Positions 1 through 64,000 of a stretch of DNA of 64,000 nt are shown piece after piece; positions within the stretch are counted from its first letter, which is position 1, and each line of letters opens with the position of its first letter. The position numbers and the translations under genes are program-made. The DNA is from an uncultured Lachnospiraceae bacterium (GTDB taxonomy: Bacteria > Bacillota > Clostridia > Lachnospirales > Lachnospiraceae): contig CANQPM010000005.1 of the NCBI GenBank assembly GCA_947625775.1, forward strand, positions 62,001 through 126,000, in the 5' to 3' direction. Below the pieces are notes generated by a model. The model was not told where the DNA came from. It made no database searches and saw only the letters and a program-made list of their open reading frames with translations.

Positions 1-888
1 ATAGAGCGCTACGACCTTTACGAATACAAGAATAATATAGTTACGCTGCCGCAGACTCTGAAGGACGCTGACGGCGTGGTGCTTGCGACTACGGTGGAGT
101 GGTACGGGATAGGCGGCTATATGCAGCAGTTCCTCGACGCATGCTGGTTTTATGGCGACAAGGAAAAGATTTCGGGCATATATATGTGTCCGATAGTTAT
201 GTCAACTACATACGGAGAGCGCGACGCTATGATGAGCCTTACCGAGGCTTGGGAGATACTGGGCGGGCTGCCCTGCACGGGCATATGCGGCTATATTGCC
301 GATGTGTCCGAGCTTGAGGAAAATATCGGCTATACGCGCGTCATTGAAAAGCGCACGGAGGATTTGTACCGTTCTATCAACCAGAAGGCGGCGGTATTCC
401 CGTGCAGCAATCAGGCTGTAAAGCAGAAGGTTTCGTTTACCCCAGGGCTTAATCTCACTCCGCAGGAGGCGGCGCAGCTTTCAGAGCTGGCAAGCGATGA
501 TTTGTATGTGCAGAAGCAGAAGGAGGATATTCAAGAGCTTGCGAGCATGTTTAAGGATTTGCTCAATGAAAAAGAGCCTGACTATACCATGTTTCTGCAG
601 GACTTCAAGATGCATTTCCGCCCGCAGGCAGGCTTTGGCGCGGCGTATAAATTTGTCATTGCCGATTCCCCAAAGCCGCTTGTCATAAAGGTTGACCATA
701 CAGATATGGAGTGCTATTACGGCGATATTGAAAGCGCAGACGTGGAAATGCAGATTTCGCCCGATGTCCTTGAAGCGATTACCCAAGGGCGGACAACCTT
801 CCAGCGCGCGTTTATGTCGGGTGATATGAAAATGAAGGGCGATTTTAAGGTATTTAGGACACTTGATTTACTTTTTGCGTTTGTCTGA
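1..888 (+). CDS. Flavodoxin/NADPH-dependent FMN reductase-like protein with C-terminal SCP2 domain (5' truncated)
   Basis: The frame is open from base 1, so the start lies upstream; 295 residues are visible. The first part (ADGVVLATTVEWYGIGGYMQ, then a cysteine-bearing LGGLPCTGICGY stretch) resembles the flavin-binding half of multimeric flavodoxin or NADPH-dependent FMN reductase proteins, where a loop after the fourth strand cups the FMN. Roughly the last 110 residues (LLNEKEPDYTMFLQDFKMHF onward, ending in MSGDMKMKGDFKVFRTLDLL) have the pattern of an SCP2 sterol/lipid-carrier domain. Such fusions occur in anaerobic Firmicutes; the substrate is unknown. It is probably cytosolic. The flavodoxin call is moderate, the SCP2 call better. 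It is followed by about 110 bases before the HIT gene. Confidence 0.6.
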   Translation: MERYDLYEYKNNIVTLPQTLKDADGVVLATTVEWYGIGGYMQQFLDACWFYGDKEKISGIYMCPIVMSTTYGERDAMMSLTEAWEILGGLPCTGICGYIADVSELEENIGYTRVIEKRTEDLYRSINQKAAVFPCSNQAVKQKVSFTPGLNLTPQEAAQLSELASDDLYVQKQKEDIQELASMFKDLLNEKEPDYTMFLQDFKMHFRPQAGFGAAYKFVIADSPKPLVIKVDHTDMECYYGDIESADVEMQISPDVLEAITQGRTTFQRAFMSGDMKMKGDFKVFRTLDLLFAFV

Positions 889-999
889 TAAGTTGTCTGC
901 CGCTTTTGACAGATGAATTATGTTTGCGGCTTTATATATAATGTCTGGTAAAAATAAAATCTGCGCCGCGCGCGCCGAAGAAAAGAGGTAAGGAAAATT

Positions 1000-1413
1000 A
1001 TGAGAGATGAAAACTGTATTTTCTGTAAAATCGCAAATGGCGAGATACCGTCGAGGACAATCTATGAGGACAATGATTTTCGGGTAATTCTTGACTTAAA
1101 TCCCGCTACAAAAGGACATGCCTTGATACTTCCCAAAAATCACTACAAAAACCTGTACGAGCTTGACGACAGTGTCGCTTCCAAGGTAATGCCGCTTGCC
1201 AAAAAGATGGCTAATCATATGTGCGAGAGGCTTGGCTGCGACGGCTTCAATATTATTCAAAATAATAATGAAGTGGCGGGGCAGACGGTGTTTCATTTCC
1301 ACACGCATCTGATACCGCGGTATAATAACGATAACCAGACGCTTGTGATGAAACCGACAAAGATGACAGATGAGGAGCTTGACAAGGTAAGGGACATAAT
1401 TGTTAAAGGGTAA
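1000..1413 (+). CDS. HIT family protein (Hint-like nucleotide hydrolase/transferase)
   Basis: A complete 137-residue HIT protein. The N-terminal CIFCK pair of cysteines is typical of the zinc-binding Hint branch. The histidine triad reads HFHTH at residues 99-103 followed by LIPRY; the central histidine of the triad forms the nucleotidyl intermediate. Family members hydrolyse purine nucleoside phosphoramidates or dinucleoside polyphosphates in the cytosol. The start is supported by AGAGGTAAGGA about 8 bases upstream. It appears monocistronic and lies head-to-tail with a much more AT-rich gene. Family assignment is secure; the physiological substrate is not known from sequence. Confidence 0.93.
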   Translation: MRDENCIFCKIANGEIPSRTIYEDNDFRVILDLNPATKGHALILPKNHYKNLYELDDSVASKVMPLAKKMANHMCERLGCDGFNIIQNNNEVAGQTVFHFHTHLIPRYNNDNQTLVMKPTKMTDEELDKVRDIIVKG

Positions 1414-1470
1414 AATATTTTTAATAAAAACAACTTAGATAAAACAATTTAGTATTTTAGAGGTGATTAT

Positions 1471-2231
1471 ATGCTGATGGGAAAGTGTCGGAGTGTTATA
1501 AGGAATATAAGGGATAAAAATAATTTTAGGAAGGATTTGTTAAAGTTTAAGGAAAGTTCTATAGATGGGAAAATGCCAATAAAGGAGATAGTTCCTATTC
1601 TCACAGATAAATACAAAGCAGCAGGAACAATAGATGAGCATTATTTTTTACAGGATATATATGTGGCGAAAAAAGTTATTGAAGCGAATCCAGAAAAACA
1701 TTATGATATTGGTTCGCGAATAGATGGGTTTATTAGTCATTTATTATTATTTTTAAATAGAGTAATAATGATAGATATAAGACCGCTGCCGCAAAAAATA
1801 GAAGGTTTAGATTTTGTTCAGGGGGATGCAACAAATTTAACAAGCATAAGGGATAATTCTATTGAGTCGTTATCCAGTTTACATGCTGTTGAACATTTTG
1901 GCCTTGGCAGATATGGAGATGAAATTAATCCAGAAGCTTGCTTTTTGGCAATGAAATCGATGCAAAGGGTCATACGGGGGGGGGCATTCTGTATTTGAGT
2001 GTGCCTGTAGCGCCTGAAGATGCGGTATATTTTAATGCACATCGCGTTTTTAGCCCAAAAACAATTATTAATTCATTTAATGAAATGGAGCTTTTAGAAT
2101 TTTCATATATACATGATTATAAAATAACCACGTACAAAAATGAGGAAGCAAAAAAAATTATAAAACAAGGCAATTATACATTATCAGATTATGATTGTGG
2201 AATTTTTATTTTAAAAAAATTAAATGAATAG
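1471..2231 (+). pseudogene. DUF268 methyltransferase-like protein, frameshifted at a run of nine G
   Basis: The reading frame opens at an ATG behind GAGGTGATT, runs to a stop at 1996-1998, and continues in another frame to 2231. The junction is a run of nine G at 1976-1984. Upstream, DIGSRIDGF, MIDIRPLP, FVQGDATNL and LHAVEHFGLGRYGD match DUF268 proteins, which have a SAM-methyltransferase-like fold. Downstream, GILYLSVPVAPEDAVYFNAH continues the same family. One extra G would read R-G-G-G-I-L-Y-L and restore a product of about 253 residues. So it is either a decayed gene, a homopolymer sequencing error, or a phase-variable switch. The gene is clearly AT-richer than its neighbours, which suggests transfer. 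DUF268 proteins often sit in polysaccharide clusters, but no such cluster is seen here. Confidence 0.75.
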
Positions 2232-2245
2232 GATATATGAACAAA

Positions 2246-2274
2246 ATGGCAGGGCTTTATGCCCTGCCATTTGC
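2246..2274 (-). terminator. Terminator overlapping the 3' end of murG
   Basis: A 10-bp stem (ATGGCAGGGC / GCCCTGCCAT) with an ATAAA loop spans the murG stop codon. On the minus strand it is followed by TTTTGTT, so it can stop murG transcription. On the plus strand it lacks a T-run. Confidence 0.65.
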
Positions 2275-3330
2275 TGCGTCTTCTATAAGCTTTATGATAG
2301 TGTCTATCGAATTTCTCTGGCTGCTGTTCTGCATGGCGTCTATATACGACTGGCGCGTGAAGTAAAGCTCGTGCACCTTTTCCACCAAGGTTGCGCCCGT
2401 AAGGTATTCCTCGTCAGCCACCATTGAAAAGCCCTGCGATTCAAAGCTTTGCGCGTTTAAAATCTGGTCGCCGCGGCTTGCATGTGTGGGAAGCGGTATC
2501 AAAAGCGCGGGCTTTCTAAGCATCAGCAGTTCACAGATGGCGTTTGCGCCTGCGCGCGAAATCACAATATCCGCCATGGCAAACAAATGCTTTAAGTCGT
2601 CTTTTACATATTCAAACTGTTTGTAGCCTTCCTTATTTAAAAGCAGGTTGTCAATCTTTTCCTTGCCGCAGATGTGTACAATCTGATAGTCCGCAAGCAG
2701 CTGCGGCAGAGCCTCGCGCACAAGCGTGTTTATGCCTGCAGCCCCTAAGCTGCCGCCGATAACCATGATAATAGGCTTGCTGCTGTTGAAGCCGCACATT
2801 TCCATGCCGCGCTCGCGGTTTCCGCGCAGAAGCTCCTCGCGCACAGGAGAGCCCGTGAGAATTGCCTTGTCATGCGGTAAATCCTTTAAGGTTTCGGGGA
2901 AATTGCAGCATATTTTTGTGGCTACGGGTATGCACAGCTTGTTTGCAAGTCCTGGCGTCATGTCTGATTCATGTATGATGCAGGGGATTTTTAAAGCCGC
3001 CGCGGCGCGCACTACTGGCACGCTCACAAAGCCGCCTTTGCTGAAAACTACGTCGGGTTTTAGTGTTTTGAGCGTCTTTTTGGCTTCGGTAAAGCCTTTG
3101 ATGACGCGGAAAGGATCGCTGAAATTTTTGGGATCGAAATATCTTCTGAGCTTGCCCGTGGAAATGCCGTAATACGGGATATGGTAATCCTCGATTAATC
3201 TTTTTTCTATTCCTTCATATGAGCCGATATAATGTATATCATAGCCAAGTTCTCTAAGCTTGGGGAAAAGCGCGATATTGGGAGTGACGTGCCCTGCTGT
3301 CCCGCCCCCCGTAAAGACGATGCGTTTCAT
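2257..3330 (-). CDS. murG: UDP-GlcNAc: undecaprenyl-PP-MurNAc-pentapeptide GlcNAc transferase MurG
   Basis: MurG adds GlcNAc to lipid I to make lipid II at the inner face of the membrane, the last cytosolic step of peptidoglycan synthesis. The 357-residue protein has the usual length and landmarks: N-terminal GGGTAGHVTPN (lipid I side), SKGGFVSVPV, the HESDMTPGLAN segment, TGSPVREE, then the UDP-GlcNAc-binding half with GGSLGA and SRAGANAICELL. It is a GT28 (GT-B fold) enzyme. The start is supported by GGAGG 10 bases upstream. Here it is alone on the minus strand rather than inside a dcw cluster; the adjacent TSCPD gene on the same strand lies about 65 bases upstream and may be cotranscribed. 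Confidence 0.96.
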   Translation of the reverse strand: MKRIVFTGGGTAGHVTPNIALFPKLRELGYDIHYIGSYEGIEKRLIEDYHIPYYGISTGKLRRYFDPKNFSDPFRVIKGFTEAKKTLKTLKPDVVFSKGGFVSVPVVRAAAALKIPCIIHESDMTPGLANKLCIPVATKICCNFPETLKDLPHDKAILTGSPVREELLRGNRERGMEMCGFNSSKPIIMVIGGSLGAAGINTLVREALPQLLADYQIVHICGKEKIDNLLLNKEGYKQFEYVKDDLKHLFAMADIVISRAGANAICELLMLRKPALLIPLPTHASRGDQILNAQSFESQGFSMVADEEYLTGATLVEKVHELYFTRQSYIDAMQNSSQRNSIDTIIKLIEDAANGRA

Positions 3331-3396
3331 AGTTTAAAGCCTCCGCTTCTTTAAATCTATAATGTGTATTTTATTAATAATATATTCGCATATTTA

Positions 3397-3645
3397 TTAA
3401 TGTTCGCCTGACTTGTATGCTTCGAGCGCTTTTGCAAGCTGGTCGGGGCAGGAGGTGTTTTTGAAACCGCATTTGATGCCTTTCAGTTTATTTATTGCAT
3501 CGTCAATTTTCATGCCGCGCACAAGGCTTGAAATGCCCTGGAGGTTGCCGTTGCAGCCGTTTGTGAATGCGACTGAGCGTATTGTGTCGCCGTCTACTTC
3601 CAAATCAATCATTGTGGAACAGGTTCCGCTTGTTTTGTACTTCAT
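3397..3645 (-). CDS. TSCPD domain protein (TIGR03905-type)
   Basis: An 82-residue protein starting MKYKTSGTCS behind GAGAGGAG, which is preferred over a longer in-frame start that lacks a ribosome site. It carries the diagnostic C-terminal TSCPDQLAKAL motif and conserved GCNGNLQGIS and GIKCGFKNTSCPD cysteines. TSCPD domains occur alone, as here, or at the C-terminus of B12-dependent ribonucleotide reductases; the three cysteines suggest metal binding, but the role of the stand-alone protein is not established. It lies upstream of murG on the same strand. Confidence 0.85.
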   Translation of the reverse strand: MKYKTSGTCSTMIDLEVDGDTIRSVAFTNGCNGNLQGISSLVRGMKIDDAINKLKGIKCGFKNTSCPDQLAKALEAYKSGEH

Positions 3646-3827
3646 AATTATTCTCCTCTCGAAAAAATATATACTATAGAAAATTTTATCAGCCAATTTT
3701 GTACAAGTCAATAATTGAGAGGGAAAAAGTTTTGGGGTTTGTGGCATGCACTTTTGGTGGTTGCTGGGAGGGGAGTGCCAAAAGTTGGGGGAGGGATAGG
3801 TTTAAATTTGTGGCTTGTTTGGGCGGG

Positions 3828-4712
3828 TTAGTCCTGCTTGGCGGGGTTTACGTGTACCATTATATGTTTTACCTTGGAGAAGTTCTGTTCTATGGCGTCG
3901 TGTACGCATTCGGCGATTGAGTGGGCTTCGCGGAGGGTTTTGCTGCCGTCGGCGCTTATTTCTATGTCTACGTATATTTTGTTGCCGAATACGCGGGTGC
4001 GCAATAGGTCTATGTTTAATACGCCTGGCTGGGAGATGGCGCAGTTTCTAAGCTGTTTTTCGGTTTCCTCGTCGCAGGCTTTGTCAACCATTTTGTCTAC
4101 GGCATCCATGAAGATGTCGTATGAGGCTTTTTCGATAAATACGCATATCACAAGGCTTGCCAATGAGTCCATTATGGGAAAGCCTAGTCTTGAGCCCAGT
4201 ATGCCGATAAAAGCGCCGATTGACGAGAGTGCGTCGGAGCGGTGATGCCATGCGTCCGCCATAAGCGCGCCTGAGTCTATTTTCTTTGCGACAAGGCGGG
4301 TGTACTGGTACATGGCTTCCTTTACGAGTATTGAAATGACGGCGGCAATCAGAGCTAAGCGTTTGGGGATTTCGAGGATTTCGTAATTGCCTGAAAGTAT
4401 GTTTGAGAGGGAAGTCCAGCCGATACCTAAGCCTGTGGCGCACAGTATTGTGGCGAGGATAATCGCCGCCACACATTCTAGGCGCTCATGCCCATACGGG
4501 TGGTCTTTGTCGGAGGCTTTGCTTGAAAGCTTGACGCCGACAATCACGACAAAGGTGCTGAATACGTCTGAGGCGGAGTGAATGGCGTCGCTCACCATTG
4601 CGCCCGAATTGGCAAAAATTCCTGCAAACAGCTTAAAAATAGAAAGAATCGTGTTTGCGGCGATGCTTACAAATGATACTTTCATGGCGGATTTTTCGTA
4701 GTTATTTTCCAT
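3828..4712 (-). CDS. Cation diffusion facilitator (CDF) family metal exporter
   Basis: A 294-residue CDF antiporter with about six membrane segments and a C-terminal cytosolic metal-sensing domain. The start MENNYEKSAM is chosen because GCGAGGT lies about 7 bases upstream; an upstream in-frame start lacks a ribosome site. Metal-site motifs are visible: SDAIHSASDVF in helix 2 and ADAWHHRSDALS in helix 5, both of the HxxxD type, plus HPYGHERLE, typical of CDF proteins. The family exports Zn, Fe, Mn, Co or Ni in exchange for protons. The leader carries a NiCo riboswitch, which points to Co2+/Ni2+ (possibly Fe2+) as the physiological substrate. It is transcribed alone. Confidence 0.93.
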   Translation of the reverse strand: MENNYEKSAMKVSFVSIAANTILSIFKLFAGIFANSGAMVSDAIHSASDVFSTFVVIVGVKLSSKASDKDHPYGHERLECVAAIILATILCATGLGIGWTSLSNILSGNYEILEIPKRLALIAAVISILVKEAMYQYTRLVAKKIDSGALMADAWHHRSDALSSIGAFIGILGSRLGFPIMDSLASLVICVFIEKASYDIFMDAVDKMVDKACDEETEKQLRNCAISQPGVLNIDLLRTRVFGNKIYVDIEISADGSKTLREAHSIAECVHDAIEQNFSKVKHIMVHVNPAKQD

Positions 4713-4889
4713 GCTTTTACCTCGCTTTCTGTTGCCTCTGCAAGCTCTTTTGGCTAAAACGCAATGATAATGGTTTTTGCAATTGTATAACAATAAATGT
4801 TTGTAAAAGCTGTGCCATACGCGCATGCTTAAAACAAAAACCAAAAGATTATTGCGCTTGCGTTAATTTACGGGTGTTTGGGGAAATAA
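4713..4889 (-). other. Leader between riboswitch terminator and CDF start
   Basis: About 175 bases of untranslated leader between the terminator T-run and the exporter start. I see no second aptamer or open frame here. The sequences CGGGTGTTT (4871-4879) and AAACACCCG (4899-4907) could form a 9-bp stem that would compete with the terminator. Confidence 0.4.
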
Positions 4890-4942
4890 AGAAAAAAGAA
4901 ACACCCGCGTACCAGTATTAGCAATTACTGTCCCGCAGATGT
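4890..4942 (-). terminator. Expression-platform terminator of the NiCo riboswitch
   Basis: Arms 4926-4942 and 4901-4917 form a 17-position stem with two mismatches and several G-U pairs, with an 8-base loop, followed on the minus strand by TTCTTTTTTC. Its 5' arm is the same sequence that closes the 3' side of the riboswitch aptamer (CTGCGGGACAGTA), so the two folds exclude each other. Metal binding should therefore prevent termination and turn the exporter on. Confidence 0.8.
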
Positions 4943-5013
4943 TGAGGCTATCCGCTGCCGCGTATGCGACCCGACTCCAAGGCGCTATCCGCGCCACGGT
5001 CTGCTCAGATTGT
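4922..5013 (-). promoter_or_regulatory. NiCo (czcD) riboswitch upstream of the CDF exporter
   Basis: Read on the minus strand, the leader contains the conserved czcD/NiCo aptamer features in order: TCTGAGCAG, a GC-rich hairpin (GGCGC / GCGCC), the 18-base block CGGGTCGCATACGCGGCA that aligns base for base in length with the family form CGGG(N2)GC(N4)GCGGCA, and a closing CTGCGGGACAGT. The ends CAAT..CTG and CAG..ATTG can form P1. NiCo riboswitches bind Co2+/Ni2+ cooperatively at a four-way junction and typically control CDF exporters, as here. The call rests on alignment to remembered examples; a covariance-model search would settle it. Confidence 0.88.
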
Positions 5014-5151
5014 ACTGTAGCTTTATGCAGTGCAAAGAGTTTAATTTAATATAGCATATGTATATGCTGATTTCAAGCATAGTGGCGACTAATCTTTGTT
5101 AGGTGTGCAAACATGGCATTTTAATTTTAGTGGAAAAATTTGCATTCATAT

Positions 5152-5248
5152 GGGCTGTCGCAGTAAGAATTATGCATACAAGATATGGTATTGTGTCTAA
5201 AACAAACAATATTATATCTTGCCTTTATGTTCCTTAGTGCGACAGCCC
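5152..5248. repeat. Palindromic mini-element, copy A (MITE-like)
   Basis: A 97-bp near-palindrome. The ends GGGCTGTCGCA and TGCGACAGCCC are perfect 11-bp inverted repeats, extending to 16 bp with one mismatch, and the interior is also largely self-complementary around AAGATAT/ATATCTT. No protein frame is inside. A second element with the same right end (CCTTAGTGYGACAGCCC) lies at 24002-24096. It sits just before the McrBC operon. Confidence 0.7.
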
Positions 5249-5336
5249 TATGACAACTGATAAAGTCGGGGATAGCTGGTGTGCGGGTTCAAGATAGTTA
5301 TATATGCTGTAATTGTCAATGAATTTGTAAAGTTTC

Positions 5337-5388
5337 AGTGAATATTCACTCAATTTAGTTGACAAAAAAGTGAATATACGGATATAAT
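5337..5388 (+). promoter_or_regulatory. Promoter and candidate operator of the AlbA_2/McrBC operon
   Basis: TTGACA (5359-5364), an 18-base spacer and TATAAT (5383-5388) form a strong sigma-A-type promoter 28 bases before the first gene. A perfect 14-bp palindrome, AGTGAATATTCACT (5337-5350), lies directly upstream, and its half AGTGAATAT recurs inside the spacer (5369-5377). This arrangement suggests repression, possibly by the DNA-binding product of the first gene. Confidence 0.7.
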
Positions 5389-5415
5389 GTATTCATAAAT
5401 TCGGGGTGGTAATAT

Positions 5416-6726
5416 ATGAATTATGAATCGGAAAACACAGAGTTTAAACTGAAAATGTCGGATGACATTTACAAAGAAGTAATTGCGTTTGCCAATACAA
5501 ATGGCGGTACAGTCTATATTGGCGTAGATGACGACGGCAATATTGTCGGAATTGACAATATAGATGATACCTACACCCGCATTACAAATGGCATTCGTGA
5601 TGCAATTTGGCCTGATGCGACTATGTTTATTAAATATGCTTTGCAGGGCAATAGAGTTATCTGTATTGAGGTTGGCGAGGGAAGCGCTAAGCCCTATTAC
5701 TTAAAGTCAAAAGGGATTAAACCGTCTGGCGTATTTATCAGACAGGGCGCTTCCAGTGCACAGGCATCATTTGAACAAATAAGGCAGATGATAAAAAACA
5801 CAGATGGAGATGTGTTTGAAGCTATGCGTTCTATGGAGCAGGGACTTACATTTTCGTCGGCATCAAAGGCTTTTGCCAAATACAAGGTTGAATTTACGGA
5901 GGATAAATATGTTGCGCTAGGTTTATGCAGTATTTATGATGATTTGTACACAAATCTTGCATGGATTTTGTCCGACCAGTGCCAGCACACAACAAAGCTT
6001 GCCGTCTTTGCTGATGAAGAAAACACGGTATTTAAGGATAGCAGGGAGTTTGGGGGTTCGGTTTTTGAACAGCTTGAGAATGCGTATTCTTATCTGATGC
6101 TGTGCAACCGTACGGTATCTGTTTTCCAGGGGCTTGAGCGCATTGAAAAGCAGGATTATCCCGAAGCGGCATTGCGTGAGGCATTGCTCAATGCTATTGT
6201 ACACCGCGATTACAGCTTTAGTGGCAGCATTATTATCAACATTAATGACAGCTGTATCGAATTTATTTCTCTTGGGGGACTTTTGCCAGGACTTTCCAAG
6301 GAGGATATCCAGAGTGGGATTTCTCAGCCAAGAAACCGTAGCCTTGCGGAAATTTTTCATCGGATAAAGCTAATTGAATCATATGGTACGGGCATCCGCA
6401 GAATTTTTAACCTTTATCGGGAAAACAGTCGTCAGCCGAAAATTGAGGTCACTCCCAACACTTTTAAGCTAATTCTGCCCAATATGAACTTTGAGGCAGC
6501 TGCAGATAAAGAGGATTTTTCAAAGTCAAATCATATTTATGTCACACCGCAGATGAAGACAGTTCTTGATTATCTCTTGGAATATGGCGAAATTGGGGAA
6601 GAAGGGCTGCAGGAGCTTTTGAATGTGAAACGTACACGCGCATATCTTGTGGCGCGCCAAATGTGTGAGGCTGGCTTGATTGTTACGATAGGCCGTGGCG
6701 CAAGCAAGAAATATAAACTGAAATGA
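5416..6726 (+). CDS. AlbA_2 (Schlafen/AAA_4-type) DNA-binding protein, RecG-like family
   Basis: A 436-residue protein starting behind GGGGTGGT. The N-terminal NYESENTEFKLKMSDDIYKE and FANTNGGTVYIGVDDDG are the hallmark of the AlbA_2 (formerly AAA_4) domain, related to the Schlafen core. The middle part (EAALREALLNAIVHRDYSFS, then ESYGTGIRRIF) is the HATPase_c_4-like region often misnamed ATP-dependent helicase RecG. The last 70 residues form a winged helix. Such proteins are usually transcriptional regulators or accessory factors. It is the first gene of the operon with mcrB (24-base gap), behind a palindromic operator, so autoregulation of the restriction genes is plausible but inferred. 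Confidence 0.82.
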   Translation: MNYESENTEFKLKMSDDIYKEVIAFANTNGGTVYIGVDDDGNIVGIDNIDDTYTRITNGIRDAIWPDATMFIKYALQGNRVICIEVGEGSAKPYYLKSKGIKPSGVFIRQGASSAQASFEQIRQMIKNTDGDVFEAMRSMEQGLTFSSASKAFAKYKVEFTEDKYVALGLCSIYDDLYTNLAWILSDQCQHTTKLAVFADEENTVFKDSREFGGSVFEQLENAYSYLMLCNRTVSVFQGLERIEKQDYPEAALREALLNAIVHRDYSFSGSIIININDSCIEFISLGGLLPGLSKEDIQSGISQPRNRSLAEIFHRIKLIESYGTGIRRIFNLYRENSRQPKIEVTPNTFKLILPNMNFEAAADKEDFSKSNHIYVTPQMKTVLDYLLEYGEIGEEGLQELLNVKRTRAYLVARQMCEAGLIVTIGRGASKKYKLK

Positions 6727-6750
6727 TGGAAAGAATAACGGAGGTGCAGT

Positions 6751-8841
6751 ATGGCTATATCAAAAATCAAAAGAGAGGATATCATCAATGCCTTAAAGTA
6801 CATTGATGAAAACGGAGTACCCTTCCATAACCAAAGTATGAAGTATGAATTGGTGTCTGATGATGGAAAACGGTATCCTCCTAAGTATGTGATAGCAGTG
6901 GCAGACCATTTGGCAAATGGTACAGAAATTTCAACAGAAGGCTTTAATGCTTTAGAAGCAAAGAGTTATCTGGAAGGTCAGAATTTCACCATTGAAACAA
7001 AGCAGCAGGAGAAATTCAAGCTGGTTATTACTGCAAATAATGTTGAATCCACAGATGAGCGCTTCACTATGGATAATCTAGGTCTTGGCGACAATTATAA
7101 GCTATTAGAAGCCTATTTCAAAAAAGCGGATGGTACAGTTATCAAACGTGCCTACAGCAAGGGTGAACGGCGAAATTCCAATCAAACGCTGCCGCGTATC
7201 GCCTGCCAGATATTTGAGAAGCAGCTTGCCGCGCTGTCGGTTGAGGAAAAGGAGAGCTTTCCTATCTGTCAATATAACCCGAATGGCGATATGATTTGCG
7301 GGATTTATTCCAATGTGGATGAGTTTAAAAAGCATAGAAACACCATAGAGTATCTGACATATGGTTATGATAATGGCAGGCAGTTTGTAATTTACTCCTG
7401 GAACATCTTTTCAACAATTATTTTTGTGCAGGAATGCTTGAAACGGTTTGGCGAACCGGGAGATCAATTTATTCTTATATATCGTGAGAAGGATGAGAAA
7501 GAAACAAAAACCGCTGCTGCCGAGGCAGCTGTCCAGGAAGAGCTTGTCCAGCAGTTTAAAGGTTATCGAAATCCTTTCTCTGCCATGCTGATAGAATCGA
7601 AAAATTTGATTTTCCGTGGTGCGCCAGGTACGGGTAAATCATATCTGGCGAAGGAAATTGCCGCAGACATCATCAGCAACGGTTATTTTGATGACTACAC
7701 GCTTCTCTCTGACGAACAGAAAAAACAGGTGGAATTTGTGCAGTTCCATCCAAGCTACGATTATTCCGATTTTGTCGAAGGACTGAGGCCGCGAGTTAAT
7801 GATGACGGTACAATGGGCTTTGAGCTTCAGGACGGTATTTTCAAGAAATTTGTAGACCGTGCCCGAAAGAATTTTGAGGATTCCCAAAAAACTAAAGAGA
7901 CCATTGAAAAAGAAATGTCTGTCCAAGAATCCATAACTGAGTTCTTTTCAAACATAGAACTTGGCGTTGACATATTTAAAACCATAAATGGCAATGAGTT
8001 TACAGTCACAAGTGTAGACGACAGTCATGTTTACATATCTATCCCAAGGAATGTTTCTGTAAATACACTTACTTTAAATTTAGATGAAATCAAAAGAATG
8101 CTTGAATCAGGAAAAAAATTTGAAAAAGCAAGTGATATTACCTCTTTTGTTGGAATACAATATACGCAGCAAAGATTTTCTTATGACCTTGCAATCTATA
8201 AAGAGATTTTGAAACGAAAGAAAAAAATCTCAAAAACAAATGTCCGAGCTACGGAACTAAAAAAATATATTTTTATAATCGATGAAATCAACCGCGGCGA
8301 GATCTCAAAAATATTCGGAGAACTATTTTTCGCTATTGATCCAGGATATAGAGGCCGTGCTGGCGAAGTTTCGACACAGTATGCAAATATGCATTCTGAT
8401 CTGGACGAAAAATTTTATATTCCAGATAATGTCTACATCATCGGCACGATGAACGACATTGACCGCTCTGTGGATAGTTTTGATTTTGCCATGCGTAGGC
8501 GTTTCCGTTTTGTGGAGCTGAAGGCGGACGAGCGGCTGGAGATGCTTGCCTCCTTGGAGGAAGAGGAGTTAGAGGCAGAGGCTATCCGACGCATGGTGGC
8601 GCTAAATAAGGAAATTGCCAATGTTGAAGATTTGAACGAAAACTACCAAATCGGAGCAGCCTATTTCTTAAAACTGAAAACATTGACTTTTGACCAGCTT
8701 TGGACGGATTACCTTCAGCCACTGCTTCAAGAGTATGTGCAGGGAATGTATGATGAAGAAGGTATCATGAGCAGATTTGCAAAAGCATACGGTTATCAAA
8801 AACCAACAGAGGGTGACACGGATGAAGCTGCTCAAAATTAA
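6751..8841 (+). CDS. mcrB: McrB-type AAA+ GTPase subunit of a type IV restriction system
   Basis: A 696-residue motor subunit. McrB hexamers bind GTP and, with McrC, translocate and cleave modified DNA. Walker A GAPGTGKS lies near residue 290; Walker B/sensor region FIIDEINRGEISKIFGEL near residue 507 has the McrB-type DEIN followed by SKIFGEL; GTMNDIDRSVDSFDFAMRRR near 565 is the McrB MNxxDRS signature. The N-terminal 100 residues (KREDIINALKYIDENG, then RYPPKYVIAVA) resemble the ScoMcrA-like head domain; together with about 150 further residues they should read the modified base. An insertion of about 130 residues lies between Walker A and Walker B. Start behind ACGGAGGTG. It overlaps mcrC by 20 bases, indicating translational coupling. 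Confidence 0.92.
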   Translation: MAISKIKREDIINALKYIDENGVPFHNQSMKYELVSDDGKRYPPKYVIAVADHLANGTEISTEGFNALEAKSYLEGQNFTIETKQQEKFKLVITANNVESTDERFTMDNLGLGDNYKLLEAYFKKADGTVIKRAYSKGERRNSNQTLPRIACQIFEKQLAALSVEEKESFPICQYNPNGDMICGIYSNVDEFKKHRNTIEYLTYGYDNGRQFVIYSWNIFSTIIFVQECLKRFGEPGDQFILIYREKDEKETKTAAAEAAVQEELVQQFKGYRNPFSAMLIESKNLIFRGAPGTGKSYLAKEIAADIISNGYFDDYTLLSDEQKKQVEFVQFHPSYDYSDFVEGLRPRVNDDGTMGFELQDGIFKKFVDRARKNFEDSQKTKETIEKEMSVQESITEFFSNIELGVDIFKTINGNEFTVTSVDDSHVYISIPRNVSVNTLTLNLDEIKRMLESGKKFEKASDITSFVGIQYTQQRFSYDLAIYKEILKRKKKISKTNVRATELKKYIFIIDEINRGEISKIFGELFFAIDPGYRGRAGEVSTQYANMHSDLDEKFYIPDNVYIIGTMNDIDRSVDSFDFAMRRRFRFVELKADERLEMLASLEEEELEAEAIRRMVALNKEIANVEDLNENYQIGAAYFLKLKTLTFDQLWTDYLQPLLQEYVQGMYDEEGIMSRFAKAYGYQKPTEGDTDEAAQN

Positions 8842-10147
8842 AGACAATGCACAGGTAAAGAAGACACAATTTTCATGTGTCGAGAAACTTGTAGACAAAA
8901 TTGCCGATAAAACGCTGGAGCAGCTTGAACGAGAAGGTATTTTCGTGTTCCCAGAGATTATAAAGAGCACGGAGGATCTTACTAGGGAACATATAATCCT
9001 TCAAACTGTAAATGATACATTTCGCTCTGGAAATGTCATGGGTTTTCTTGGATGCGGTGACGAGAGGCTTATCATCGAATCCAGATTCTGCGGTGAAGGC
9101 GAGGACTACTTTTTTCAGTATCTGCTTAATCGTGTTTTGGATTTTCCCAATATTGTAGACCTAGAGTCGGATGCCAATCAGGATAATAGGCTGTTTAATT
9201 TTTTGCTGTTCCTGTTCCCGTATTATTTGAAAACCGCTATGCGGAAAGGTCTTTTCAAGAGATACATACGGCATCAATGCAATGACATCAATATCAAGGG
9301 AACTATCGATGTTGCACGGCACATTAAATGCAACACTCCGTTTATCGGAAACATTGCCTACAGCCAGAGAGAGTTTTCGTATGATAACAGCTTAATGGAA
9401 TTGGTGAGGCACACCATAGAATTTATCAAGGGAAAGCCTTATGGAAATAATTTACTGTTCAAGGTCAAAGATGAGGTAAAACTTGTTATTAACGCGACAC
9501 CGAGCTACAAGGCATATGACAGGCAAAAGGTCATCGATGTTAATAAAAAGAACGCTATCCGCCATGCATACTTTCGAGAATATCTTGCGCTTCAACGTCT
9601 GTGTCTTTTGATTCTTCGGCATCAGAAGCATCAAATTGGTTTTGGCTCTCGGCAGATTTATGGCATTTTGTTTGACGGCGCGTGGCTATGGGAAGAATAC
9701 GTCTTCTCTCTGATTGGTGACTGCTTCTACCACCCAATGAACAAGAGCGGGAAGGGCGCACAGCGGTTATTTAGCGGAAATACCGGACTGATTTATCCAG
9801 ACTTCATCAGCCGGTACAAGGAGAAGCGACTTATTGCCGATGCCAAATATAAACCACTTAATAACATAGGAAACCGCGATTATTTGCAGATACTTGCGTA
9901 TATGTTCCGCTTTGATGCCAAGGCTGGTTTTTTCCTCTATCCCGAAGCGGAGGGCGCTGAAGATTTGAAATTATGGATGAATCAAGGTTTGACCTTTGAG
10001 AAGAATGTCGCGCCAAGAGACGACATCTGCATTACTAAGCATGGGTTGAAGATTCCCGCAGAGGCTGCTGACTATGATGATTTTGCAGCAAAAATGACAG
10101 CGTTTGAACAGGAATTTCGGCAGATATTTTTTGCGGACTCTTTGTAA
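8822..10147 (+). CDS. mcrC: McrC-type nuclease subunit of a type IV restriction system
   Basis: A 441-residue partner of McrB. The start at 8822 is chosen because GAGGGTG lies 7 bases upstream inside mcrB; an in-frame start 45 bases earlier has none. McrC stimulates McrB GTPase and supplies a PD-(D/E)xK endonuclease. The nuclease motif is intact: YPDFIS near residue 326, then IADAKYK near 339, giving D...DxK. The preceding GSRQIYGILFDGAWLWEEYV matches the family's conserved region before the nuclease. Overlap with mcrB and the shared promoter indicate one operon. This is a complete McrBC pair as far as visible. Confidence 0.92.
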   Translation: MKLLKIKDNAQVKKTQFSCVEKLVDKIADKTLEQLEREGIFVFPEIIKSTEDLTREHIILQTVNDTFRSGNVMGFLGCGDERLIIESRFCGEGEDYFFQYLLNRVLDFPNIVDLESDANQDNRLFNFLLFLFPYYLKTAMRKGLFKRYIRHQCNDINIKGTIDVARHIKCNTPFIGNIAYSQREFSYDNSLMELVRHTIEFIKGKPYGNNLLFKVKDEVKLVINATPSYKAYDRQKVIDVNKKNAIRHAYFREYLALQRLCLLILRHQKHQIGFGSRQIYGILFDGAWLWEEYVFSLIGDCFYHPMNKSGKGAQRLFSGNTGLIYPDFISRYKEKRLIADAKYKPLNNIGNRDYLQILAYMFRFDAKAGFFLYPEAEGAEDLKLWMNQGLTFEKNVAPRDDICITKHGLKIPAEAADYDDFAAKMTAFEQEFRQIFFADSL

Positions 10148-10353
10148 ATAAAGCATATCTACAGGAAAAAACAGACGATATTAGACGCAATTGAAGGCAT
10201 AGTCTGTCGCCCCCTGCCGCCTTTAGCCAAACCCTGTCGCCTCCTGTCAAATCCTCCCTCAATTTGACGAACGATTTTCCCCCCGCGCGTCTTGATACGC
10301 GCCGCGCGAATGATTATACTTAAAGCAAATTAATCATTTTGGAGGGAAAACAT

Positions 10354-11049
10354 ATGTTAAATGGAATTATCAGCTATTTTGACCAGTCATTTATAATAAT
10401 GCTGACGCTCGTACTGATGGCGCTCGGCATAGCTTTTCAGGCGGCAATCGGCATCACCTACCAGCGCATGATACAGGCGGCGGACACATTTTCAGGCGTG
10501 GAAAACAAGCTCCTTACGCAGTGCAAGGAGCGTTTCGTGAATTGCTATAAGCTAAACGGCGGCGTGTCCAACATATCAGTCTTTGTGGACAAGTTTATCA
10601 ACCGCATACGCTTTGTCGGCATGAGCATGGGCTTTATGAAGCACCTTTCGGGGCAGCTGATGCTCGCGGGCGTGTTCGTGGCGGGCTTTGGCGTATGCAA
10701 GGGCATAGTTGAGGGCATAGGCTTTATAAGCCTTCTGCCGTTTTACATTATAAGCCTTTTGGGGATTTACCTGTATTTGAGCGTCGTGTCGATAGTGGAC
10801 ATGCCAAACCGCAGGCAGATGCTAAAGACAAATCTCACGGATTACCTTGAAAATACAGTCGCCCAGCGCCTTGAACATGGCATACTTGAAAAGGAAAAGC
10901 TTATGTGGGAGCTTGAACAGGAAAAATCAGACGAGGAGGACGAAAAAAGGGAAAAAGCGGCTCCGCAGGAGGAGCGTGTATCTTTTTCGCAGGAGGAGGC
11001 GCGTGAGCTTGAAGAATTGCTGCGCAGTTTTATAGGAAACAAAGCATAA
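10354..11049 (+). CDS. Membrane protein of unknown function, MotA/ExbB-like topology
   Basis: A 231-residue protein starting MLNGIISYF behind GGAGGG, in place of an in-frame TTG that overlaps that site. One hydrophobic segment lies at about residues 10-32 (IMLTLVLMALGIAFQAAIG) and a longer hydrophobic pair at about 105-145. The region between and after them is charged, and the last 50 residues are highly acidic and Glu/Lys rich, probably coiled. I do not recognise the family with confidence; the spacing of membrane segments is reminiscent of MotA/TolQ proteins but no signature was found. About 200 bases without a gene precede it. It lies 115 bases before pgi. Confidence 0.7.
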   Translation: MLNGIISYFDQSFIIMLTLVLMALGIAFQAAIGITYQRMIQAADTFSGVENKLLTQCKERFVNCYKLNGGVSNISVFVDKFINRIRFVGMSMGFMKHLSGQLMLAGVFVAGFGVCKGIVEGIGFISLLPFYIISLLGIYLYLSVVSIVDMPNRRQMLKTNLTDYLENTVAQRLEHGILEKEKLMWELEQEKSDEEDEKREKAAPQEERVSFSQEEARELEELLRSFIGNKA

Positions 11050-11163
11050 ATGATTGAAATATAAGGAAAATTTTGCTAAAATATTATTATCAGTATTTGG
11101 CGGCTGCGGAGAGGCTTTGCATATGCCGGATATAAATATTTTTAGAAAAGGAGCAGAGGACAA

Positions 11164-12510
11164 ATGAGCAAGGTAACATTTGATTATTCAAAAGCGGCGC
11201 AGTTTGTAAGCGAGCATGAGGTTGAGTACATGAAAAAGCTGACGCTTGACGCTAAGGAGGTACTTTTAAGCAGAAACGGCGCGGGAAATGACTTTCTTGG
11301 CTGGATTGACCTTCCTGTGGATTACGACAAGGAGGAGTTTGCAAGGATTAAAGAGGCAGCGAAAAAAATTCAGGGCGACAGCGATGTCCTGCTTGTCATC
11401 GGTATCGGCGGCTCATATCTTGGAGCGAGGGCGGCTGTTGAGTTTCTGCGCCACAGCTTTTACAATATGGTGGACAAGAGCATCAGAAAGACTCCCGAGA
11501 TTTACTTTGTCGGTAATTCAATCAGCTCTACTTACATCAAGCACTTGATTGATGTTATCGGCGACAGGGATTTCTCTATCAACATGATAAGCAAGTCAGG
11601 CACGACGACCGAGCCTGCCATCGCTTTCCGCGTATTTAAAGAGATGATGGAAAAGAAATACGGCAAGGAGGGCGCTGCAAAGAGGATTTACGCTACCACT
11701 GACAAGGCGAAGGGCTCATTAAAGAACCTTGCTACAGAGGAAGGCTATGAGACATTTGTAGTGCCTGATGATGTAGGCGGACGTTTCTCAGTGCTTACGG
11801 CAGTGGGCTTGCTCCCGATAGCGGTAAGTGGCGCAGACATAGACAAGCTTATGGAGGGCGCGGCAAGCGGCAGAAAGAGGGCGCTGGAGCTTCCGTTTGA
11901 GGAAAATGACTCTATGCAGTACGCGGCGCTTAGAAATATTCTCTTGAGGAAAGGCAAGGCGATTGAAATCCTCTGCAATTATGAGCCGAGCGCGCACTAC
12001 GTTTCAGAGTGGTGGAAACAGCTCTTTGGCGAGTCGGAGGGCAAGGATCAGAAAGGGCTTTTCCCCGCAAGCGTTGATCTTACGACAGACCTCCACTCAA
12101 TGGGACAGTTCATTCAGGACGGCGCAAGGATTATGTTTGAAACGGTTTTGAATATCGAGAAGTCAAGGGAGGAAATCACGATCGGCACAGAGCCCGTAGA
12201 CCTTGACGGCTTGAATTACCTTGCAGGCAAGACGGTAGACTTCGTAAATAAGAGCGCCATGAACGGCACAGTGCTTGCGCACACGGACGGACAGGTGCCT
12301 AACCTTATGGTAAAAGTTCCCGAGGTAAATGAATTTTACTTAGGCGAGCTGTTCTATTTCTTTGAGTTTGCGTGCGGTCTCAGCGGATATCTGCTTGGCG
12401 TTAATCCGTTTAACCAGCCAGGCGTTGAAAGCTACAAGAAGAATATGTTTGCGCTTCTTGGCAAGCCAGGCTACGAGGCAGCCAGGGAAGAACTGTTAAA
12501 GAGACTTTAA
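11164..12510 (+). CDS. pgi: Glucose-6-phosphate isomerase
   Basis: Interconverts glucose-6-phosphate and fructose-6-phosphate in glycolysis. At 448 residues it has the length of the short Firmicutes form. Visible landmarks: [30 protein letters not shown] (phosphate-binding SIS motif), [30 protein letters not shown], and the C-terminal [14 protein letters not shown]. The start follows AGGAGCAGAGG. The trpB2-like gene begins 16 bases after its stop, so the two are probably cotranscribed although they serve different pathways. Confidence 0.97.
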
Positions 12511-12526
12511 TTACAGTGAGGTAATA

Positions 12527-13906
12527 ATGAAACAGGAAAAAAATATCCCATACAAAATTTATCTTGAAGAAGATGAGATGCCAAAATCTTGGTACAATAT
12601 GCGGGCAGATATGAAGACCAAACCTGCTCCGCTGTTGAACCCAGGCACGCTGCAGCCAATGACCTTTGACGAACTTAGAGGAGTGTTCTGTGACGAGCTT
12701 GTAAGACAGGAGCTTGACGACACCACGGCGTATATTGAAATACCTGCGGAGATACGTGATTTTTACAGAATGTACCGCCCGTCGCCGCTTGTGAGGGCGT
12801 ACTGTCTGGAGGAAAAGCTGCAGACGCCCGCCAAGATTTATTATAAATTCGAGGGCAACAACACGAGCGGCAGCCATAAGCTCAATTCCGCTATCGCACA
12901 GGCGTACTACGCAAAGCAGCAGGGCTTAAAGGGCGTGACTACAGAGACGGGAGCGGGACAGTGGGGTACGGCGCTTTCCATGGCGTGCGCTTATCTGGGA
13001 CTTGACTGCAAGGTATATATGGTAAAGGTTTCTTATGAGCAGAAGCCTTTCCGCCGCGAGGTGATGAGGACATACGGCGCGTCTGTGACGCCGTCGCCTT
13101 CAGAGACGACAAACGTAGGTCGCAAGATACTTGCGGAGCACCCTGGCACGACGGGAAGTCTTGGCTGCGCCATTTCCGAAGCGGTAGAGGTCGCGACTTC
13201 AAACGAGGGCTACCGCTATGTGCTTGGCAGCGTGCTGAATCAGGTATTGCTGCATCAGTCCGTGATAGGTCTGGAAACAAAGACCGCCATGGACAAATAC
13301 GGCATCGAGCCTGATATTATAATAGGCTGCGCGGGCGGCGGATCGAACCTTGGCGGCTTGATTTCGCCGTTTATGGGGCAGAAGCTGCGCGGTGAGAGGG
13401 ATTACCGTTTTATTGCGGTAGAGCCTGCGTCATGTCCAAGCTTTACGCGTGGAAAATTCGCGTACGATTTCTGCGATACAGGAATGATTTGCCCGCTTGC
13501 TAAGATGTACACGCTGGGCAGCGGCTTTATCCCTTCGCCGAACCACGCGGGCGGCTTGCGCTTCCACGGCATGAGCTCGACGCTTTCGCAGCTTTATCAT
13601 GACGGCTATATGGAGGCTGTTGCGGTGGAGCAGACATCAGTGTTTGAGGCTGCGGAGCAGTTTGCGAGAGTTGAGGGAATACTTCCCGCGCCTGAGAGCG
13701 CGCACGCAATCCGCGTCGCAATAGACGAGGCGCTCAAGTGTAAAGAGACAGGCGAAGAAAAGACGATACTTTTCGGGCTGACGGGTACGGGCTACTTCGA
13801 TATGGTTGCATATGAGAAATTCCACGACGGCGAGATGACGGATTATATCCCGACAGATGAGGATCTGCAGAAAGGCTTTGACGGGCTGCCTAAGGTGGAT
13901 AAATAG
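12527..13906 (+). CDS. TrpB2-type tryptophan synthase beta subunit-like PLP enzyme
   Basis: A 459-residue fold-type II PLP enzyme. KFEGNNTSGSHKLNSAIAQ contains the Schiff-base lysine (SHKLN), and GCAGGGSNLGG is the phosphate-binding loop. The length, the N-terminal MPKSWYNMRAD and the TTETGAGQWG form are typical of the TrpB2 branch rather than canonical TrpB. TrpB2 enzymes condense indole with serine and need no, or only a weakly interacting, TrpA. No trpA or other trp gene is near, which fits an indole-salvage role, but other amino acid substrates are possible. It ends just before a strong terminator. Confidence 0.9.
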   Translation: MKQEKNIPYKIYLEEDEMPKSWYNMRADMKTKPAPLLNPGTLQPMTFDELRGVFCDELVRQELDDTTAYIEIPAEIRDFYRMYRPSPLVRAYCLEEKLQTPAKIYYKFEGNNTSGSHKLNSAIAQAYYAKQQGLKGVTTETGAGQWGTALSMACAYLGLDCKVYMVKVSYEQKPFRREVMRTYGASVTPSPSETTNVGRKILAEHPGTTGSLGCAISEAVEVATSNEGYRYVLGSVLNQVLLHQSVIGLETKTAMDKYGIEPDIIIGCAGGGSNLGGLISPFMGQKLRGERDYRFIAVEPASCPSFTRGKFAYDFCDTGMICPLAKMYTLGSGFIPSPNHAGGLRFHGMSSTLSQLYHDGYMEAVAVEQTSVFEAAEQFARVEGILPAPESAHAIRVAIDEALKCKETGEEKTILFGLTGTGYFDMVAYEKFHDGEMTDYIPTDEDLQKGFDGLPKVDK

Positions 13907-13926
13907 TTGATTTGCAGTGAAAAATA

Positions 13927-13970
13927 AAAAGCCATTCTTTAAGGCATATGCTTTAAGGAATGGCTTTTTT
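13927..13970 (+). terminator. Rho-independent terminator after pgi-trpB2
   Basis: Stem GCCATTC / GAATGGC (13931-13937 and 13958-13964), extended by A/T pairs, with a second small pairing TTTAAGGCATATGCTTTAA inside, followed by six T. It is strong on the plus strand. Confidence 0.88.
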
Positions 13971-14014
13971 ATTGGTAAAAAAATTAAAAAAATATGTTAA
14001 GAAAATACAGATAG

Positions 14015-14043
14015 TTGACGATATAATAATTACAACGATTATA
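14015..14043 (+). promoter_or_regulatory. Candidate promoter of the BlaI/M56 operon
   Basis: TTGACG (14015-14020), 17 bases, ATTATA (14038-14043). The interval contains the dyad ATAAT/ATTAT around AATTACAACG, a plausible site for the BlaI-like repressor encoded next. The operator is inferred only. Confidence 0.5.
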
Positions 14044-14086
14044 AAAAAAGTAAATTCGATAGCATTAAAAAAAAATGGAGATTACT

Positions 14087-14509
14087 ATGAAAAAGAAAGA
14101 CTGTCTTACGCAGAGAGAAGAAGAACTTCTCAATATTTTATGGGAAATAAACGAACCCCTGACTTCGGCAGAGATGGCGCAGCAGCTGGAATCGGAGGGC
14201 TGGACATCGGCAACATTATTTAAAACTGTCCGTTCGCTTTCGGATATGGGGTATCTCAAAATAACAGGGCTTGAAAAAAATACAAAAACGTACTCGCGTA
14301 GGCTTGCCCCCGCCCTGACAAAGGAAGAATATTATGCGGAGGTTATGATGAAGCGCGGTATGGGCATAAAATCAATAGCAGATATCACAGCCGCCTTTTT
14401 GGGAGTTGCCGACAAAAACAGCAGTGAGCGCGACGCCGAAGTGATAGCTAAGCTGGAGGAGATCATCAGCACACTCAGAAAATCTGGAGAAAAGCAAGAT
14501 GCAGATTAA
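14087..14509 (+). CDS. BlaI/MecI/CopY family transcriptional repressor
   Basis: A 140-residue winged-helix repressor starting MKKKDCLTQREEE behind TGGAG; a start 12 bases earlier overlaps that site. The pattern LTQREEELLNILWE, LTSAEMAQQL, TSATLFKTVRSLSDMGYL is typical of BlaI/MecI, with the recognition helix at about residues 40-58 and a dimerisation domain after residue 80. BlaI proteins bind dyads as dimers and are cleaved when the partner metalloprotease is activated. It overlaps the M56 gene by 11 bases. The usual cleavage site cannot be assigned with certainty. Confidence 0.92.
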   Translation: MKKKDCLTQREEELLNILWEINEPLTSAEMAQQLESEGWTSATLFKTVRSLSDMGYLKITGLEKNTKTYSRRLAPALTKEEYYAEVMMKRGMGIKSIADITAAFLGVADKNSSERDAEVIAKLEEIISTLRKSGEKQDAD

Positions 14510-15599
14510 TGTTTTTTCTATCCTTATGACAATTTGGTGGAGCAGCATTCTAATCATATTATTTTATTTTTTACGCACTAGGACAAGGCTGCTTCATGTA
14601 TGCAGCATATCGACCATAATATTTCTTTACTTGTTTTGCGCGGTAAGGATAGCGCTGCCGATAGAGCTGCCATGGTCATATACCGTTCCATGGAGAAAGG
14701 TTTACAATAAAATACATGATCTGCTTTATTATAAGATTGGCTCTGTTCGGGTTTATGAGCTTTTTACCGTCATATGGATAATAGGCAGCCTGTGTATTTT
14801 GTTAAAATATTTGGTATCGTATTTTAAAGCGATTGTTTATATAAGAAACATTCCGAGGATAAAATGTGATATAGATGAGAGCCGCTGCGACAGGCGCATA
14901 GAAATAATCAAGACTGCTTATGTAAAAGCCCCCTGCAGCTTTGGCATACTCAGCCCCAAAATCCTGTTGCCTGACAGGGAATATGGAAATGATGAGCTGC
15001 AATATATTCTGATGCATGAATATACGCATATTCGCAGCCATGACATACTGATAAAACAGCTTATTGCGGTACTGTGCGGAATATACTGGTGGAATCCTAT
15101 TGTATATCTGTTGAAGAAGGATTTGGATCAAAGCTTGGAAATACGCTGCGATTTAAGCATTGTCAATCATCTTAGTGAAAATGAGAGGGCGGATTATCTG
15201 ACAGTTATGCTGAAGGCATTCCGTGAGAGCAGGCAGATAAACAAGTATGTAGGAATGGCAGGACTGATAGAAAACCATTCAGACAGCATTTTAGAGCGCT
15301 TTCAGATTGTGGCGGATATGGGGGTTGTACAAAAAAATCATGCTAATGTATTTATCGGAATGATAATGCTGCTGGTTTTGATAGTATCTTATTCTTTTAT
15401 TTTTCGGTCATCGTATGACCCCCCGCAGTCTGAAATCGTGACGGACAGTGATACTTTTGAAATAACACCCGAAAATACATATATCATAAAGCAGGGAGAG
15501 AAATATATTGTACATGCTAAAGACAAGCAAACTGTAATAAGTAAAGAAATGGCAATGATGATGGCAGGAGATGGATTTGAGGTGAGGGAAGATAAATAA
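14499..15599 (+). CDS. M56 family (BlaR1-like) membrane metallopeptidase
   Basis: A 366-residue integral-membrane zinc protease paired with BlaI. Membrane segments lie at about residues 5-23, 37-53, 83-105 and 285-308. The gluzincin motif HEYTH is at 173-177 (MHEYTHIRSHD), followed by YWWNPIVYLL and the distal glutamate region SLEIRCDLS near 210, as in BlaR1/MecR1. Unlike BlaR1 it has only about 60 extracytoplasmic residues after the last membrane segment and no penicillin-binding sensor domain, so the signal is not a beta-lactam bound in the usual way. The natural targets may be the two paralogous genes directly downstream; that is inference. Confidence 0.9.
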   Translation: MQINVFSILMTIWWSSILIILFYFLRTRTRLLHVCSISTIIFLYLFCAVRIALPIELPWSYTVPWRKVYNKIHDLLYYKIGSVRVYELFTVIWIIGSLCILLKYLVSYFKAIVYIRNIPRIKCDIDESRCDRRIEIIKTAYVKAPCSFGILSPKILLPDREYGNDELQYILMHEYTHIRSHDILIKQLIAVLCGIYWWNPIVYLLKKDLDQSLEIRCDLSIVNHLSENERADYLTVMLKAFRESRQINKYVGMAGLIENHSDSILERFQIVADMGVVQKNHANVFIGMIMLLVLIVSYSFIFRSSYDPPQSEIVTDSDTFEITPENTYIIKQGEKYIVHAKDKQTVISKEMAMMMAGDGFEVREDK

Positions 15600-15654
15600 T
15601 CCAAGCTTTATTATTGCTAAAAAATTATTAAAAAGATTTTAGGAGGAAAAACAT

Positions 15655-16716
15655 ATGTCAAATAATTTAAGCATCAATATCAATCAAACGCCTATAGCCG
15701 ATATTCAGAAAAATTCTATGATTAATAGTCTCTCGCAGTTTAAGGTAGCTGGTTTGGACGAGGAAAATGCACAGACAGCCGTTGAATTGAAAATATCAAA
15801 GCTTGGCAGATTAAAGCTTGAGAACAGTGCTATTAATGCAAATAAGGATAATGTAAAAAAATCAGGAGAAACTGCCGTCAGGGAAGACTGGGAAAGTAAT
15901 TCTTCGGTTTTAAAGTGGGAGGCGCGTTATTCTGATCAGTATAATATAGATGAAAGACTTAGGCTGGATAATCCCGATTTATATGCACAGATAAAAGAAC
16001 TGAAACAGAGGCTTGATGAGCTGCCACCCAGCGGGTATCAGTTTACATATGCTGAGGGTATGCCAGACAATTATGAGTTTAAGCTTTATGACAAGTCTGA
16101 TTATCACGAAATGCAAATAGATGCTGATAAGGTCGAAAATGTGGATGGGTTACAGTTTGACAGTGAATACGATATGAAATTTTCCGATAATTTAGAGCCG
16201 ATGTCATTGGTAAATCGTTATAATGAATTAGTTGGTATTCGATCTTTATGGCTTAAAGAACAGATATTTAAAAATGCCGCCAAGGGAGCAGATCGTTGGA
16301 CGGGCAATCCTGTAGCCAAGCAGTTTGCTGACATAGATGCCTTGGAGAATAAATATTCCACGGATGAACATAATACAAGGATTAACTACTACACGAGCGC
16401 GGATTCCAAGCTGAGCGAGGACAGTCTATGGCGGTATGATGCCAAGTTTAATGTTCTCTTGGACGCGCATGCGGTCAAAAATTTAGATGAAAGCATGCGT
16501 AAAAGAATTGATGCAGCCGTTGAGGAAATGAAAGAGGTAGAAAAAGTATATGAGGGCAATTTGAAGCGTCTTCAATTCGGGGCAAAGCTATGGGACGACG
16601 GCAGAGTAACCTACCACGCAAGATACGAGGGCTGCGGCAGCGAGGATGGCATTATGGCGGACAGCGCCGACGAGCTTTTGAAAATGCTTATGGGGAAATA
16701 TACGGATGGACACTAA
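15655..16716 (+). CDS. Unknown protein, tandem paralogue 1
   Basis: A 353-residue protein I cannot place in a family. It starts NNLSININQTPIADIQ and has no signal peptide or membrane segment. The central part is charged and helical; the last 90 residues (FNVLLDAHAVKNLDE onward, with RVTYHARYEGCGSEDGIMAD) are nearly identical to the next gene, while the middle has diverged. Both genes share the same 23-base leader block with TAGGAGGAAAAAC before ATG. It lies 55 bases after the M56 gene. The N-terminal style (short polar repeats of N, I, Q, T) resembles secreted or flagellum-associated proteins of this group, but nothing proves export. Confidence 0.75.
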   Translation: MSNNLSININQTPIADIQKNSMINSLSQFKVAGLDEENAQTAVELKISKLGRLKLENSAINANKDNVKKSGETAVREDWESNSSVLKWEARYSDQYNIDERLRLDNPDLYAQIKELKQRLDELPPSGYQFTYAEGMPDNYEFKLYDKSDYHEMQIDADKVENVDGLQFDSEYDMKFSDNLEPMSLVNRYNELVGIRSLWLKEQIFKNAAKGADRWTGNPVAKQFADIDALENKYSTDEHNTRINYYTSADSKLSEDSLWRYDAKFNVLLDAHAVKNLDESMRKRIDAAVEEMKEVEKVYEGNLKRLQFGAKLWDDGRVTYHARYEGCGSEDGIMADSADELLKMLMGKYTDGH

Positions 16717-16903
16717 GATTTTCTAATTCCTGTCCATTGTATGTCACATAATTTAATGCCATGTGATGGGCAGGAAGGAAATCTAAATGCGTGTGAGTAT
16801 AACATAAGGAATCAATATATTAAAACATTACATTGTCGTTGAAAAGAGGCACAGTCTATAAGTACGATGAAAGAGTTAAAAAAGATTTTAGGAGGAAAAA
16901 CAT

Positions 16904-17959
16904 ATGCCCAATAGTTTAACCATTAACGCGAACCAAACACCAATAGCCAATATTCAGGCAAACTCTGTACTCAATAATTCAGCCCCTCAATTTAAAATGG
17001 CTGGTTTAGACAAAGAAGATACATCCTCATGCATTAAATCGGAAATATCCAATGAGGGTAAGGCAAAGCTTGAAAACACTCCCGTTAATACTATAAGCAA
17101 TGCCAAAAAAGCAGGAGTAACCGCGGCAAGAGAAGCGTGGGAAAACAATTCAGCCAAATTGAAAATGGAAGCGCGGTACAGCAGCACCAGCGATACATGG
17201 GATATACAGGAGCTTTTTAGGCTGGATGATCCCGATACATACGCGAGGGCGCGTGAACTGCATAACAGGGCGTTTGATTTGCTAATCAAAAAAAATTATG
17301 ACCTACATATAGCCTCTCAGCCTGTTGATTACGAACCTCCCGCATATGACAAGATAGATATTCGTGACATCGAGGTATCAGCCGATGACGCGGTTGAATT
17401 GCAGTTTCAGGAAACAAAAACTTTGCACTTTTCAAAGCAGCCAATCAATGATCGCAGCCAGACACTTAAAAGCGATCCGACGATAAATGCGCTTTTTGCT
17501 GAGGCATCAAGTCTTGAGTGGGATTGGTTTCAAAGAAGGTGCATGAAGACAGGCAGCCTTAAAAATCCTGTATTCGGGCAATATTCAGACATAGACGCTT
17601 TAGAGGCTAAATATTCCACGGACGGTCATGATACAAGATTCAATTATTATACGAGCGCCGATTCAAATCTTAGGGAGGACAGTTTATGGAGATATTGCGC
17701 TAAATTCAATGTGCTTCTTGATGCCCACGACGTTAAAAATTTAGATGATGAACTGCTTGAAAAAATTGACAAAGCCGTCAAGGAAATGAAAGAGGCAGAA
17801 AAAGCATACGAGGGTAATTTGACATATCTTCAATTTGGCGCGAAGCTGTGGGACGACGGCAGAGTAACTTATCATGCAAGATACGAGGGCTGCGGCAGCG
17901 AGGACGGCATTATGGCGGACAGCGCCGACGAGCTTTTGAAAATGCTTATGGGGAAATAA
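16904..17959 (+). CDS. Unknown protein, tandem paralogue 2
   Basis: A 351-residue paralogue of the preceding gene, starting NSLTINANQTPIANIQ behind an identical ribosome site block. The shared architecture is a conserved N-terminus of about 40 residues, a diverged middle, and a C-terminal 100 residues that are almost the same, including DIDALE.KYSTD, YYTSADS and YEGCGSEDGIMADSADELL. The DNA of the last 110 bases is near-identical, which suggests gene conversion. About 185 bases separate the two genes and a strong terminator follows this one. No function is assigned. Confidence 0.75.
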   Translation: MPNSLTINANQTPIANIQANSVLNNSAPQFKMAGLDKEDTSSCIKSEISNEGKAKLENTPVNTISNAKKAGVTAAREAWENNSAKLKMEARYSSTSDTWDIQELFRLDDPDTYARARELHNRAFDLLIKKNYDLHIASQPVDYEPPAYDKIDIRDIEVSADDAVELQFQETKTLHFSKQPINDRSQTLKSDPTINALFAEASSLEWDWFQRRCMKTGSLKNPVFGQYSDIDALEAKYSTDGHDTRFNYYTSADSNLREDSLWRYCAKFNVLLDAHDVKNLDDELLEKIDKAVKEMKEAEKAYEGNLTYLQFGAKLWDDGRVTYHARYEGCGSEDGIMADSADELLKMLMGK

Positions 17960-17974
17960 AAGATAACAGTCAAT

Positions 17975-18022
17975 AAAAGCCAAGAGCTTTGGATTTTTAA
18001 AACCAAGGCTTTTGGCTTTTTT
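17975..18022 (+). terminator. Rho-independent terminator after the tandem paralogues
   Basis: Stem AAAAGCCAA..GCTTTGG / CCAAGGC..TTGGCTTTT with an A/T-rich loop, followed by a T-run. It closes the BlaI/M56/paralogue block. Confidence 0.88.
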
Positions 18023-18046
18023 AATTTCTAAAAAGGCGCTAAAGGA

Positions 18047-18075
18047 TTGAAATACATGCCCATTTATTGTAAAAT
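18047..18075 (+). promoter_or_regulatory. Promoter upstream of luxS
   Basis: TTGAAA (18047-18052), a 17-base spacer, TAAAAT (18070-18075). It lies about 155 bases before luxS, leaving a leader in which I recognise no riboswitch. Confidence 0.6.
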
Positions 18076-18230
18076 TAAACTAGTGCTTTTCGTGTGCCAG
18101 CTATACATAAGGGCGTTATGCTGAATGGTTTGGATCTGCGGATAAAAATTCATTATGCGCGGTTTAGCTGGAAACGGATAATACAGTATGTGGAAAGTTT
18201 TGGCATTTAATCGGAAATGGAGGATTTTAT

Positions 18231-18710
18231 ATGGAAAAAATAGCAAGCTTCACAATCGACCACATTAAGCTGCAGCCAGGTGTGTATGTATCGAGAAAGG
18301 ACAAGGTAGGCGAAAATACGATTACCACATTTGACCTGAGAATGACCTCGCCTAATGAGGAGCCTGTAATGAATACGGCGGAGGTGCATACGATAGAGCA
18401 TCTGGGGGCGACCTTTTTGAGAAACCATAAGGATTATAAGGATAAGACGATTTATTTCGGACCGATGGGCTGCAGGACGGGCTTTTATCTGCTGCTTGCG
18501 GGCGACTATGAGTCGAAAGATATAGTGCCGCTTATGATTGAGATGTACGAGTTTATCCGTGATTACAAGGACGAAGTGCCTGGCGCAAGCCCCAAGGATT
18601 GCGGAAACTATCTCGATATGAATTTGGGCATGGCAAACTACCTCGCAGACCGTTATCTCAAAAATGTCTTATACGGCATAAGCGAGGACAGACTTGTTTA
18701 TCCGCAGTAA
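18231..18710 (+). CDS. luxS: S-ribosylhomocysteine lyase LuxS
   Basis: Cleaves S-ribosylhomocysteine to homocysteine and DPD, the precursor of autoinducer AI-2, in the activated methyl cycle. The 159-residue protein is full length. Metal ligands H53 and H57 in EVHTIEHLG and C124 in PKDCGN are present, and C81 in GPMGCRTGFY matches the catalytic cysteine. The start follows AAATGGAGG. mtnN lies downstream with one small membrane-protein gene between, so both enzymes of SAH detoxification are encoded in one stretch. Confidence 0.97.
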   Translation: MEKIASFTIDHIKLQPGVYVSRKDKVGENTITTFDLRMTSPNEEPVMNTAEVHTIEHLGATFLRNHKDYKDKTIYFGPMGCRTGFYLLLAGDYESKDIVPLMIEMYEFIRDYKDEVPGASPKDCGNYLDMNLGMANYLADRYLKNVLYGISEDRLVYPQ

Positions 18711-18806
18711 GTCGGCAATATGAAGGGCTGGCGCAGCATTGTTTGAGATTTTTGCGCGCCTGCGCTTATCTTGGTAAGCTGCCTTTGGGCAGGAATGGGT
18801 GTGAAA

Positions 18807-19166
18807 ATGAAAAAAAGAATTGTAGGTTATCGGGAAAGGATAGACAGGCTTATAGCGGATATGCCCGAAGGAACAGACTGGCAGGCGGTATTGAATGAAC
18901 ATCTGACACAAGTGTCATTTTTCCAGCATGAGCGCCTTATACATCTGATAGTGACAGTCACATTCGCGCTTATGACAATTATCGCGCTGGGGATATACTG
19001 TATTGCATGCTATATGCCGATGCTTGCGCTCATATTTCTCTTTATGGTGCTGCTTGTGCCGTATATAGGGCATTATTACACCTTGGAAAACGAGGTGCAG
19101 AAAATGTATAAACAGTATGACGAGATAATTGCCTTGGCAAAGGAGCAGACCGCAGTAAAGCAATAA
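18807..19166 (+). CDS. Small membrane protein of unknown function
   Basis: A 119-residue protein starting MKKRIVGYRERID; an alternative ATG lies 12 bases earlier and the ribosome site (AGGAATGGGTG) does not decide between them. Two hydrophobic segments, about residues 50-73 and 77-96, form a hairpin in the membrane with charged ends (YKQYDEIIALAKEQ at the C-terminus). No family recognised. It lies between luxS and mtnN on the same strand, so it is probably cotranscribed with them. Confidence 0.65.
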   Translation: MKKRIVGYRERIDRLIADMPEGTDWQAVLNEHLTQVSFFQHERLIHLIVTVTFALMTIIALGIYCIACYMPMLALIFLFMVLLVPYIGHYYTLENEVQKMYKQYDEIIALAKEQTAVKQ

Positions 19167-19288
19167 GTCTTGCGCAGGAAATGCCGTAAGTCTGGCATCT
19201 TTCAAGGATAAAAAAGCTGCAAAGCAGCGCAAGGGCAGTATTTTCAACAATATTTAAGCCGCAAAAGGCGGTATGGAGGAAAGTTAAA

Positions 19289-19987
19289 ATGAATAAAATA
19301 GGAATTATCGGAGCAATGGAGCTTGAGGTTTCAGAACTCCAGTCAAAGCTTGGGCAGACTAAGGTGGTCGAAAGGGCGGGCATGAAATTTCACGAGGGAA
19401 AGCTTAACGGCAAGGATGTCGTGGTTGTCCAGTGCGGTATCGGCAAGGTAAACGCTGGCATGTGCGTGCAGGTCCTGGCGGACATATTTAATGTAGACGC
19501 TGTGATCAACACAGGCGTTGCAGGGTCGCTCAGGGCGGAGATAAACATCGGCGACATAGTGGTTTCAAGCGACGCATGCGAGCATGACATGGACGTGAGG
19601 GCGCTTGGCTATGAGCTTGGCATTATTCCGCAGATGGAGACCTCGTTTTTCAAGGCGGACAGGACTCTCGTGGAGCAGTCGATAGCTGTATGCAGGGAGG
19701 TAAATCCTGACATTTCCGTGTACGAGGGCAGAGTGGTGAGCGGCGACCAGTTCATTTCTGACGGCGCGGTGAAGGATTCGCTTATCAAAAATTTCGGTGG
19801 CTCCTGCGCGGAAATGGAAGGCGCGGCAATAGCGCATGCGGCATTTTTGAACAAAATCCCATATGTCGTAATCCGTGCAATATCGGATAAGGCAGACGGC
19901 AGCGCCCATATGGATTATCCCGAGTTTGAGCGTGCGGCAGCGGCACATTCGGCAAAGCTTGTCGAGCAGCTTGTCACGAGAATATAG
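19289..19987 (+). CDS. mtnN: 5'-methylthioadenosine/S-adenosylhomocysteine nucleosidase
   Basis: Hydrolyses MTA and SAH, releasing adenine and giving the substrate of LuxS. The 232-residue enzyme shows IGIIGAMELEVSELQ, NTGVAGSL, VVSGDQFISD, the substrate-binding EMEGAAIAHAAF and the catalytic-aspartate region RAISDKADGS. Start behind TGGAGGAAAG. Proximity to luxS is functionally meaningful: together they convert SAH to homocysteine and DPD. Confidence 0.97.
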   Translation: MNKIGIIGAMELEVSELQSKLGQTKVVERAGMKFHEGKLNGKDVVVVQCGIGKVNAGMCVQVLADIFNVDAVINTGVAGSLRAEINIGDIVVSSDACEHDMDVRALGYELGIIPQMETSFFKADRTLVEQSIAVCREVNPDISVYEGRVVSGDQFISDGAVKDSLIKNFGGSCAEMEGAAIAHAAFLNKIPYVVIRAISDKADGSAHMDYPEFERAAAAHSAKLVEQLVTRI

Positions 19988-20024
19988 CGCGCACGCCTAA
20001 TTTTTCAAAACGGGGGATATACAA

Positions 20025-21053
20025 ATGGAAATAAAAACTAAGCTTAAAAGAGCGCTGCTTTCGGGTTTGCTTTTCAGTACGATTGTAACCTTCGTCTGGT
20101 TTATGTTTAAATCCGCTGGCGTAAAGCGCGCGGCTGTTGTGATGCTTTGCGCGGCGGCTGTTATTTTTGCGCTGAAGCTTGTATTTGACATTGTGGCGGA
20201 TAAGCTTAAGCTAAAGGCGATGCTTTTGGCAAATATTTTGTTTTCTGTCATTGCGGTTGCCGCGCTTCTGCTTGTTGCGGTGTATGCGTTTGCGCCAGCC
20301 GTGCTTTTTAAGACGAGCTTTGACGAAAAGGCGTACAATAGCATGACTGATTATGAAGATACTATTGAAAAAATTGAAATAAACGGAGGTGAATATTCGG
20401 GATGGCTTATGCATAATGCCGATGACGGTGCGCCCCTTGTGCTTTATTATGGAGGAAACGAGGATAATTCCTCGGCAAGAATGGCATGGCTTATGGAAGA
20501 AAATGACAGGCTTGTCACATTTTCAAAGTGCAATTTTGCCTACGTGGACTATCCGGGGTATGGTAAAAGCGCAGGCGTTCCATCGGACAAAAGCCTTAAA
20601 GAATTTGGATTAGCCGTATATGACTATTTTGACCAGAGAAGCGACATAAACGATATAGTAATTATGGGTTATAGTCTTGGCACGGGCGTGGCAAATTATG
20701 TGGCGAGCCAGAGGAATCCGAAAGGCTTAGTGCTTATGGCGCCGTATGCCGATGGCTATGACCTTTATAACAATAAGCTGAATATTTTCCACGGTCCGCT
20801 GCGCCTTTTGGTGTCATACAAGATGCGGGCGGAGAAGTTTGCAAAGGATGTGTCGGTCAAGCCGCTTATACTGGCTTCAAATATAGACGAAACAGTTCCA
20901 TATGAGAGCTCTGCAAGGCTTTTTCAGGCTTATGGCAATGGCTGCGATTTTGTGACGGTAAATATAGGACACAGGGAATTTTGGGAAAACAGCGAAGTGA
21001 TGGGCAAGGTCAGGGAGTATATTGCGGGCTTGGCAGATAGAGCGGAGCGCTGA
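20025..21053 (+). CDS. Membrane-anchored alpha/beta hydrolase
   Basis: A 342-residue protein. Three hydrophobic stretches occupy about the first 95 residues (LFSTIVTFVWFMF, AAAVIFALKLVF, IAVAALLLVAVYAF), followed by a hydrolase domain likely on the outer face. The nucleophile elbow is GYSLGTG (MGYSLGTGVANYVAS), the oxyanion strand VLYYGGNEDNS, a mid-domain aspartate is in DYPGYGKSAG, and candidates for acid and base are NIDETVPYE and IGHREFW. It resembles serine aminopeptidase-type or BAAT-like hydrolases; substrate unknown. It follows mtnN by 37 bases and may share its transcript. Confidence 0.85.
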   Translation: MEIKTKLKRALLSGLLFSTIVTFVWFMFKSAGVKRAAVVMLCAAAVIFALKLVFDIVADKLKLKAMLLANILFSVIAVAALLLVAVYAFAPAVLFKTSFDEKAYNSMTDYEDTIEKIEINGGEYSGWLMHNADDGAPLVLYYGGNEDNSSARMAWLMEENDRLVTFSKCNFAYVDYPGYGKSAGVPSDKSLKEFGLAVYDYFDQRSDINDIVIMGYSLGTGVANYVASQRNPKGLVLMAPYADGYDLYNNKLNIFHGPLRLLVSYKMRAEKFAKDVSVKPLILASNIDETVPYESSARLFQAYGNGCDFVTVNIGHREFWENSEVMGKVREYIAGLADRAER

Positions 21054-21120
21054 CAAACGTGGATATCAGGTATTTGCATTTGTCCGCGTACCAGCCTGTT
21101 GGCAGAATGGAGATTATTAT

Positions 21121-21396
21121 ATGAAGGAAAAATTAGGGCGTATTTTAAAGGGAAATTTTTATGTCGCCGCAGTCATTGCGCTTGTGGGGACAGTATCGGG
21201 TTTTCTTTTGTGTACGATGTTTTTAATGGAAAACATTATTTTAATGCTTGCGCCGCTGTGGCTGTTTGTCATATTTGCGGTGATGTATTTTGTGCTTGAT
21301 TTTCTACCGCAGACATCGGGGAAATGGTATGTTAAGTTTGGCGTGATGGCGGTTGTAGCTGTGGTTTTGGCGGCATTGCTGATATTGCTTGGCTAA
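21121..21396 (+). CDS. Small three-span membrane protein of unknown function
   Basis: A 91-residue protein starting MKEKLGRILKGN behind TGGAG; a longer in-frame start has no ribosome site. Three hydrophobic stretches are seen: VAAVIALVGTVSGFLLC, IILMLAPLWLFVIFAVMYFV and FGVMAVVAVVLAALLILLG. I do not recognise a family. It lies 67 bases after the hydrolase gene. Confidence 0.65.
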   Translation: MKEKLGRILKGNFYVAAVIALVGTVSGFLLCTMFLMENIILMLAPLWLFVIFAVMYFVLDFLPQTSGKWYVKFGVMAVVAVVLAALLILLG

Positions 21397-21517
21397 TGTC
21401 TTTAGGCTGCCGCTTATGAAGGAGCAGATAAAATTTTTAATTGCAGCATGTGAAAAACTGAATTGCCTGCCGCAGGTTTGCTGTGCGTGGGTGAAAGCGT
21501 GGAAATGAGGTAAGATT

Positions 21518-23515
21518 ATGGGGATACATTTTGGGGTTGACTATTATCCTGAGCATTGGAGCCGCGAGCGCTGGGAGACTGACGCAAGGCTTATGCAGGA
21601 AATGGGTGTTCAGGTAGTGAGAATGGCGGAATTTTCATGGTTTAAAATGGAGCCGGAGGAGGGCGAATTTCATTTTGAGTGGCTCGAAGACGCGGTTGCG
21701 CTTTTAGATAAATACGGCATCAAAACTATACTAGGCACGCCTACAGCCGCGCCGCCCGCATGGATAGTGCGCAAAAATCCTGAGATACAGCCGATTGACC
21801 GACAGGGCAGACGCAGATTTTTTGGCGGCAGGCATCATGACTGCCAGTCAAATGAGGTTTACCGCGGGCATATAAGGCGGTTTGTGACAGCAATGTCACA
21901 AAGGTTTGCCGATAATGAGGGCGTGATAGGCTGGCAGATTGACAATGAGCTTGGCAATTCGCATGGCGATTTATGCATGTGCAGCTCATGCCGCGCGAAT
22001 TTTCAGAAATGGCTTATCAAAAAATACGGCACGATAGAGAGACTAAACGACGCATGGGGCACGGCGTTCTGGAGCCAGGGCTACAACAGCTTTTCGCAGA
22101 TAAGCACGCCGCTTATTACAGCAGTCGGCGAGAATCCTTCGGCGATGCTTGATTGGAAGTGTTTCTGCTCCGATTTGATTGTTGACTTTGCCAAAATGCA
22201 GGCGGATATCATCAGGGAGAACTGTCCAAAACATTTTATCACGCATAATTATATGTGCTTTGACAACAAGGTGGACTATTATGATTTGGGAAAGCTTCTT
22301 GATTTTGTGTCTAATGACATTTACCCCGCGGGGCACTGGCAGAAGCAGCCGCACCAGCCCGACAACGAGCTTGCGGCATCGCATGACGTAGTGCGCGGGT
22401 ATAAAAATATGCCGTTCTGGATTATGGAGCAGCAGGCGGGAATGGCAGGCTGGGAAATAATGGGCAGGGCGCTTGAACCAGGGCAGATGAGCGTGTGGGC
22501 GATGCAGGCAGTAGCGCATGGCGCTGACGCGGTTGTGTTTTTCAGGTGGCGTACATGCGCTATGGGGACAGAACAGTATTGGCACGGCATACTGGGGCAC
22601 AGCGGCAATCCAGGGCGCACGTATAATGAGGCAAAGCAGCTCACGCACAGGTTTTCAAAATATATGGATGAGTTTGAGGGCAGCATGCCGAATGCGGAGG
22701 TGGCTATCGTACACAATTTCAGGCAGAATTACGCCTTTGACATACAGCCGCACCACCCTGAATTAAGCTATGTGGGGCAGCTTTATAAATACCACAAGGC
22801 ATTTTATGACAAAAAAATACCAGTGGACTTTATACCTGACACGGCGGATTTTTCAAAGTATAAGCTTGTGGTCGCGCCGCTGCAGTATTTGATGACGCCA
22901 GAGCTGGAGCAGCGGTATATCGACTACGTGGCAGCAGGCGGCAGGCTTGTACTCACAATGCGTACTGGCGTAAAGGATGCGACAAATCTTTGCATGACTG
23001 ACCGCGAGCTGCCAGGGAGGCTTGGCGACATATGCGGCATAGAGGTGCCTGAGTATGACTGTCTGCTTGAAACGACGGGCGGCGTATTATTTGGGAAAAA
23101 TGAGTATGAAACGCAGAAATGGTGCGACATAATAACGCTAAAGGGCGCAAAGCAGCTTGCAGAGTATTCCACAGGCTTTTATAAGCAGACTCCCGCCGTT
23201 ACGGAAAATAAATATGAAAACGGCGTTGTCTGGTATGTCGGCACGGAGCCTGGCGAGGAGCTTATGGAGGATTTGGCGGAGTATTTTGTAAACCAGAGCG
23301 GAGTCGCGACGCTTGGCAGCGCGCCCGCAGGCGTAGAGCTGATGACGCGCGAGAATGACAGCAAGGTCTGGCTATTTGTTATCAACCATACAAATGATGA
23401 GAAGGTTTACAGTCTGCACGACAGCTATGTAATGCTCGAGGGAGAGCGCGAGGAATTTTTGAAGCCTTATGAAGTACAGCTGTTTGTGAAAAATAAGTTT
23501 GGCAGGAAGGACTGA
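21518..23515 (+). CDS. Beta-galactosidase, glycoside hydrolase family 42
   Basis: A 665-residue GH42 enzyme. It starts GIHFGVDYYPEHWSRERWE, the signature first strand. QIDNELGNSHG supplies the acid/base glutamate and PFWIMEQQAGMAGW the nucleophile glutamate. CMCSSCRANFQ carries the cysteines of the zinc site seen in several GH42 members. The A, B and C domains appear complete. It has no signal peptide, so it should act on imported galacto-oligosaccharides such as those from plant pectic galactan. No transporter or regulator of galactoside use is adjacent. Start behind ATGAGGT. Confidence 0.95.
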   Translation: MGIHFGVDYYPEHWSRERWETDARLMQEMGVQVVRMAEFSWFKMEPEEGEFHFEWLEDAVALLDKYGIKTILGTPTAAPPAWIVRKNPEIQPIDRQGRRRFFGGRHHDCQSNEVYRGHIRRFVTAMSQRFADNEGVIGWQIDNELGNSHGDLCMCSSCRANFQKWLIKKYGTIERLNDAWGTAFWSQGYNSFSQISTPLITAVGENPSAMLDWKCFCSDLIVDFAKMQADIIRENCPKHFITHNYMCFDNKVDYYDLGKLLDFVSNDIYPAGHWQKQPHQPDNELAASHDVVRGYKNMPFWIMEQQAGMAGWEIMGRALEPGQMSVWAMQAVAHGADAVVFFRWRTCAMGTEQYWHGILGHSGNPGRTYNEAKQLTHRFSKYMDEFEGSMPNAEVAIVHNFRQNYAFDIQPHHPELSYVGQLYKYHKAFYDKKIPVDFIPDTADFSKYKLVVAPLQYLMTPELEQRYIDYVAAGGRLVLTMRTGVKDATNLCMTDRELPGRLGDICGIEVPEYDCLLETTGGVLFGKNEYETQKWCDIITLKGAKQLAEYSTGFYKQTPAVTENKYENGVVWYVGTEPGEELMEDLAEYFVNQSGVATLGSAPAGVELMTRENDSKVWLFVINHTNDEKVYSLHDSYVMLEGEREEFLKPYEVQLFVKNKFGRKD

Positions 23516-23522
23516 AAATTAG

Positions 23523-23993
23523 TATGTCAAAACAGGGCAGATTTATAGTGACAATGTTACCCTCTGTGTGGTAGACTTAAATAAAACAGAGCTTGCTACA
23601 GATGAGGATAAAAGGTATGGCATTGACAAATGGGCGAAGCTTTTTAAGGCGAACACATGGGAGGCGGTAAAAATGTTGGCGGAGGAAGATGTTTATATCA
23701 AAGATGCGTCTAAGACAATTTTTGAGCTATGTGCGGATCTTGAAGTTAAGAAACGCTGCTGGGAGCGCGAGGAGTTTGAGGATTATGCTGAAAGGCTTGC
23801 AAAAGCGGAGGCTGAGTTGGCGCAGAGAGATGCCATGCTTGCACAGAAAAATGAAGAATTGTCAGAGAAGGACACGGCATTGCTGAAAAAAGATGTTACG
23901 CTGTCAGAAAAATCTGCCGCGCTTGGCAAAGCCGAGGCGGAGGCAAAAAAATACCGCGAATGGGCAATCGCCCATGGTTATAAAGAAGTCTAA
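23523..23993 (+). pseudogene. C-terminal remnant of an Rpn/PD-(D/E)XK nuclease-family protein
   Basis: An open stretch from a stop at 23520-23522 with no plausible ATG start; it opens YVKTGQIYSDNVTLCVVDLN, which is the middle of Rpn-family (recombination-promoting nuclease, PDDEXK transposase) proteins. ELATDEDKRYGIDKWAKLFK and the long charged coiled tail with repeats such as KNEELSEKDTALLKKD match the C-terminal half of this family. The catalytic N-terminal half is missing, so it is a decayed fragment. It lies directly after the GH42 gene and before a palindromic mini-element. Confidence 0.75.
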
Positions 23994-24001
23994 AATAAAT
24001 G

Positions 24002-24096
24002 GAGCTGCCGCAAAGGATTAAGAATACAATATATAGCATTATGACCAAATTATATGATACTATATATTGTACTTAATTTCCTTAGTGTGACAGCCC
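24002..24096. repeat. Palindromic mini-element, copy B (MITE-like)
   Basis: A 95-bp near-palindrome ending CCTTAGTGTGACAGCCC, the same right end as the element at 5152-5248. The inner arms TACAATATATAG and CTATATATTGTA are complementary; the left end is more decayed (GAGCTGCCGCA). It separates the Rpn remnant from the ABC genes. Confidence 0.65.
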
Positions 24097-24112
24097 ATTA
24101 TTTTCGCGCTTT

Positions 24113-25663
24113 TTACTCTTGTGTCCTCACATCTTTCCTTTTCAGATACAAAACACTAAGCGCATTAATCACAACAATATACAGCACTGTCCAGTCGGCA
24201 AACTGCCACAGGTCGATAATTCTTTGCGGATTATTTGCGCGCAGCCCCACGCTTAAAAGCGAATAGGGCAGAAGATAATAAAGCCCCTTGCTCGTGATAA
24301 GCATACCGACAACTCCGCCGACAAGCCCGATAGCGATAGGCACTGCGAAGCTCCTTATCACAAGCGACAGGAAAAGCTGCACGGAGCATACGGCAATACC
24401 GCCGAATATGCCGCATATAGTCCATTCTCCAAGCTCTTTAGGCAGCGGCAGGGAAAGTCCGCATATAAAGCCGCTGAAAACATAAAGACAAATCATAAAC
24501 ATAATAGTAGCCGTTGTCATGACCGCACATATGCAGAGCTTGCCAAACACAAGCCTAAAAGGTGACACAAGTGTCATAACAGTGTTCCAGTTAGTGCCGC
24601 TATGCTCCAGCCGCCACAGATAGCTTGCATAAACGCCGATAAGCGGCGGCAGGAAAAAGAAGGCAAAAAACAGTGAATGCTGGCTCCATAACGAATACCA
24701 TGCTTTTTTCAAAACTCCCAGATTGTTCATATAATTCATCGAGCCTATAACCGCCGAGATTAATGGAAGTATGATAAAGGCAAGCCATATAGGCGTGCGC
24801 TTTATCTTTATAAACTCTACAGGCATACGGGGTATCTTAATTTTGCTTAATCTGCGCTTGCGCCCGAAAATCCCAAAGCGCGCGATGCCGCTGAAATTTA
24901 AGCCTTCTGTTTCCATTTTGTTAAAAAGCGCCCATCCGACTGACAGCAGCAGGACAATCCATATGGCGGTGATGATTTCCGCGCCGTTATGCTGGAAATG
25001 ATATCTGTATTTTATGACGCGCGTGTCAGGATCCCAGTCCATCCAAACAAAAGACGAAGCGCCGTAAAGCCCCCATGGGATAAGGCGGTTTACGATAAGC
25101 GAGGGCGGCAGGTACATCAGAAACAGTCCGCACATACTCCCGAGCAGCCCCGCGCAGAGCGTGACAGCCTGATTTGTAAACGCAAACGCCAAAATGAGAT
25201 GTAGCAAATAAATCAGAAAGCTTACGGCGACTGTTACCGCGAAATACCGCGCATACGCCCACAAGTCAAGGCTGTCTGTATATCCGAAATGCTTTCCGAA
25301 AAAAATTAAAAAGCCAAGCTGGCTGGCGGCAAAAATCAGCACGCACACAAAGCCATATAGAAGCTTTGCAAAATAGATGCTGTTTCTGCTTTGAAAGGTT
25401 TCGAGCATTTTCCATGTGTTTCCCTTATGCTCCATGTCTGTCAGGCGGCTTGCAAGTACGGCTATGAATGTAGGTGTCAGAATGGCGTTTAAAACAGGCA
25501 TCATGTAAATCTGGCTAATCCAGCCTTGCGCTAAGTCTTCTGCGTCAAGTCTGTCGGAAAATGCCCACATTGACCACAGAAACTGCATAAGTATCAGTCC
25601 TGCGACTACAAGCCATACGCCGCGCCGCTTAGTCTTGCGAAGTTCCAGAAATAATCCTCTCAT
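24113..25663 (-). CDS. ABC-2 type permease, two permease units fused in tandem
   Basis: A 516-residue protein with about 12 membrane segments. It looks like two related permeases joined: residues ~1-255 and ~280-516 each begin with a basic KxKR stretch plus a hydrophobic segment (LELRKTKRRGVWLVV; EFIKIKRTPIWLAFI) and each carries the same motif at about residue 75-85 of its half (RLTDMEHKGNTWKML; YLWRLEHSGTNWNTV). This pattern is typical of lantibiotic-immunity or bacitracin-type exporters, whose two permeases are usually separate genes. It overlaps the ATPase gene by 4 bases (ATGA), so they form one transporter. The substrate is unknown; peptide antibiotic export or immunity is likely from family context. 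Confidence 0.85.
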   Translation of the reverse strand: MRGLFLELRKTKRRGVWLVVAGLILMQFLWSMWAFSDRLDAEDLAQGWISQIYMMPVLNAILTPTFIAVLASRLTDMEHKGNTWKMLETFQSRNSIYFAKLLYGFVCVLIFAASQLGFLIFFGKHFGYTDSLDLWAYARYFAVTVAVSFLIYLLHLILAFAFTNQAVTLCAGLLGSMCGLFLMYLPPSLIVNRLIPWGLYGASSFVWMDWDPDTRVIKYRYHFQHNGAEIITAIWIVLLLSVGWALFNKMETEGLNFSGIARFGIFGRKRRLSKIKIPRMPVEFIKIKRTPIWLAFIILPLISAVIGSMNYMNNLGVLKKAWYSLWSQHSLFFAFFFLPPLIGVYASYLWRLEHSGTNWNTVMTLVSPFRLVFGKLCICAVMTTATIMFMICLYVFSGFICGLSLPLPKELGEWTICGIFGGIAVCSVQLFLSLVIRSFAVPIAIGLVGGVVGMLITSKGLYYLLPYSLLSVGLRANNPQRIIDLWQFADWTVLYIVVINALSVLYLKRKDVRTQE

Positions 25664-26385
25664 AAGCTTTCCGCACCTCCTGTCAGCTTTAAGAATACGT
25701 CTTCCAGTCCGTCGCCTTTTGCTTCAAGCTCCTGCATAGTGCCTTGGAAGATAAGTTCGCCGTGGTTGATGATGCCGACCATGTCTGCCATTTGCTCTAC
25801 TTCGTTGAGCAGGTGGCTTGACACGATTACGGTCATTTGTCTTGTCAGCGGGAGGTTTTTGATAAATTTGCGTATTTCCTGTATGCCTGCGGGATCGAGG
25901 CCGTTTGTCGGCTCGTCGAGTATTAGTATGCGCGGATTGCCTAGGAGAGCCATGGCTATGCCTAGGCGTTGTTTCATGCCGAGGGAATATTGTTTTACTT
26001 TTTTGTCTCTTTGCTCTAGGAGGCGCACGGTGTCAAGTACTTGCTCGATTTCTGCGGCGGGTGTATTTTTTAGTTTGGCGATGATTTGCATGTTTTCGAG
26101 GCCTGTCAGATGTCCGTAATAGCTTGGGCTTTCGATTAGGCTGCCTGTGTTTTTTAGTATGGAGAGGCGGTTTTTGTCTGTTATTTGTTCTCCGAAAAAT
26201 GAGATGGTTCCTTCGGTTGGTTTCAGTAGTCCTAGTAAAAGCTTTAGGGTGGTGGTTTTGCCTGCGCCGTTGGGACCTAGGAAGCCGTAGACGCAGCCTT
26301 TGGGGACTTTTAGGGCGATATTTTTTACGCGTATGTGGTTGTTTGTGCTTTTGGTTAGGTTTTTTGTTTTGATGATGTAGGTCAT
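25660..26385 (-). CDS. ABC transporter ATP-binding protein
   Basis: A 241-residue ATPase. Walker A GPNGAGKTTT at residues 37-46, signature YSLGMKQRLGIAMAL, Walker B ILILDEPTNGLDPAG and the switch SSHLLNEVEQ are intact. The closest type is the antimicrobial-peptide export/immunity group with ABC-2 permeases. The start ATG follows AAAGGAG. It is translationally coupled to the permease. A two-component system lies divergently about 500 bases away and may control it, as is common for such transporters in Firmicutes; that link is inference. Confidence 0.95.
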   Translation of the reverse strand: MTYIIKTKNLTKSTNNHIRVKNIALKVPKGCVYGFLGPNGAGKTTTLKLLLGLLKPTEGTISFFGEQITDKNRLSILKNTGSLIESPSYYGHLTGLENMQIIAKLKNTPAAEIEQVLDTVRLLEQRDKKVKQYSLGMKQRLGIAMALLGNPRILILDEPTNGLDPAGIQEIRKFIKNLPLTRQMTVIVSSHLLNEVEQMADMVGIINHGELIFQGTMQELEAKGDGLEDVFLKLTGGAESL

Positions 26386-26428
26386 TTGGGGGCTCCTTTC
26401 TGGGGGTAATGGTTTGATGTTTGTGAAA

Positions 26429-26439
26429 AGGGGGGGGGG
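26429..26439. other. Run of ten G in the intergenic region
   Basis: A ten-base G homopolymer follows GTGAAAA between the ABC operon and the hairpin pair. Such runs are uncommon at this base composition and could vary in length; it lies upstream of the ABC ATPase gene. Confidence 0.5.
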
Positions 26440-26452
26440 TTATAAGCCGACC

Positions 26453-26531
26453 GAATTTGTGCGAAATATACAAAAACGCGACTAGTGCGCAGTGCGAATC
26501 GTCGCTTATTTTGTATATTTCACACAAATTC
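26453..26531. repeat. Tandem hairpin element, copy 1
   Basis: Arms of about 30 bases (26453-26482 and 26501-26531) surround an 18-base loop TAGTGCGCAGTGCGAATC. The stem has one mismatch plus a small asymmetry near the loop. Copy 2 lies 60 bases further on. The arms differ between copies at several positions, yet each copy pairs with itself, so the changes are compensatory, while the loop is conserved. No frame is inside. It may be a REP-like mobile element or a structured RNA. Confidence 0.75.
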
Positions 26532-26590
26532 TACGTTTTCGTATATAGCTCGACATAATGTGGCAGCTACGAAAGCTTTCTAAGCCGTTC

Positions 26591-26670
26591 GAATTTAGTC
26601 AAAATATATAAAATCGCGACTTGGTGCGCGATGCGAATCGTCGCTGATTTTATATATTTTGACTAAATTC
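26591..26670. repeat. Tandem hairpin element, copy 2
   Basis: Arms 26591-26620 and 26640-26670 pair almost perfectly around TTGGTGCGCGATGCGAATC. The arm segment TTTAGTCAAAATA replaces TTTGTGCGAAATA of copy 1, with matching changes on the other arm. Both copies are preceded by a GCCG block. The rest of 26386-26888 is AT-rich; I see no further element in it apart from the putative promoter region of the response regulator. Confidence 0.75.
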
Positions 26671-26888
26671 TACATTATTGAATGGAACTCCACAAACATT
26701 TGTAAATAACAATCTTACTATAACTTTGTTACTTTAAATAAAAATGACGAGAACCTTACATTTACCTTAAAAATTTGGCTTAAATTACCACAATGCATAA
26801 AAAATAAGATATACTAAAGCATAGATAAAAATTTTTTAGACAATTTGATGGGATAATAGATGTTGAAAGCAAAGGAATATGAGGGAAA

Positions 26889-27578
26889 ATGAATCTTTAT
26901 GAGAGCAAAATTCTGCTTGTTGATGATGAGCCTGACCTTTTGCAGATGGTGGGAGAGCTGCTGAAAAAGGAGGGGTATGTCCATGTGGATTTGGCGTCTG
27001 ATTGCTGTACGGCGAAAAGAATGTTTGGCGCGGTTGAATATCATATGGTGCTTCTTGATGTAATGCTTCCTGATGGCGATGGTTTTACGCTTTTTGATGA
27101 GATAAGGCGTGTTGCGGAGGTTCCTGTTATATTTTTATCGGCAAGGGATGAGGACACGGCGCGTCTTAAGGGTTTGGGGCTTGGCGCGGACGATTATATA
27201 ACGAAGCCGTTTTTGCCGCAGGAGCTGTTGCTTAGGATTAGGGCGGTGTTGAGGCGTACTTATCATATGGAGGATATAGCGAAAAATGATGTTGTGGGCG
27301 ATGCTGTGATTAATTGGAGCGCGGGTATGGTGCAGACGCCTGACAGCGAATATCTTCTTACTGCTAAGGAATATGTTTTGCTTAAAAAATTGTGCGAAAA
27401 CAGGGGGAGAATTTTGTCGATAAATACACTGTGCGATACGCTTTGGCCTGATGGCAGTTATGGGTATGAAAATTCGCTGATGGTGCATATCAGGCGTCTG
27501 CGTGAAAAGCTTGAAAAAAATCCGTCTAAACCTGAGCATCTTTTGACTGCAAGGGGGCTGGGGTATAAGCTGGTTTAG
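26889..27578 (+). CDS. OmpR/PhoB-family response regulator
   Basis: A 229-residue regulator. The receiver domain has the acidic pair VDDEPD, the phospho-acceptor D57 in VLLDVMLPDGDGF, FLSARDED, and K in DDYITKPF. The C-terminal winged helix is typical (YVLLKKLCENRG, then NSLMVHIRRLREKLE and GLGYKLV). It activates or represses as a phosphorylated dimer. The partner histidine kinase gene follows after about 115 bases. The nearby divergent ABC exporter is a candidate target. Confidence 0.95.
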   Translation: MNLYESKILLVDDEPDLLQMVGELLKKEGYVHVDLASDCCTAKRMFGAVEYHMVLLDVMLPDGDGFTLFDEIRRVAEVPVIFLSARDEDTARLKGLGLGADDYITKPFLPQELLLRIRAVLRRTYHMEDIAKNDVVGDAVINWSAGMVQTPDSEYLLTAKEYVLLKKLCENRGRILSINTLCDTLWPDGSYGYENSLMVHIRRLREKLEKNPSKPEHLLTARGLGYKLV

Positions 27579-27694
27579 CATATTTGTACGTGGGGGATTG
27601 TTAAATGTTTTCCGCAAAGGTCAGGATTGTGTGTTATGAGAGAGGTTTTATGTTTTGAAATTGGTTTATCGCATGGTGGTTAGGAGTGGCGTTT

Positions 27695-28939
27695 GTGCGT
27701 AGAATAGAAAATTTTATAAAATATGTCATATTGGCGCTGTTTATGTTTATCATATTATTAGCGGCGGATTTTTTTATAATAATGGTAATATCATACAAAA
27801 CAGGCAGCATGAGCATTTTGCCGTCAATGCCGCGGGAAAAAATCATATCGCTTGCCGAAAGCCGCGCGTCAGGTGATGAGCTTGAAGTGTTGAAAGGCAG
27901 GTGGATTTTTGCCATGGCGATAGATAAAAACGGCGATGTGGTGTGGGAGCACAATCTGCCCGATGAGCTTCCGCGCCATTACACGATAGCGCAGGCTGCG
28001 TCTTTTACACGTTGGTATCTTCAGGACTATCCTGTGTACACATATATTGCAGACAATGGCGGGATAGTCGTAGTCGGTTATGAAAAAGACACTATATGGA
28101 AAAAGGAAATCATTTACGATATGAGTACATTTGAGGCGTATGTCTATCTGTTTCCGCTCATATTTATTTCAAACATTTTCGTGCTGCTGGTTGTGCCGTC
28201 GATAATCATACGGCGCGACGCGAGGCGGCGTGAGCGCGAGCGGACAACGTGGATAGCGGGCGTATCGCACGATATACGCACGCCCCTGTCGCTTGTGCTG
28301 GGGTACGCCGACGCGATAAAGCAGGAAAGCGGCGATGCCGAAATTGCGCAGAAAGCGCAGGTAATAGAAAATCAGGCGCTCCGTCTTAAAATGCTTGTGA
28401 CAAACCTAAACACCCAGAACAAGCTCACCTACGGCATGGGAAAATGGAAAAAAGAGCGCTGCCTGCTTGCGGCGCTGATACGCGAGACAGTATGCGGCAT
28501 AGCAAACTGTATGACAGACGAAGGCTTTGAATTTGCCATAGACATACCCGACAGCTTGGAAAAGTTTTGCATTTACTGCGACGCGGAGCTTGCAAAAAGG
28601 CTTATCGAAAACCTTGTAAACAATGTGGTGCGCCACAACCCGCAGGGCTGCACAGTCACGGTAAGCCTTACCCCCAAGAGGCTTTTGGCGCTGCGCTATT
28701 ATGAAATGACAGTGTCAGACAACGGCATTGGCATAGAATGGGAAAAGTTAAAAAACCTACGCGCCCATGCCAAGCCCCAAAAGCTCTCTGAGCATGGGCT
28801 TGGGCTAAGGCTTGTAAAGCAGATAGCGTCATTCCACCATTGGGGAGTGCGCATGGGAAATAATGAAGGCGGCGGGTTTTACTGCAGGATTTTTATTATT
28901 GCCTGTTCCCGTCGGGTATTTGGCATATTTCCTTTATGA
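27695..28939 (+). CDS. Sensor histidine kinase
   Basis: About 414 residues, starting at GTG 27695 behind AGGAG, in preference to a GTG 9 bases earlier that overlaps that site. Membrane segments at about residues 10-32 and 150-172 flank an extracytoplasmic sensor of about 115 residues that has no recognised fold. The kinase core has the H-box VSHDIRTPLSLVLGY, N-box LIENLVNNVVRHNP, and G-boxes DNGIGIEW and HGLGLRLVKQIA. The C-terminal 44 bases overlap the convergent Rpn gene, and the last residues (ACSRRVFGIFPL) are not typical, so the 3' end may have been altered when that gene arrived. Confidence 0.93.
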   Translation: MRRIENFIKYVILALFMFIILLAADFFIIMVISYKTGSMSILPSMPREKIISLAESRASGDELEVLKGRWIFAMAIDKNGDVVWEHNLPDELPRHYTIAQAASFTRWYLQDYPVYTYIADNGGIVVVGYEKDTIWKKEIIYDMSTFEAYVYLFPLIFISNIFVLLVVPSIIIRRDARRRERERTTWIAGVSHDIRTPLSLVLGYADAIKQESGDAEIAQKAQVIENQALRLKMLVTNLNTQNKLTYGMGKWKKERCLLAALIRETVCGIANCMTDEGFEFAIDIPDSLEKFCIYCDAELAKRLIENLVNNVVRHNPQGCTVTVSLTPKRLLALRYYEMTVSDNGIGIEWEKLKNLRAHAKPQKLSEHGLGLRLVKQIASFHHWGVRMGNNEGGGFYCRIFIIACSRRVFGIFPL

Positions 28940-29927
28940 CGGCTTCTTTGGAAACCGCGTAATTTTCTGCGATAAGGCTTGCTATTTCTTCGTCAGATAA
29001 ATTCAAGCGTCTTAACATCATTATGCTGTTTTTTATGTCCTGTTCGCGCGTTTCAAGTATGCCGCGTTTATGACCGTTTTCAAAGCCCTCACTTACGCCA
29101 CGCTTATGACCAGTTTCAAAGCCTTCACTCATGCCGCGTTTATGACCTTCATTCATGCCATCTTCGTACCCTTCATTATATACCGTTTTTTTGTACAGCT
29201 TTTCATCAAACTCCGTAAGCAGCATATTCGTCACCTCGCTTTTGCACTTGATTAAGATATCCGCCAAAACATCATTTTTTATGCAGTAGTCTACCGCCTT
29301 GCCTATTGCGTCTTTTATCGCGCAGCCGCTGTCCGAATATTCATTTACCTTAGCTATAAAGTAAGAATAATCATGCAGGCGTCGGCAGCTGTTCAGCAGG
29401 GCGCTGTTGTGCCCGTAATTGATGTTTAGCATTGTGGCGCGACATTCAAGGACGGCTTCGTCTGCCGACTCTGGGATAAACGCATCTGACAGCTTTAAAA
29501 CCGTTTTATCGGGGTACTCACTCCTGCCATTGTAAAAAATGATAAACTGAGGTCTTGGCAGCCTGATAAGATGCCTTCCATATATGTCAAAGCCATGCTG
29601 TTTGATATAGCCCTCATACAATCTTGCAAAATACATCAGCCCGCGCACTGGCATATTCGGGTTAAAGGTGGACTGATGCTCGTAAAGATTAAGCGTTGAA
29701 GATATTATGAAGGACATATCATTTTTCATCGACATATAAATGACATCTTCAAGCGTCGTGATTTCAAGCTCGTCAGGATTTGCGTAGTCGGTGTGGTTTA
29801 CCGCATTGTACAAATCAAGCAGATCCCTTTTGTCAGCAAATACTCTTTGGAACAGCCTGTCCTTATGCGCCCTGTTTACTGCAAAGCGCTTGAATATTTT
29901 GGCGATATTAATTTTTTCTCTTTTCAT
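28896..29927 (-). CDS. Rpn/PD-(D/E)XK nuclease-family (transposase-like) protein
   Basis: A 343-residue protein of the recombination-promoting nuclease type. The N-terminal half has the family landmarks HKDRLFQRVFADKRDLLDLY, ELEITTLEDVIYM, the catalytic-region SLNLYEHQSTFNPNMPVRG-like stretch (E and Q after SSTLNLY), and FIIFYNGRSEYPD. Near residues 255-300 lies a Gly-rich tandem repeat built on the unit EGxxxGHKRGxS, about four copies, then a C-terminal helical part with LNLSDEEIASLIA. Such proteins are mobile or variable genes abundant in Lachnospiraceae; Rpn proteins cleave DNA and some act in phage defence. It overlaps the convergent kinase by 44 bases. Start behind AAGGAG. Confidence 0.85.
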   Translation of the reverse strand: MKREKINIAKIFKRFAVNRAHKDRLFQRVFADKRDLLDLYNAVNHTDYANPDELEITTLEDVIYMSMKNDMSFIISSTLNLYEHQSTFNPNMPVRGLMYFARLYEGYIKQHGFDIYGRHLIRLPRPQFIIFYNGRSEYPDKTVLKLSDAFIPESADEAVLECRATMLNINYGHNSALLNSCRRLHDYSYFIAKVNEYSDSGCAIKDAIGKAVDYCIKNDVLADILIKCKSEVTNMLLTEFDEKLYKKTVYNEGYEDGMNEGHKRGMSEGFETGHKRGVSEGFENGHKRGILETREQDIKNSIMMLRRLNLSDEEIASLIAENYAVSKEAVIKEICQIPDGNRQ

Positions 29928-30229
29928 TCTTTCTCCTTTTTAGTATATTATAATTTGGGTATTTTGTAAAACAGAAATCAATCGGAAACTAAAGAACTTT
30001 TAAACTAAAGACACTTTAAAGATAAATTGATTTGTTTCATTAAAACGTACTATACCATTCCTGCCTGCGTTTGGCAAGAGTTTGGGCAAAAACAGCGTCT
30101 GAAATGTAAAAAATCGTACAAAGCTGCTTTTTTGGCATATTATTATATAGAAATAAATATCGGCACACTGATTCTGCATTAGCAAAGAACAGTTTAAATG
30201 CCTGATAACGCGAATGGAGGAGAATTTTC
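29928..30229. other. Intergenic region upstream of the M19 dipeptidase
   Basis: About 300 AT-rich bases between divergent genes. A candidate promoter for the dipeptidase, TTGGCA (30132-30137), 17 bases, AAATAT (30155-30160), is weak. ATTATA at 29947-29952 could be a minus-strand -10 box for the Rpn gene without a good -35. I see no RNA or repeat here. Confidence 0.4.
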
Positions 30230-31216
30230 ATGAAAATAGCAGATATGCACTGTGACACAATTTCCGAGATATGGAAGTCAAGGCGGGCGGGGGAAGACGC
30301 GCAGCTTGCCAAAAATAAGTTTCATATAGATATGCAGAAGCTGAAAAAATCAGGATATCTTCTGCAGAATTTCGCAATGTTTACGAATTTAAAAGAATGC
30401 GCAGACGCGTATGAACACACATTGTCGCTTATAGACGTTTTTAATGGAGAGATAGAAAAAAACAAAAATGATATAAGTGTCATAAAACACTATGATGAAA
30501 TCGCTGAAAACGAAAAGCAGGGAAAAATATCCGCCCTGCTCACAATAGAGGAAGGCGGCTGCTGCAAGGGCAGCATTGAAAAGCTTGAACAGCTGTATCG
30601 GCTTGGCGCGAGAATGATGACGCTCACATGGAATTACCCAAACGAGCTTGGTTTCCCAAATTTATATGATTTGGCAGAGTACGGCGTATCAGGCACATTC
30701 ACCTTTGACGGTTCAAAAGGACTTACGCCCAAGGGATTTGAATTTGTAGAGCGAATGGAGCAGCTTGGCATAATAATAGATGTGTCGCATTTATCCGACG
30801 CGGGCTTCTGGGACATATTTAACAATACCAAAAAGCCATTCGTAGCAAGCCATTCAAACGCAAGAGCGCTCTGCCGCCACCCAAGAAACCTTACAGATGA
30901 TATGATACGCGCCATAGCCGAGCGCGGCGGAGTGATAGGCTTAAACTATTACGGCAAATTTCTTGACGACAAAAGCCCGCATTTTTCAAGCGCGGAAAAA
31001 ATTGCCCGCCACGCCCGCCACATCATAAATACGGGAGGCAGCGAGTGCCTCGGCTTGGGCTCTGACTTTGACGGGATAGACGGCGATATGGAAATGAAAG
31101 ACGCCTCGCAGATATATAAGCTTGTGCAGGCGCTTGAGGGAAATCATTTTACTGGTGAAGAAATAGAAAATATTTTATATAAAAATGTGTTAAAGGTTTA
31201 TAAGGAATTGTTGTAA
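30230..31216 (+). CDS. Membrane dipeptidase, peptidase family M19
   Basis: A 328-residue zinc dipeptidase of the renal dipeptidase type. Zinc ligands appear in order: H7 and D9 in DMHCDT, the bridging glutamate in LLTIEEGGC, and histidines in DVSHLSDAG and ASHSNARAL; LGSDFDGID is the usual C-terminal signature. Bacterial M19 enzymes hydrolyse dipeptides, including some with D-residues, and often sit in amino acid salvage. No signal peptide, so it is cytosolic. Start behind GGAGGAG. It ends six bases before a convergent WYL gene. Confidence 0.95.
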   Translation: MKIADMHCDTISEIWKSRRAGEDAQLAKNKFHIDMQKLKKSGYLLQNFAMFTNLKECADAYEHTLSLIDVFNGEIEKNKNDISVIKHYDEIAENEKQGKISALLTIEEGGCCKGSIEKLEQLYRLGARMMTLTWNYPNELGFPNLYDLAEYGVSGTFTFDGSKGLTPKGFEFVERMEQLGIIIDVSHLSDAGFWDIFNNTKKPFVASHSNARALCRHPRNLTDDMIRAIAERGGVIGLNYYGKFLDDKSPHFSSAEKIARHARHIINTGGSECLGLGSDFDGIDGDMEMKDASQIYKLVQALEGNHFTGEEIENILYKNVLKVYKELL

Positions 31217-31222
31217 TTTCTT

Positions 31223-32221
31223 TTAATGCAGCAGCTTTTGGAGGGCAAGCTGTTTTTCCAGTCGTTCCTTAATTAAGGCGGTAAAGCTGTCAGGCGATAC
31301 CACCTTCACCACAGGACCAAACGACAAAATCTCAATCAGCAGCTCTGTCTGCATTGACGAGTTGTAGTAGATGCAGCATTCCCAAGTGCCGTCTTCAAGG
31401 CGCTTAGTGTCCTTGTCATAATTGGCAAAATGCAGCATCGCCCTTTCCAGAGCGTTGCGCTTGTCCTCGATAATCAGGCGCACAGGCTCTGTATCATAGC
31501 TTTGGCGCATAAGCGCTCCAAGCGATGTATTGGCAGCCTTTTCTGTAATTTCCGTGTCCTCATGCAAATCTGAAACGGCAGCATTTGCCATGCCGTCAAG
31601 GCGGTAATGGTCAATAATATATTTTTTCCCAAATGGATAGCGAAGCCCAATCAGCCTGAAACGGTCGTTTTTGGGCGAATATTCGAGCTTTAACGCAAGA
31701 CATCTCTTGTGCGTGTACTTTCCCTTAGACGAGGTATAATCAAAGTCTATCACTTTCCTTTCGCGCACTGCCGACATGACAGCCTTAAAATTTTCTCTGT
31801 ACACGGCGCTTTCAAAACTGTCCCCGTTTTCAAATCTGTCATAATAATAAAACTGTTCCTCTTTCCATAAAGGCTCAATATCCGCAAGCGCCTTTTTTGC
31901 TTCCGCGAGCGCCCCATCATCAAAGAAAAGACTGACACGCCTGTCAGAAAGTATTGATTTAATCCACCGCTTTTGCAGCAGTGTCAGCGGCATTTGGGCA
32001 TAATCGACACACGGATAAAACCTGCCGCTGCCCCTCTGCTCCAGCAGCCGCCAATCGCCAAAGCACAGCTTATCGGGAATAGTAAGCGCACTTTCCCCAA
32101 AGCCAAGCTCATCGGTAAGCCTTACAATTTCCTCCCTTGAAATGCCGTCGCCCTTTGCGCGTTCAAGCACAGCCGCCACAACCCTGTAATAACACCCATA
32201 AATTTCCGAAAAATAATCCAT
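31223..32221 (-). CDS. WYL-domain protein (regulator), 1
   Basis: A 332-residue protein. The WYL core lies at about residues 140-230 (VIDFDYTSSKGKYTHKRCLA, LEYSPKNDRFRLIGL) and the C-terminal extension at about 240-325 (WECCIYYNSSMQTELLIEIL, then SFGPVVKVVSPDSFTALIKE) matches the WCX module. WYL domains sense ligands, often nucleic acids or nucleotides, and control transcription, frequently of defence or DNA-damage genes. The N-terminal 100 residues may be a degenerate winged helix. It is separated by three bases from a second WYL gene, like PafB/PafC-type pairs. Confidence 0.85.
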   Translation of the reverse strand: MDYFSEIYGCYYRVVAAVLERAKGDGISREEIVRLTDELGFGESALTIPDKLCFGDWRLLEQRGSGRFYPCVDYAQMPLTLLQKRWIKSILSDRRVSLFFDDGALAEAKKALADIEPLWKEEQFYYYDRFENGDSFESAVYRENFKAVMSAVRERKVIDFDYTSSKGKYTHKRCLALKLEYSPKNDRFRLIGLRYPFGKKYIIDHYRLDGMANAAVSDLHEDTEITEKAANTSLGALMRQSYDTEPVRLIIEDKRNALERAMLHFANYDKDTKRLEDGTWECCIYYNSSMQTELLIEILSFGPVVKVVSPDSFTALIKERLEKQLALQKLLH

Positions 32222-32224
32222 CAG

Positions 32225-33469
32225 TTATCCTTCACCAATCCCATACATTTTCGCCATCAGCTCAATATCGCGGTAAAATTTTGCACGGAGATATTCGCTG
32301 CTGCTCTCAAACGAGATAATCCGCCCCGTAAACGTCTTTATCCAAGGCATCATCTCATTGCCGTCAAACACGGTAATCTCATATGTATATGTATTGTCTG
32401 CGGTGCGCGTAATCTTGCCGCCGCGCCCTTCGGTTTCAAGCCGTTTTAAGACAAACAGTTCATACGGCTCATTAATGCGGAGCGTGAGCTTAATGGTGTC
32501 CTCGCGCTCCATTCCGCTGAATGAAAGCCCAAAGCACTTGGAAATATTCCTGCGCAGGACAGCACTATATTTATCATAGTCAAAGGTTTCTGACATCAGT
32601 GTCACTTCTTTGATATGGTCAAGCCTGATAGTGGAAAGACGCCGTGCGTTCGGATAATACACGCATAAAAAACGCCGCCCCGTGCGCGTGCTCACAAAAA
32701 TTTTCAGCGGGAAAATCTCGACATTTTGGGGCGTATGGCTTACAGCGCCTTTATTGCTCTGCGTTTTCAGCCTGACAATATTATGCCCGTTTATGGCGGT
32801 AAGCAGCAGGAGTAAGATCTCGTCTTCAAGCGCATGCGCAAAATACCCATGCTTCATCAAAAACCAGTCATTGGAGAATCCGCGGCTTTTCATAATGCTG
32901 TACCCGATAAAGCCAAGCGGCGCCTCAAGCTGGAAAAAACTGACAGCCGTGTCAAGCTGTCGTGCCGTCCCGCCAGTAAGCTTTTTATCAGGCAGGAGAA
33001 AATAGTACATTCGCCGCCCCGCCTTTTCAGAGCCCAAAATGCCCTCGCTGACGTATTCATTTGCCTTTTTGCGCACAAGCTGTATCTCGATTTCCGCCTC
33101 GTATCTTTTGGCAATTTCATCGGCAAGCTCGTCTGCCGTCATCTGTCTGCCGCCGTCCAGAATATCAATCAGGTAAAAGTGCAGCATAATGTCATTGTCC
33201 GTAAAGCTTTTCGCCTCAAACACGCGGTAAAGCGGATTATACGGGAGCATATTGGTATTTATGGAAAGATAGACATTTTTGACCGCGCCGTTGTAGTCGC
33301 TTTTCACATACGGCGCAAGCCAGCTTTCAAGCCGCCTGCGCTCATTGTCGTAGGTGCGCGCGCTTTTGCGGTCAAAGTCCTCGCGCGACTTAAAGCCGTA
33401 AATATAAAAATCCCGCACATACTCGCGGCTTTTGGCTATGGATTTAACAAGCTCACTAAACTCGGACAC
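32225..33469 (-). CDS. WYL-domain protein (regulator), 2
   Basis: A 414-residue protein. The GTG start at 33469 follows GGGAGGTGA; an ATG 27 bases upstream lacks a ribosome site. The N-terminal half has a winged-helix-like stretch (MTADELADEIAKRYEAEIE, YFLLPDKKL). The WYL-like core follows (RTGRRFLCVYYPNARRLSTI; RLDHIKEVTLM) and a C-terminal extension includes YTYEITVFDGNEMMPWIKTF and SSEYLRAKFYRDIE. It is the upstream gene of a two-gene operon. The pair probably acts as a heterodimer; targets unknown. Confidence 0.8.
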   Translation of the reverse strand: MSEFSELVKSIAKSREYVRDFYIYGFKSREDFDRKSARTYDNERRRLESWLAPYVKSDYNGAVKNVYLSINTNMLPYNPLYRVFEAKSFTDNDIMLHFYLIDILDGGRQMTADELADEIAKRYEAEIEIQLVRKKANEYVSEGILGSEKAGRRMYYFLLPDKKLTGGTARQLDTAVSFFQLEAPLGFIGYSIMKSRGFSNDWFLMKHGYFAHALEDEILLLLLTAINGHNIVRLKTQSNKGAVSHTPQNVEIFPLKIFVSTRTGRRFLCVYYPNARRLSTIRLDHIKEVTLMSETFDYDKYSAVLRRNISKCFGLSFSGMEREDTIKLTLRINEPYELFVLKRLETEGRGGKITRTADNTYTYEITVFDGNEMMPWIKTFTGRIISFESSSEYLRAKFYRDIELMAKMYGIGEG

Positions 33470-33676
33470 GATTTCACCTCCCGATATCCCAATCATCTTT
33501 TACGGCATTAATTCCGAATCGCCGTAACCTTTTAGCCGTTTATGAAGTTTTGTGTTTAGAAAAATTTTGCATATATTTTAATATCACTATTTAATATTAT
33601 TATAGTAAAACAAGCGTTTCAACATAAAATTGTTTAGCTGCAAGGCAGGGCTGCCTACATTCTGATAAAATTAAAG

Positions 33677-33710
33677 AATCCCGTCGAAGCTATGAACATT
33701 CGATGGGATT
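33677..33710 (-). terminator. Terminator after the JAB operon
   Basis: Arms AATCCCGTCGAA (33677-33688) and TTCGATGGGATT (33699-33710) form a 12-bp stem with one G-U pair and a 10-base loop. On the minus strand it is followed by CTTTAATTTT. It is also U-flanked on the plus strand. Confidence 0.75.
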
Positions 33711-33884
33711 TTGCTGTTGCATATTTCTGTTTTTCTTATAATCCTGTATGAAGGATATAAATTCCCTGCTTTTTTGTATGCTCTTTTGCAATTCTTTTTC
33801 ATCTACCTTATAATCGGGCTCAGGCATGCGCAATTCCAACGGTTCAAAATTATAAATCACATCATTTAAAGCTGTTTTTCCCAT
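33690..33884 (-). CDS. Small protein of unknown function downstream of the JAB gene
   Basis: A 64-residue protein starting MGKTALNDVIYNFEPL behind TTAGGAGGCGC; a longer in-frame start lacks a ribosome site. It is charged, proline-containing at the N-terminus and helical at the C-terminus (QKSIQKSREFISFIQDYKK). No family recognised. It lies 16 bases after the RadC/JAB gene and overlaps its terminator, so it is the last gene of that operon. Confidence 0.6.
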   Translation of the reverse strand: MGKTALNDVIYNFEPLELRMPEPDYKVDEKELQKSIQKSREFISFIQDYKKNRNMQQQNPIECS

Positions 33885-33900
33885 AATGCGCCTCCTAATC

Positions 33901-34503
33901 TTATCTATAAAACAATCCTGCTTCACTGCATTTTGCCAAAAAAGACAAAGATGCCAAATACATCTCTGCTGCTGGAGAATCTGTATTTAAGCCTTCAATA
34001 CATTCTTTAAATAACAAGAATGCGGATTTGTAATTATATCCTTCATCACGTTTTAAATAATGTACTGTGCCTTGGTTTGATACTACTACAATTACCTCAA
34101 TCATCGGATGGCATATAAAAAAATGAATATCCTGCAATGAAAATGTTTGTGTTGATGGATGATTGTGCAGCACTACCACCGCGACGGATTCTTTTGATAC
34201 AATAATATGATTGGATAGCGTATCTGCAAGTATGTCTACTTCGTGCTCTGTTCCCAATGACACGCCGAAACATTCAAGGGGGTTTTCAGCTCCCAAATCG
34301 CAGGTAATGGCAACTTCGTTGCTGTTATTTTTTTCCTTTGAAAGAAGAAGTACGTCTTTTGCCAATTCCTGCATAATTTTGTTGCGGCTTTCTGAGAAAC
34401 CGTCATACTTAATAAAAGGAACTTTGTCTATGGCAATATCCGTTATATATACTTTTCGGTCTCGCTTTTTGGCCTGCTCTAATTCATATATGCTTTCTGT
34501 CAT
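33901..34503 (-). CDS. RadC/JAB-type metallopeptidase-like protein
   Basis: A 200-residue protein. The JAMM-type motif LHNHPSTQTFSLQDIHF gives HxHP...S..D, the metal site of RadC-like JAB domains, with the upstream SKESVAVVVL strand. The first 95 residues do not match the HhH part of RadC, so it is a stand-alone JAB protein. Members are often found with mobile or defence genes; whether it cleaves isopeptide bonds or acts on nucleic acid is not known. It has its own good promoter and is cotranscribed with a 64-residue protein. Confidence 0.75.
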   Translation of the reverse strand: MTESIYELEQAKKRDRKVYITDIAIDKVPFIKYDGFSESRNKIMQELAKDVLLLSKEKNNSNEVAITCDLGAENPLECFGVSLGTEHEVDILADTLSNHIIVSKESVAVVVLHNHPSTQTFSLQDIHFFICHPMIEVIVVVSNQGTVHYLKRDEGYNYKSAFLLFKECIEGLNTDSPAAEMYLASLSFLAKCSEAGLFYR

Positions 34504-34560
34504 ATTATCTCCGATTAGCGGCTGTTAATCACTTTTTGGCTGTTTATTTTATCTGGTATT

Positions 34561-34589
34561 ATTATAAGAAATTTTAAACATTCTGTCAA
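34561..34589 (-). promoter_or_regulatory. Promoter of the JAB operon
   Basis: On the minus strand: TTGACA (34584-34589), a 17-base spacer, TATAAT (34561-34566). It is a consensus sigma-A promoter, 58 bases before the start codon. Confidence 0.85.
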
Positions 34590-34722
34590 TTTAATGTGAA
34601 GATATTTTCAGTTCGCAACTTTTTTTAAATGATTTCCCTTCCATTTCCTGTTAATATAAACCCAAGTCAAGCGAAAGCACAACCCCTTCCGCATTGACAG
34701 TCCTATAAATTACATAACCCTT

Positions 34723-34838
34723 CAGGAGGTAGCTCAACTGGGAGAGCACTGAAAAAATAAGTCATGACCGTGGCTTTAACAGCAAAATACACCCAAACTG
34801 TATGGCAGCATTTGGCGGTTCGAGTCCGCTCCTCCTGA
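34723..34838 (+). ncRNA. tRNA-like RNA 1, anticodon arm replaced by a 66-base insert
   Basis: The ends form a complete tRNA frame. Acceptor stem CAGGAGG (34723-34729) pairs perfectly with CCTCCTG (34831-34837), with A as discriminator base. TA, then the D-arm GCTC / GAGC (34732-34735, 34744-34747) with loop AACTGGGA. The T-arm GGCGG / CCGCT (34814-34818, 34826-34830) has loop TTCGAGT. No CCA is encoded. Where the anticodon arm and variable loop (about 22 bases) should be, there are 66 bases (34748-34813) that can fold into AAGTCA/TGGCTT and ATACA/TGTAT hairpins. It cannot serve as a normal elongator tRNA. It lies about 125 bases before rtcB; a second tRNA-like RNA follows rtcB. Its role is inferred: an RNA-repair substrate, decoy or Y-RNA-like scaffold. 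Confidence 0.8.
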
Positions 34839-34841
34839 CTA

Positions 34842-34926
34842 AGGCGGCGAGGCAGTGAAATGGTCGTTTCACAGACAGCAGATATTTATGGGGAATCCAT
34901 TGCAGGTTAGAAGCCTGCCGCCGCCT
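34842..34926 (+). ncRNA. Structured leader between tRNA-like RNA 1 and rtcB
   Basis: AGGCGGC (34842-34848) plus GGCAG (34851-34855) pair with CTGCC (34915-34919) plus GCCGCCT (34920-34926), leaving a GA bulge: 12 bp in all. Inside is the hairpin GTGAAA / TTTCAC (34855-34872), and GCAGG / CCTGC offers a competing fold. It follows the tRNA-like RNA by three bases, so both may be part of one longer RNA or of the rtcB 5' leader. Confidence 0.6.
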
Positions 34927-34962
34927 GCACATTATAAAAAATTTATGGAGGGAGTGAAATCG

Positions 34963-36156
34963 GTGAGTGATTTAAAAATTTTCACAGACAATATAGAGGA
35001 GGGCGCGCTGGAGCAGATAAATACTCTGATAAGCCAGCCCGCGTTTGAAAACTGTAAAATCAGAATAATGCCCGATGTTCACTCAGGCACAGGCTGTGTT
35101 ATCGGCTTTACAGCGGACCTCGGCGACAAGATAATTCCAAATATCGTAGGCGTGGATATAGGCTGCGGAATGCTCACGGTCTGCCTTGGCAAAGTCAATA
35201 TAGATATGCAGAGGCTTGACGCGGCAATAAAAAAGCGTGTCCCCAGCGGAAAACGCGTGCATGAGGGCAGGCAGGTCAGATTTCCCGAGCTGCAAAGCCT
35301 TTATTGCTACAGGGAGCTAAAGGACTCAAAACGTCTGGAAAGAAGCATTGGCACGCTCGGCGGCGGCAACCATTTTATAGAGCTTGACACAGACGATGAC
35401 GGCGAAAAATACCTGATTATCCACAGTGGCAGCAGAAACTTAGGCGTTCAGGTGGCAAACCTCTATCAAAAGCTTGCCGTTGAGCTTATGGAGGGCAAAG
35501 GCGATTTATATGAAAAACAGGCAAAGCTGATTGAGGAGTACAAGGCAGCAGGCAGAAAATCCGAAATACAGGCAGCGATAAAGGAGCTGCACAGACTCTT
35601 TAACCCAAATCCGCTCAATATTCCGAGAGAACTCTGCTACCTCATGGGTGAATACAGGGAAAAATACCTGCACGACATGAAAATTTGTCAGGAGTTTGCA
35701 TCATTAAACCGAAAAACAATCGCAGACGCAATACTTGATGAGCTTGGCATCATAGAGCAGAGCCGATTTGAAACAATACATAACTATATAGAATTTGGCT
35801 CAAATATAGTGCGCAAAGGCGCAATTTCCGCAAAAAGCGGCGAAAGGCTTCTGATACCGATAAATATGCGCGACGGCTGCATAATCGGCGAGGGTAAAGG
35901 TAATTCTGACTGGAATATGTCCGCGCCGCACGGGGCAGGGCGCGTTATGAGCAGGACAAAGGCAAAGGAAAGCCTCTCGCTTGATGACTTTGAAAAGTCG
36001 ATGGAGGGCATTTACACCACATCGGTAAGCGAGGCGACAATCGACGAAAGCCCGATGGCGTATAAACCACTTAACGAAATACTCGCAAACATAGGCGACA
36101 CAGTAAGGGTAATCAAGCTGATAAAACCGATATACAATTTTAAGGCTGCTGAGTAA
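34963..36156 (+). CDS. rtcB: RNA-splicing ligase RtcB
   Basis: RtcB joins 2',3'-cyclic phosphate (or 3'-phosphate) ends to 5'-OH ends using GTP and Mn2+, repairing cleaved tRNA and other RNA. The GTG start at 34963 follows GGAGGGAG and gives VSDLKIFTDNIEEGALEQ, which is where the family begins; longer in-frame starts are not conserved. The 397-residue enzyme is complete: MPDVHSGTGCVIGFTADLGD, D65 and C68 in VGVDIGCGM (Mn ligands), LGGGNHFIEL, IHSGSRNLG, ASLNRK, and the guanylated His at about residue 323 in APHGAGRVMSR. It is flanked by two tRNA-like RNAs and followed by a DUF2828 gene, a context resembling Rsr/Y RNA/RtcB operons. Confidence 0.96.
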   Translation: MSDLKIFTDNIEEGALEQINTLISQPAFENCKIRIMPDVHSGTGCVIGFTADLGDKIIPNIVGVDIGCGMLTVCLGKVNIDMQRLDAAIKKRVPSGKRVHEGRQVRFPELQSLYCYRELKDSKRLERSIGTLGGGNHFIELDTDDDGEKYLIIHSGSRNLGVQVANLYQKLAVELMEGKGDLYEKQAKLIEEYKAAGRKSEIQAAIKELHRLFNPNPLNIPRELCYLMGEYREKYLHDMKICQEFASLNRKTIADAILDELGIIEQSRFETIHNYIEFGSNIVRKGAISAKSGERLLIPINMRDGCIIGEGKGNSDWNMSAPHGAGRVMSRTKAKESLSLDDFEKSMEGIYTTSVSEATIDESPMAYKPLNEILANIGDTVRVIKLIKPIYNFKAAE

Positions 36157-36196
36157 ACAGTTAAGTATTAATCAGTGCCATGTCAAGCTTTATTTT

Positions 36197-36274
36197 GGGA
36201 CCTATGCAGCAAATTAAAAGGTTAATTTATCGCCAGAAGCGTAAAGATGCGGTTCAACTCCGCAAGAGGTCCTG
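36197..36274 (+). ncRNA. tRNA-like RNA 2 between rtcB and the DUF2828 gene
   Basis: A tRNA-sized RNA of about 78 bases. Acceptor-like stem GGGACCT (36197-36203) pairs with AGGTCCT (36267-36273; one G-U). The T-arm is canonical: TGCGG / CCGCA (36248-36252, 36260-36264) with loop TTCAACT. Two extra bases (AG) lie between T-arm and acceptor. The D-arm is replaced by an elongated AT hairpin AAATTAA / TTAATTT (36211-36228) with loop AAGG, and the anticodon position by a minimal CGC/GCG hairpin with loop CAGAA. No CCA is encoded. A normal tRNA gene does not look like this; a tRNA mimic or degenerate tRNA does. Confidence 0.65.
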
Positions 36275-36363
36275 TTTTTGCAAATGCCCATAAAACCATA
36301 ATAGACAGTTGCGAACACATTCCACAATTACCTAAAAACCATAATGAGGAAAGGAATGATACC

Positions 36364-37827
36364 ATGAATTTTATAAACATCTTTAAAAAAGAGGCAACAC
36401 ACACATACACAGAAAACGGCGCACAGGCGCTGAACACCACGGGCGATGCCTGTCTTGACTTGTTCAGCACGGCGGGCGCTTTGCGCAACGCTGACGAAAT
36501 CAGGATAAACACGCTATTTGCCGAGGCATACGCCGAAAATCCGCTTTTTGCCACAAAAATCGCATTTTACGCAAGGGACATCAGAGAGGGCTTAGGTGAA
36601 AGATGTGTTTTTCGCACGTTTTTGAGATATATGGCGGACAATCACCCAGAGGCGCTGCGCCAAAACCTCGACCTCGTAGGCGTATATGGCAGATACGATG
36701 ACCTTTATGCGCTGATAGGCACGCGGCTCGAAGACGAGATGTGGTTCGCCATGAAAAAGCAGTTTGAGGAGGATTTGGAAAATCTCGAAAAGGGCAACGC
36801 CATTTCACTCCTTGCAAAATGGATAAAGACCGCCGACGCAAGCGCAAGCAGCACCCGCAGGCTTGGCATTTTAACCGCGCAAAAGCTCGGCTACAGCGTC
36901 TATGACTTCAAAAGAATCGTGCGCAGAATGAGAAAACAGATAAACGTAGTCGAATGTCTAATGTCGGCGGGACGCTGGGACGAAATAAAGTATTCGGAAG
37001 TTCCAAGCCGCGCGATGATGATTTACAGAAAAGCATTTGTGCGCCACGACGCGCAGCGCTTCAACACGTTTATAAACAGGGCGGCAGCAGGCGAGGAGAA
37101 GATTAATTCCGCTGCGCTCTATCCATATGATATTGTACATAAAATATGCATGGGCGAAAGCTCAGACGTGCTTGAGGCGCAGTGGCGCCAGCTCCCAAAT
37201 TACATTGGGCAGGACATAAATGCCATAGTGATGGCTGACGTATCGGGCTCAATGACAGCATGTGGCGGCATACCGCTGTCAACCTCCATAGGGCTTGCCA
37301 TATATTTTGCGGAAAGAAACACAGGCGCGTACCACAACCTGTTTATGACCTTCAGCGCCGATCCGCAGATAGTAGAGCTAAAAGGCGAGACGCTGCAGCA
37401 GAAGATATTACAGGTGCAGAAGTCCAATTGGGGAATGAGCACAAACCTTCGGGCGGCATTTGACAAGATTTTGCAGATAGCCTGCAAAAGCCATGCTTCA
37501 CAGGACGAAATGCCAAAGTCAATAATAGTTATCTCGGATATGGAAATAGACAGCTGCGACGCCCACAAAGGCGAGTGGACATTTTACGACAAGATGGCAA
37601 AAAGATACCGCGCTTACGGTTACGAAATCCCGAACATAGTATTTTGGAACGTAAACAGCCGCCACAACATATTCCACGCCGACAAAAACCGCCGCGGCGT
37701 ACAGCTCTGCAGCGGTCAGTCAGCTACGGTATTTAAGCAGCTCATATCCTGTGTAGGCAGCACCCCCACAGAAATGATGCAGCATGTAATCAACTCAGAG
37801 CGGTATGAGTGCATCAAAGTAGGATAG
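36364..37827 (+). CDS. DUF2828 protein: TROVE-like helical repeats plus vWA domain (Ro60-like)
   Basis: A 487-residue protein starting MNFINIFKKEATHTYTENG behind GAGGAAAGGA; upstream in-frame codons are discounted because they fall in the tRNA-like RNA region. The N-terminal ~270 residues are helical repeats with FYARDIREGLGERCVFRTFL, the DUF2828 equivalent of the TROVE-module signature. A von Willebrand A domain follows with an intact MIDAS motif MADVSGSM (D292, S294, S296) and VISDMEIDSC. Ro60/Rsr proteins bind Y RNAs and misfolded RNA with the same two-module plan. Here the protein follows rtcB and a tRNA-like RNA, suggesting an RNP partner. DUF2828 itself has no established function. Confidence 0.85.
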   Translation: MNFINIFKKEATHTYTENGAQALNTTGDACLDLFSTAGALRNADEIRINTLFAEAYAENPLFATKIAFYARDIREGLGERCVFRTFLRYMADNHPEALRQNLDLVGVYGRYDDLYALIGTRLEDEMWFAMKKQFEEDLENLEKGNAISLLAKWIKTADASASSTRRLGILTAQKLGYSVYDFKRIVRRMRKQINVVECLMSAGRWDEIKYSEVPSRAMMIYRKAFVRHDAQRFNTFINRAAAGEEKINSAALYPYDIVHKICMGESSDVLEAQWRQLPNYIGQDINAIVMADVSGSMTACGGIPLSTSIGLAIYFAERNTGAYHNLFMTFSADPQIVELKGETLQQKILQVQKSNWGMSTNLRAAFDKILQIACKSHASQDEMPKSIIVISDMEIDSCDAHKGEWTFYDKMAKRYRAYGYEIPNIVFWNVNSRHNIFHADKNRRGVQLCSGQSATVFKQLISCVGSTPTEMMQHVINSERYECIKVG

Positions 37828-37842
37828 TGTGAACGCAAAAAT

Positions 37843-37883
37843 AAAATCCGCCAACAGCGGATATACACTGTCGGCGGATTTTT
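37843..37883. terminator. Bidirectional terminator between DUF2828 and thiW
   Basis: Stem AAAATCCGCCAACAG / CTGTCGGCGGATTTT with one mismatch and a 10-base loop, T-run on both strands. It closes the RNA-repair locus (plus) and thiW (minus). Confidence 0.88.
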
Positions 37884-37885
37884 GT

Positions 37886-38392
37886 TTACTCATTCAGATA
37901 ATTAAAAACTCCCGTTTTTCTAAGCGGCTTTATCAAAAACGCCGATATAACCGCGCCGCATGCGGTAGAAATAAGAAACGGCACAATATAAGCATAAAAA
38001 GCTATATCCCCCGCACTCTGCCCCATAAGGAAAATCGCCACAGGGTAAGCGCACAGCCCGCCAAGCACAGCCGTGCCGAATACCTCGCCCAAAAGCGTGA
38101 GCGCGATATTCTTAGTCCTCCAGAAAACAATCCCGCACAGCAAAGCGCCAAACATGCTGCCCGGAAACGCCATAAGGCTTCCAAGCCCGAAAAGATTGCG
38201 CAGCAGGCTTGCGATAAACGCCACAGCCACGCCGTACCAAGGACCTAGCGCCACAGCGCACAGAATGTTAATCATATGCTGCACAGGCGCGCACTTGCTC
38301 CCAAATACAGGAAACGAAATCAGGCTTCCCGCCACGGCGACAGCGCACAAAATTCCAGAAACACACAGTTTTTTAGTATTCACTTTTTTCAT
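37886..38392 (-). CDS. thiW: ECF transporter S component ThiW (predicted thiazole/thiamine precursor uptake)
   Basis: A 168-residue membrane protein with about five hydrophobic segments. Conserved ThiW-type stretches are FPVFGSKCAPVQHMINIL, LGPWYGVAVAFIASLLRNLFG and FPGSMFGALLCGIVF. ThiW proteins are S components that use the shared EcfAAT module, which is not encoded here. The family is normally under TPP riboswitch control and near thiM/thiE genes; neither is seen. Start behind AAGAGGAGAGAG. The upstream 180 bases form an unusual structured leader whose cryptic reading frame overlaps the thiW start codon. Confidence 0.88.
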   Translation of the reverse strand: MKKVNTKKLCVSGILCAVAVAGSLISFPVFGSKCAPVQHMINILCAVALGPWYGVAVAFIASLLRNLFGLGSLMAFPGSMFGALLCGIVFWRTKNIALTLLGEVFGTAVLGGLCAYPVAIFLMGQSAGDIAFYAYIVPFLISTACGAVISAFLIKPLRKTGVFNYLNE

Positions 38393-38568
38393 TTTTCTCT
38401 CTCCTCTTGAAATAAATTGAGAACGGCGGTAACAGCGGCGTCCTCTTGAATAAAGGTCGGTCGAAGCTCAATTGCTTCCTCTCACGCCGAAACACGGCTT
38501 CCCATCGCTGCTGTCTACAAGACACAGGGCGCTCCCCCTCTGCCCGCCCGAAACATCGGGATTGCCAT
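38389..38568 (-). other. Structured thiW leader with a stop-interrupted cryptic frame
   Basis: From an ATG at 38568 behind AAGGAAGTGAG a frame of 60 codons runs to a TGA overlapping the thiW ATG, interrupted by TAG (codon 18) and TGA (codon 29). It reads MAIPMFRAGRGGAPCVL, TAAMGSRVSA, then EEAIELRPTFIQEDAA and on. The same DNA is dense in hairpins on the minus strand: CCCGA/TCGGG, GGGCG/CGCCC, TGTCT/AGACA, GCCG/CGGC, GAAGC/GCTTC. It lacks the conserved TPP blocks CTGAGA and the GAACCTGA-type segment, and no cobalamin box is evident. I read it as a decayed small gene or, more likely, a structured RNA leader. Confidence 0.5.
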
Positions 38569-38712
38569 TCTCACTTCCTTTCCAAAAAGAGTCTATGAAT
38601 ATTCTTCTGCTAAATCATAGCACGGATTGATGGAAAAGTCTACAGGTTTTGATTTTCAGATTTATTTTTATTGTAATAAGCCAGATTTTATTGGGAAATT
38701 CCATAAACAAAC

Positions 38713-38754
38713 CGTGCGATTTGCATTGACAAAATCGTACAATATAGGCATAAT
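38713..38754 (+). promoter_or_regulatory. Promoter and operator of the toxin-antitoxin operon
   Basis: TTGACA (38726-38731), 17 bases, CATAAT (38749-38754). The inverted repeat GTGCGATTT / AAATCGTAC (8 of 9 pairs; 38714-38739 region) straddles the -35 box, as expected for autorepression by the antitoxin. Confidence 0.65.
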
Positions 38755-38788
38755 AAAAGTGAAATCAATCAATGAGGAGGTTTTCGAT

Positions 38789-39004
38789 ATGTCCATAACC
38801 GCAACGGAATTAAAAACAAATCTCAGCAAGTATCTGCTGCTTTCTGCCACGGAGGATATATATATCACGCGCAACGGAAAGGTAATCTCTAAACTGACGA
38901 ATCCATTCCAAGAGCGCGTAGATATAGCAAAATCCCTGTTTGGAATCCTTCCCAATGATGCGTCGCTTGAAAAGGCAAAAAAAGAAAGGGCGGATAAAAT
39001 ATGA
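38789..39004 (+). CDS. Phd/YefM-type antitoxin
   Basis: A 71-residue protein starting MSITATELKTNLSKYLLL behind GAGGAGG; a longer frame upstream is not used. The N-terminal part is the Phd/YefM DNA-binding and dimerisation fold (ATELKTNLSKY, EDIYITRNGKVISKL). The C-terminal tail should wrap the toxin. Its stop overlaps the toxin start by 4 bases (ATGA), and an inverted repeat lies on the promoter, both typical of autoregulated TA operons. Confidence 0.88.
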   Translation: MSITATELKTNLSKYLLLSATEDIYITRNGKVISKLTNPFQERVDIAKSLFGILPNDASLEKAKKERADKI

Positions 39005-39429
39005 GAGCCTTGATTGATACCTGCATCATCATTGATGCCCTCCAAAGTCGCGAACCCTTCTGCAATAGCGCGCAGGCAATATTTATTTCAGCCGCAAACA
39101 ATCAATTTATAGGCTGTATCACGGCAAAATCAGCGACGGACATCTATTATTTAATGCATCACCATACACATGACGATAAAGCGTCAAGAGACGTGCTGTC
39201 AAAGCTTTTTGCGATTTTTGATGTTCTGGACACGGCTGGAATGGATTGCCGCCGTGCGATTCCTTCAGCAATTTCCGATTATGAAGATGCCGTCATGGTG
39301 GAAACCGCCGTTCGGGCAGAAGTGGACTGTATCGTCACGCGAAATCAATGTGACTATAAAAAGTCCGAGATTCCCGTTTATACATCGGAAGAATTTGTTA
39401 AAAAACTGGAGACATTCAACAAAGAATGA
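39001..39429 (+). CDS. PIN-domain toxin (VapC-like ribonuclease)
   Basis: A 142-residue PIN domain of the PIN_3 type. Acidic active-site residues are visible: D6 in LIDTCIIIDAL, the glutamate/aspartate pair in AISDYEDAVMVETA (D and E near residue 95), and the aspartate in CIVTRNQCDYKKS. VapC-type PIN toxins cleave tRNA or rRNA. It is translationally coupled to the Phd-type antitoxin, a mixed phd-vapC arrangement that is common. It may be relevant that an RNA-repair locus lies 1.5 kb away, but no link is shown. Confidence 0.9.
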   Translation: MRALIDTCIIIDALQSREPFCNSAQAIFISAANNQFIGCITAKSATDIYYLMHHHTHDDKASRDVLSKLFAIFDVLDTAGMDCRRAIPSAISDYEDAVMVETAVRAEVDCIVTRNQCDYKKSEIPVYTSEEFVKKLETFNKE

Positions 39430-39453
39430 TAGAAAGCAAATAGAAAGTAAAAT

Positions 39454-39515
39454 AAAAAAAGGGGCTATCGCTTTATAGAATGAGAATTCAAAAGGTATTG
39501 CGCAGCTCCTTTTTT
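39454..39515 (+). terminator. Possible terminator after the TA operon
   Basis: AAAAAAGG.GCT and AGCTCCTTTTTT can pair over about 11 positions, but the loop is long (about 38 bases). Weak candidate. Confidence 0.35.
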
Positions 39516-39702
39516 GCGGCAAAATAATAAGCGGTTGCGGAAATCCCAAATCAAAAATCAAATCCAGCACAAATAAACATATTTCAACAGCATTTCTCTT
39601 GAAATTTCCCACAAATATAATTATAATACCACTATATTCATGAAAGCCCCGCCTTTCCAGTCTAAAAAGGCAAAGACAATATGTAAAAAAGGAGCATACA
39701 AG

Positions 39703-40557
39703 ATGCCGACTCTCGGAAATCCCACAGGTACGATTTATATATTAAAAAAATACAACTTCCAGTTCCAAAAAAAGTACGGGCAGAATTTTCTCATAGACTC
39801 GAATATCCTTGAAAATATCATAAGCGCGGCGCAGATAACAAAAGACGATTTCGTGCTAGAAATAGGTCCAGGGATAGGCACTATGACGCAGTACCTCTGT
39901 GAAAATGCACGTGAGGTCATCGCCGTGGAAATAGACAAAAAGCTGATGCCGATTTTGGAGGACACGCTTTCCGCATATAATAATGTGGCTGTCATAAACG
40001 CGGACATTTTAAAGCTGGACATAAACAGGATAGTAGACGAAAAAAACGGCGGCAGACCGATAAAGGTAGTCGCAAACTTACCTTATTATATTACCACGCC
40101 GATTATCATGGGGCTTTTTGAAAAGCACGTGCCACTTGAAAGCATCACGATAATGGTGCAGAAGGAGGTCGCGGAGCGTATGCAGTCAAAGCCAGGGACA
40201 AAGGATTATGGGGCGCTCTCGCTTGCAGTCCAGTATTACTCCGCGCCGCAGGTTATGTTTACAGTGCCCGCAGGCTGCTTTATGCCGCGCCCGAATGTTG
40301 ACAGTGCTGTCATAAAATTGATATACCACAGCAAGCCGCCTGTTGACGTAAATGATGAGGGGCTGATGTTCGAGCTTATAAGGGCGTCATTTAACCAGAG
40401 GAGAAAAACGCTTGTAAACAGCCTCAGCAATGCCACGGATTTAGGGCTTACAAAGGACAAGGTGTTGTCCGCGCTTGAAAAGCTGCAACTTGCGGCTACG
40501 GTCAGGGGAGAGGCGCTGACGCTTGAGCAGTTTGCGCGGCTGTCGAATATGCTTTAG
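39703..40557 (+). CDS. rsmA: 16S rRNA (adenine1518/1519-N6)-dimethyltransferase RsmA (KsgA)
   Basis: Dimethylates two adjacent adenines in helix 45 of 16S rRNA late in 30S assembly. The 284-residue protein starts MPTLGNPTGTIYILKKYNF behind AAGGAG; the longer in-frame start has no ribosome site. Motifs: KKYGQNFLID, SAM-binding LEIGPGIGTMTQYL, NADILKLD, catalytic NLPYYITTPII, and the C-terminal FMPRPNVDSAVI and FNQRRKTLVNSL. Complete and of usual length. Transcribed alone or with the next large gene after about 300 bases. Confidence 0.97.
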   Translation: MPTLGNPTGTIYILKKYNFQFQKKYGQNFLIDSNILENIISAAQITKDDFVLEIGPGIGTMTQYLCENAREVIAVEIDKKLMPILEDTLSAYNNVAVINADILKLDINRIVDEKNGGRPIKVVANLPYYITTPIIMGLFEKHVPLESITIMVQKEVAERMQSKPGTKDYGALSLAVQYYSAPQVMFTVPAGCFMPRPNVDSAVIKLIYHSKPPVDVNDEGLMFELIRASFNQRRKTLVNSLSNATDLGLTKDKVLSALEKLQLAATVRGEALTLEQFARLSNML

Positions 40558-40683
40558 GCATTAAAACCAAAGATTTAGTATATAAGTCGTCAAAAAAACA
40601 CAAAATATACGAATTTGAACGGCTATCAGCATTGACATCAAAATTTCTGTATGATAAACTGTCGGTGGAGACAAAACATTAAG

Positions 40684-40720
40684 AAACTCTAAGGCGGCAA
40701 AAGACGCCGCCTAAGAGTTT
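40684..40720 (+). repeat. Hairpin repeat, copy 1 (terminator-like)
   Basis: AAACTCT and AGGCGGC (40684-40698) pair with GCCGCCT and AGAGTTT (40706-40720) around loop AAAAGAC, 14 bp with one internal A-A mismatch. It could act as an attenuator between the promoter at 40632 and the gene at 40862, although no T-run follows directly. Confidence 0.6.
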
Positions 40721-40777
40721 CTAAATGTTTAAGAAAAACGCATAGGGCAGCGTTTTTCCAAGGTTGAATAAACCGTG

Positions 40778-40814
40778 AGGCGGCAAAAGACGCTGCCTAA
40801 GAGTTTTTAAATGT
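40778..40814 (+). repeat. Hairpin repeat, copy 2
   Basis: AGGCGGCAAAAGACGCTGCCT repeats the core of copy 1 with one change that keeps a G-U pair; it is again followed by AAGAGTTTTTAAATGT. The left outer arm of copy 1 is absent, so the copy is a shorter 7-bp hairpin followed by TTTTT. Confidence 0.55.
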
Positions 40815-40861
40815 CAACATTTTTTATATATAAGGGACAGTATTTACAGAGGTGAGGGTGC

Positions 40862-43800
40862 TTGGATAAGTACGAGTATAAGGTTCGTTCAGAGGAGATC
40901 GGCAATTTAATCAGCGAGGAGAGATATGCGGAGGCGGCGGACATAGCGGATAAGATTGACTGGAGGAGAGTCAAGAATATTACTATGCTTTTGAAGATTG
41001 CGGCGCTGTACAGGGTGAACAGGCGCAATGAGGATGCCAGAGCGGTGCTTTTGCTCGCTTATGGGCGTTATCCAACAAACCGCTCCGTAATTTATTCGCT
41101 GTGCGAGGTATCTATTGAGCTTGATGATGTGGTGGCGGCGGTTGAGTATTACAAGGCGTTTGTGAAGATTGCGCCGAGGGACAATGGCGTGTTTACCCTG
41201 CGTTACCGTATTCTTGAAGCGCAGGAGGCAAGCATTGAGGAGCGCATCGAGCTTTTGGAGGAGTTAAAGAAAAGAGATTACCAGGAGGAGTGGGCGTATG
41301 AGCTCGCTTACCTGTATCATAGGGCTGGTTTTGCCACAAAGTGTGTGGAGGAATGTGACGACATTATTCTGTTTTCTGGCGACGGCGCATATGTTATGAA
41401 GGCAATGGAGCTGAAAATGCTTCACACGCCGCTGACGGAGGTTCAGAAGGCAAAGTATGAGATTATGGCGGCAAATGCCGACAGAAATTACAGCAGCGAA
41501 GAATACAATAAGAATAATGACAGCAATGAGCAGCAGAATTACACAGAAGAATATTATGGCGCAGGCTATGGCGAGTCGTATTCTGAAACAGGCTACGACG
41601 GTAAGCAGAACTATGCTGACGCAGGCTATGGCAATCAGCAGAATTATGACGAAACAGGCTATGACAATCAGCAGAACTACGCCGACGCAGGCTATGATAA
41701 TCAGCAGGGCTACGCTGACGCAGGTTATGACAATCAGCAAGGTTACGCTGACGCAGGTTATGACAACCAGCAGAACTACGCCGATGCAGGTTATGACAAT
41801 CAGCAGGGCTACGCTGACGCAGGTTATGACAATCAGCAAGGTTACGCTGACGCAGGCTATGACACCCAGCAGGACTACGCTGCCCAGCAAGGTTATGCAA
41901 ATGAAGGTTATCCAGAGGATTACGGCTATAGCAATGATACATACAGCGAAAACGCATATATTAATGAAAACTATGCCAGCGAAAATTACACGGATAATGC
42001 CTATTCAAACGACGGCTATGCAGATGAAAATTATGCAGGCGAAGGCAGCGAAAATAATGGCTATTCAAACAACGGTTATTCATCAAACAATGGCGCTGCA
42101 GATGAAGACTACACGGATAAATTTTATGTTGAGCAGTTTTACAATACTGACGGTTATCCGATTCCTGCGCCCGAAGAAACGCAGAACCATAATACCAATG
42201 CTTCGGCGGCAGTGGATATGAGCCAGTATAATACGATAAATTTACAAAAGGTAGTTGCCGAAAGCATGAAGGAGCTTTTCCCTGATGATGACGAGGACGT
42301 ATTTTCAGAGGAAAATATCGACTTAGAGCCCGAAAAAAGCTTTGAGACAAGGACATATATTTCCCCCAAAGAGCGCCTTGAAATCATACGCAAGGAGGAA
42401 AAGGAAAAGCAGACTCACGAGGAAGAGACCAGTGAGCCCCCGAAGCCGTCATATACGGAGGGCAGGGTAGCGGCTATGGTAAGCGGCATTTCGGAGGAGA
42501 GCCCCAAGCCAAACACGGGAGCCATTAAAAAGGTGCTTGTGCCAGGGGAAGACGCGCGCGTTATTAAAGAGGACACGGACATAAACACGATTCGCGATAC
42601 CACAGAGCAGTCCGTAAACGCCGAGCAGAACCGCATACAGAAAAATGCCGAAAACGTTTATCTTGAGCAGAATGCGCCCAGTACATCAGGAGATGCGGCA
42701 CAGGAGCAGTTTAAGCCGATGACGGGGCAGATGAATCTGAATGACGTGCTTGCCGAGTGGGAGCAGATAAAGCAGGAAAGCGCGCAAAAGCACCAGGACG
42801 CAATCAAAAAACAGGTTATGCACCAGACAGGCAAAATTATTGCAAACTTTAATGATTCTGTCAAAAATGATATGATAGATGAATTTGAGGGAAAGGCAGA
42901 GGAGGAGGAAAAGCCACCCACAAGGCTTGAACAGCTCGTGGCGGAAGAACTCGGAGGCAATACGGAGGAAATGCCAAAAGAGCAGCTTTCAAAAGCGCTC
43001 GTTGAAATAGAGGAGATTGGCGGCGATGATGAACGCGCCACGGAGGAAACAGAGGCGGAATACACGGGCGGAGTGAATGAGGACACTCAAGAGATAGAAT
43101 ACAAAAATGAGGAATATCCCAGCGCGTCTGACAGTGAGCCTGCGAATGATGAAGATGTCTACAGCGGGAAATATTCTGATGCCGCGCAGGAGGAAACTTA
43201 TACGGAGGAAGGGTATGCCAGCGAATACTCCGACAACTCTGACAATGAAGGATATGCCGATAACGAAGGTTATCCAGACGGCGAAGGATATGCTGATGAC
43301 GAAGGCTATTCAAACAGTGAAGGATATACCGACGACGAGGGCTATTCAGACGATGAAAAATATGGTGATGACGAAGGCTATCCAGACAGTGAAAAATATG
43401 CCGCTGACGAAGACTATCCAGCCAGTGAAGAATACGCCACAGCAGAAGGCTACGCTGATGATGCGGAATATGCCGAAAATGATGATTTGAGCGGCTTTTC
43501 AGATGATGAAGCCTCTCCGATAAACGAAGATTATTTGGAGAATGAGGGCTATTCAGAAGAAGGCTATTCAGAAGAATATTTGACGGACAAACACCAAAAA
43601 AACCGAAGGCCAGCCAAGCCATCAGACAGACAGCTTGATCCCGACGACGAGGAAAGCATAGCCGAGATGGCTAAGGAAGACGCGATGAAGACGCAGGAGA
43701 TCAAGATGAACACCGCGGAGCTTAGCTCGCTTTCCGACAAAATCCTTGCCACTACGAGAAAAGAGGCAAACGGCGCAAAGCCCGAGGAAATACGTGATTT

Positions 43801-44536
43801 TTCGCCAGAGGAGCAGCAGCTTTTTGAAAATTTTGCCGTCACGAAGAAAATCAAAAAGCAGATAATTTTTGCGCTTGATAAGATGACGCTTGCAGCGTAC
43901 ACTGGCAATGTACTTATCACGGGAGAGGCGGGGCTTGACACGGTAAAGCTTGCGCAGAACCTTGTGCGCGAGTTTCAGGCGATTGACGCGAATTTCTCAG
44001 GTAAAGCGGCTAAAATCACAGGCGAAAAATTAAATTTAAGAAATTTAAAAGAAGTCTTTGATAAATTGAATAATGGTGCTATTATTATAGAGAAGGCAAA
44101 CGGCATGACAGAGCAGAAGCTTTACGAGATGGCGACGCTTTTAAATCAGGAGAGTTTAGGCATAATAGTCATTATGGAGGACACAAAGAAGGAGCTCACA
44201 AGACTTCTGGAAAAGCAGGCGATGATAGCCGATTACTTCAATATCCGTATTGACCTGATGGAGATGGACAGCAAGGCGCTTGTGGCATATGCCAAAAATT
44301 ACGCGCTTGCGCTTGAATATTCCATCGATGAGATGGGCACGCTTGCGCTCTACACGCGAATATCAAATATGCAGGGCGGCAACCATGCGGTCACAAAGGA
44401 CGAGGTAAGGGATATCGTTGACGAGGCTATATGGAAATCCAAAAAGTCAAAGCTTAAAAATTTTGTCGATGTGCTTTTGTCAAAGCGTTATGACAGTGAG
44501 GATATGATTGTCTTGAGGGAGAGGGACTTTATGTAG
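40862..44536 (+). CDS. Large TPR / low-complexity / AAA-like protein of unknown function
   Basis: A 1224-residue protein with a TTG start behind GAGGTGAGGG. Residues ~1-200 are helical TPR-like repeats (AEAADIADKIDWRRVKNI; VVAAVEYYKAFVKIAPRD). Residues ~244-342 are nine 11-residue repeats of the GYDNQQNYADA type. An acidic disordered middle follows, then a second repeat region (~793-875) of EGYxDD-type units. The C-terminal ~250 residues resemble a degenerate AAA+ module: LITGEAGLDTVKLAQNLV in the Walker A place but without GKT, and GAIIIEKANGM in the Walker B place without DE. No signal peptide or membrane segment is seen. It may be a cytosolic scaffold; the function is unknown. Confidence 0.85.
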   Translation: MDKYEYKVRSEEIGNLISEERYAEAADIADKIDWRRVKNITMLLKIAALYRVNRRNEDARAVLLLAYGRYPTNRSVIYSLCEVSIELDDVVAAVEYYKAFVKIAPRDNGVFTLRYRILEAQEASIEERIELLEELKKRDYQEEWAYELAYLYHRAGFATKCVEECDDIILFSGDGAYVMKAMELKMLHTPLTEVQKAKYEIMAANADRNYSSEEYNKNNDSNEQQNYTEEYYGAGYGESYSETGYDGKQNYADAGYGNQQNYDETGYDNQQNYADAGYDNQQGYADAGYDNQQGYADAGYDNQQNYADAGYDNQQGYADAGYDNQQGYADAGYDTQQDYAAQQGYANEGYPEDYGYSNDTYSENAYINENYASENYTDNAYSNDGYADENYAGEGSENNGYSNNGYSSNNGAADEDYTDKFYVEQFYNTDGYPIPAPEETQNHNTNASAAVDMSQYNTINLQKVVAESMKELFPDDDEDVFSEENIDLEPEKSFETRTYISPKERLEIIRKEEKEKQTHEEETSEPPKPSYTEGRVAAMVSGISEESPKPNTGAIKKVLVPGEDARVIKEDTDINTIRDTTEQSVNAEQNRIQKNAENVYLEQNAPSTSGDAAQEQFKPMTGQMNLNDVLAEWEQIKQESAQKHQDAIKKQVMHQTGKIIANFNDSVKNDMIDEFEGKAEEEEKPPTRLEQLVAEELGGNTEEMPKEQLSKALVEIEEIGGDDERATEETEAEYTGGVNEDTQEIEYKNEEYPSASDSEPANDEDVYSGKYSDAAQEETYTEEGYASEYSDNSDNEGYADNEGYPDGEGYADDEGYSNSEGYTDDEGYSDDEKYGDDEGYPDSEKYAADEDYPASEEYATAEGYADDAEYAENDDLSGFSDDEASPINEDYLENEGYSEEGYSEEYLTDKHQKNRRPAKPSDRQLDPDDEESIAEMAKEDAMKTQEIKMNTAELSSLSDKILATTRKEANGAKPEEIRDFSPEEQQLFENFAVTKKIKKQIIFALDKMTLAAYTGNVLITGEAGLDTVKLAQNLVREFQAIDANFSGKAAKITGEKLNLRNLKEVFDKLNNGAIIIEKANGMTEQKLYEMATLLNQESLGIIVIMEDTKKELTRLLEKQAMIADYFNIRIDLMEMDSKALVAYAKNYALALEYSIDEMGTLALYTRISNMQGGNHAVTKDEVRDIVDEAIWKSKKSKLKNFVDVLLSKRYDSEDMIVLRERDFM
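41591..41887 (+). repeat. Nine 33-bp coding repeats (GYDNQQNYADA type)
   Basis: Nine in-frame 33-bp units encode an 11-residue repeat rich in Tyr, Gln, Asn, Gly. Units 3-8 are almost identical at the DNA level, so the array can change length by slippage or recombination. The composition resembles prion-like, phase-separating segments. Confidence 0.9.
43241..43480 (+). repeat. Coding repeats of 7 residues (EGYxDD type)
   Basis: About eleven degenerate 21-bp units encode DNEGYAD / DDEGYSD-like heptads: strongly acidic with one Tyr per unit. The array is more diverged than the upstream Gln-rich repeats. Confidence 0.8.
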
Positions 44537-44578
44537 CTTGGGGCTGCAATTTAATAAAAGCAAATGGGGGTAAAAAAA

Positions 44579-46483
44579 ATGAATACCGACACAACAGTAT
44601 TTATTTCAGACGCTGACCAATATGTATTTGGTCAGGGGACACACTATGAGATCTACAAAAAGCTGGGTGCGCACCCATGCAAAAAGGGCAGGAAAAACGG
44701 CTACTTTTTCGCGGTATGGGCGCCGAACGCAAAAGAGATCTATGTCATAGGAGAGTTCAATGGATGGAACGAGAGTGCGGCTCCTATGGAAAGACTCGGC
44801 GAGGGCGGCATTTTCGCCACATTTATCGAGGGCGTGCAGGAGGGGCAGATGTACAAATACGTACTTGTGCTTCCCGACGGCAGAAGGCTTTACAAATCTG
44901 ATCCGTATGCAAACTATACCGAGATGCGCCCTGGTACGGCATCGAGAGTATATGATTTGGGACATTTCAAATGGGGCGACAGCAAGTGGATGACAGACAG
45001 GGACAAAAAGGACATGAACAAGGAGCCTATGTCAATCTACGAGTGCCATATCGGCTCATGGATGAAACACCCTGACGGCACGGAAGACGGCTTTTACAAT
45101 TACCGCGAGTTTGCGGACAGAATGGTGGAATACTTAAAGGAGATGCCGTACACCCATGTGGAGCTTATGGGCATTGCGGAGTTTCCGTTTGACGGCTCGT
45201 GGGGTTATCAGGTGACGGGCTATTATGCGCCGACGTCGCGATATGGCAATCCCGACGATTTCAGATATCTTATTGACCTGTTCCACAAGAACAATATCGG
45301 CGTAATCCTTGACTGGGTTCCCGCGCATTTCCCGAGAGATGCGCACGGACTCTGCGAGTTTGACGGCACATGCCTTTATGAGCACCCTGATAAGCGTCTT
45401 GGCGAGCACCCCGACTGGGGCACAAAGATTTTCAACTACAGCAAGAATGAGGTCAAGAACTTCCTCATAGCAAACGCGCTGTTCTGGATAAGGGAGTTCC
45501 ATATTGACGGGCTTAGGGTTGACGCGGTTGCGTCTATGCTCTATCTTGACTATGGCAAGCGTGACGGAGAGTGGGTAGCCAATAAGTACGGCGGCAATGA
45601 GAATCTTGACGCGATTGAGTTTTTCAAGCATCTCAATTCCGTAGTGCATGGCGCATATCCTGGAGTGCTTACTATCGCCGAGGAGTCTACGGCATGGCCG
45701 AAGGTAACGGCGAAGCCCGAGGACGACGGCTTAGGCTTTTCGTTTAAGTGGAATATGGGCTGGATGCATGACTTTTTGGAGTACATGAAGCTTGATCCGT
45801 ATTTCAGGCGCGACAACCACAACAAGCTTACGTTTGCGATGAGCTACAACAGCAGCGAGAATTATATTCTGCCGTTCTCGCATGACGAGGTTGTTCATTT
45901 GAAATGTTCGCTTGTAAATAAAATGCCAGGCTATGAGATTGACAAGTATGCTAACCTCAGGGCGCTCTATACCTTTATGTTCGGTCATGAGGGCAAAAAG
46001 CTTTTGTTTATGGGACAGGATTTTGCACAGGAGCGTGAGTGGAGCGAGGCGAGGGAGCTTGACTGGGGGCTGCTTGCAAAGCCTTTGAATAAGGGCATGC
46101 ACGATTTTGTGGGCGAGCTTTTAAAGCTTTACAAGAAGAGCCCGTGTCTGCATGAGATCGACAACGACTGGGCGGGCTTTGAGTGGATGAACGCCGACGA
46201 CAACGAGCGAAGCATTTACAGCTTTGTGAGAAAAAGCGCCGACGGCAAGCAGAATATGCTTTTCGTAATAAATATGACGCCCGTAATGTATGAGAAATAC
46301 AGGGTGGGCGTGCCTGTGAACGGGCAGTATAAGCTGATTTTAAATTCTGACGACAAGAAATTTGGCGGCAACGGCAACAAGGTTTCAAAGACGCTCAAGG
46401 CAAGAAAAGGCTTGTGCGATTACAAGGATCAGTTTATTACATTTAATATGCCGCCACTCACGGCAGTAGTGTTTGAATTTTAA
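44579..46483 (+). CDS. glgB: 1,4-alpha-glucan branching enzyme
   Basis: A 634-residue GH13 enzyme that makes alpha-1,6 branches in glycogen. The start MNTDTTVFISDADQ follows GGGGG at 8 bases; an ATG 15 bases upstream overlaps that site. Landmarks: N-terminal CBM48 region (FAVWAPNAKEIYVIGEFNGW), YECHIGSW, VELMGIAEFPFDGSWGYQV, nucleophile near D315 in GLRVDAVASML, acid/base near E368 in IAEESTAWP, and LPFSHDEVVH. Full length for the family. No other glg gene is adjacent; the upstream neighbour is the 1224-residue protein. Confidence 0.96.
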   Translation: MNTDTTVFISDADQYVFGQGTHYEIYKKLGAHPCKKGRKNGYFFAVWAPNAKEIYVIGEFNGWNESAAPMERLGEGGIFATFIEGVQEGQMYKYVLVLPDGRRLYKSDPYANYTEMRPGTASRVYDLGHFKWGDSKWMTDRDKKDMNKEPMSIYECHIGSWMKHPDGTEDGFYNYREFADRMVEYLKEMPYTHVELMGIAEFPFDGSWGYQVTGYYAPTSRYGNPDDFRYLIDLFHKNNIGVILDWVPAHFPRDAHGLCEFDGTCLYEHPDKRLGEHPDWGTKIFNYSKNEVKNFLIANALFWIREFHIDGLRVDAVASMLYLDYGKRDGEWVANKYGGNENLDAIEFFKHLNSVVHGAYPGVLTIAEESTAWPKVTAKPEDDGLGFSFKWNMGWMHDFLEYMKLDPYFRRDNHNKLTFAMSYNSSENYILPFSHDEVVHLKCSLVNKMPGYEIDKYANLRALYTFMFGHEGKKLLFMGQDFAQEREWSEARELDWGLLAKPLNKGMHDFVGELLKLYKKSPCLHEIDNDWAGFEWMNADDNERSIYSFVRKSADGKQNMLFVINMTPVMYEKYRVGVPVNGQYKLILNSDDKKFGGNGNKVSKTLKARKGLCDYKDQFITFNMPPLTAVVFEF

Positions 46484-46969
46484 TAAAAAATTATAATAAT
46501 TATTATAAAGGCTCTTTAATATGTGGATATTAGGGGGCTTTTATAGTGTGAAAGAATTGGCGAGAGGTCGCCCGAACATGGTAATACACCCTATTCAGAC
46601 TCGTTTGCACTCCGTGGGAAGCGTAGCGGTACTAAGCTCGGCGGCGCTGTAAAAGGAGCTACGCTTTTACAGCTTGCCTCGCTAAGTACCGACGCTTCCC
46701 AAGAGTCTTCATAGGGTGTATTACCATGTTCGGGCTAGGTTTTCGGGAGAATGTCTACCCTTATAAGACAGACGGTAAGGAGAATTGATTTTGTTTTTTA
46801 CTTGATCTGCCAGATTATTAAAGGCTTTGTCTGCCGTTTTTGAGTTATTTGCTTGTTTTAATCTTTGTTCTTGTTTTTAAAAAATTTTTGCTTTGTCTTT
46901 CTACGTTGTTGCCATAATATGTTTTAAATGTGGGATTTGTGAAAGTACATCTTCCTATTCATCATTCTC
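46484..46969. other. Intergenic region with long palindrome
   Basis: Nearly 490 bases without a gene. It contains the 166-bp nested palindrome listed separately; the remainder (46740-46969) is AT-rich with T-runs on the plus strand (TTTTTGAG, TTTTTAAAAAATTTTTG) and no recognisable gene. Confidence 0.5.
46570..46735. repeat. 166-bp nested palindromic element
   Basis: The outer arms 46570-46594 and 46711-46735 are a perfect 25-bp inverted repeat. Further in, GACTC/GAGTC, TGGGAAGCGT/ACGCTTCCCA (46615-46624, 46692-46701), GGTACT/AGTACC and GCTGTAAAAG/CTTTTACAGC (46646-46655, 46664-46673) pair in the correct order, so the whole element can fold into one long imperfect hairpin. There is no protein frame and no target-site duplication that I can define. 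It may be a mobile hairpin element or an RNA. Confidence 0.85.
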
Positions 46970-47677
46970 TTAAATTATCTCAGCTAATCCCAACATTTTT
47001 CGTGCCTTTGGCACTTGCGATAGCACGTCTTCCACTTCTCCATCTTCAATGTAATCACAGGAAGCCGCGCATTTGGTAAACCAGTCGCTTTCGATAAGCG
47101 CCATTAAAATAGCCCAGATATTTCCGTAATCGTCCTCATGTCCAGTTCCTTGGAACATTAAAATATCATCTTCCGAGATACAAACCAATCCCCTTTGAGT
47201 GAAATTCTTTTTAAGGGTATAGTAAACGTCCTGACGCTCAATTTCATTTTTTTTCATCAAATCATCGTCAAACGTAAATCTCACCTGTAATTTTTCCATA
47301 AATGAATCGTCTTCCTGTAGCATGTTCTTGTTTTCCTTTGCCTCACTTGTTATCTCAGCTAATCCCAACATTTTTCTTGCCTTTGGCACTTGCGATAGCA
47401 CGTCTTCTACTTCTCCATCTTCAATGTAATCACAGGAAGCCGCGCATTTGGTAAACCAGTCGCTTTCGATAAGTGCCATCAAAATAGCCCAGATATTCCC
47501 GTAATCGTCCTCATGTCCAGTTCCTTGGAACATTAAAATATCATCTTCCGAAATACAAACCAATCCCCTTTGAGTGAAATTCTTTTTAAGGGTATAGTAA
47601 ACGTCCTGCCGCTCAATTTCATTTTTTTTCATCAAATCATCGTCAAACGTAAATCTCACTTGTAACCTTTCTTCCAT
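46970..47677 (-). CDS. Unknown protein made of two identical 105-residue units
   Basis: A 235-residue protein starting MEERLQVRFTFDDDL behind AAAGGTGG; a longer start overlapping the upstream gene is less likely. Two copies of a 105-residue domain, from LQVRF to GLAEI, are identical in amino acid sequence and are joined by a 20-residue linker. The domain has acidic and aromatic stretches (CISEDDILMFQGTGHEDDYG, NIWAILMALIESDWF) and no membrane segment. No family recognised. It lies directly downstream of a 98-residue gene, a layout seen in immunity-gene or toxin-antitoxin cassettes, but nothing here proves such a role. Confidence 0.7.
   Translation of the reverse strand: MEERLQVRFTFDDDLMKKNEIERQDVYYTLKKNFTQRGLVCISEDDILMFQGTGHEDDYGNIWAILMALIESDWFTKCAASCDYIEDGEVEDVLSQVPKARKMLGLAEITSEAKENKNMLQEDDSFMEKLQVRFTFDDDLMKKNEIERQDVYYTLKKNFTQRGLVCISEDDILMFQGTGHEDDYGNIWAILMALIESDWFTKCAASCDYIEDGEVEDVLSQVPKARKMLGLAEII
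46976..47290 (-). repeat. Internal gene duplication, unit 2 (partner 47351-47665)
   Basis: This 315-base unit and 47351-47665 encode the same 105 residues, with only a few synonymous base differences. The duplication is recent, or is kept uniform by conversion. Confidence 0.9.
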
Positions 47678-47724
47678 AAACAAACCACCTTTCTGATTGC
47701 AAAAAGCATACATTTTCCCATATA

Positions 47725-48021
47725 TCATGCTCCTTGTCCAACTGTGACACAGCTTTCATTACCCCATTTATCATGATATTCTAAATGTGAAAAATATTCT
47801 TTCATATCTTCTAATGCTACATAAAAAAATGTTACTGAACCAAAATCATCATATCGTCCCTTAACAGGCTGCTCATTACGATAAACATTATCCGAATTTA
47901 CAATTTTCAACCTGCGTTTATAATCTTCCACCTTTTTTATCGCAAAATCCCGTTCTTCATCAGTTAAATCACTACGCAGCTCTGCAACTACTTCATAATT
48001 ATGTCCATTATATTCATTCAT
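47725..48021 (-). CDS. Small protein of unknown function upstream of the duplicated gene
   Basis: A 98-residue protein starting MNEYNGHNYEVVAELRSDL behind AAGGAAAT. It is mixed alpha/beta and charged, with VTFFYVALEDMKEYFSHLEY near the C-terminus. No family recognised. It is the first gene of a two-gene operon with its own good promoter (48063-48091). Neither gene shows a signal peptide. Confidence 0.65.
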   Translation of the reverse strand: MNEYNGHNYEVVAELRSDLTDEERDFAIKKVEDYKRRLKIVNSDNVYRNEQPVKGRYDDFGSVTFFYVALEDMKEYFSHLEYHDKWGNESCVTVGQGA

Positions 48022-48062
48022 TTTTTTATTTCCTTTCAGATAGGTTTCCTCATTACCTCTTC

Positions 48063-48091
48063 ATCATATCATATTGTACATACAGTACCAA
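48063..48091 (-). promoter_or_regulatory. Promoter of the duplicated-domain operon
   Basis: On the minus strand: TTGGTA (48086-48091), 17 bases, TATGAT (48063-48068), 42 bases before the start codon. Confidence 0.65.
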
Positions 48092-48245
48092 GTTATCCGT
48101 CTTTTGATTCCCTGTCTTGGAAAAAATCCTTGATTATCTCTATAAGTTATCTTAACACTTATCGGCACTTCCGCCAACAAATTTTTTCTGCGCAGCAGGA
48201 TATTTGGATTAACACCTGAAAAAGCCATTTATTTTTTATAAAATA

Positions 48246-48273
48246 TAAAGTTTTTTGCTGGATTTGCCGACAT
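48246..48273 (+). promoter_or_regulatory. Sigma-D/sigma-28-type flagellar promoter
   Basis: TAAAGTTT (48246-48253), 12 bases, GCCGACAT (48266-48273). This matches the flagellar sigma factor consensus (TAAA, then GCCGATAT after 15-16 bases) and lies 56 bases before the DUF6240-type gene, upstream of flagellin and fliS. It fits late flagellar gene control. Confidence 0.75.
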
Positions 48274-48329
48274 ATAAAATAGCGAAGGTATTTTGACCGT
48301 AATTATAAGGAAGGCATGGGGAAGCGCAT

Positions 48330-51300
48330 ATGAACATTAATCTTGAAACACAGCTCTCCACACAAAAGGCGGCAAATACTGACATTAATATCACAACTAC
48401 ATACCAGCCGCATACAAGCATTGATGAGGTGCAAAAAGGCGGCTATACATTGGACATTGCGGATAAAGTTACGGATAACGAGGTATATCAGGGCCAGGGA
48501 TTGGCGGCGCAGGAGTTTATGCAGCAGGCGGGCAATTTGAACACTCGTGCCCAGAAGGACTTTATGATAGTGATGTCCGGTTTTGTTTCAGGGGAGGATC
48601 TGCAGAAGATGCAGGAGGAAGGCTTTAACCCTGGAAGCGTAGACGTGGAAACATATGTCAGCATTGTGGACGAGATAAAGGTGACTTTGGCAAAATCGGG
48701 AGTTGAGATAGCAGGCTACAATGACAATCTCGACGCTGATATGGTTAAGGAGGTTACGGGGAGCCAGCTTGACGCGAATGAGCTCAGCAGTAATCTGCCT
48801 AATCTTTTGGAGGAAAGGGATCTGCCAGTCACGGATGAAAACATCGCAGCGCTTAAAGACGCGGCGGCGCAGGCGGCGGACATAACAGAACTGAGTGACG
48901 ACGCCATAAAATATATGGTGACAAACCAAAAAGCGCCCACGGTAGAAAATATTTACAAGGCGCAGTTTTCAAGCGTATCGGACATACGGCAGGCGCAGGG
49001 CTATTACAGCGAGGGCGCGGGCAGCTATGGGAAATATTATTCCAAAAAGGCGGACAGCATTAACTGGGATAACCTCAAAGGTCAGATAGAGACAATAGTA
49101 AAGCAGGCGGGGCTTGACATAGACGAGCAGACAAAAGCGGCGGCAGTCGAGAATGCCAAATGGCTTGTCGAGTCGGGCATAGAATTAAATGCCAAAAACC
49201 TGACACTTGTGTCAGATTTGAAGTCGATTAAGCTGCCTATGGCGGCAGATAAGATATATGAGCTCTGCGCTGACGCTATGGGGAATGGAAAAGCGCCGAC
49301 GGCAGCGCTTATGACAGGCGAATATCCTATCGCTTGGCAGGCGCAGAGTATTATCGACACGGTGGAGGGTATTTCTGATGAGGCTGTGCATGACGCAGTT
49401 GAATCGGGAGTTGAAATAAATATCAAAAATCTGGCGGCGGCGCAGGCGCAGATTGGCGAGACACCCGCGAATATGCCGCAGAAGGAGCTTTCAGAACCGT
49501 CATTAAAGGAGATAGAGACAAGGCGGCAGCTTGAAGAAGCGCGCCTGATGATGAGTGTGGAGGCAAACAAACAGCTTATCAGAAAAGGCATTGCGATAGA
49601 CACCACGGAGCTTTCAAGGATTGTGGAGGAGTTAAAGGCGGCAGAGCAGAATATAAAGGCGGCGATGTTTAAAGGCGGGACGGCGGAGGAAAACGACATA
49701 CGCGCCGCTATATATCAGGAGACGACCACAAAATTAAAAGAGCTTGGCGGCATGCCTGCGGCGCTTGCGGTGAAGGTAGCGGCAAACGCGAAGGCATACA
49801 CGATACCCGCGCTCCACAGTGAGGGAAGGGCGCTGCAGGAGGCGGCGGAAAATCAAAGCAGCCAAGAGGGCAGTGACAGCGGCAGGCAGCAGAAAAACGC
49901 GGCGGCAGCGTATGAGACGCTTATGACGGTGCCGCGAAAGGACTTGGGCGACAGGATAAGCAAGGCATTCAGGAACGTGGACGATATTCTGAAGGATATG
50001 GGCATAGAGCCCACAGACGCAAACAGGCGCGCGGTGAGAATACTCGGCTACAACACAATGGAAATCACGGAGGAGAACATAAACGCCGTAAAGGCGGCGG
50101 ACAGCAAGGTATGCGGCATAATAACGAGAATGACGCCCGCTGTCACGCTTAAAATGATACGCGAGCAAAAAAATCCTCTGGGGATGACATTAGACGAGCT
50201 TGATGATTACCTCAATGAACAGGATAAGGATTTGACCTCCGATGCGGAGCGGTTTTCAAGGTTTCTGCAGAAGCTTGACAGAAGCGGCGCAGTCACGGAG
50301 GATGAGCGCGAGGCATACATAGGCGTCTACCGTATGTTCCGCCAGATTGAAAAGACAGACGGCGCGGTAATCGGCAGCATAGTTATGACGGGCGCGGAGA
50401 TGAATTTTAAAAATATGCTTTCCGCGATAAGGTCAAGCGCAGGCAAGGATATAAACCTTAAAATAGACGACAGCTTTGGCGGGCTTGAAGCCCTTATAAC
50501 AAAAGGAAAAGCGATAGATGCGCAGATAATGGCGGGCTTTAACAGCGGTGCTGAAAGCGACGGCAATGCATACGGGGATAACCAAAATGCCATGGCTCAG
50601 GAAAAGTATTACGCAAGGCTTTCGGGAGAGATAAACGATGAGCTTGCGGACAGGACAGATGTGGATAGGCTGCGGACAATAAGCATTACGGCGGACACTA
50701 CAATAGAGGCGTTTGCCGACAGCTTAAAAATGACACAGATGTCAGAAAACCAGGCAGAGCTTAAAGAACGTCAGGCGCAGGCTTTAAAAGATTTTCATCA
50801 GGATATGCAAAGGACAAGACAGATAGATGATGACATAATCCAGTCGCTTATAGATTATGGACAGCCTGTAAGCGTGGATAATATTCAGGCGGCTGAAATG
50901 CTTATGGCGGACAGAGGCTCGCTTTTCAGACAGATTTTCGGGCGGACTGATAAGAACGACGCAGAAAACGGGGGGCAGGCTTTAGAAGATGATGAGGCTT
51001 TGGAGACATCAGCGTCTTTGGAAGATGAGGTTGTGGATATATCAGACCGTTTCGTTGAGAAGCTTACTGACAAGGCAAATGCTCAGGAGGGCTACCGCGA
51101 GCTTATAAGCGGTGCTGAAAAGGCGGTCGAAAACATAGTAAACCACAGTACGGCACAGCTTGACATAAAGGCGGCGCAGTCGCTTTATAAAGGATTATCA
51201 CTGGCAGGCAGCCTTGCGCGTGAGGAAAATTATGAAATCCCCGTGAATATAAAGGGAGAAATCACCTCAGTCAACCTTAAAATCTACCACAACTCTGCGA

Positions 51301-51647
51301 GGGCGGGCAAGGTAGCCATAACGCTTGAAACAGGGCAGCTTGGCAGAGTGGCGGCGGAGTTTGACGTAAAGCAGGGAAAAATTTCTGGAATGATAGCATA
51401 TGAAAATGCGCAGGAAGACTCGGAGCTTAGTCAGCTAGAACAAAGCATAAAAGATGAGCTGTCAAGTAACTCTGATATGCAGGCGCAGATAAGCCTGATA
51501 CACTCAAAGACGGTTGATTTGAAGCGCTTTGGCAGTGACAGGGACGCTTCGGTTTCAGCTGCTGACAGCGATAGCGCTGACAAGGTTGCGACAAGCGAGC
51601 TTTATAGGACAGCGAAAGCATTTATGATGGCAGTAAAAAGCTTATAA
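48330..51647 (+). CDS. DUF6240-type protein of the flagellar locus (FliK-like)
   Basis: A 1105-residue protein without signal peptide or membrane segments. It begins MNINLETQLSTQ and consists largely of repeated helical units with recurring patterns such as PVTDENIAALK, EITEENINAVK and APTVENIYKAQ, each about 60-100 residues apart. The last ~150 residues (INIKGE-like VNIKGEITSVNLKIYHN, then GQLGRVAAEFDVKQGKISG) resemble the C-terminal domain of flagellar hook-length control proteins. The position under a sigma-D-type promoter directly before flagellin supports a flagellar role; the exact job is unknown. Start behind AAGGAAGGCATGGGG. Confidence 0.75.
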   Translation: MNINLETQLSTQKAANTDINITTTYQPHTSIDEVQKGGYTLDIADKVTDNEVYQGQGLAAQEFMQQAGNLNTRAQKDFMIVMSGFVSGEDLQKMQEEGFNPGSVDVETYVSIVDEIKVTLAKSGVEIAGYNDNLDADMVKEVTGSQLDANELSSNLPNLLEERDLPVTDENIAALKDAAAQAADITELSDDAIKYMVTNQKAPTVENIYKAQFSSVSDIRQAQGYYSEGAGSYGKYYSKKADSINWDNLKGQIETIVKQAGLDIDEQTKAAAVENAKWLVESGIELNAKNLTLVSDLKSIKLPMAADKIYELCADAMGNGKAPTAALMTGEYPIAWQAQSIIDTVEGISDEAVHDAVESGVEINIKNLAAAQAQIGETPANMPQKELSEPSLKEIETRRQLEEARLMMSVEANKQLIRKGIAIDTTELSRIVEELKAAEQNIKAAMFKGGTAEENDIRAAIYQETTTKLKELGGMPAALAVKVAANAKAYTIPALHSEGRALQEAAENQSSQEGSDSGRQQKNAAAAYETLMTVPRKDLGDRISKAFRNVDDILKDMGIEPTDANRRAVRILGYNTMEITEENINAVKAADSKVCGIITRMTPAVTLKMIREQKNPLGMTLDELDDYLNEQDKDLTSDAERFSRFLQKLDRSGAVTEDEREAYIGVYRMFRQIEKTDGAVIGSIVMTGAEMNFKNMLSAIRSSAGKDINLKIDDSFGGLEALITKGKAIDAQIMAGFNSGAESDGNAYGDNQNAMAQEKYYARLSGEINDELADRTDVDRLRTISITADTTIEAFADSLKMTQMSENQAELKERQAQALKDFHQDMQRTRQIDDDIIQSLIDYGQPVSVDNIQAAEMLMADRGSLFRQIFGRTDKNDAENGGQALEDDEALETSASLEDEVVDISDRFVEKLTDKANAQEGYRELISGAEKAVENIVNHSTAQLDIKAAQSLYKGLSLAGSLAREENYEIPVNIKGEITSVNLKIYHNSARAGKVAITLETGQLGRVAAEFDVKQGKISGMIAYENAQEDSELSQLEQSIKDELSSNSDMQAQISLIHSKTVDLKRFGSDRDASVSAADSDSADKVATSELYRTAKAFMMAVKSL

Positions 51648-51672
51648 GATTTTATTTGGAGGTTAAAGGCAA

Positions 51673-53376
51673 ATGAGAGTTAATTACAATATTTCATCAA
51701 TTATAGCAAAGAATGCGCTGGGAAACAATGACAGCAGACTGTCACTGTCAACGCAAAAGCTTTCAAGTGGTTATAAGATTAACAGCGCAAAGGAAAACGC
51801 GGCGGGGCTTGCAATTGCCCGCAAAATGCGCGCGCAGATTAACAGCTTAAAGAGGGCAAACGATAACGCAAACGACGGGCTTTCCGTAGTAAGCATAGCG
51901 GACGGCGCTATGTCGGAAATGCATGATATTCTGCAGAGAATGAATGAGCTTGCAATTCAGTCGGCAAACGGCGTAAATTCCAATTCAGACAGGGATCAGA
52001 TTCAGAAGGAGATCGACCAGCTTGTTACGGAAATCGACAGAATAGCGGAAACCACCCAATACAACGCGCAGAATCTGCTTGACGGCACCTTTGCGTACAA
52101 AGGATATACAAATTCAGAAAATGTACGGATTAAATCATATTCAGACGGGGTTAAGAGCGGCAATTATCTGATGGATTACCTTGAATATTCTCATTATGAC
52201 GAGGAGATAACTTATAAGAGCGGCGGCGATACTGTACATAAGGAGAGATACGGGGTAGACAATATAGATGATGTCAAGGACTGGCTTATCACGGAGAGCG
52301 AGGCCGAGACTGGCGCATACGGCGATGATGTTGAGGGATTTCCTGATGATGTGAGGGTGTCAATAGACGGAGATGACCTTGTGTTTACGGCAAGCGGCGA
52401 TTTTGAGGTTAAGACGACCCTGAATAAGGCATCACAAGATCAGGTGGATAAATATCAAAAAAGCGGATTGAATACCACAGTATCTGATCAGACATATGTT
52501 GAAACAGCACGGTATAAGGATATAGTTTGCACTGTTACAGTAAACGGTGTGTTGACGACGGTTACAATTAGCGATATAAGCATAGCTAATGAATATAATA
52601 TGGATTTAAACGGAGAACCCACAAATCCTATTAATGAAAACGTTGTCCGTGCAGGAAACGGCAATGCAAGCTTTAACAGCCTGAAAGAAGGATTGGGTGA
52701 TTTAATTCCTAAGGATGCAAATATAACGGATGTAACGTATGCAGATGGGAAGTTTACTATTACTACAGATTCCCCTGATAAAAATCCAATTGTATTGGAT
52801 GCCAATGGAAATGACTTGCAAGTTTATGAATATTCAACCACGAAGGCAACTAAAACAGCTTATACGATAGGCAAAAAAACAGAACCTAATGGTACTGGCG
52901 GACTTGTTTATGCGGATGGCAGCGGAGAGGTTAAAAAAGAGGATGTTCAAAAAAGCTGCATCCAATTCGACCTCAAAGGCACAGGAGCTATGAGAATTCA
53001 GGTAGGCGCAAACCAAGGTCAGGTAATCGCCGTAGAGCTCCCCGCTTTAAGCGCAGTGCATCTTGGGATAGACGGATTTGACGTCAGCACGGAGAATACG
53101 GCTACGGAGGCTATTGATATAGTAAGCAAGGCAATCAACCAGCTTTCAGGAGTGCGCGCAAAGATTGGCGCATATGCAAACCGCCTGGAGCACACGATAG
53201 CAAACCTTGACACTACGGAGGAAGATATGACAGAGGCATATTCACGCATAATGGATGTCGATATGGCTACTGAGATGACAGAGTACACGACCAGCCAGGT
53301 ATTGTCCCAGGCTTCCAACGCAATGCTTGCGCAGGCAAATGAGAGGCCTCAGCAGGTGTTACAGTTATTACAGTAA
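51673..53376 (+). CDS. Flagellin
   Basis: A 567-residue flagellin. The D0/D1 N-terminus is typical (RVNYNISSIIAKNALGNNDS, STQKLSSGYKINSAKENAAG, NDGLSVVSIADGAMSEM) and so is the C-terminus (RAKIGAYANRLEHTIANLDT, then TEEDMTEAYSRIMDVDMATE and ending QVLQLLQ). The central ~300 residues (about 142-440) form a variable surface domain. The protein lacks a signal peptide, as expected for type III export through the filament. Start behind TTTGGAGG. It is followed after about 30 bases by fliS, its chaperone. Confidence 0.97.
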   Translation: MRVNYNISSIIAKNALGNNDSRLSLSTQKLSSGYKINSAKENAAGLAIARKMRAQINSLKRANDNANDGLSVVSIADGAMSEMHDILQRMNELAIQSANGVNSNSDRDQIQKEIDQLVTEIDRIAETTQYNAQNLLDGTFAYKGYTNSENVRIKSYSDGVKSGNYLMDYLEYSHYDEEITYKSGGDTVHKERYGVDNIDDVKDWLITESEAETGAYGDDVEGFPDDVRVSIDGDDLVFTASGDFEVKTTLNKASQDQVDKYQKSGLNTTVSDQTYVETARYKDIVCTVTVNGVLTTVTISDISIANEYNMDLNGEPTNPINENVVRAGNGNASFNSLKEGLGDLIPKDANITDVTYADGKFTITTDSPDKNPIVLDANGNDLQVYEYSTTKATKTAYTIGKKTEPNGTGGLVYADGSGEVKKEDVQKSCIQFDLKGTGAMRIQVGANQGQVIAVELPALSAVHLGIDGFDVSTENTATEAIDIVSKAINQLSGVRAKIGAYANRLEHTIANLDTTEEDMTEAYSRIMDVDMATEMTEYTTSQVLSQASNAMLAQANERPQQVLQLLQ

Positions 53377-53407
53377 TAAGCTTGCCGTATGAAAGGTTGT
53401 GCGTATA

Positions 53408-53884
53408 ATGACAAGTGAAAAAAAGCAGATATTTACAAGGCGCGTCACGCAGGCAAACCGCACTCAGCTTGCGGTAGTGGTATATGATATTTTTCTGGAA
53501 TATATAAGCGACGCGCTGAATGCTCACAATGAGGGCGATGCGGAGGAATTTGCGCTTAGCATGCAGATGGCTATGGAGTGCATCTATGAGATGCGCTCCG
53601 CCCTTGACTTTAAGTATGCTCCCGCAAAAAATCTATTTGCAATATACAACTATGCGGAGCGCGAGCTTGCAGGCAATTTATTCAAAAACAGGACAGACAA
53701 CCTCGAGGAGCTGAAAAAAATGTTCACAAGCCTGCGCGACGCATACGATGCTATAAGCAAGAATGACACATCTGAACCGCTTATGGATAATATTCAGGAC
53801 ATATATGCGGGCTTTACCTATGGCAAAACAGATGTAAACGAAAATCTTATAAATTATGACGCAGAAAGAGGCTTCCGCGTATAG
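53408..53884 (+). CDS. fliS: Flagellar export chaperone FliS
   Basis: A 158-residue helical protein that binds the C-terminus of newly made flagellin and prevents premature polymerisation. It starts MTSEKKQIFTRRVTQANRTQ; LAVVVYDIFLEYISDALNAH, ALDFKYAPAKNLFAIYNYAE and the C-terminal helices match FliS, although it is somewhat longer than the usual 125-135 residues. The assignment is supported by the flagellin gene directly upstream. Its 3' end overlaps the convergent DUF2508 gene by 38 bases. Confidence 0.85.
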   Translation: MTSEKKQIFTRRVTQANRTQLAVVVYDIFLEYISDALNAHNEGDAEEFALSMQMAMECIYEMRSALDFKYAPAKNLFAIYNYAERELAGNLFKNRTDNLEELKKMFTSLRDAYDAISKNDTSEPLMDNIQDIYAGFTYGKTDVNENLINYDAERGFRV

Positions 53885-54257
53885 GAAAAAAAGGACGTTT
53901 TTCACCGAAAAACTGAGGTTTTTCCCTGTACACGGGGCTTTCCTCGTTTTCGGCGCGCTTATTCTGCAGGAGAGCCTTATCCTCCTCCAAGCCCGTATCC
54001 TGCATAAGCTCAGCCTGCTGCAGCAGGAAACGGTAGCGTTTCAGCGCCGAATTAACCTCGTAGATATAACAGTCTATGAGGTCAGGATCTGTCACATTGT
54101 CAAAGCCGCTGTAAGCCGTTTCAAGGGCATATTGCGTCTTTTCAATATCAGCCAGAAGCATATCGCGCGGACTAAGCAGTGCCTTGTTTGCCTTATCAGG
54201 GGTATTGCTGGACGAACAGGGTTTTAAAAATCTCTTTAGACTGAAATATGTTTTCAT
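53847..54257 (-). CDS. DUF2508 (YaaL-like) family protein
   Basis: A 136-residue protein starting MKTYFSLKRFLKPCSSS behind GAAAGGA; an upstream in-frame ATG lacks a ribosome site. The family core is clear: LLADIEKTQYALETAYSGFD, then VTDPDLIDCYIYEVNSALKR, YRFLLQQAE. The family is widespread in Firmicutes, often near recR, and has no established function. Here it stands alone and convergent to fliS, with a basic tail of about 40 residues (EKPQFFGEKRPFFPIRG) beyond the family core. Confidence 0.85.
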   Translation of the reverse strand: MKTYFSLKRFLKPCSSSNTPDKANKALLSPRDMLLADIEKTQYALETAYSGFDNVTDPDLIDCYIYEVNSALKRYRFLLQQAELMQDTGLEEDKALLQNKRAENEESPVYREKPQFFGEKRPFFPIRGSLFLRHNL

Positions 54258-54586
54258 AGGGCTGTCCTTTCTCGGGTTAATAACCTGAAATTTATCCATT
54301 TGAAATATTATAGGCGGACAAATTAATATTTATTCGCAAAATAATTCACAAATATTACCCCTATGCCAAATATTTCAATTGGTAATTTTTAACAAATAAA
54401 ATTTTTTTGTTCTAATTTTTACATTTCGAGTGGACAATATTTTTTTTTCTGCTATAATCAAAAAATGTCAAGGGCAAAAAGCTTTAATATAAGTCACAAT
54501 CTATTTTAGTCTACCGCTTTTGATTCAAGTCGGTATCCGACGATTTTTCGAAAAATTACCAAATTTATATGAAGGGCAGGTGAGAT
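54258..54586 (+). other. Intergenic region upstream of the tad operon
   Basis: About 330 AT-rich bases. It holds the promoter TGGACA (54431-54436), 16 bases, TATAAT (54453-54458), then about 130 bases of leader with a small hairpin GTCGG/CCGAC (54529-54541) followed by GATTTTTC, a possible attenuator. I see no cyclic-di-GMP riboswitch blocks. Confidence 0.5.
54431..54458 (+). promoter_or_regulatory. Promoter of the tad pilus operon
   Basis: TGGACA and TATAAT separated by 16 bases. It is the only good sigma-A-type promoter before the operon. Confidence 0.6.
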
Positions 54587-55084
54587 ATGGTTATTCTCAT
54601 AGGCGTGTTAATTTATGCCGTTTATACGGATATGCGCCATTATAAAATTTCAAATTTATGTATTATGGCAGGCATGATATCGGGACTGATTATGACGTTC
54701 GTGTCATATTCATTTGCGGGCGCGGCGTCGGCAGTTATACAGGCAGCTGCAATATTTGCGGTATTTTATCCGTTTTATTTATTGGGAGGATTGGGCGCTG
54801 GAGACATAAAGCTGTTTATGGCGCTGGGATGTTTTCTGCAGAGGGAAAGGCTTATCGGCTGTCTGCTTACAGCCCTGCTTATAGCGGGCGCGGCATCGGC
54901 GGTAAAAATGCTTATATTTGAGGAGAGCAGGCAGCGGCTTTACTACCTTGGCAGGTATATCAGAAAAGCTGCATTTACGGGGGTTTTTGATGAATATGAG
55001 ACAGACCTTGCGCAGAAAAGGAGCGTAATACGGTTGTCCTTGCCTGTTTTGATAAGCGTTATATTAAACTGTGCGGCGGGCTAG
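54587..55084 (+). CDS. Prepilin peptidase (A24 family, TadV/CpaA-like), 1
   Basis: A 165-residue aspartic peptidase that should cleave Flp prepilins and TadE-like pseudopilins at the inner membrane. It has about five hydrophobic segments. The two active-site aspartates are in YTDMRHYKISN and GGLGAGDIKLFMALG, both of canonical type. It lacks the N-methyltransferase domain of PilD, as is usual for TadV. Start behind GGCAGGTGAG. First gene of the tad operon; a second A24 protein is encoded at 62260. Confidence 0.93.
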   Translation: MVILIGVLIYAVYTDMRHYKISNLCIMAGMISGLIMTFVSYSFAGAASAVIQAAAIFAVFYPFYLLGGLGAGDIKLFMALGCFLQRERLIGCLLTALLIAGAASAVKMLIFEESRQRLYYLGRYIRKAAFTGVFDEYETDLAQKRSVIRLSLPVLISVILNCAAG

Positions 55085-55110
55085 GCAAAGAAGAAGGGAG
55101 GCATAGAAAA

Positions 55111-56115
55111 ATGAAGGAAAGGCAGCTGGCAATCTGCGACAAAGATGAGCTTTACCTTGAAAGGTTCCAGACATACCTTTTAAAAAAGCGTCTGGCGGGA
55201 TTTGAAATTCTCGCGTTCAGCACAGTCAGGCAGGCTGTGGCGGCAAGCCGTGAGGAGGGCTTTGAGATACTCCTTGTGGGTGAAAATACATATGACACAG
55301 ATGTCATAAATGTAAAAGCGGTCAAGACCTTTATATTGAAGGAAAACGGGCTTAGTGGAATTAAAGGCTATACATTTATCTCAAAATACCAGTCGATGGA
55401 GGCTGTGATAGGACAGGTTCTTGAGGAGCTTGCAATTGATGAGGGGTGCGGCTGCGCTGCAATTGGCAGCGGCGTAAAGGCAAGGCTTACGGGCTTTTAT
55501 TCTCCTGACAGGCATGCGGGACAGAGCATAGCGGCGCTGTGCGCGGCCGAGCTTTTGGCAGATGCGGGAAAAAAGGTTTTGTACATTAGCCTGTCGCCGT
55601 TTTCGGGCTTTGAGGAGCTTTTTGGGACGAAATATGAAGCTGATTTAACGGACTTGGTGTATTTTGCATTGAAGCACCCAGATAAGCTTTTTTATAAGCT
55701 TGAGGCAGTAAAGCGCACAGCGGGCGGGGCTGATTATATTCCGCCAGCGCTTGATTATGCGGATTTGCTTGATATAAGCGAAAGGGAGTGGCAGGACATT
55801 TTGGAGGCGCTTATGCTTGAAGGTGAATATACGGATATAGTGCTTGACCTGACAGAGTGCTGCCGAGGCTTTTACCATATGCTCGACAGGAGCGATAAGC
55901 TGTATATTTTAAGCGATACGCAGGGGGAGCGTTCAAAGGCGGTTTTGAATCAGTTTCAAAATCTTCTGCTGTCCAAGGAGTATGGAAGAATAATTGAAAA
56001 GTGCAGGGTATTTAACCTTTGCGGCGGCTGGGAGGGCTGTGCGTCTGACATAGGCGCGATGGCGATTACAGGCTTGGGAGAATATATGAAGGGTGTAATG
56101 CGTGATGATGAATGA
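55111..56115 (+). CDS. TadZ/CpaE-like pilus localisation ATPase (degenerate)
   Basis: A 334-residue protein. Residues ~1-110 resemble an atypical receiver domain (QLAICDKDELYLERFQTYLL; FEILLVGENTYDTDVI). Residues ~125-334 are a ParA/MinD-like domain (RHAGQSIAALCAAELLADAG; VLYISLSPFSGFEELFG; DIVLDLTECCRG). The P-loop place reads SPDRHAGQS instead of KGGxGKT, so ATP binding may be lost. TadZ positions the pilus apparatus. Start behind AAGAAGGGAGG. Its end overlaps cpaF by 11 bases. Confidence 0.8.
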   Translation: MKERQLAICDKDELYLERFQTYLLKKRLAGFEILAFSTVRQAVAASREEGFEILLVGENTYDTDVINVKAVKTFILKENGLSGIKGYTFISKYQSMEAVIGQVLEELAIDEGCGCAAIGSGVKARLTGFYSPDRHAGQSIAALCAAELLADAGKKVLYISLSPFSGFEELFGTKYEADLTDLVYFALKHPDKLFYKLEAVKRTAGGADYIPPALDYADLLDISEREWQDILEALMLEGEYTDIVLDLTECCRGFYHMLDRSDKLYILSDTQGERSKAVLNQFQNLLLSKEYGRIIEKCRVFNLCGGWEGCASDIGAMAITGLGEYMKGVMRDDE

Positions 56116-57328
56116 CAATAAATATGAGCAGTGCCGACACGAGATAAATGCGCGGCTTAGGGAAAAAATTGATCTGTCGCGCGAGATTTCAGACACGGAA
56201 ATCCATGACATGATTGATGACCTTGTTTCAAGCCTTGGCAGGAGTTATGCGCTGTCAATGGAGCAGCGGAATGAGCTCGGAACAAGCATATTTCATTCAT
56301 TGAGAAAGATGGACATACTGCAGGAGCTTATAGATGACGATGACGTCACGGAGATAATGGTAAATGGCACGGAAGGGATTTTTATTGAAAAGTCGGGAAG
56401 GCTTTTCAGATGGGACAAAAGCTTTGAATCAAAGGAAAAGCTGGAGGACATTATACAGCAGATTGTGGCAAAGTGCAACAGGGCGGTAAACGAGGCTTCG
56501 CCGATAGCGGATGCGCGGCTGGAGAACGGCGCGCGCGTTAATATCGTGCTTTCGCCTGTGGCGCTGAACGGGCCTGTAATAACTATCAGGCGCTTTCCGA
56601 GCCAGCCTATTTCGATGGAGGATTTGCTTAGATTTGAATCTATTACGCAGGAGGCGGCAGACGATTTGCAAAGGCTTGTCGTGGCAGGGTACAACATCTT
56701 AATCAGCGGCGGCACAGGCTCTGGAAAGACGACGTTTTTAAATGTAATGTCAGGTTTTATTCCCAAGAGCGAGCGTATCATTACGATTGAGGACTCCGCG
56801 GAGCTGCAGCTGCAGGACACGCCTAATCTGGTGCGGCTTGAGACAAGAAGCTCAAGCGAGGAGGGCGTGAGGGAGATAAGCATCAGGGATTTGATAAAAG
56901 CGTCGCTAAGAATGAGGCCAGACAGAATTGTCGTGGGCGAGGTTAGGGGCGGCGAGGCAATAGATATGCTTCAGGCGCTTAACACAGGGCATGACGGCTC
57001 GCTCAGCACGGCGCACGCAAATTCAGCCCGCGATTTACTTAGCAGGCTTGAGACGATGGCGCTTATGGGAATGGAGCTGCCGCTTGCCGCAATCCGAAGG
57101 CAGATATCCTCGGGAGTGGACATAATCGTGCATTTGGGGAGGCTGCGCGACAAATCGCGAAGGGTGCTGGAGATTGTAGAGATATTAGGATATGAGGAGG
57201 GTGAGATAGTGACTAAGCCAATATATAAGTTTACTGAAACAGGGGAAGAAAACGGCAGAGTTTTAGGAGAGCTGTCGCGTGTGGGCGAGCTTACGCATAC
57301 GGATAAGCTTAAAATGTCAAAGCATTAA
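56105..57328 (+). CDS. CpaF/TadA-type secretion ATPase
   Basis: A 407-residue hexameric ATPase that drives assembly of Flp pili from the cytosolic face. N-terminal region with DDDVTEIMVNGTEGIFIEK; then SPIADARLENGARVNIVL; Walker A ISGGTGSGKTTFLNVMSG near residue 205; Asp box ITIEDSAELQL; Walker B region RPDRIVVGEVRGGEA; His box GHDGSLSTAHANS. Complete. The exact start among ATGs at 56105 and 56108 is open. It overlaps TadZ, implying translational coupling. Confidence 0.94.
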   Translation: MMNDNKYEQCRHEINARLREKIDLSREISDTEIHDMIDDLVSSLGRSYALSMEQRNELGTSIFHSLRKMDILQELIDDDDVTEIMVNGTEGIFIEKSGRLFRWDKSFESKEKLEDIIQQIVAKCNRAVNEASPIADARLENGARVNIVLSPVALNGPVITIRRFPSQPISMEDLLRFESITQEAADDLQRLVVAGYNILISGGTGSGKTTFLNVMSGFIPKSERIITIEDSAELQLQDTPNLVRLETRSSSEEGVREISIRDLIKASLRMRPDRIVVGEVRGGEAIDMLQALNTGHDGSLSTAHANSARDLLSRLETMALMGMELPLAAIRRQISSGVDIIVHLGRLRDKSRRVLEIVEILGYEEGEIVTKPIYKFTETGEENGRVLGELSRVGELTHTDKLKMSKH

Positions 57329-57354
57329 GATGGCCTAAGGCGTTAAAGGCTGTT

Positions 57355-58182
57355 ATGAAATTAATGCTAAGAAACAGGAGTAAAAAAATGAAGCACACAG
57401 AACACGTAAAAAGAATAGAAAACAGGAGCAGGCTGCCGCCTGCCGTAGATTACCAGAGCTATTCGCTCAGCAGCAGGGAAATGGCGGAGCATATTTTAGA
57501 ATGTGCGCTGTTTGTGATGCTTGTCAGCTGGCTGTTTTATGACAGCTGTGTCACTTTTGCCTTCGTGGTGCCGTATGCGGCGCTCACGCTGAAGAGAAAA
57601 AAGGAAAAGCTTTGCACAAGGCGGAGGAGACAGCTGGAAACGGAGTTTAAGGAAACGATACTTATTGTTTCGTCAAATATTCAGGCTGGGTACAGTATTG
57701 AGAATGCGTTTAAGGAGGCGCAGCAGGAAATAGCGGCATTGTTTGGCAAAGGCTCTTTGATGCTTGCAGAGTTAAGGCTTATGGTTAGGCGGCTTGACAA
57801 TAACGAACAGCTTGAGGATATTTTAAAGGATCTTGCAAAGCGGAGCGGCGCAGATGACATAAGGGATTTTGCTGATATTTTTCAGATTGCTAAGAGAAGT
57901 GGAGGAAACATGAGAGGAGTAATAGCTAATACAGCGTCGATTATCAGCGGCAAGCAGGAGGTAAGGCGGGAAATAGAAACGGTTGTAAGTGAGAAGAAGC
58001 TTGAACAGAAAATTATGCGGTACATTCCGTTTATAATTATGGTTTATATTTCGCTGACTTCTGAGCATTATTTTGAAGGGCTTTACCATAATATTCTCGG
58101 CTGGACAGTTATGACGGCAGGCTTGGCGGTATATTTTGCCGCCTGCTGCCTAGCCGACAAAATACTGGAAATAAACATATAA
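57355..58182 (+). CDS. TadB-like pilus assembly membrane protein
   Basis: A 275-residue type II secretion F-type platform protein. An N-terminal membrane segment pair lies at about residues 50-78, the T2SF domain at about 90-230 (ETEFKETILIVSSNIQAGYS, ENAFKEAQQEI, FADIFQIAKRSGGNMRGVI), then two C-terminal membrane segments (IPFIIMVYISL; WTVMTAGLAVYFAACCL). With TadC it forms the inner-membrane platform on which the ATPase acts. 26 bases after cpaF. Confidence 0.9.
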   Translation: MKLMLRNRSKKMKHTEHVKRIENRSRLPPAVDYQSYSLSSREMAEHILECALFVMLVSWLFYDSCVTFAFVVPYAALTLKRKKEKLCTRRRRQLETEFKETILIVSSNIQAGYSIENAFKEAQQEIAALFGKGSLMLAELRLMVRRLDNNEQLEDILKDLAKRSGADDIRDFADIFQIAKRSGGNMRGVIANTASIISGKQEVRREIETVVSEKKLEQKIMRYIPFIIMVYISLTSEHYFEGLYHNILGWTVMTAGLAVYFAACCLADKILEINI

Positions 58183-58203
58183 GGCTTGAAAAGGGGATTT
58201 GAT

Positions 58204-59520
58204 ATGAGTAAAGCTGATATGAGTGGAAAGCTGGCTGAAAAATTATACAGTGATAATGTAAGGAATGCCCTGTCGGTACTTAATCCGACGGGCGATATAA
58301 GGGAACGTCAGAAGGAGTATCTGGCAAGAAAGCTTTTGATCTGTGCCGCCGCTGTGCTTTTTGGACTGTTTTTATCCGCGGTTTTGTGGATAAAGGAGTA
58401 TTCAGACGCCAAAATTGTGGACAACAGATTATACAGAAATGCTTATGGAGATGGCTCAAAACAGGTAGAGCTCGTGGCGGAAAATGACGCGGAAACGCTT
58501 GCGCTGTCGCTTGAAATAGAGGAAAAGCAGTATGATAAAAATGAGCTGGACAGGCTTTTAGCTGAGTTTATTCCTATGCTTGAAAATGCTGTGCTTGGAG
58601 ATAACATAAGCCTTGATATGGTGCAGTATGATTTATGTCTTGCCGACAGCATTGAGGGTTATCCGTTTTTGGTCGAGTGGCGCACAGACGGAGAGTACAT
58701 AGACTATAACGGACAGCTGATTGCTGAAAATCTGGCTGTTCCCGCAGTCGTGGAGCTCACGGCTGTAATAAGCTGCGACTCATATGAGACAAGGCATACA
58801 ATGAGCTGCTATGTATATTCAAAAAAATCAGACGGCGATGCAGGTCATGAGCTTTTAAACCAGCTCGAGCAGACGGAGGCGGACAGCCGTGAGAATGAAT
58901 TTATGACATTACCGTCAGAAATTAACGGTTCAAGCTTAAATTGGAGCTTAAAGAAAAGCCATGGCAGTCTGATTGCGCTTGCAGTTACGCCGATTGTTGC
59001 GCTGCTTTTGTATTATGGCGCTGATAAGGACTTATATAAGCAGATAGAAGATAGAAAGCAGGAGCTGAGGCTTGATTACCCAGAGGTAGTGAGCTCGCTC
59101 GCGCTGCTTATCGGTGCGGGCATGACGCCAGTAAATGCATGGGTTAAGCTGGTTAAAGATTACACAGCCAAAAAACAGAAGATAGGCAAAAGCCGCTGTG
59201 TCTATGAGGAAATGCTTTTGACAGCGCATGAAATGCAAAACGGCGTATCCCATGTAAAGGCTTATGAGAATTTTGGATTGAGATGCCAGCTTACAAGCTA
59301 CAATAAGCTTGCCGCCTTAATGGCGCATAATATAACAAAGGGCTCGTCAAACCTCGCGCAGCTGTTAAGGGAGGAGGCGTCGGCCGCTTTTGAGGAAAGA
59401 AAGCATCTGGCGAGAGAGCTTGGAGAAAAAGCAGGCACAAAGCTGCTTGCGCCGATGATGATGCTTTTAGGCATGATTATGATAATAATAATAGTGCCTG
59501 CGTTTGTAAATTATTTTTAA
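58204..59520 (+). CDS. TadC-like pilus assembly membrane protein
   Basis: A 438-residue second platform protein. The start MSKADMSGKLAEK follows AAAAGGGGATT; an in-frame TTG 18 bases upstream is less likely. It has a membrane segment near residues 45-62, an extracytoplasmic insertion of about 190 residues that is unusual for the family, a second segment near 260-280, the T2SF domain (LDYPEVVSSLALLIGAGMTP; LAALMAHNITKGSSNLAQLL) and a hydrophobic end MMMLLGMIMIIIIVPAFV. The insertion may contact pilin or cell wall. 21 bases after tadB. Confidence 0.88.
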   Translation: MSKADMSGKLAEKLYSDNVRNALSVLNPTGDIRERQKEYLARKLLICAAAVLFGLFLSAVLWIKEYSDAKIVDNRLYRNAYGDGSKQVELVAENDAETLALSLEIEEKQYDKNELDRLLAEFIPMLENAVLGDNISLDMVQYDLCLADSIEGYPFLVEWRTDGEYIDYNGQLIAENLAVPAVVELTAVISCDSYETRHTMSCYVYSKKSDGDAGHELLNQLEQTEADSRENEFMTLPSEINGSSLNWSLKKSHGSLIALAVTPIVALLLYYGADKDLYKQIEDRKQELRLDYPEVVSSLALLIGAGMTPVNAWVKLVKDYTAKKQKIGKSRCVYEEMLLTAHEMQNGVSHVKAYENFGLRCQLTSYNKLAALMAHNITKGSSNLAQLLREEASAAFEERKHLARELGEKAGTKLLAPMMMLLGMIMIIIIVPAFVNYF

Positions 59521-59557
59521 CTAAAACTTTTTATAAAAATTGGAGGAGTATAAAATT

Positions 59558-59725
59558 ATGAGAAATTTAAGAGGCTTTATAAAAAATGAAGACGGAATGG
59601 GAACAGTGGAGGTTGTGCTTATTTTGGTGGTGCTCATTGCGCTGGTAGCATTATTTAAGGATGCAATTACAAGCGTATTAAATGATATATTAAAGACGAT
59701 TAAGACAAATGCAAAGAAGATTTGA
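59558..59725 (+). CDS. Flp-type (Flp1/type IVb) pilin
   Basis: A 55-residue major pilin candidate. It starts MRNLRGFIKNEDGMG behind TTGGAGGAG. The leader ends in G before MGTVEVVLILVVLIALVALF, giving a typical prepilin peptidase site with the conserved glutamate at position +5 of the mature protein. The mature pilin is about 41 residues, almost all hydrophobic, with a basic tail. It overlaps the next gene by 17 bases. Confidence 0.88.
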   Translation: MRNLRGFIKNEDGMGTVEVVLILVVLIALVALFKDAITSVLNDILKTIKTNAKKI

Positions 59726-61181
59726 CGATTGCAGAGGCGCATATCTTACGGTATATCTGTCGCTTGTGTTTGGCATAATCCTGTCGCTGCTTCTGGCTCT
59801 CATAGAGGGCGCGGCGGCAGGCGCCGCAAAGGCGCAGGCAGAGCTTGTCGCTGATTTGGGAATGGATTCGGTGTTTGCGGAATACCACAGAGAGCTTTTA
59901 GAGCAGTATGGATTATTCTTTATAGACAGCTCATACGGCACAAAAAGCGGCGGCGTGGGCAGAATTGAACAGCGGCTTGCCTATTATATGGACAAGAACT
60001 TAAATCCTGACAGAGAGCTTAACCTTATAAACGCGGCTACGCTTTTAAGGCTTGACAATCCGTATCTTGAAACAGAGGAGCTGTCATATGCAAGCGATGA
60101 AAACGGTGATGTATGGAAAGCGCAGGCCGTAAATTATATGAAGGCGGTATATGGAGGAGATATTATTTCGACTATAGAGCGCCACCTTGACACGGTAAAT
60201 GCAAATGAGCTTACCACAAGGGATATATCGGCAGAACTGGAGGAGCAGAAACAGAAATTTGACAAGCTTTTGTCTGATGAGGAGATAACGGAATACAGCG
60301 GTGAGGAGAGCGAGGAGGGTTATTCCTATGATAAGATTTCAGGCATTGCAGACTGCATTATAGGCAAAGGCATGCTTTTTCTGGCGCTGCCGCAGGGCAG
60401 TGAGCTGTCGGCAGTCTCGGTTGATAAAGGGCAGTATCTGTCCGCGCGCATGAAAAGCGGGCATGTCAATAAAGGGACAGGCTTGCGAGCTGGTGCGGAA
60501 AAGCCAGACAGCATAGTCGATGAGCTGATTTACAATGAGTATCTTACAAGAGCCTGCGGGAATTACAGAAATGTGAAAGACGGCAGCCTGCTCAATTATG
60601 AGCTTGAATATATTTTATGCGGAAATGACAGCGATATATCGAATTTAAGGGACTGCGCCGAAAGGCTTTTTGCGCTTAGGTCAGTGTCAAATGCGATTTA
60701 TCTGTTTCAGGACAGTGTCAAAAAAGCCGAAGTGGAGGCGATAGCCTTAATAATATGCACCCTGCTGACTGTGCCAGAGGCGGCAAAGGCGCTGTCGTAT
60801 ATAATACTTGTAATATGGGCGATGGTTGAAGCGCTTGACGACGTACAGACGCTGCTTGACGGAGGAAAAGTGCCTCTTTTAAAGAACAGCGGAAGCTGGG
60901 GAGTGGGGCTTACAGATGCGTTTGACATAAAGCTTTCGGGCGGCAGCAGGGAATCGGAGGGGCTTTCGTATGAGGATTATCTTAAGATTTTTCTGGCGCT
61001 TATGAATAAAAAGGATAAGACGCTCAGAAGCCTTGACATAGTTGAGATGGATATAAGGCAGACGGAGGGAAATGAGAGCTTTCGGATAGATAACTGCGCT
61101 GATTATATGCGTACAAGCTTTGGATTTGTTAATTCGTATGGGCATGAAGTGGTTTTTGATAAAGAGATGTGTTATGAATGA
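59709..61181 (+). CDS. DUF5702 (TadG-like) tad-locus protein
   Basis: A 490-residue protein with an N-terminal membrane anchor (YLTVYLSLVFGIILSLLLAL) of the TadE/TadG type directly after the short cytosolic part MQRRFDDCRGA, then an outside region with charged helices, and a hydrophobic segment near residues 355-375. DUF5702 proteins are typical of tad clusters of Clostridia. It probably anchors or initiates the pilus. No vWA MIDAS motif is seen, unlike classical TadG. It ends just before a 144-bp inverted-repeat element. Confidence 0.8.
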   Translation: MQRRFDDCRGAYLTVYLSLVFGIILSLLLALIEGAAAGAAKAQAELVADLGMDSVFAEYHRELLEQYGLFFIDSSYGTKSGGVGRIEQRLAYYMDKNLNPDRELNLINAATLLRLDNPYLETEELSYASDENGDVWKAQAVNYMKAVYGGDIISTIERHLDTVNANELTTRDISAELEEQKQKFDKLLSDEEITEYSGEESEEGYSYDKISGIADCIIGKGMLFLALPQGSELSAVSVDKGQYLSARMKSGHVNKGTGLRAGAEKPDSIVDELIYNEYLTRACGNYRNVKDGSLLNYELEYILCGNDSDISNLRDCAERLFALRSVSNAIYLFQDSVKKAEVEAIALIICTLLTVPEAAKALSYIILVIWAMVEALDDVQTLLDGGKVPLLKNSGSWGVGLTDAFDIKLSGGSRESEGLSYEDYLKIFLALMNKKDKTLRSLDIVEMDIRQTEGNESFRIDNCADYMRTSFGFVNSYGHEVVFDKEMCYE

Positions 61182-61185
61182 TTGA

Positions 61186-61329
61186 TGGCAGAGGGGCATT
61201 TGGATATTCTTTTTGTGAAGGCTTGGCTAATTAAATATAAAATGGAAAGGAGGCGCCTTGTATGTGCATAGTCCAATATTAAAGAAAAGATGTCCTTGCG
61301 CAAAAGAATATCCAAATGCCCCTCTGCCA
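61186..61329. repeat. 144-bp element with perfect 28-bp inverted ends inside the tad operon
   Basis: Arms 61186-61213 and 61302-61329 are perfect 28-bp inverted repeats (TGGCAGAGGGGCATTTGG at the left end). The centre includes AAAGGAGG followed by ATG and a six-codon frame ending TAA. There is no transposase. It sits between the DUF5702 and TadE genes and would form a long hairpin in the operon mRNA. Confidence 0.85.
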
Positions 61330-61375
61330 ATATGCATTTACGGCTATATGGAATTGTAAGGGGAAATAAAGAGTA

Positions 61376-62176
61376 ATGAAGAAAAGACGTGTATTAAATG
61401 CAAGCATGACAGTAGAGGCATCGCTTGTATTGCCGCTGTTTTTGTTTGCCTTTTTAAACCTGATTTCAATAGTTGAAATTTACAGGCTTCAAAGCAATAT
61501 GAGCGCGGCGATGCATTCGACGGCAAAGCAGATGGCGGCTCACGGCATTGAGTATGAGGCTCTTTCGGGCGGGAGCGCGGGAGTGGCAGAAAAGGCGGCG
61601 CTTACGGTGTATGCGGCGGGAAAGGTAAAAAACATTGTGGGCGAAGACTATTTTAAAACATCGCCCATTATAGACGGTTTTGGCAGCATAAGCTGGTTTC
61701 ATTCGCATGTAATGGGAGATGACGACTGTATCGACCTGACAGCTGTATATGAAGTAAAACCGCCTATATCCATAATGGGATTTGGAAATTTCCGCCTGTA
61801 TAATCGGATGTGTGCCCGCGCATGGACAGGGTATGACAATGCAGACAATATTAATTCAGAGAATGATAATGAAAGAATCGTATATATTACGCCAGAGGGC
61901 GAGGCATATCACAATTCACGGGCATGCGCATATTTGAAGCTGTCAATAGCGGCAGTCGATTTAAGCTTTCTTAAAAATAAACGCAACGAAAACGGCGAAA
62001 AATATTATCCTTGCGAGAGCTGCGGCAGCGATGAAACGGGCGTGGTGTTTATCACGGATTTTGGGAACAGATACCACTCAACATTGCAATGCAGCGGATT
62101 GAAACGCACTGTGATGGCAGTGCCTTTGTCGGAAGCAGGGGGGCGTAGTGAATGTACAAAATGTTCATCACACTAG
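61376..62176 (+). CDS. TadE-like pseudopilin with C-terminal Cys/His repeats
   Basis: A 266-residue protein. The N-terminus NASMTVEASLVLPLFLFAFL is a class TadE pseudopilin leader and membrane helix. The last ~100 residues contain two related units: VYITPEGEAYHNSRACAYL with YYPCESCG, and VFITDFGNRYHSTLQCSGL with RSECTKC, i.e. YHxxxxCxxL followed by CxxC. Such units look like small metal-binding modules found at the ends of some secreted nucleases. The fusion suggests an exposed metal-bound tip domain; that is inference. Start behind GGGGAAATAAAGAGTA, a weak ribosome site. Confidence 0.85.
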   Translation: MKKRRVLNASMTVEASLVLPLFLFAFLNLISIVEIYRLQSNMSAAMHSTAKQMAAHGIEYEALSGGSAGVAEKAALTVYAAGKVKNIVGEDYFKTSPIIDGFGSISWFHSHVMGDDDCIDLTAVYEVKPPISIMGFGNFRLYNRMCARAWTGYDNADNINSENDNERIVYITPEGEAYHNSRACAYLKLSIAAVDLSFLKNKRNENGEKYYPCESCGSDETGVVFITDFGNRYHSTLQCSGLKRTVMAVPLSEAGGRSECTKCSSH

Positions 62177-62259
62177 CGCACCGACGCATATGGTGGAATA
62201 TAAATGCGCCAGTACATTGACAAAGCGGAATTATATTAAAAAGCATCTTGGAGGAGATT

Positions 62260-62691
62260 ATGTATTTACTAACATTGCTATTGACGGGCGGCATGCTTAT
62301 GGCAGCCGCAATTATGGATTTTATAAAAAAAGAGATAAGCGTAGGCTTTATCATGGCAATCGCGGCTGTATGCATTATAGGCGCATTGTCCAACAAAAAT
62401 TCCTCGCTGTATGATATGGCGCTTGGAATGGTAATAGGCGTATTGGCGCTTGCCATATCGCGGATAACGCATGAACAGATAGGCAGGGGCGACGGGCTAG
62501 TAATAATGTTTGTTGGCATGCTGGTTGGCGTTCGCGGCTGCTTTTCAATGGTGTGCTATGCAATGATGTTTATGACATTTGTGTCAGTTGGGCTGATTAT
62601 ATTAAAAAAAGCAGGTCGTTATACTAAAGTGCCGTTTCTGCCAGCGCTTTTTGCAGGCTATGCATTATATATAGGAGACATCATACATTGA
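62260..62691 (+). CDS. A24-type prepilin peptidase, 2
   Basis: A 143-residue membrane protein with about five hydrophobic segments, starting MYLLTLLLTGG behind TTGGAGGAG (an in-frame TTG at 62248 overlaps that site). Active-site aspartates are in AAAIMDFIKKEIS and IGRGDGLVIMFVG. The second motif reads GRGDGL where TadV-type enzymes usually have GxGDxK. It may process the TadE-like proteins encoded on both sides, while the first peptidase handles Flp. The stop overlaps the next start. Confidence 0.8.
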   Translation: MYLLTLLLTGGMLMAAAIMDFIKKEISVGFIMAIAAVCIIGALSNKNSSLYDMALGMVIGVLALAISRITHEQIGRGDGLVIMFVGMLVGVRGCFSMVCYAMMFMTFVSVGLIILKKAGRYTKVPFLPALFAGYALYIGDIIH

Positions 62692-63164
62692 AACATATAA
62701 GAAAAAAACTGGAAACGAAGGAAAACGCGTACTTTACAGTTGAGGCTGCGTTAATACTTCCGATAGCAATGCTGTTTATGACAGTCATGATTTTTATGGC
62801 ATTTTACAGTTATGACAGGTGCATAATAGAACAGAGCGCATACGAGGCGGCGCTTCGGGGGGCTAAGGGCAGTATTGAGGATGCCCAGGAGGCATACAAC
62901 ATAGCGCTGCTTGCGGCGAAACGCCTTACGGAAGATGGGCTGTTTGCGATTAAAGACCTTGCATATGATGCGGAAGTAACGGCTGACAGCGTGATTGTGA
63001 CGTACAGCGGCGCAGTAAATATGCCGTTTCTCGCATGGCTTGGAGAGTATATCGATGATTTGGACTTTTCAATAAGCGCATCAGGCGAGGCAAAGCGCAT
63101 CAGGCAGGCGCAGGAAATAAGACTTTTTAGAATTGTCAATGGAAAGGGGCTGGGAGCGGAATGA
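62688..63164 (+). CDS. TadE/TadF-like pseudopilin
   Basis: A 158-residue protein starting with TTG that overlaps the upstream stop (TTGA), with GGAG 12 bases before. The cytosolic leader KHIRKKLETKENAYF precedes TVEAALILPIAMLFMTVMIF, a TadE-type leader and helix. The rest is an extracytoplasmic domain with VTADSVIVTYSGAVNMP. It is coupled on both sides: its stop overlaps the next ATG (ATGA). Confidence 0.85.
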   Translation: MKHIRKKLETKENAYFTVEAALILPIAMLFMTVMIFMAFYSYDRCIIEQSAYEAALRGAKGSIEDAQEAYNIALLAAKRLTEDGLFAIKDLAYDAEVTADSVIVTYSGAVNMPFLAWLGEYIDDLDFSISASGEAKRIRQAQEIRLFRIVNGKGLGAE

Positions 63165-64000
63165 AAACTGATATGCCGAATAAAAGCTATGAGAGGGGCA
63201 TAAATCATAATTATATGATTTTGAGCAAGTGTAATTTTTTTGGTAGCCTTGATATTGGGGAAAAGGATTACCGCATGCGCATGGTGCTTGAAAACAACAT
63301 AAAAGGTCTTCTTCCAGTAACGTACAGGAAAACAGACAATGAGACCAGATTCTGCTATGAGATAAATTCGCTGCAGTCGCTTGAACGCGTACTGGAAAAA
63401 AGAGAACTGGACAGCCGAGAGCTGAAATCGCTTTTTATGGGCTGTATTCGGCTTTTTGAGACACTTGAAGAATATTTGCTCGACGGCGCGCAGATAATAT
63501 TAGACTGTGATTTTATATATGTCGATATAGAAAAGATGAATCCGTATTTTGTATATTACCCCGATTATGAATGTGATGTGCGGCAGTCGTTTACGCAGCT
63601 TGTTGATAAGCTCCTGACAAGGATAAACCATACAGACGAGGCGGCTGTAATGATTGGGTATCAGGTCTACAGATACACGCGCAATCCCAATTTTGTTATG
63701 GGTGAAATCCGACGGTATGTGGAGCTTCCATCTGAGAAAAGCGTGCCTATGGAAGAAAAGGATATAAAGGTGCGCTATGAGGAGCCTTTTGCTGATGGGC
63801 AGTATGATGAGGAGGAAAAATATAAGCCGAAATATGCAGGGGATATAATTGGAGGCATCATATGCGCAGTTATAGCCTTGGGCATTTTAGCGTTTGCGGC
63901 GGCAATAAGGATACACAGTCCCCTTATGTCCAATACAGGCAGACAGGCAAGCCTGTACGGAGCCGCGGTAATGGCATTTGTGGCGTCAGGCATGTTTTTT
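63161..64000 (+). CDS. DUF6382-type protein, 3' end cut by the window
   Basis: The frame opens at ATG 63161 (behind TGGGAGCGG, overlapping the previous stop) and is still open at base 64000; 280 residues are visible. The N-terminal ~190 residues (NYMILSKCNFFGSLDIGE, YRMRMVLENNIKGLLPVTYR, FMGCIRLFETLEEYLLDG) match the DUF6382 domain of Clostridia, which usually precedes an FHA domain. Two hydrophobic segments begin near residue 228 (IIGGIICAVIALGILAFA) and at the window end. It is probably a regulatory or anchoring part of the pilus machine. Confidence 0.75.
   Translation, partial: MKTDMPNKSYERGINHNYMILSKCNFFGSLDIGEKDYRMRMVLENNIKGLLPVTYRKTDNETRFCYEINSLQSLERVLEKRELDSRELKSLFMGCIRLFETLEEYLLDGAQIILDCDFIYVDIEKMNPYFVYYPDYECDVRQSFTQLVDKLLTRINHTDEAAVMIGYQVYRYTRNPNFVMGEIRRYVELPSEKSVPMEEKDIKVRYEEPFADGQYDEEEKYKPKYAGDIIGGIICAVIALGILAFAAAIRIHSPLMSNTGRQASLYGAAVMAFVASGMFF

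Follow-up and report, generated by a model that had tools for sequence, protein, structure and literature searches.

What might an RNA ligase gene, a gene for a vWA protein of the DUF2828 family, and tRNA-like RNAs be doing side by side in one bacterial locus? The window examined here is a stretch of 64,000 nucleotides from an uncultured gut bacterium of the Lachnospiraceae. It carries three small RNAs together with rtcB and the DUF2828/vWA gene. A preliminary description had reported two tRNA-like RNAs; both are real, but the count is three, RNA2 having been overlooked. On balance, we favor the explanation that the locus encodes a Ro60/Y-RNA-like RNP. Its RNAs would display parts of tRNA, most probably to bait enzymes that cleave tRNA, and RtcB would do the resealing. 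Both the formation of this RNP and its function are what we infer.

Three small RNAs in the window

RNA1, RNA2, and RNA3 each contain a stem and, after it, an ACAGCAA-like motif. RNA1 and RNA2 are arranged in tRNA order, with the acceptor stem open and the stem of the motif forming an internal closed hairpin. RNA3 has the topology of a bacterial Y RNA, and its 5′ and 3′ ends pair into the stem. The coordinates are given in Table 1. When both strands of the whole window were scanned for a 7-bp acceptor stem plus T arm, two matches only were obtained, RNA1 and RNA2. The acceptor, D, and T arms and the long anticodon-arm insert attributed earlier to RNA1 were confirmed, and the T arm contains TTCGA. 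The canonical anticodon loop is absent from RNA1 of the window. The second RNA of the preliminary description, RNA3, is real and has a T arm, but the proposed acceptor (GGGACCT/AGGTCCT, followed directly by ATGCAGCAA) is an open, Y-RNA-like stem. The T arm is the only tRNA-like content of RNA3.

Table 1. Features of the locus, with positions in the window
Feature	Position	Strand	Remarks
RNA1, tRNA-order	34723..34837	+	open 7-bp acceptor stem, D arm, T arm, anticodon-arm insert
RNA1 hairpin	34759..34785	+	AAGTCAT-GACC-GTGGCTT then TA-ACAGCAA; proposed binding module
RNA2, tRNA-order without D arm	34843..34925	+	found by scan; overlaps mechanical rtcB ORF
rtcB, RNA ligase	34963..36156	+	GTG start; GTG 34954 also possible
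RNA3, open-stem form	36197..36273	+	GGGACCT...AGGTCCT; GCAGCAA after 5′ strand; T arm inside
DUF2828/DUF7788 Ro-like vWA protein	36364..37827	+	ATG start

A score of 90.7 bits is obtained for RNA1 with covariance model R1, but the 54 training rows of this model include RNA1 itself (as L001). RNA2 lies outside the training rows and scores 28.2 bits. The folding energies of RNA2 and RNA3 differ from those of shuffled sequences with z values of −2.84 and −2.36, respectively. The folding energy of RNA1 is not better than that of the shuffles (z −1.10), and the support for RNA1 is comparative. RNA1 and RNA2 are kept in both sister species (loci L003 and L004), and Acetatifactor sp. HAN002 (locus L040) has the same kind of RNA1 and a similar kind of RNA2. 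RNA3 is found in L003, L004, and L039, the last also from a sister species. The three RNAs of L003 and L004 occur in the order seen in the window, with rtcB absent, and the order in HAN002 is RNA1-RNA2-rtcB-RNA3-DUF2828. The conservation of the RNAs beside rtcB/DUF2828, on which the preliminary description had staked its proposal, is thus present in the sister species (without rtcB) and in HAN002. In the counterpart hairpin of A2, both sides are changed in 7/7 pairs.

Ordinary tRNAs were ruled out, with zero tRNAs called by ARAGORN in the window and no Rfam match at gathering thresholds at RNA1, RNA2, or RNA3. Scans for promoters (7 versus 5.1 in shuffles) and terminators (7 versus 4.7) gave numbers hardly above the controls. 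PADLOC gave no match.

RtcB and the DUF2828 protein

The RtcB of the window matches PF01139 (4.3e-58). Its active site is complete, as had been claimed: the Cys of VDIGCG and the His residues of GNHFIE, HSGSR, and HGAGR align with those of 2epg, an RtcB-family structure. The Cys and His residues of these four motifs are presumed to be the catalytic ones in RtcB. The start codon is probably one of the two GTG codons listed in Table 1 and not 34855, because RNA2 overlaps the mechanical ORF. RtcB is found in 22/80 genome loci, directly downstream in 19 of them, and all 22 have the RNAs. It was not found in the other 58 within flanks of ≤6 kb, some of them shortened by contig ends. RtcB is an accessory part of the system and is absent between the RNAs of both sister species.

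These counts bear on the proposal that the RNAs are circular, RtcB joining their ends, and that two circular permutants are tolerated for this reason. One fold does occur in two permutants, in each of which a stem brings the ends next to each other, and the RNAs accompany every RtcB in the genome loci. Such circles are nevertheless improbable, given the 58 loci in which RtcB was not seen and given that the canonical Y RNA is already a permutant of tRNA. To our knowledge, canonical Y RNA is not known in circular form.

Pfam matches of the vWA protein are DUF2828 (1.3e-42) and DUF7788 (3.3e-43). The ATG in Table 1 is preferred as its start over 36247, because RNA3 overlaps the mechanical ORF. 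The vWA domain with an intact MIDAS that had been described was confirmed, as D292, S294, S296, T360, and D392, which we take to be the MIDAS residues, are invariant across 68 sequences. The protein matches PHROG 850 (RNA-binding protein) at 3e-137, and DUF2828 proteins of mycobacteriophages carry the annotation "Ro-like RNA binding protein". The family shares with Ro60/Rsr a vWA domain with these presumed MIDAS residues but differs in having no TROVE domain by sequence profile. Pfam gave no TROVE match on the window protein, NCBIfam gave no match for three DUF2828 proteins, and Ro60 is absent among the PDB matches of the DUF2828 profile (hmmsearch; three sequences, best E 0.21, none relevant). 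Alignment of the DUF2828 and TROVE profiles with hhalign gave a probability of 76% and an E of 2.3e-5 over columns 204–403, with only two TROVE sequences as the target. The proposed likeness to Ro60 has outside support from the phage annotation, from the Rsr match by HHpred of the phage protein CKA15_055, and, more tentatively, from the TROVE profile (76%). DUF2828 occurs in many bacteria and in large phages, and we know of no tested function for it.

Companion RNAs in genomes and phages

RNAs were detected ≤900 nt upstream of DUF2828 in 61/77 usable genome loci, for a total of 134 RNAs against 0.4 per replicate in the shuffle control; the scan detected none in 16/77. Control windows gave 10 matches in 754. 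RNAs lie upstream or downstream of DUF2828 in at least 60/73 viral loci and near DUF2828 in at least 7/10 named phages. These two counts are lower bounds, because the strict scanner misses L011, L013, L014, L019, and L021, where a looser scan finds RNAs. Among the strong matches to the covariance model, 41/43 precede DUF2828 by 52–1410 nt, on the same strand. In 60 relatives, a model match appears in 20/23 genomes with DUF2828 versus 2/37 others (Fisher p 8e-11). The view of the RNAs as conserved companions of DUF2828 thus stands, with 61/77 loci and 41/43 adjacent strong matches, and RtcB recurs (22/80).

The open stem, with the ends paired, is the form of 120/134 survey RNAs; RNA1 and RNA2 have the closed hairpin instead. 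Permuted tRNA-like forms occur in phages LeBron, EfV12, and FADO and in locus L103. At gathering scores, Rfam 15 gives no family except tRNA at these RNAs (window, 15 relatives' loci, and 9 phage loci), and the permuted RNAs match no family at all. Some relatives of RNA1, insert included, reach the Rfam tRNA score, and one of them is listed by ARAGORN as an undetermined tRNA. The literature searched gave no description of such a family of RNAs. The RNA sets accompanying DUF2828 in many bacteria and large phages point to an RNA-protein machine, as yet little known, for handling or guarding transfer RNA.

In the alignment of the tRNA-order RNAs, 95.8% of the cells are paired (35–46% in slid controls), and 26/28 pairs have double changes. 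The acceptor, D, hairpin, and T stems are found by RNAalifold alone; the split anticodon stem is not predicted by it. A canonical anticodon loop is kept in 24/54 tRNA-order RNAs, with 16 triplets (shuffles: mean 0.56, maximum 3), and in 25/131 RNAs of the genome survey (mean 0.96, maximum 3). Neither a T arm nor a canonical anticodon loop is present in 60/131 survey RNAs, and the display of tRNA parts is therefore not universal. Across 11 genomes of the genus, one orthologous RNA carries GUU, UAU, GAU, UCU, CCU, or CUU as its anticodon, and most of its body is constant. In this RNA, 5/118 three-column windows, the anticodon's own included, vary at least as much as the anticodon.

The same RNAs were considered as intron-containing tRNAs, in which the hairpin-ACAGCAA insert would be spliced out and the halves joined by RtcB, a tRNA ligase. 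The insert interrupts the 5′ strand of the anticodon stem; without it, tRNA-like bodies would remain, with the canonical loops in the 24/54 noted above. No tRNA is obtainable by splicing, however, from the RNAs of LeBron, EfV12, FADO, and L103, in which the module is open-stem and permuted. The D arm is absent from RNA2, and directly after the acceptor the base varies, with A, C, G, and T occurring in 18, 16, 13, and 7 of 54, respectively. CCA is encoded in 1/54, which is weak evidence; its absence was dropped as proof against tRNA, since CCA is likewise missing from the four ordinary host tRNAs that were checked. Among ordinary tRNAs in the 170 loci, 79/448 encode it. The intron explanation was rejected as highly implausible.

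Relation to known RNPs and proposed function

The Salmonella operon Rsr (Ro60)-YrlA/YrlB-RtcBA is presented in portions of PMC7790460 and PMC9879122 as bringing together an RNA-binding vWA protein, tRNA-mimic RNAs, and RtcB. The window likewise encodes a putative RNA-binding vWA protein, tRNA-mimic RNAs, and RtcB together. What sets the DUF2828 loci apart is DUF2828 itself in place of TROVE, the ACAGCAA module, the existence of tRNA-order permutants, the grouping of as many as four RNAs in an array, and the many anticodon loops. YrlA (PDB 6CU1) is depicted in excerpts of PMC11472068 and PMC8394870 as an end stem plus D, T, and acceptor arms, circularly permuted. The full open-stem forms of the DUF2828 RNAs (LeBron, EfV12, FADO, and L103) are similar to it, whereas RNA1 and RNA2 are open at the acceptor instead of the stem. 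The comparison with Y RNAs needs amending, in that two of the three RNAs show the Y RNA topology in circularly permuted form.

The window protein belongs to the same family as the mycobacteriophage "Ro-like" proteins of PHROG 850, with about 35–37% identity over nearly the full length. Mycobacteriophage LeBron has permuted RNAs, and "Ro-like" is there a name only. Y RNAs in mycobacteriophages are ascribed to Chen et al. 2014 in a passage of PMC12282133. In the sections of that 2025 paper on Listeria phage cka15 considered here, Rsr is the best HHpred match of CKA15_055, and Rsr plus Y RNAs are suggested. The "Ro-like" annotation and the cka15 proposal are already prior knowledge. CKA15_055 has 35.9% identity to the window DUF2828 protein (2.7e-100). 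It is a DUF2828 protein with three stem-ACAGCAA RNAs just upstream, as in the window, but these RNAs are without a visible tRNA-like part. The same sections of PMC12282133 leave the RNAs undefined, and the strongest transcribed region is elsewhere (26,236–26,727), with no ACAGCAA motif.

A Ro/Y-RNA-like RNP might also be a scaffold on which RNA is degraded or checked for quality, in the manner of Rsr-YrlA-PNPase. The tRNA-like part would then be a docking site for a nuclease or for modification enzymes and would not be bait. This is conceivable but rather unlikely. YrlA shares the architecture and tethers PNPase, according to part of PMC8394870. TROVE gene L215 has a permuted tRNA-like RNA upstream (T arm, closed acceptor, D arm), and its order matches that of the open-stem RNAs beside DUF2828 in LeBron, EfV12, and FADO. 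The scaffold leaves unaccounted for both the RtcB neighbor and the variation of the anticodon triplet in a mostly constant orthologue body.

In the favored explanation, bait displayed by a Ro60/Y-RNA-like RNP, DUF2828 most likely binds every RNA through a common module, a 6–9 bp stem followed by ACAGCAA. In many RNAs the remainder shows, from sequence, a piece of tRNA, be it an anticodon stem-loop or the acceptor, D, and T arms. The same fold occurs in two circular permutations. In the Y RNA order, the stem is open and the acceptor is closed by a short loop; in the tRNA order, the acceptor is open and the stem is closed as a hairpin, and these RNAs are probably trimmed by tRNA-processing enzymes. 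The RNAs would most likely serve as tRNA-like bait for tRNA-cutting or tRNA-handling enzymes, anticodon nucleases foremost. RtcB, where present, may reseal the cut tRNA or the RNAs themselves. A bolder and more tentative version is a re-targetable battery of baits, with loops that switch identity between species, anticodon nucleases that cut the bait, RtcB that reseals it, and phages that use it as counter-defense.

If such a battery exists, each RNA of the DUF2828 particle would display a different part of tRNA, and phage or host nucleases would be diverted. The results supply DUF2828 with a specific group of probable RNA partners, and Rfam 15 contains no dedicated family for these RNAs. Through the permutants, the arrays, and the variation in anticodon loops, two matters become testable questions, namely why Y RNAs mimic tRNA and what role RtcB has in bacteria, and such tests are also possible in laboratory phage systems.

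Small RNAs and protein genes of the locus

The small RNAs beside the DUF2828 genes share one module, the ACAGCAA-bearing stem. They occur as two permutants, many of them contain parts of a tRNA, and they are linked to DUF2828 and often to RtcB. The sequence was read through positions 33500-39500, and the whole window was scanned on both strands for a 7-bp acceptor stem combined with a T arm, from which two matches in total were obtained, RNA1 and RNA2. The preliminary description listed two tRNA-like RNAs, which correspond to RNA1 and RNA3; both are present, but RNA2 was overlooked. Because RNA2 overlaps the mechanically called rtcB reading frame, the start codon of rtcB is probably GTG 34963 (or 34954). 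The outer stem of RNA3, formerly assigned as its acceptor, is GGGACCT/AGGTCCT. Since ATGCAGCAA follows this outer stem immediately and the T arm is enclosed by it, RNA3 looks like a Y RNA rather than an acceptor-stemmed tRNA.

Coordinates of RNAs and other features
Feature	Record	Position	Strand	Remarks
RNA1	window	34723-34837		acceptor/T-arm match
RNA2	window	34843-34925		acceptor/T-arm match
RNA3	window	36197-36273		outer stem GGGACCT/AGGTCCT; T arm inside
Phd/YefM-like antitoxin (under curated cut-off) and PIN_3 protein	window	38790-39429		downstream pair
NiCo riboswitch	window	4926-5018	-	73.5 bits
Three stem-ACAGCAA RNAs	Listeria phage cka15	25,290-25,394; 25,409-25,462; 25,497-25,552		upstream of CKA15_055
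Permuted tRNA-like RNA	L215	2476-2611	-	upstream of TROVE gene
tRNA-order RNA and other-subfamily rtcB	L211 (G028 contig 59)	468-1444	-	rtcB reading frame 243 aa long
Four copies, each ending CATAAAGAA	L203 (EfV12-phi1)	about 4241-4294, 4427-4480, 4581-4634, 4763-4816		immediately before ACAGCAA-type RNAs
tmRNA match	L203 (Enterococcus phage EfV12-phi1)	1-240		5' end cut; 48.2 bits

The two protein genes were identified as described earlier, with an RtcB domain (PF01139) in one and DUF2828 plus DUF7788 domains in the other. The Cys and His motifs of RtcB, which we take to be the catalytic residues, align with a solved relative and agree with the active site first reported. The MIDAS-type residues of the DUF2828 protein, presumably the MIDAS already noted, are invariant in 68 relatives. 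No link between the antitoxin/PIN_3 pair and the RNAs was seen in the window.

The order RNA1-RNA2-rtcB-RNA3-DUF2828 is the same in Acetatifactor sp. HAN002 (L040), where rtcB is 79% identical. Two sister species have RNA1-RNA2-RNA3-DUF2828 without rtcB, and their DUF2828 is 97% identical. Given the window-like layout of L040, rtcB was probably lost in both sisters. The conservation on which the preliminary description had made its proposal depend is found beside both genes in L040 and beside DUF2828 in the sisters.

Circular permutation and structure of the RNAs

The open-stem RNAs of mycobacteriophage LeBron, Enterococcus phage EfV12-phi1 and Bacillus phage FADO pair their two ends into the ACAGCAA-bearing stem; a short loop joins the acceptor strands, and the T arm precedes the D arm. 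The same arm order is found in YrlA, a bacterial Y RNA and circular permutant of tRNA according to PMC11472068 and PMC8394870. The other permutant is represented by RNA1 and RNA2, whose acceptor stem is open and whose ACAGCAA hairpin is closed inside (tRNA order); RNA3 is of the open kind. Further open-stem RNAs retain the T arm only, the anticodon stem-loop only, or neither. Each of the four EfV12-phi1 copies listed in the table contains a hairpin with co-varying strands (GTTCC/GGAAC, GCTTC/GAAGC, GCTCT/AGAGC).

At least one tRNA-order RNA is present in 20 of the 21 DUF2828-bearing genomes of the window's genus, with up to four per locus; in the sole exception, G007, DUF2828 lies 155 bases from a contig end. 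An alignment of 54 tRNA-order RNAs, selected among 65 diverse ones, was prepared (10 rows from 8 genomes of the genus). A tRNA structure plus insert hairpin gave 95.8% paired cells and both-sided changes in 26 of 28 pairs, figures that are favoured since the structure was fitted to the same alignment. Pairing falls to 35-46% when partners are slid by 1-3 columns. The acceptor, D, hairpin and T stems were recovered from this alignment by RNAalifold without structure input, and the split anticodon stem was not. The insert lies between pairs two and three of that stem, in which the outer two pairs are 86% paired and the inner three 67-77%, with gaps in 12-15 of the 54 rows.

A covariance model, R1, built on the tRNA-order RNAs, was used to search 60 relatives under stricter filters and with 61 candidates scored per genome. 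Matches of ordinary tRNA length reach at most 59.7 bits. Of 43 matches above 60 bits, 41 share the strand of DUF2828 and precede it by 52-1410 nt; another is at a contig end (G025), and the last (G028, 80.9 bits) immediately precedes an rtcB from a different subfamily, where no DUF2828 was found in 4000 bases of the 5478-base contig. R1 matches occur in 20 of 23 genomes with DUF2828 versus 2 of 37 without (p 8e-11), although the matches of 8 of these 22 genomes, which supplied model rows, are partly by construction; the other 14 supplied none.

In 24 of the 54 tRNA-order RNAs the split anticodon stem is complete and closes a canonical 7-nt loop (U33, purine 37), with 16 triplets, versus 0.56 in shuffles (maximum 3 in 50 rounds); RNA1 has no canonical loop and is not among the 24. 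In 11 genomes of the genus, the orthologues of one RNA carry the triplet GUU, UAU, GAU, UCU, CCU or CUU, U36 being the same in all. The triplet has a mean entropy of 0.93, versus 0.20 elsewhere; as 5 of 118 three-column windows vary at least as much, it counts as one of the most variable parts and not the sole one.

Distribution beside DUF2828 and RtcB

The genome survey covered the best 80 of 503 relatives. Three loci were excluded, having a start less than 400 nt into the locus or no match that could be used. At least one RNA was found within 900 nt upstream of DUF2828 in 61 of the remaining 77 loci, and none in 16. The 134 RNAs comprise 120 open and 14 closed forms. Dinucleotide shuffles of the same regions gave 0.4 RNAs per replicate over all 77 loci, and 754 control windows from these loci, strands counted apart, gave 10. 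Among 131 distinct survey RNAs, a canonical anticodon stem-loop is present in 25 (17 triplets; shuffles 0.96, maximum 3 in 50 rounds), a T-arm motif in 52, and neither in 60. RNAs also appear up- or downstream of DUF2828 in 60 of 73 distinct usable viral loci and in 7 of 10 named phages.

RNA-bearing survey loci come from Lachnospiraceae, Erysipelotrichaceae, Ruminococcus, Treponema, a Thermoguttaceae bacterium and others, mostly as metagenome bins whose taxonomic placement may err. With the window DUF2828 as query, 681 of 50,697 phage records were matched. When genomes are sampled evenly across the phylum, the DUF2828 family proves rare, occurring in 2 of 101, one of them the window's own.

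RtcB is present in 22 of the best 80 genome loci, and in 19 of these it follows DUF2828 directly, with 48-199 bp between the two matches. It lies 2.4 kb downstream in L096 and upstream in L040, as in the window; the upstream RtcB of L050 belongs to another subfamily. RtcB was also detected in 2 of 90 viral loci and 1 of 11 phage loci, that of a Listeria phage (L199). RNAs accompany all 22 of the survey loci with RtcB versus 38 of 54 without. In G056 (L024/L214), DUF2828 appears beside rtcB as three separate matching pieces and resembles a decayed copy.

Relation to Ro60 and a proposed function

A sequence-level search of the PDB with the DUF2828 profile did not find Ro60. An hhalign comparison of DUF2828 with only two TROVE proteins, whose profile matches Rsr and Ro60 structures, gave a probability of 76% (E 2.3e-5); the aligned part takes in the vWA domain together with the last stretch of the helical half. 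PHROG 850 annotates the DUF2828 protein as RNA-binding, and many mycobacteriophage records annotate it as Ro-like. The Listeria phage protein CKA15_055, 35.9% identical to the window DUF2828 protein (2.7e-100), has Rsr as its best HHpred match according to the cka15 authors (PMC12282133). The same paper describes three very highly transcribed non-coding regions at most 2 kb upstream of 055. The one for which coordinates were found, the most transcribed cka15 region at 26,236-26,727 of OR088597.1, contains no ACAGCAA and likely encodes a different RNA. For the other two, no coordinates appear in the text consulted; expression of the cka15 stem-ACAGCAA RNAs is plausible. The permuted RNA upstream of the TROVE gene in L215 has an anticodon loop CUGUUAA, a T arm, a closed acceptor and a D arm, and lacks ACAGCAA.

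In the literature searched, which was mostly outside subscription papers, RtcB and DUF2828 are treated together in no paper and the RNA family is described nowhere; the mycobacteriophage RNAs were possibly described before. The system is most plausibly a variant of the Ro/Y-RNA kind. The DUF2828 protein would bind the shared module, and the tRNA-order RNAs may be trimmed in the same way as tRNA. Enzymes that handle tRNA, mainly anticodon nucleases, would take the tRNA parts as bait, and RtcB would reseal. The bait idea has a precedent, as a competitive-inhibitor role for the tRNA-like domain of YrlA was raised by the authors of PMC7790460.
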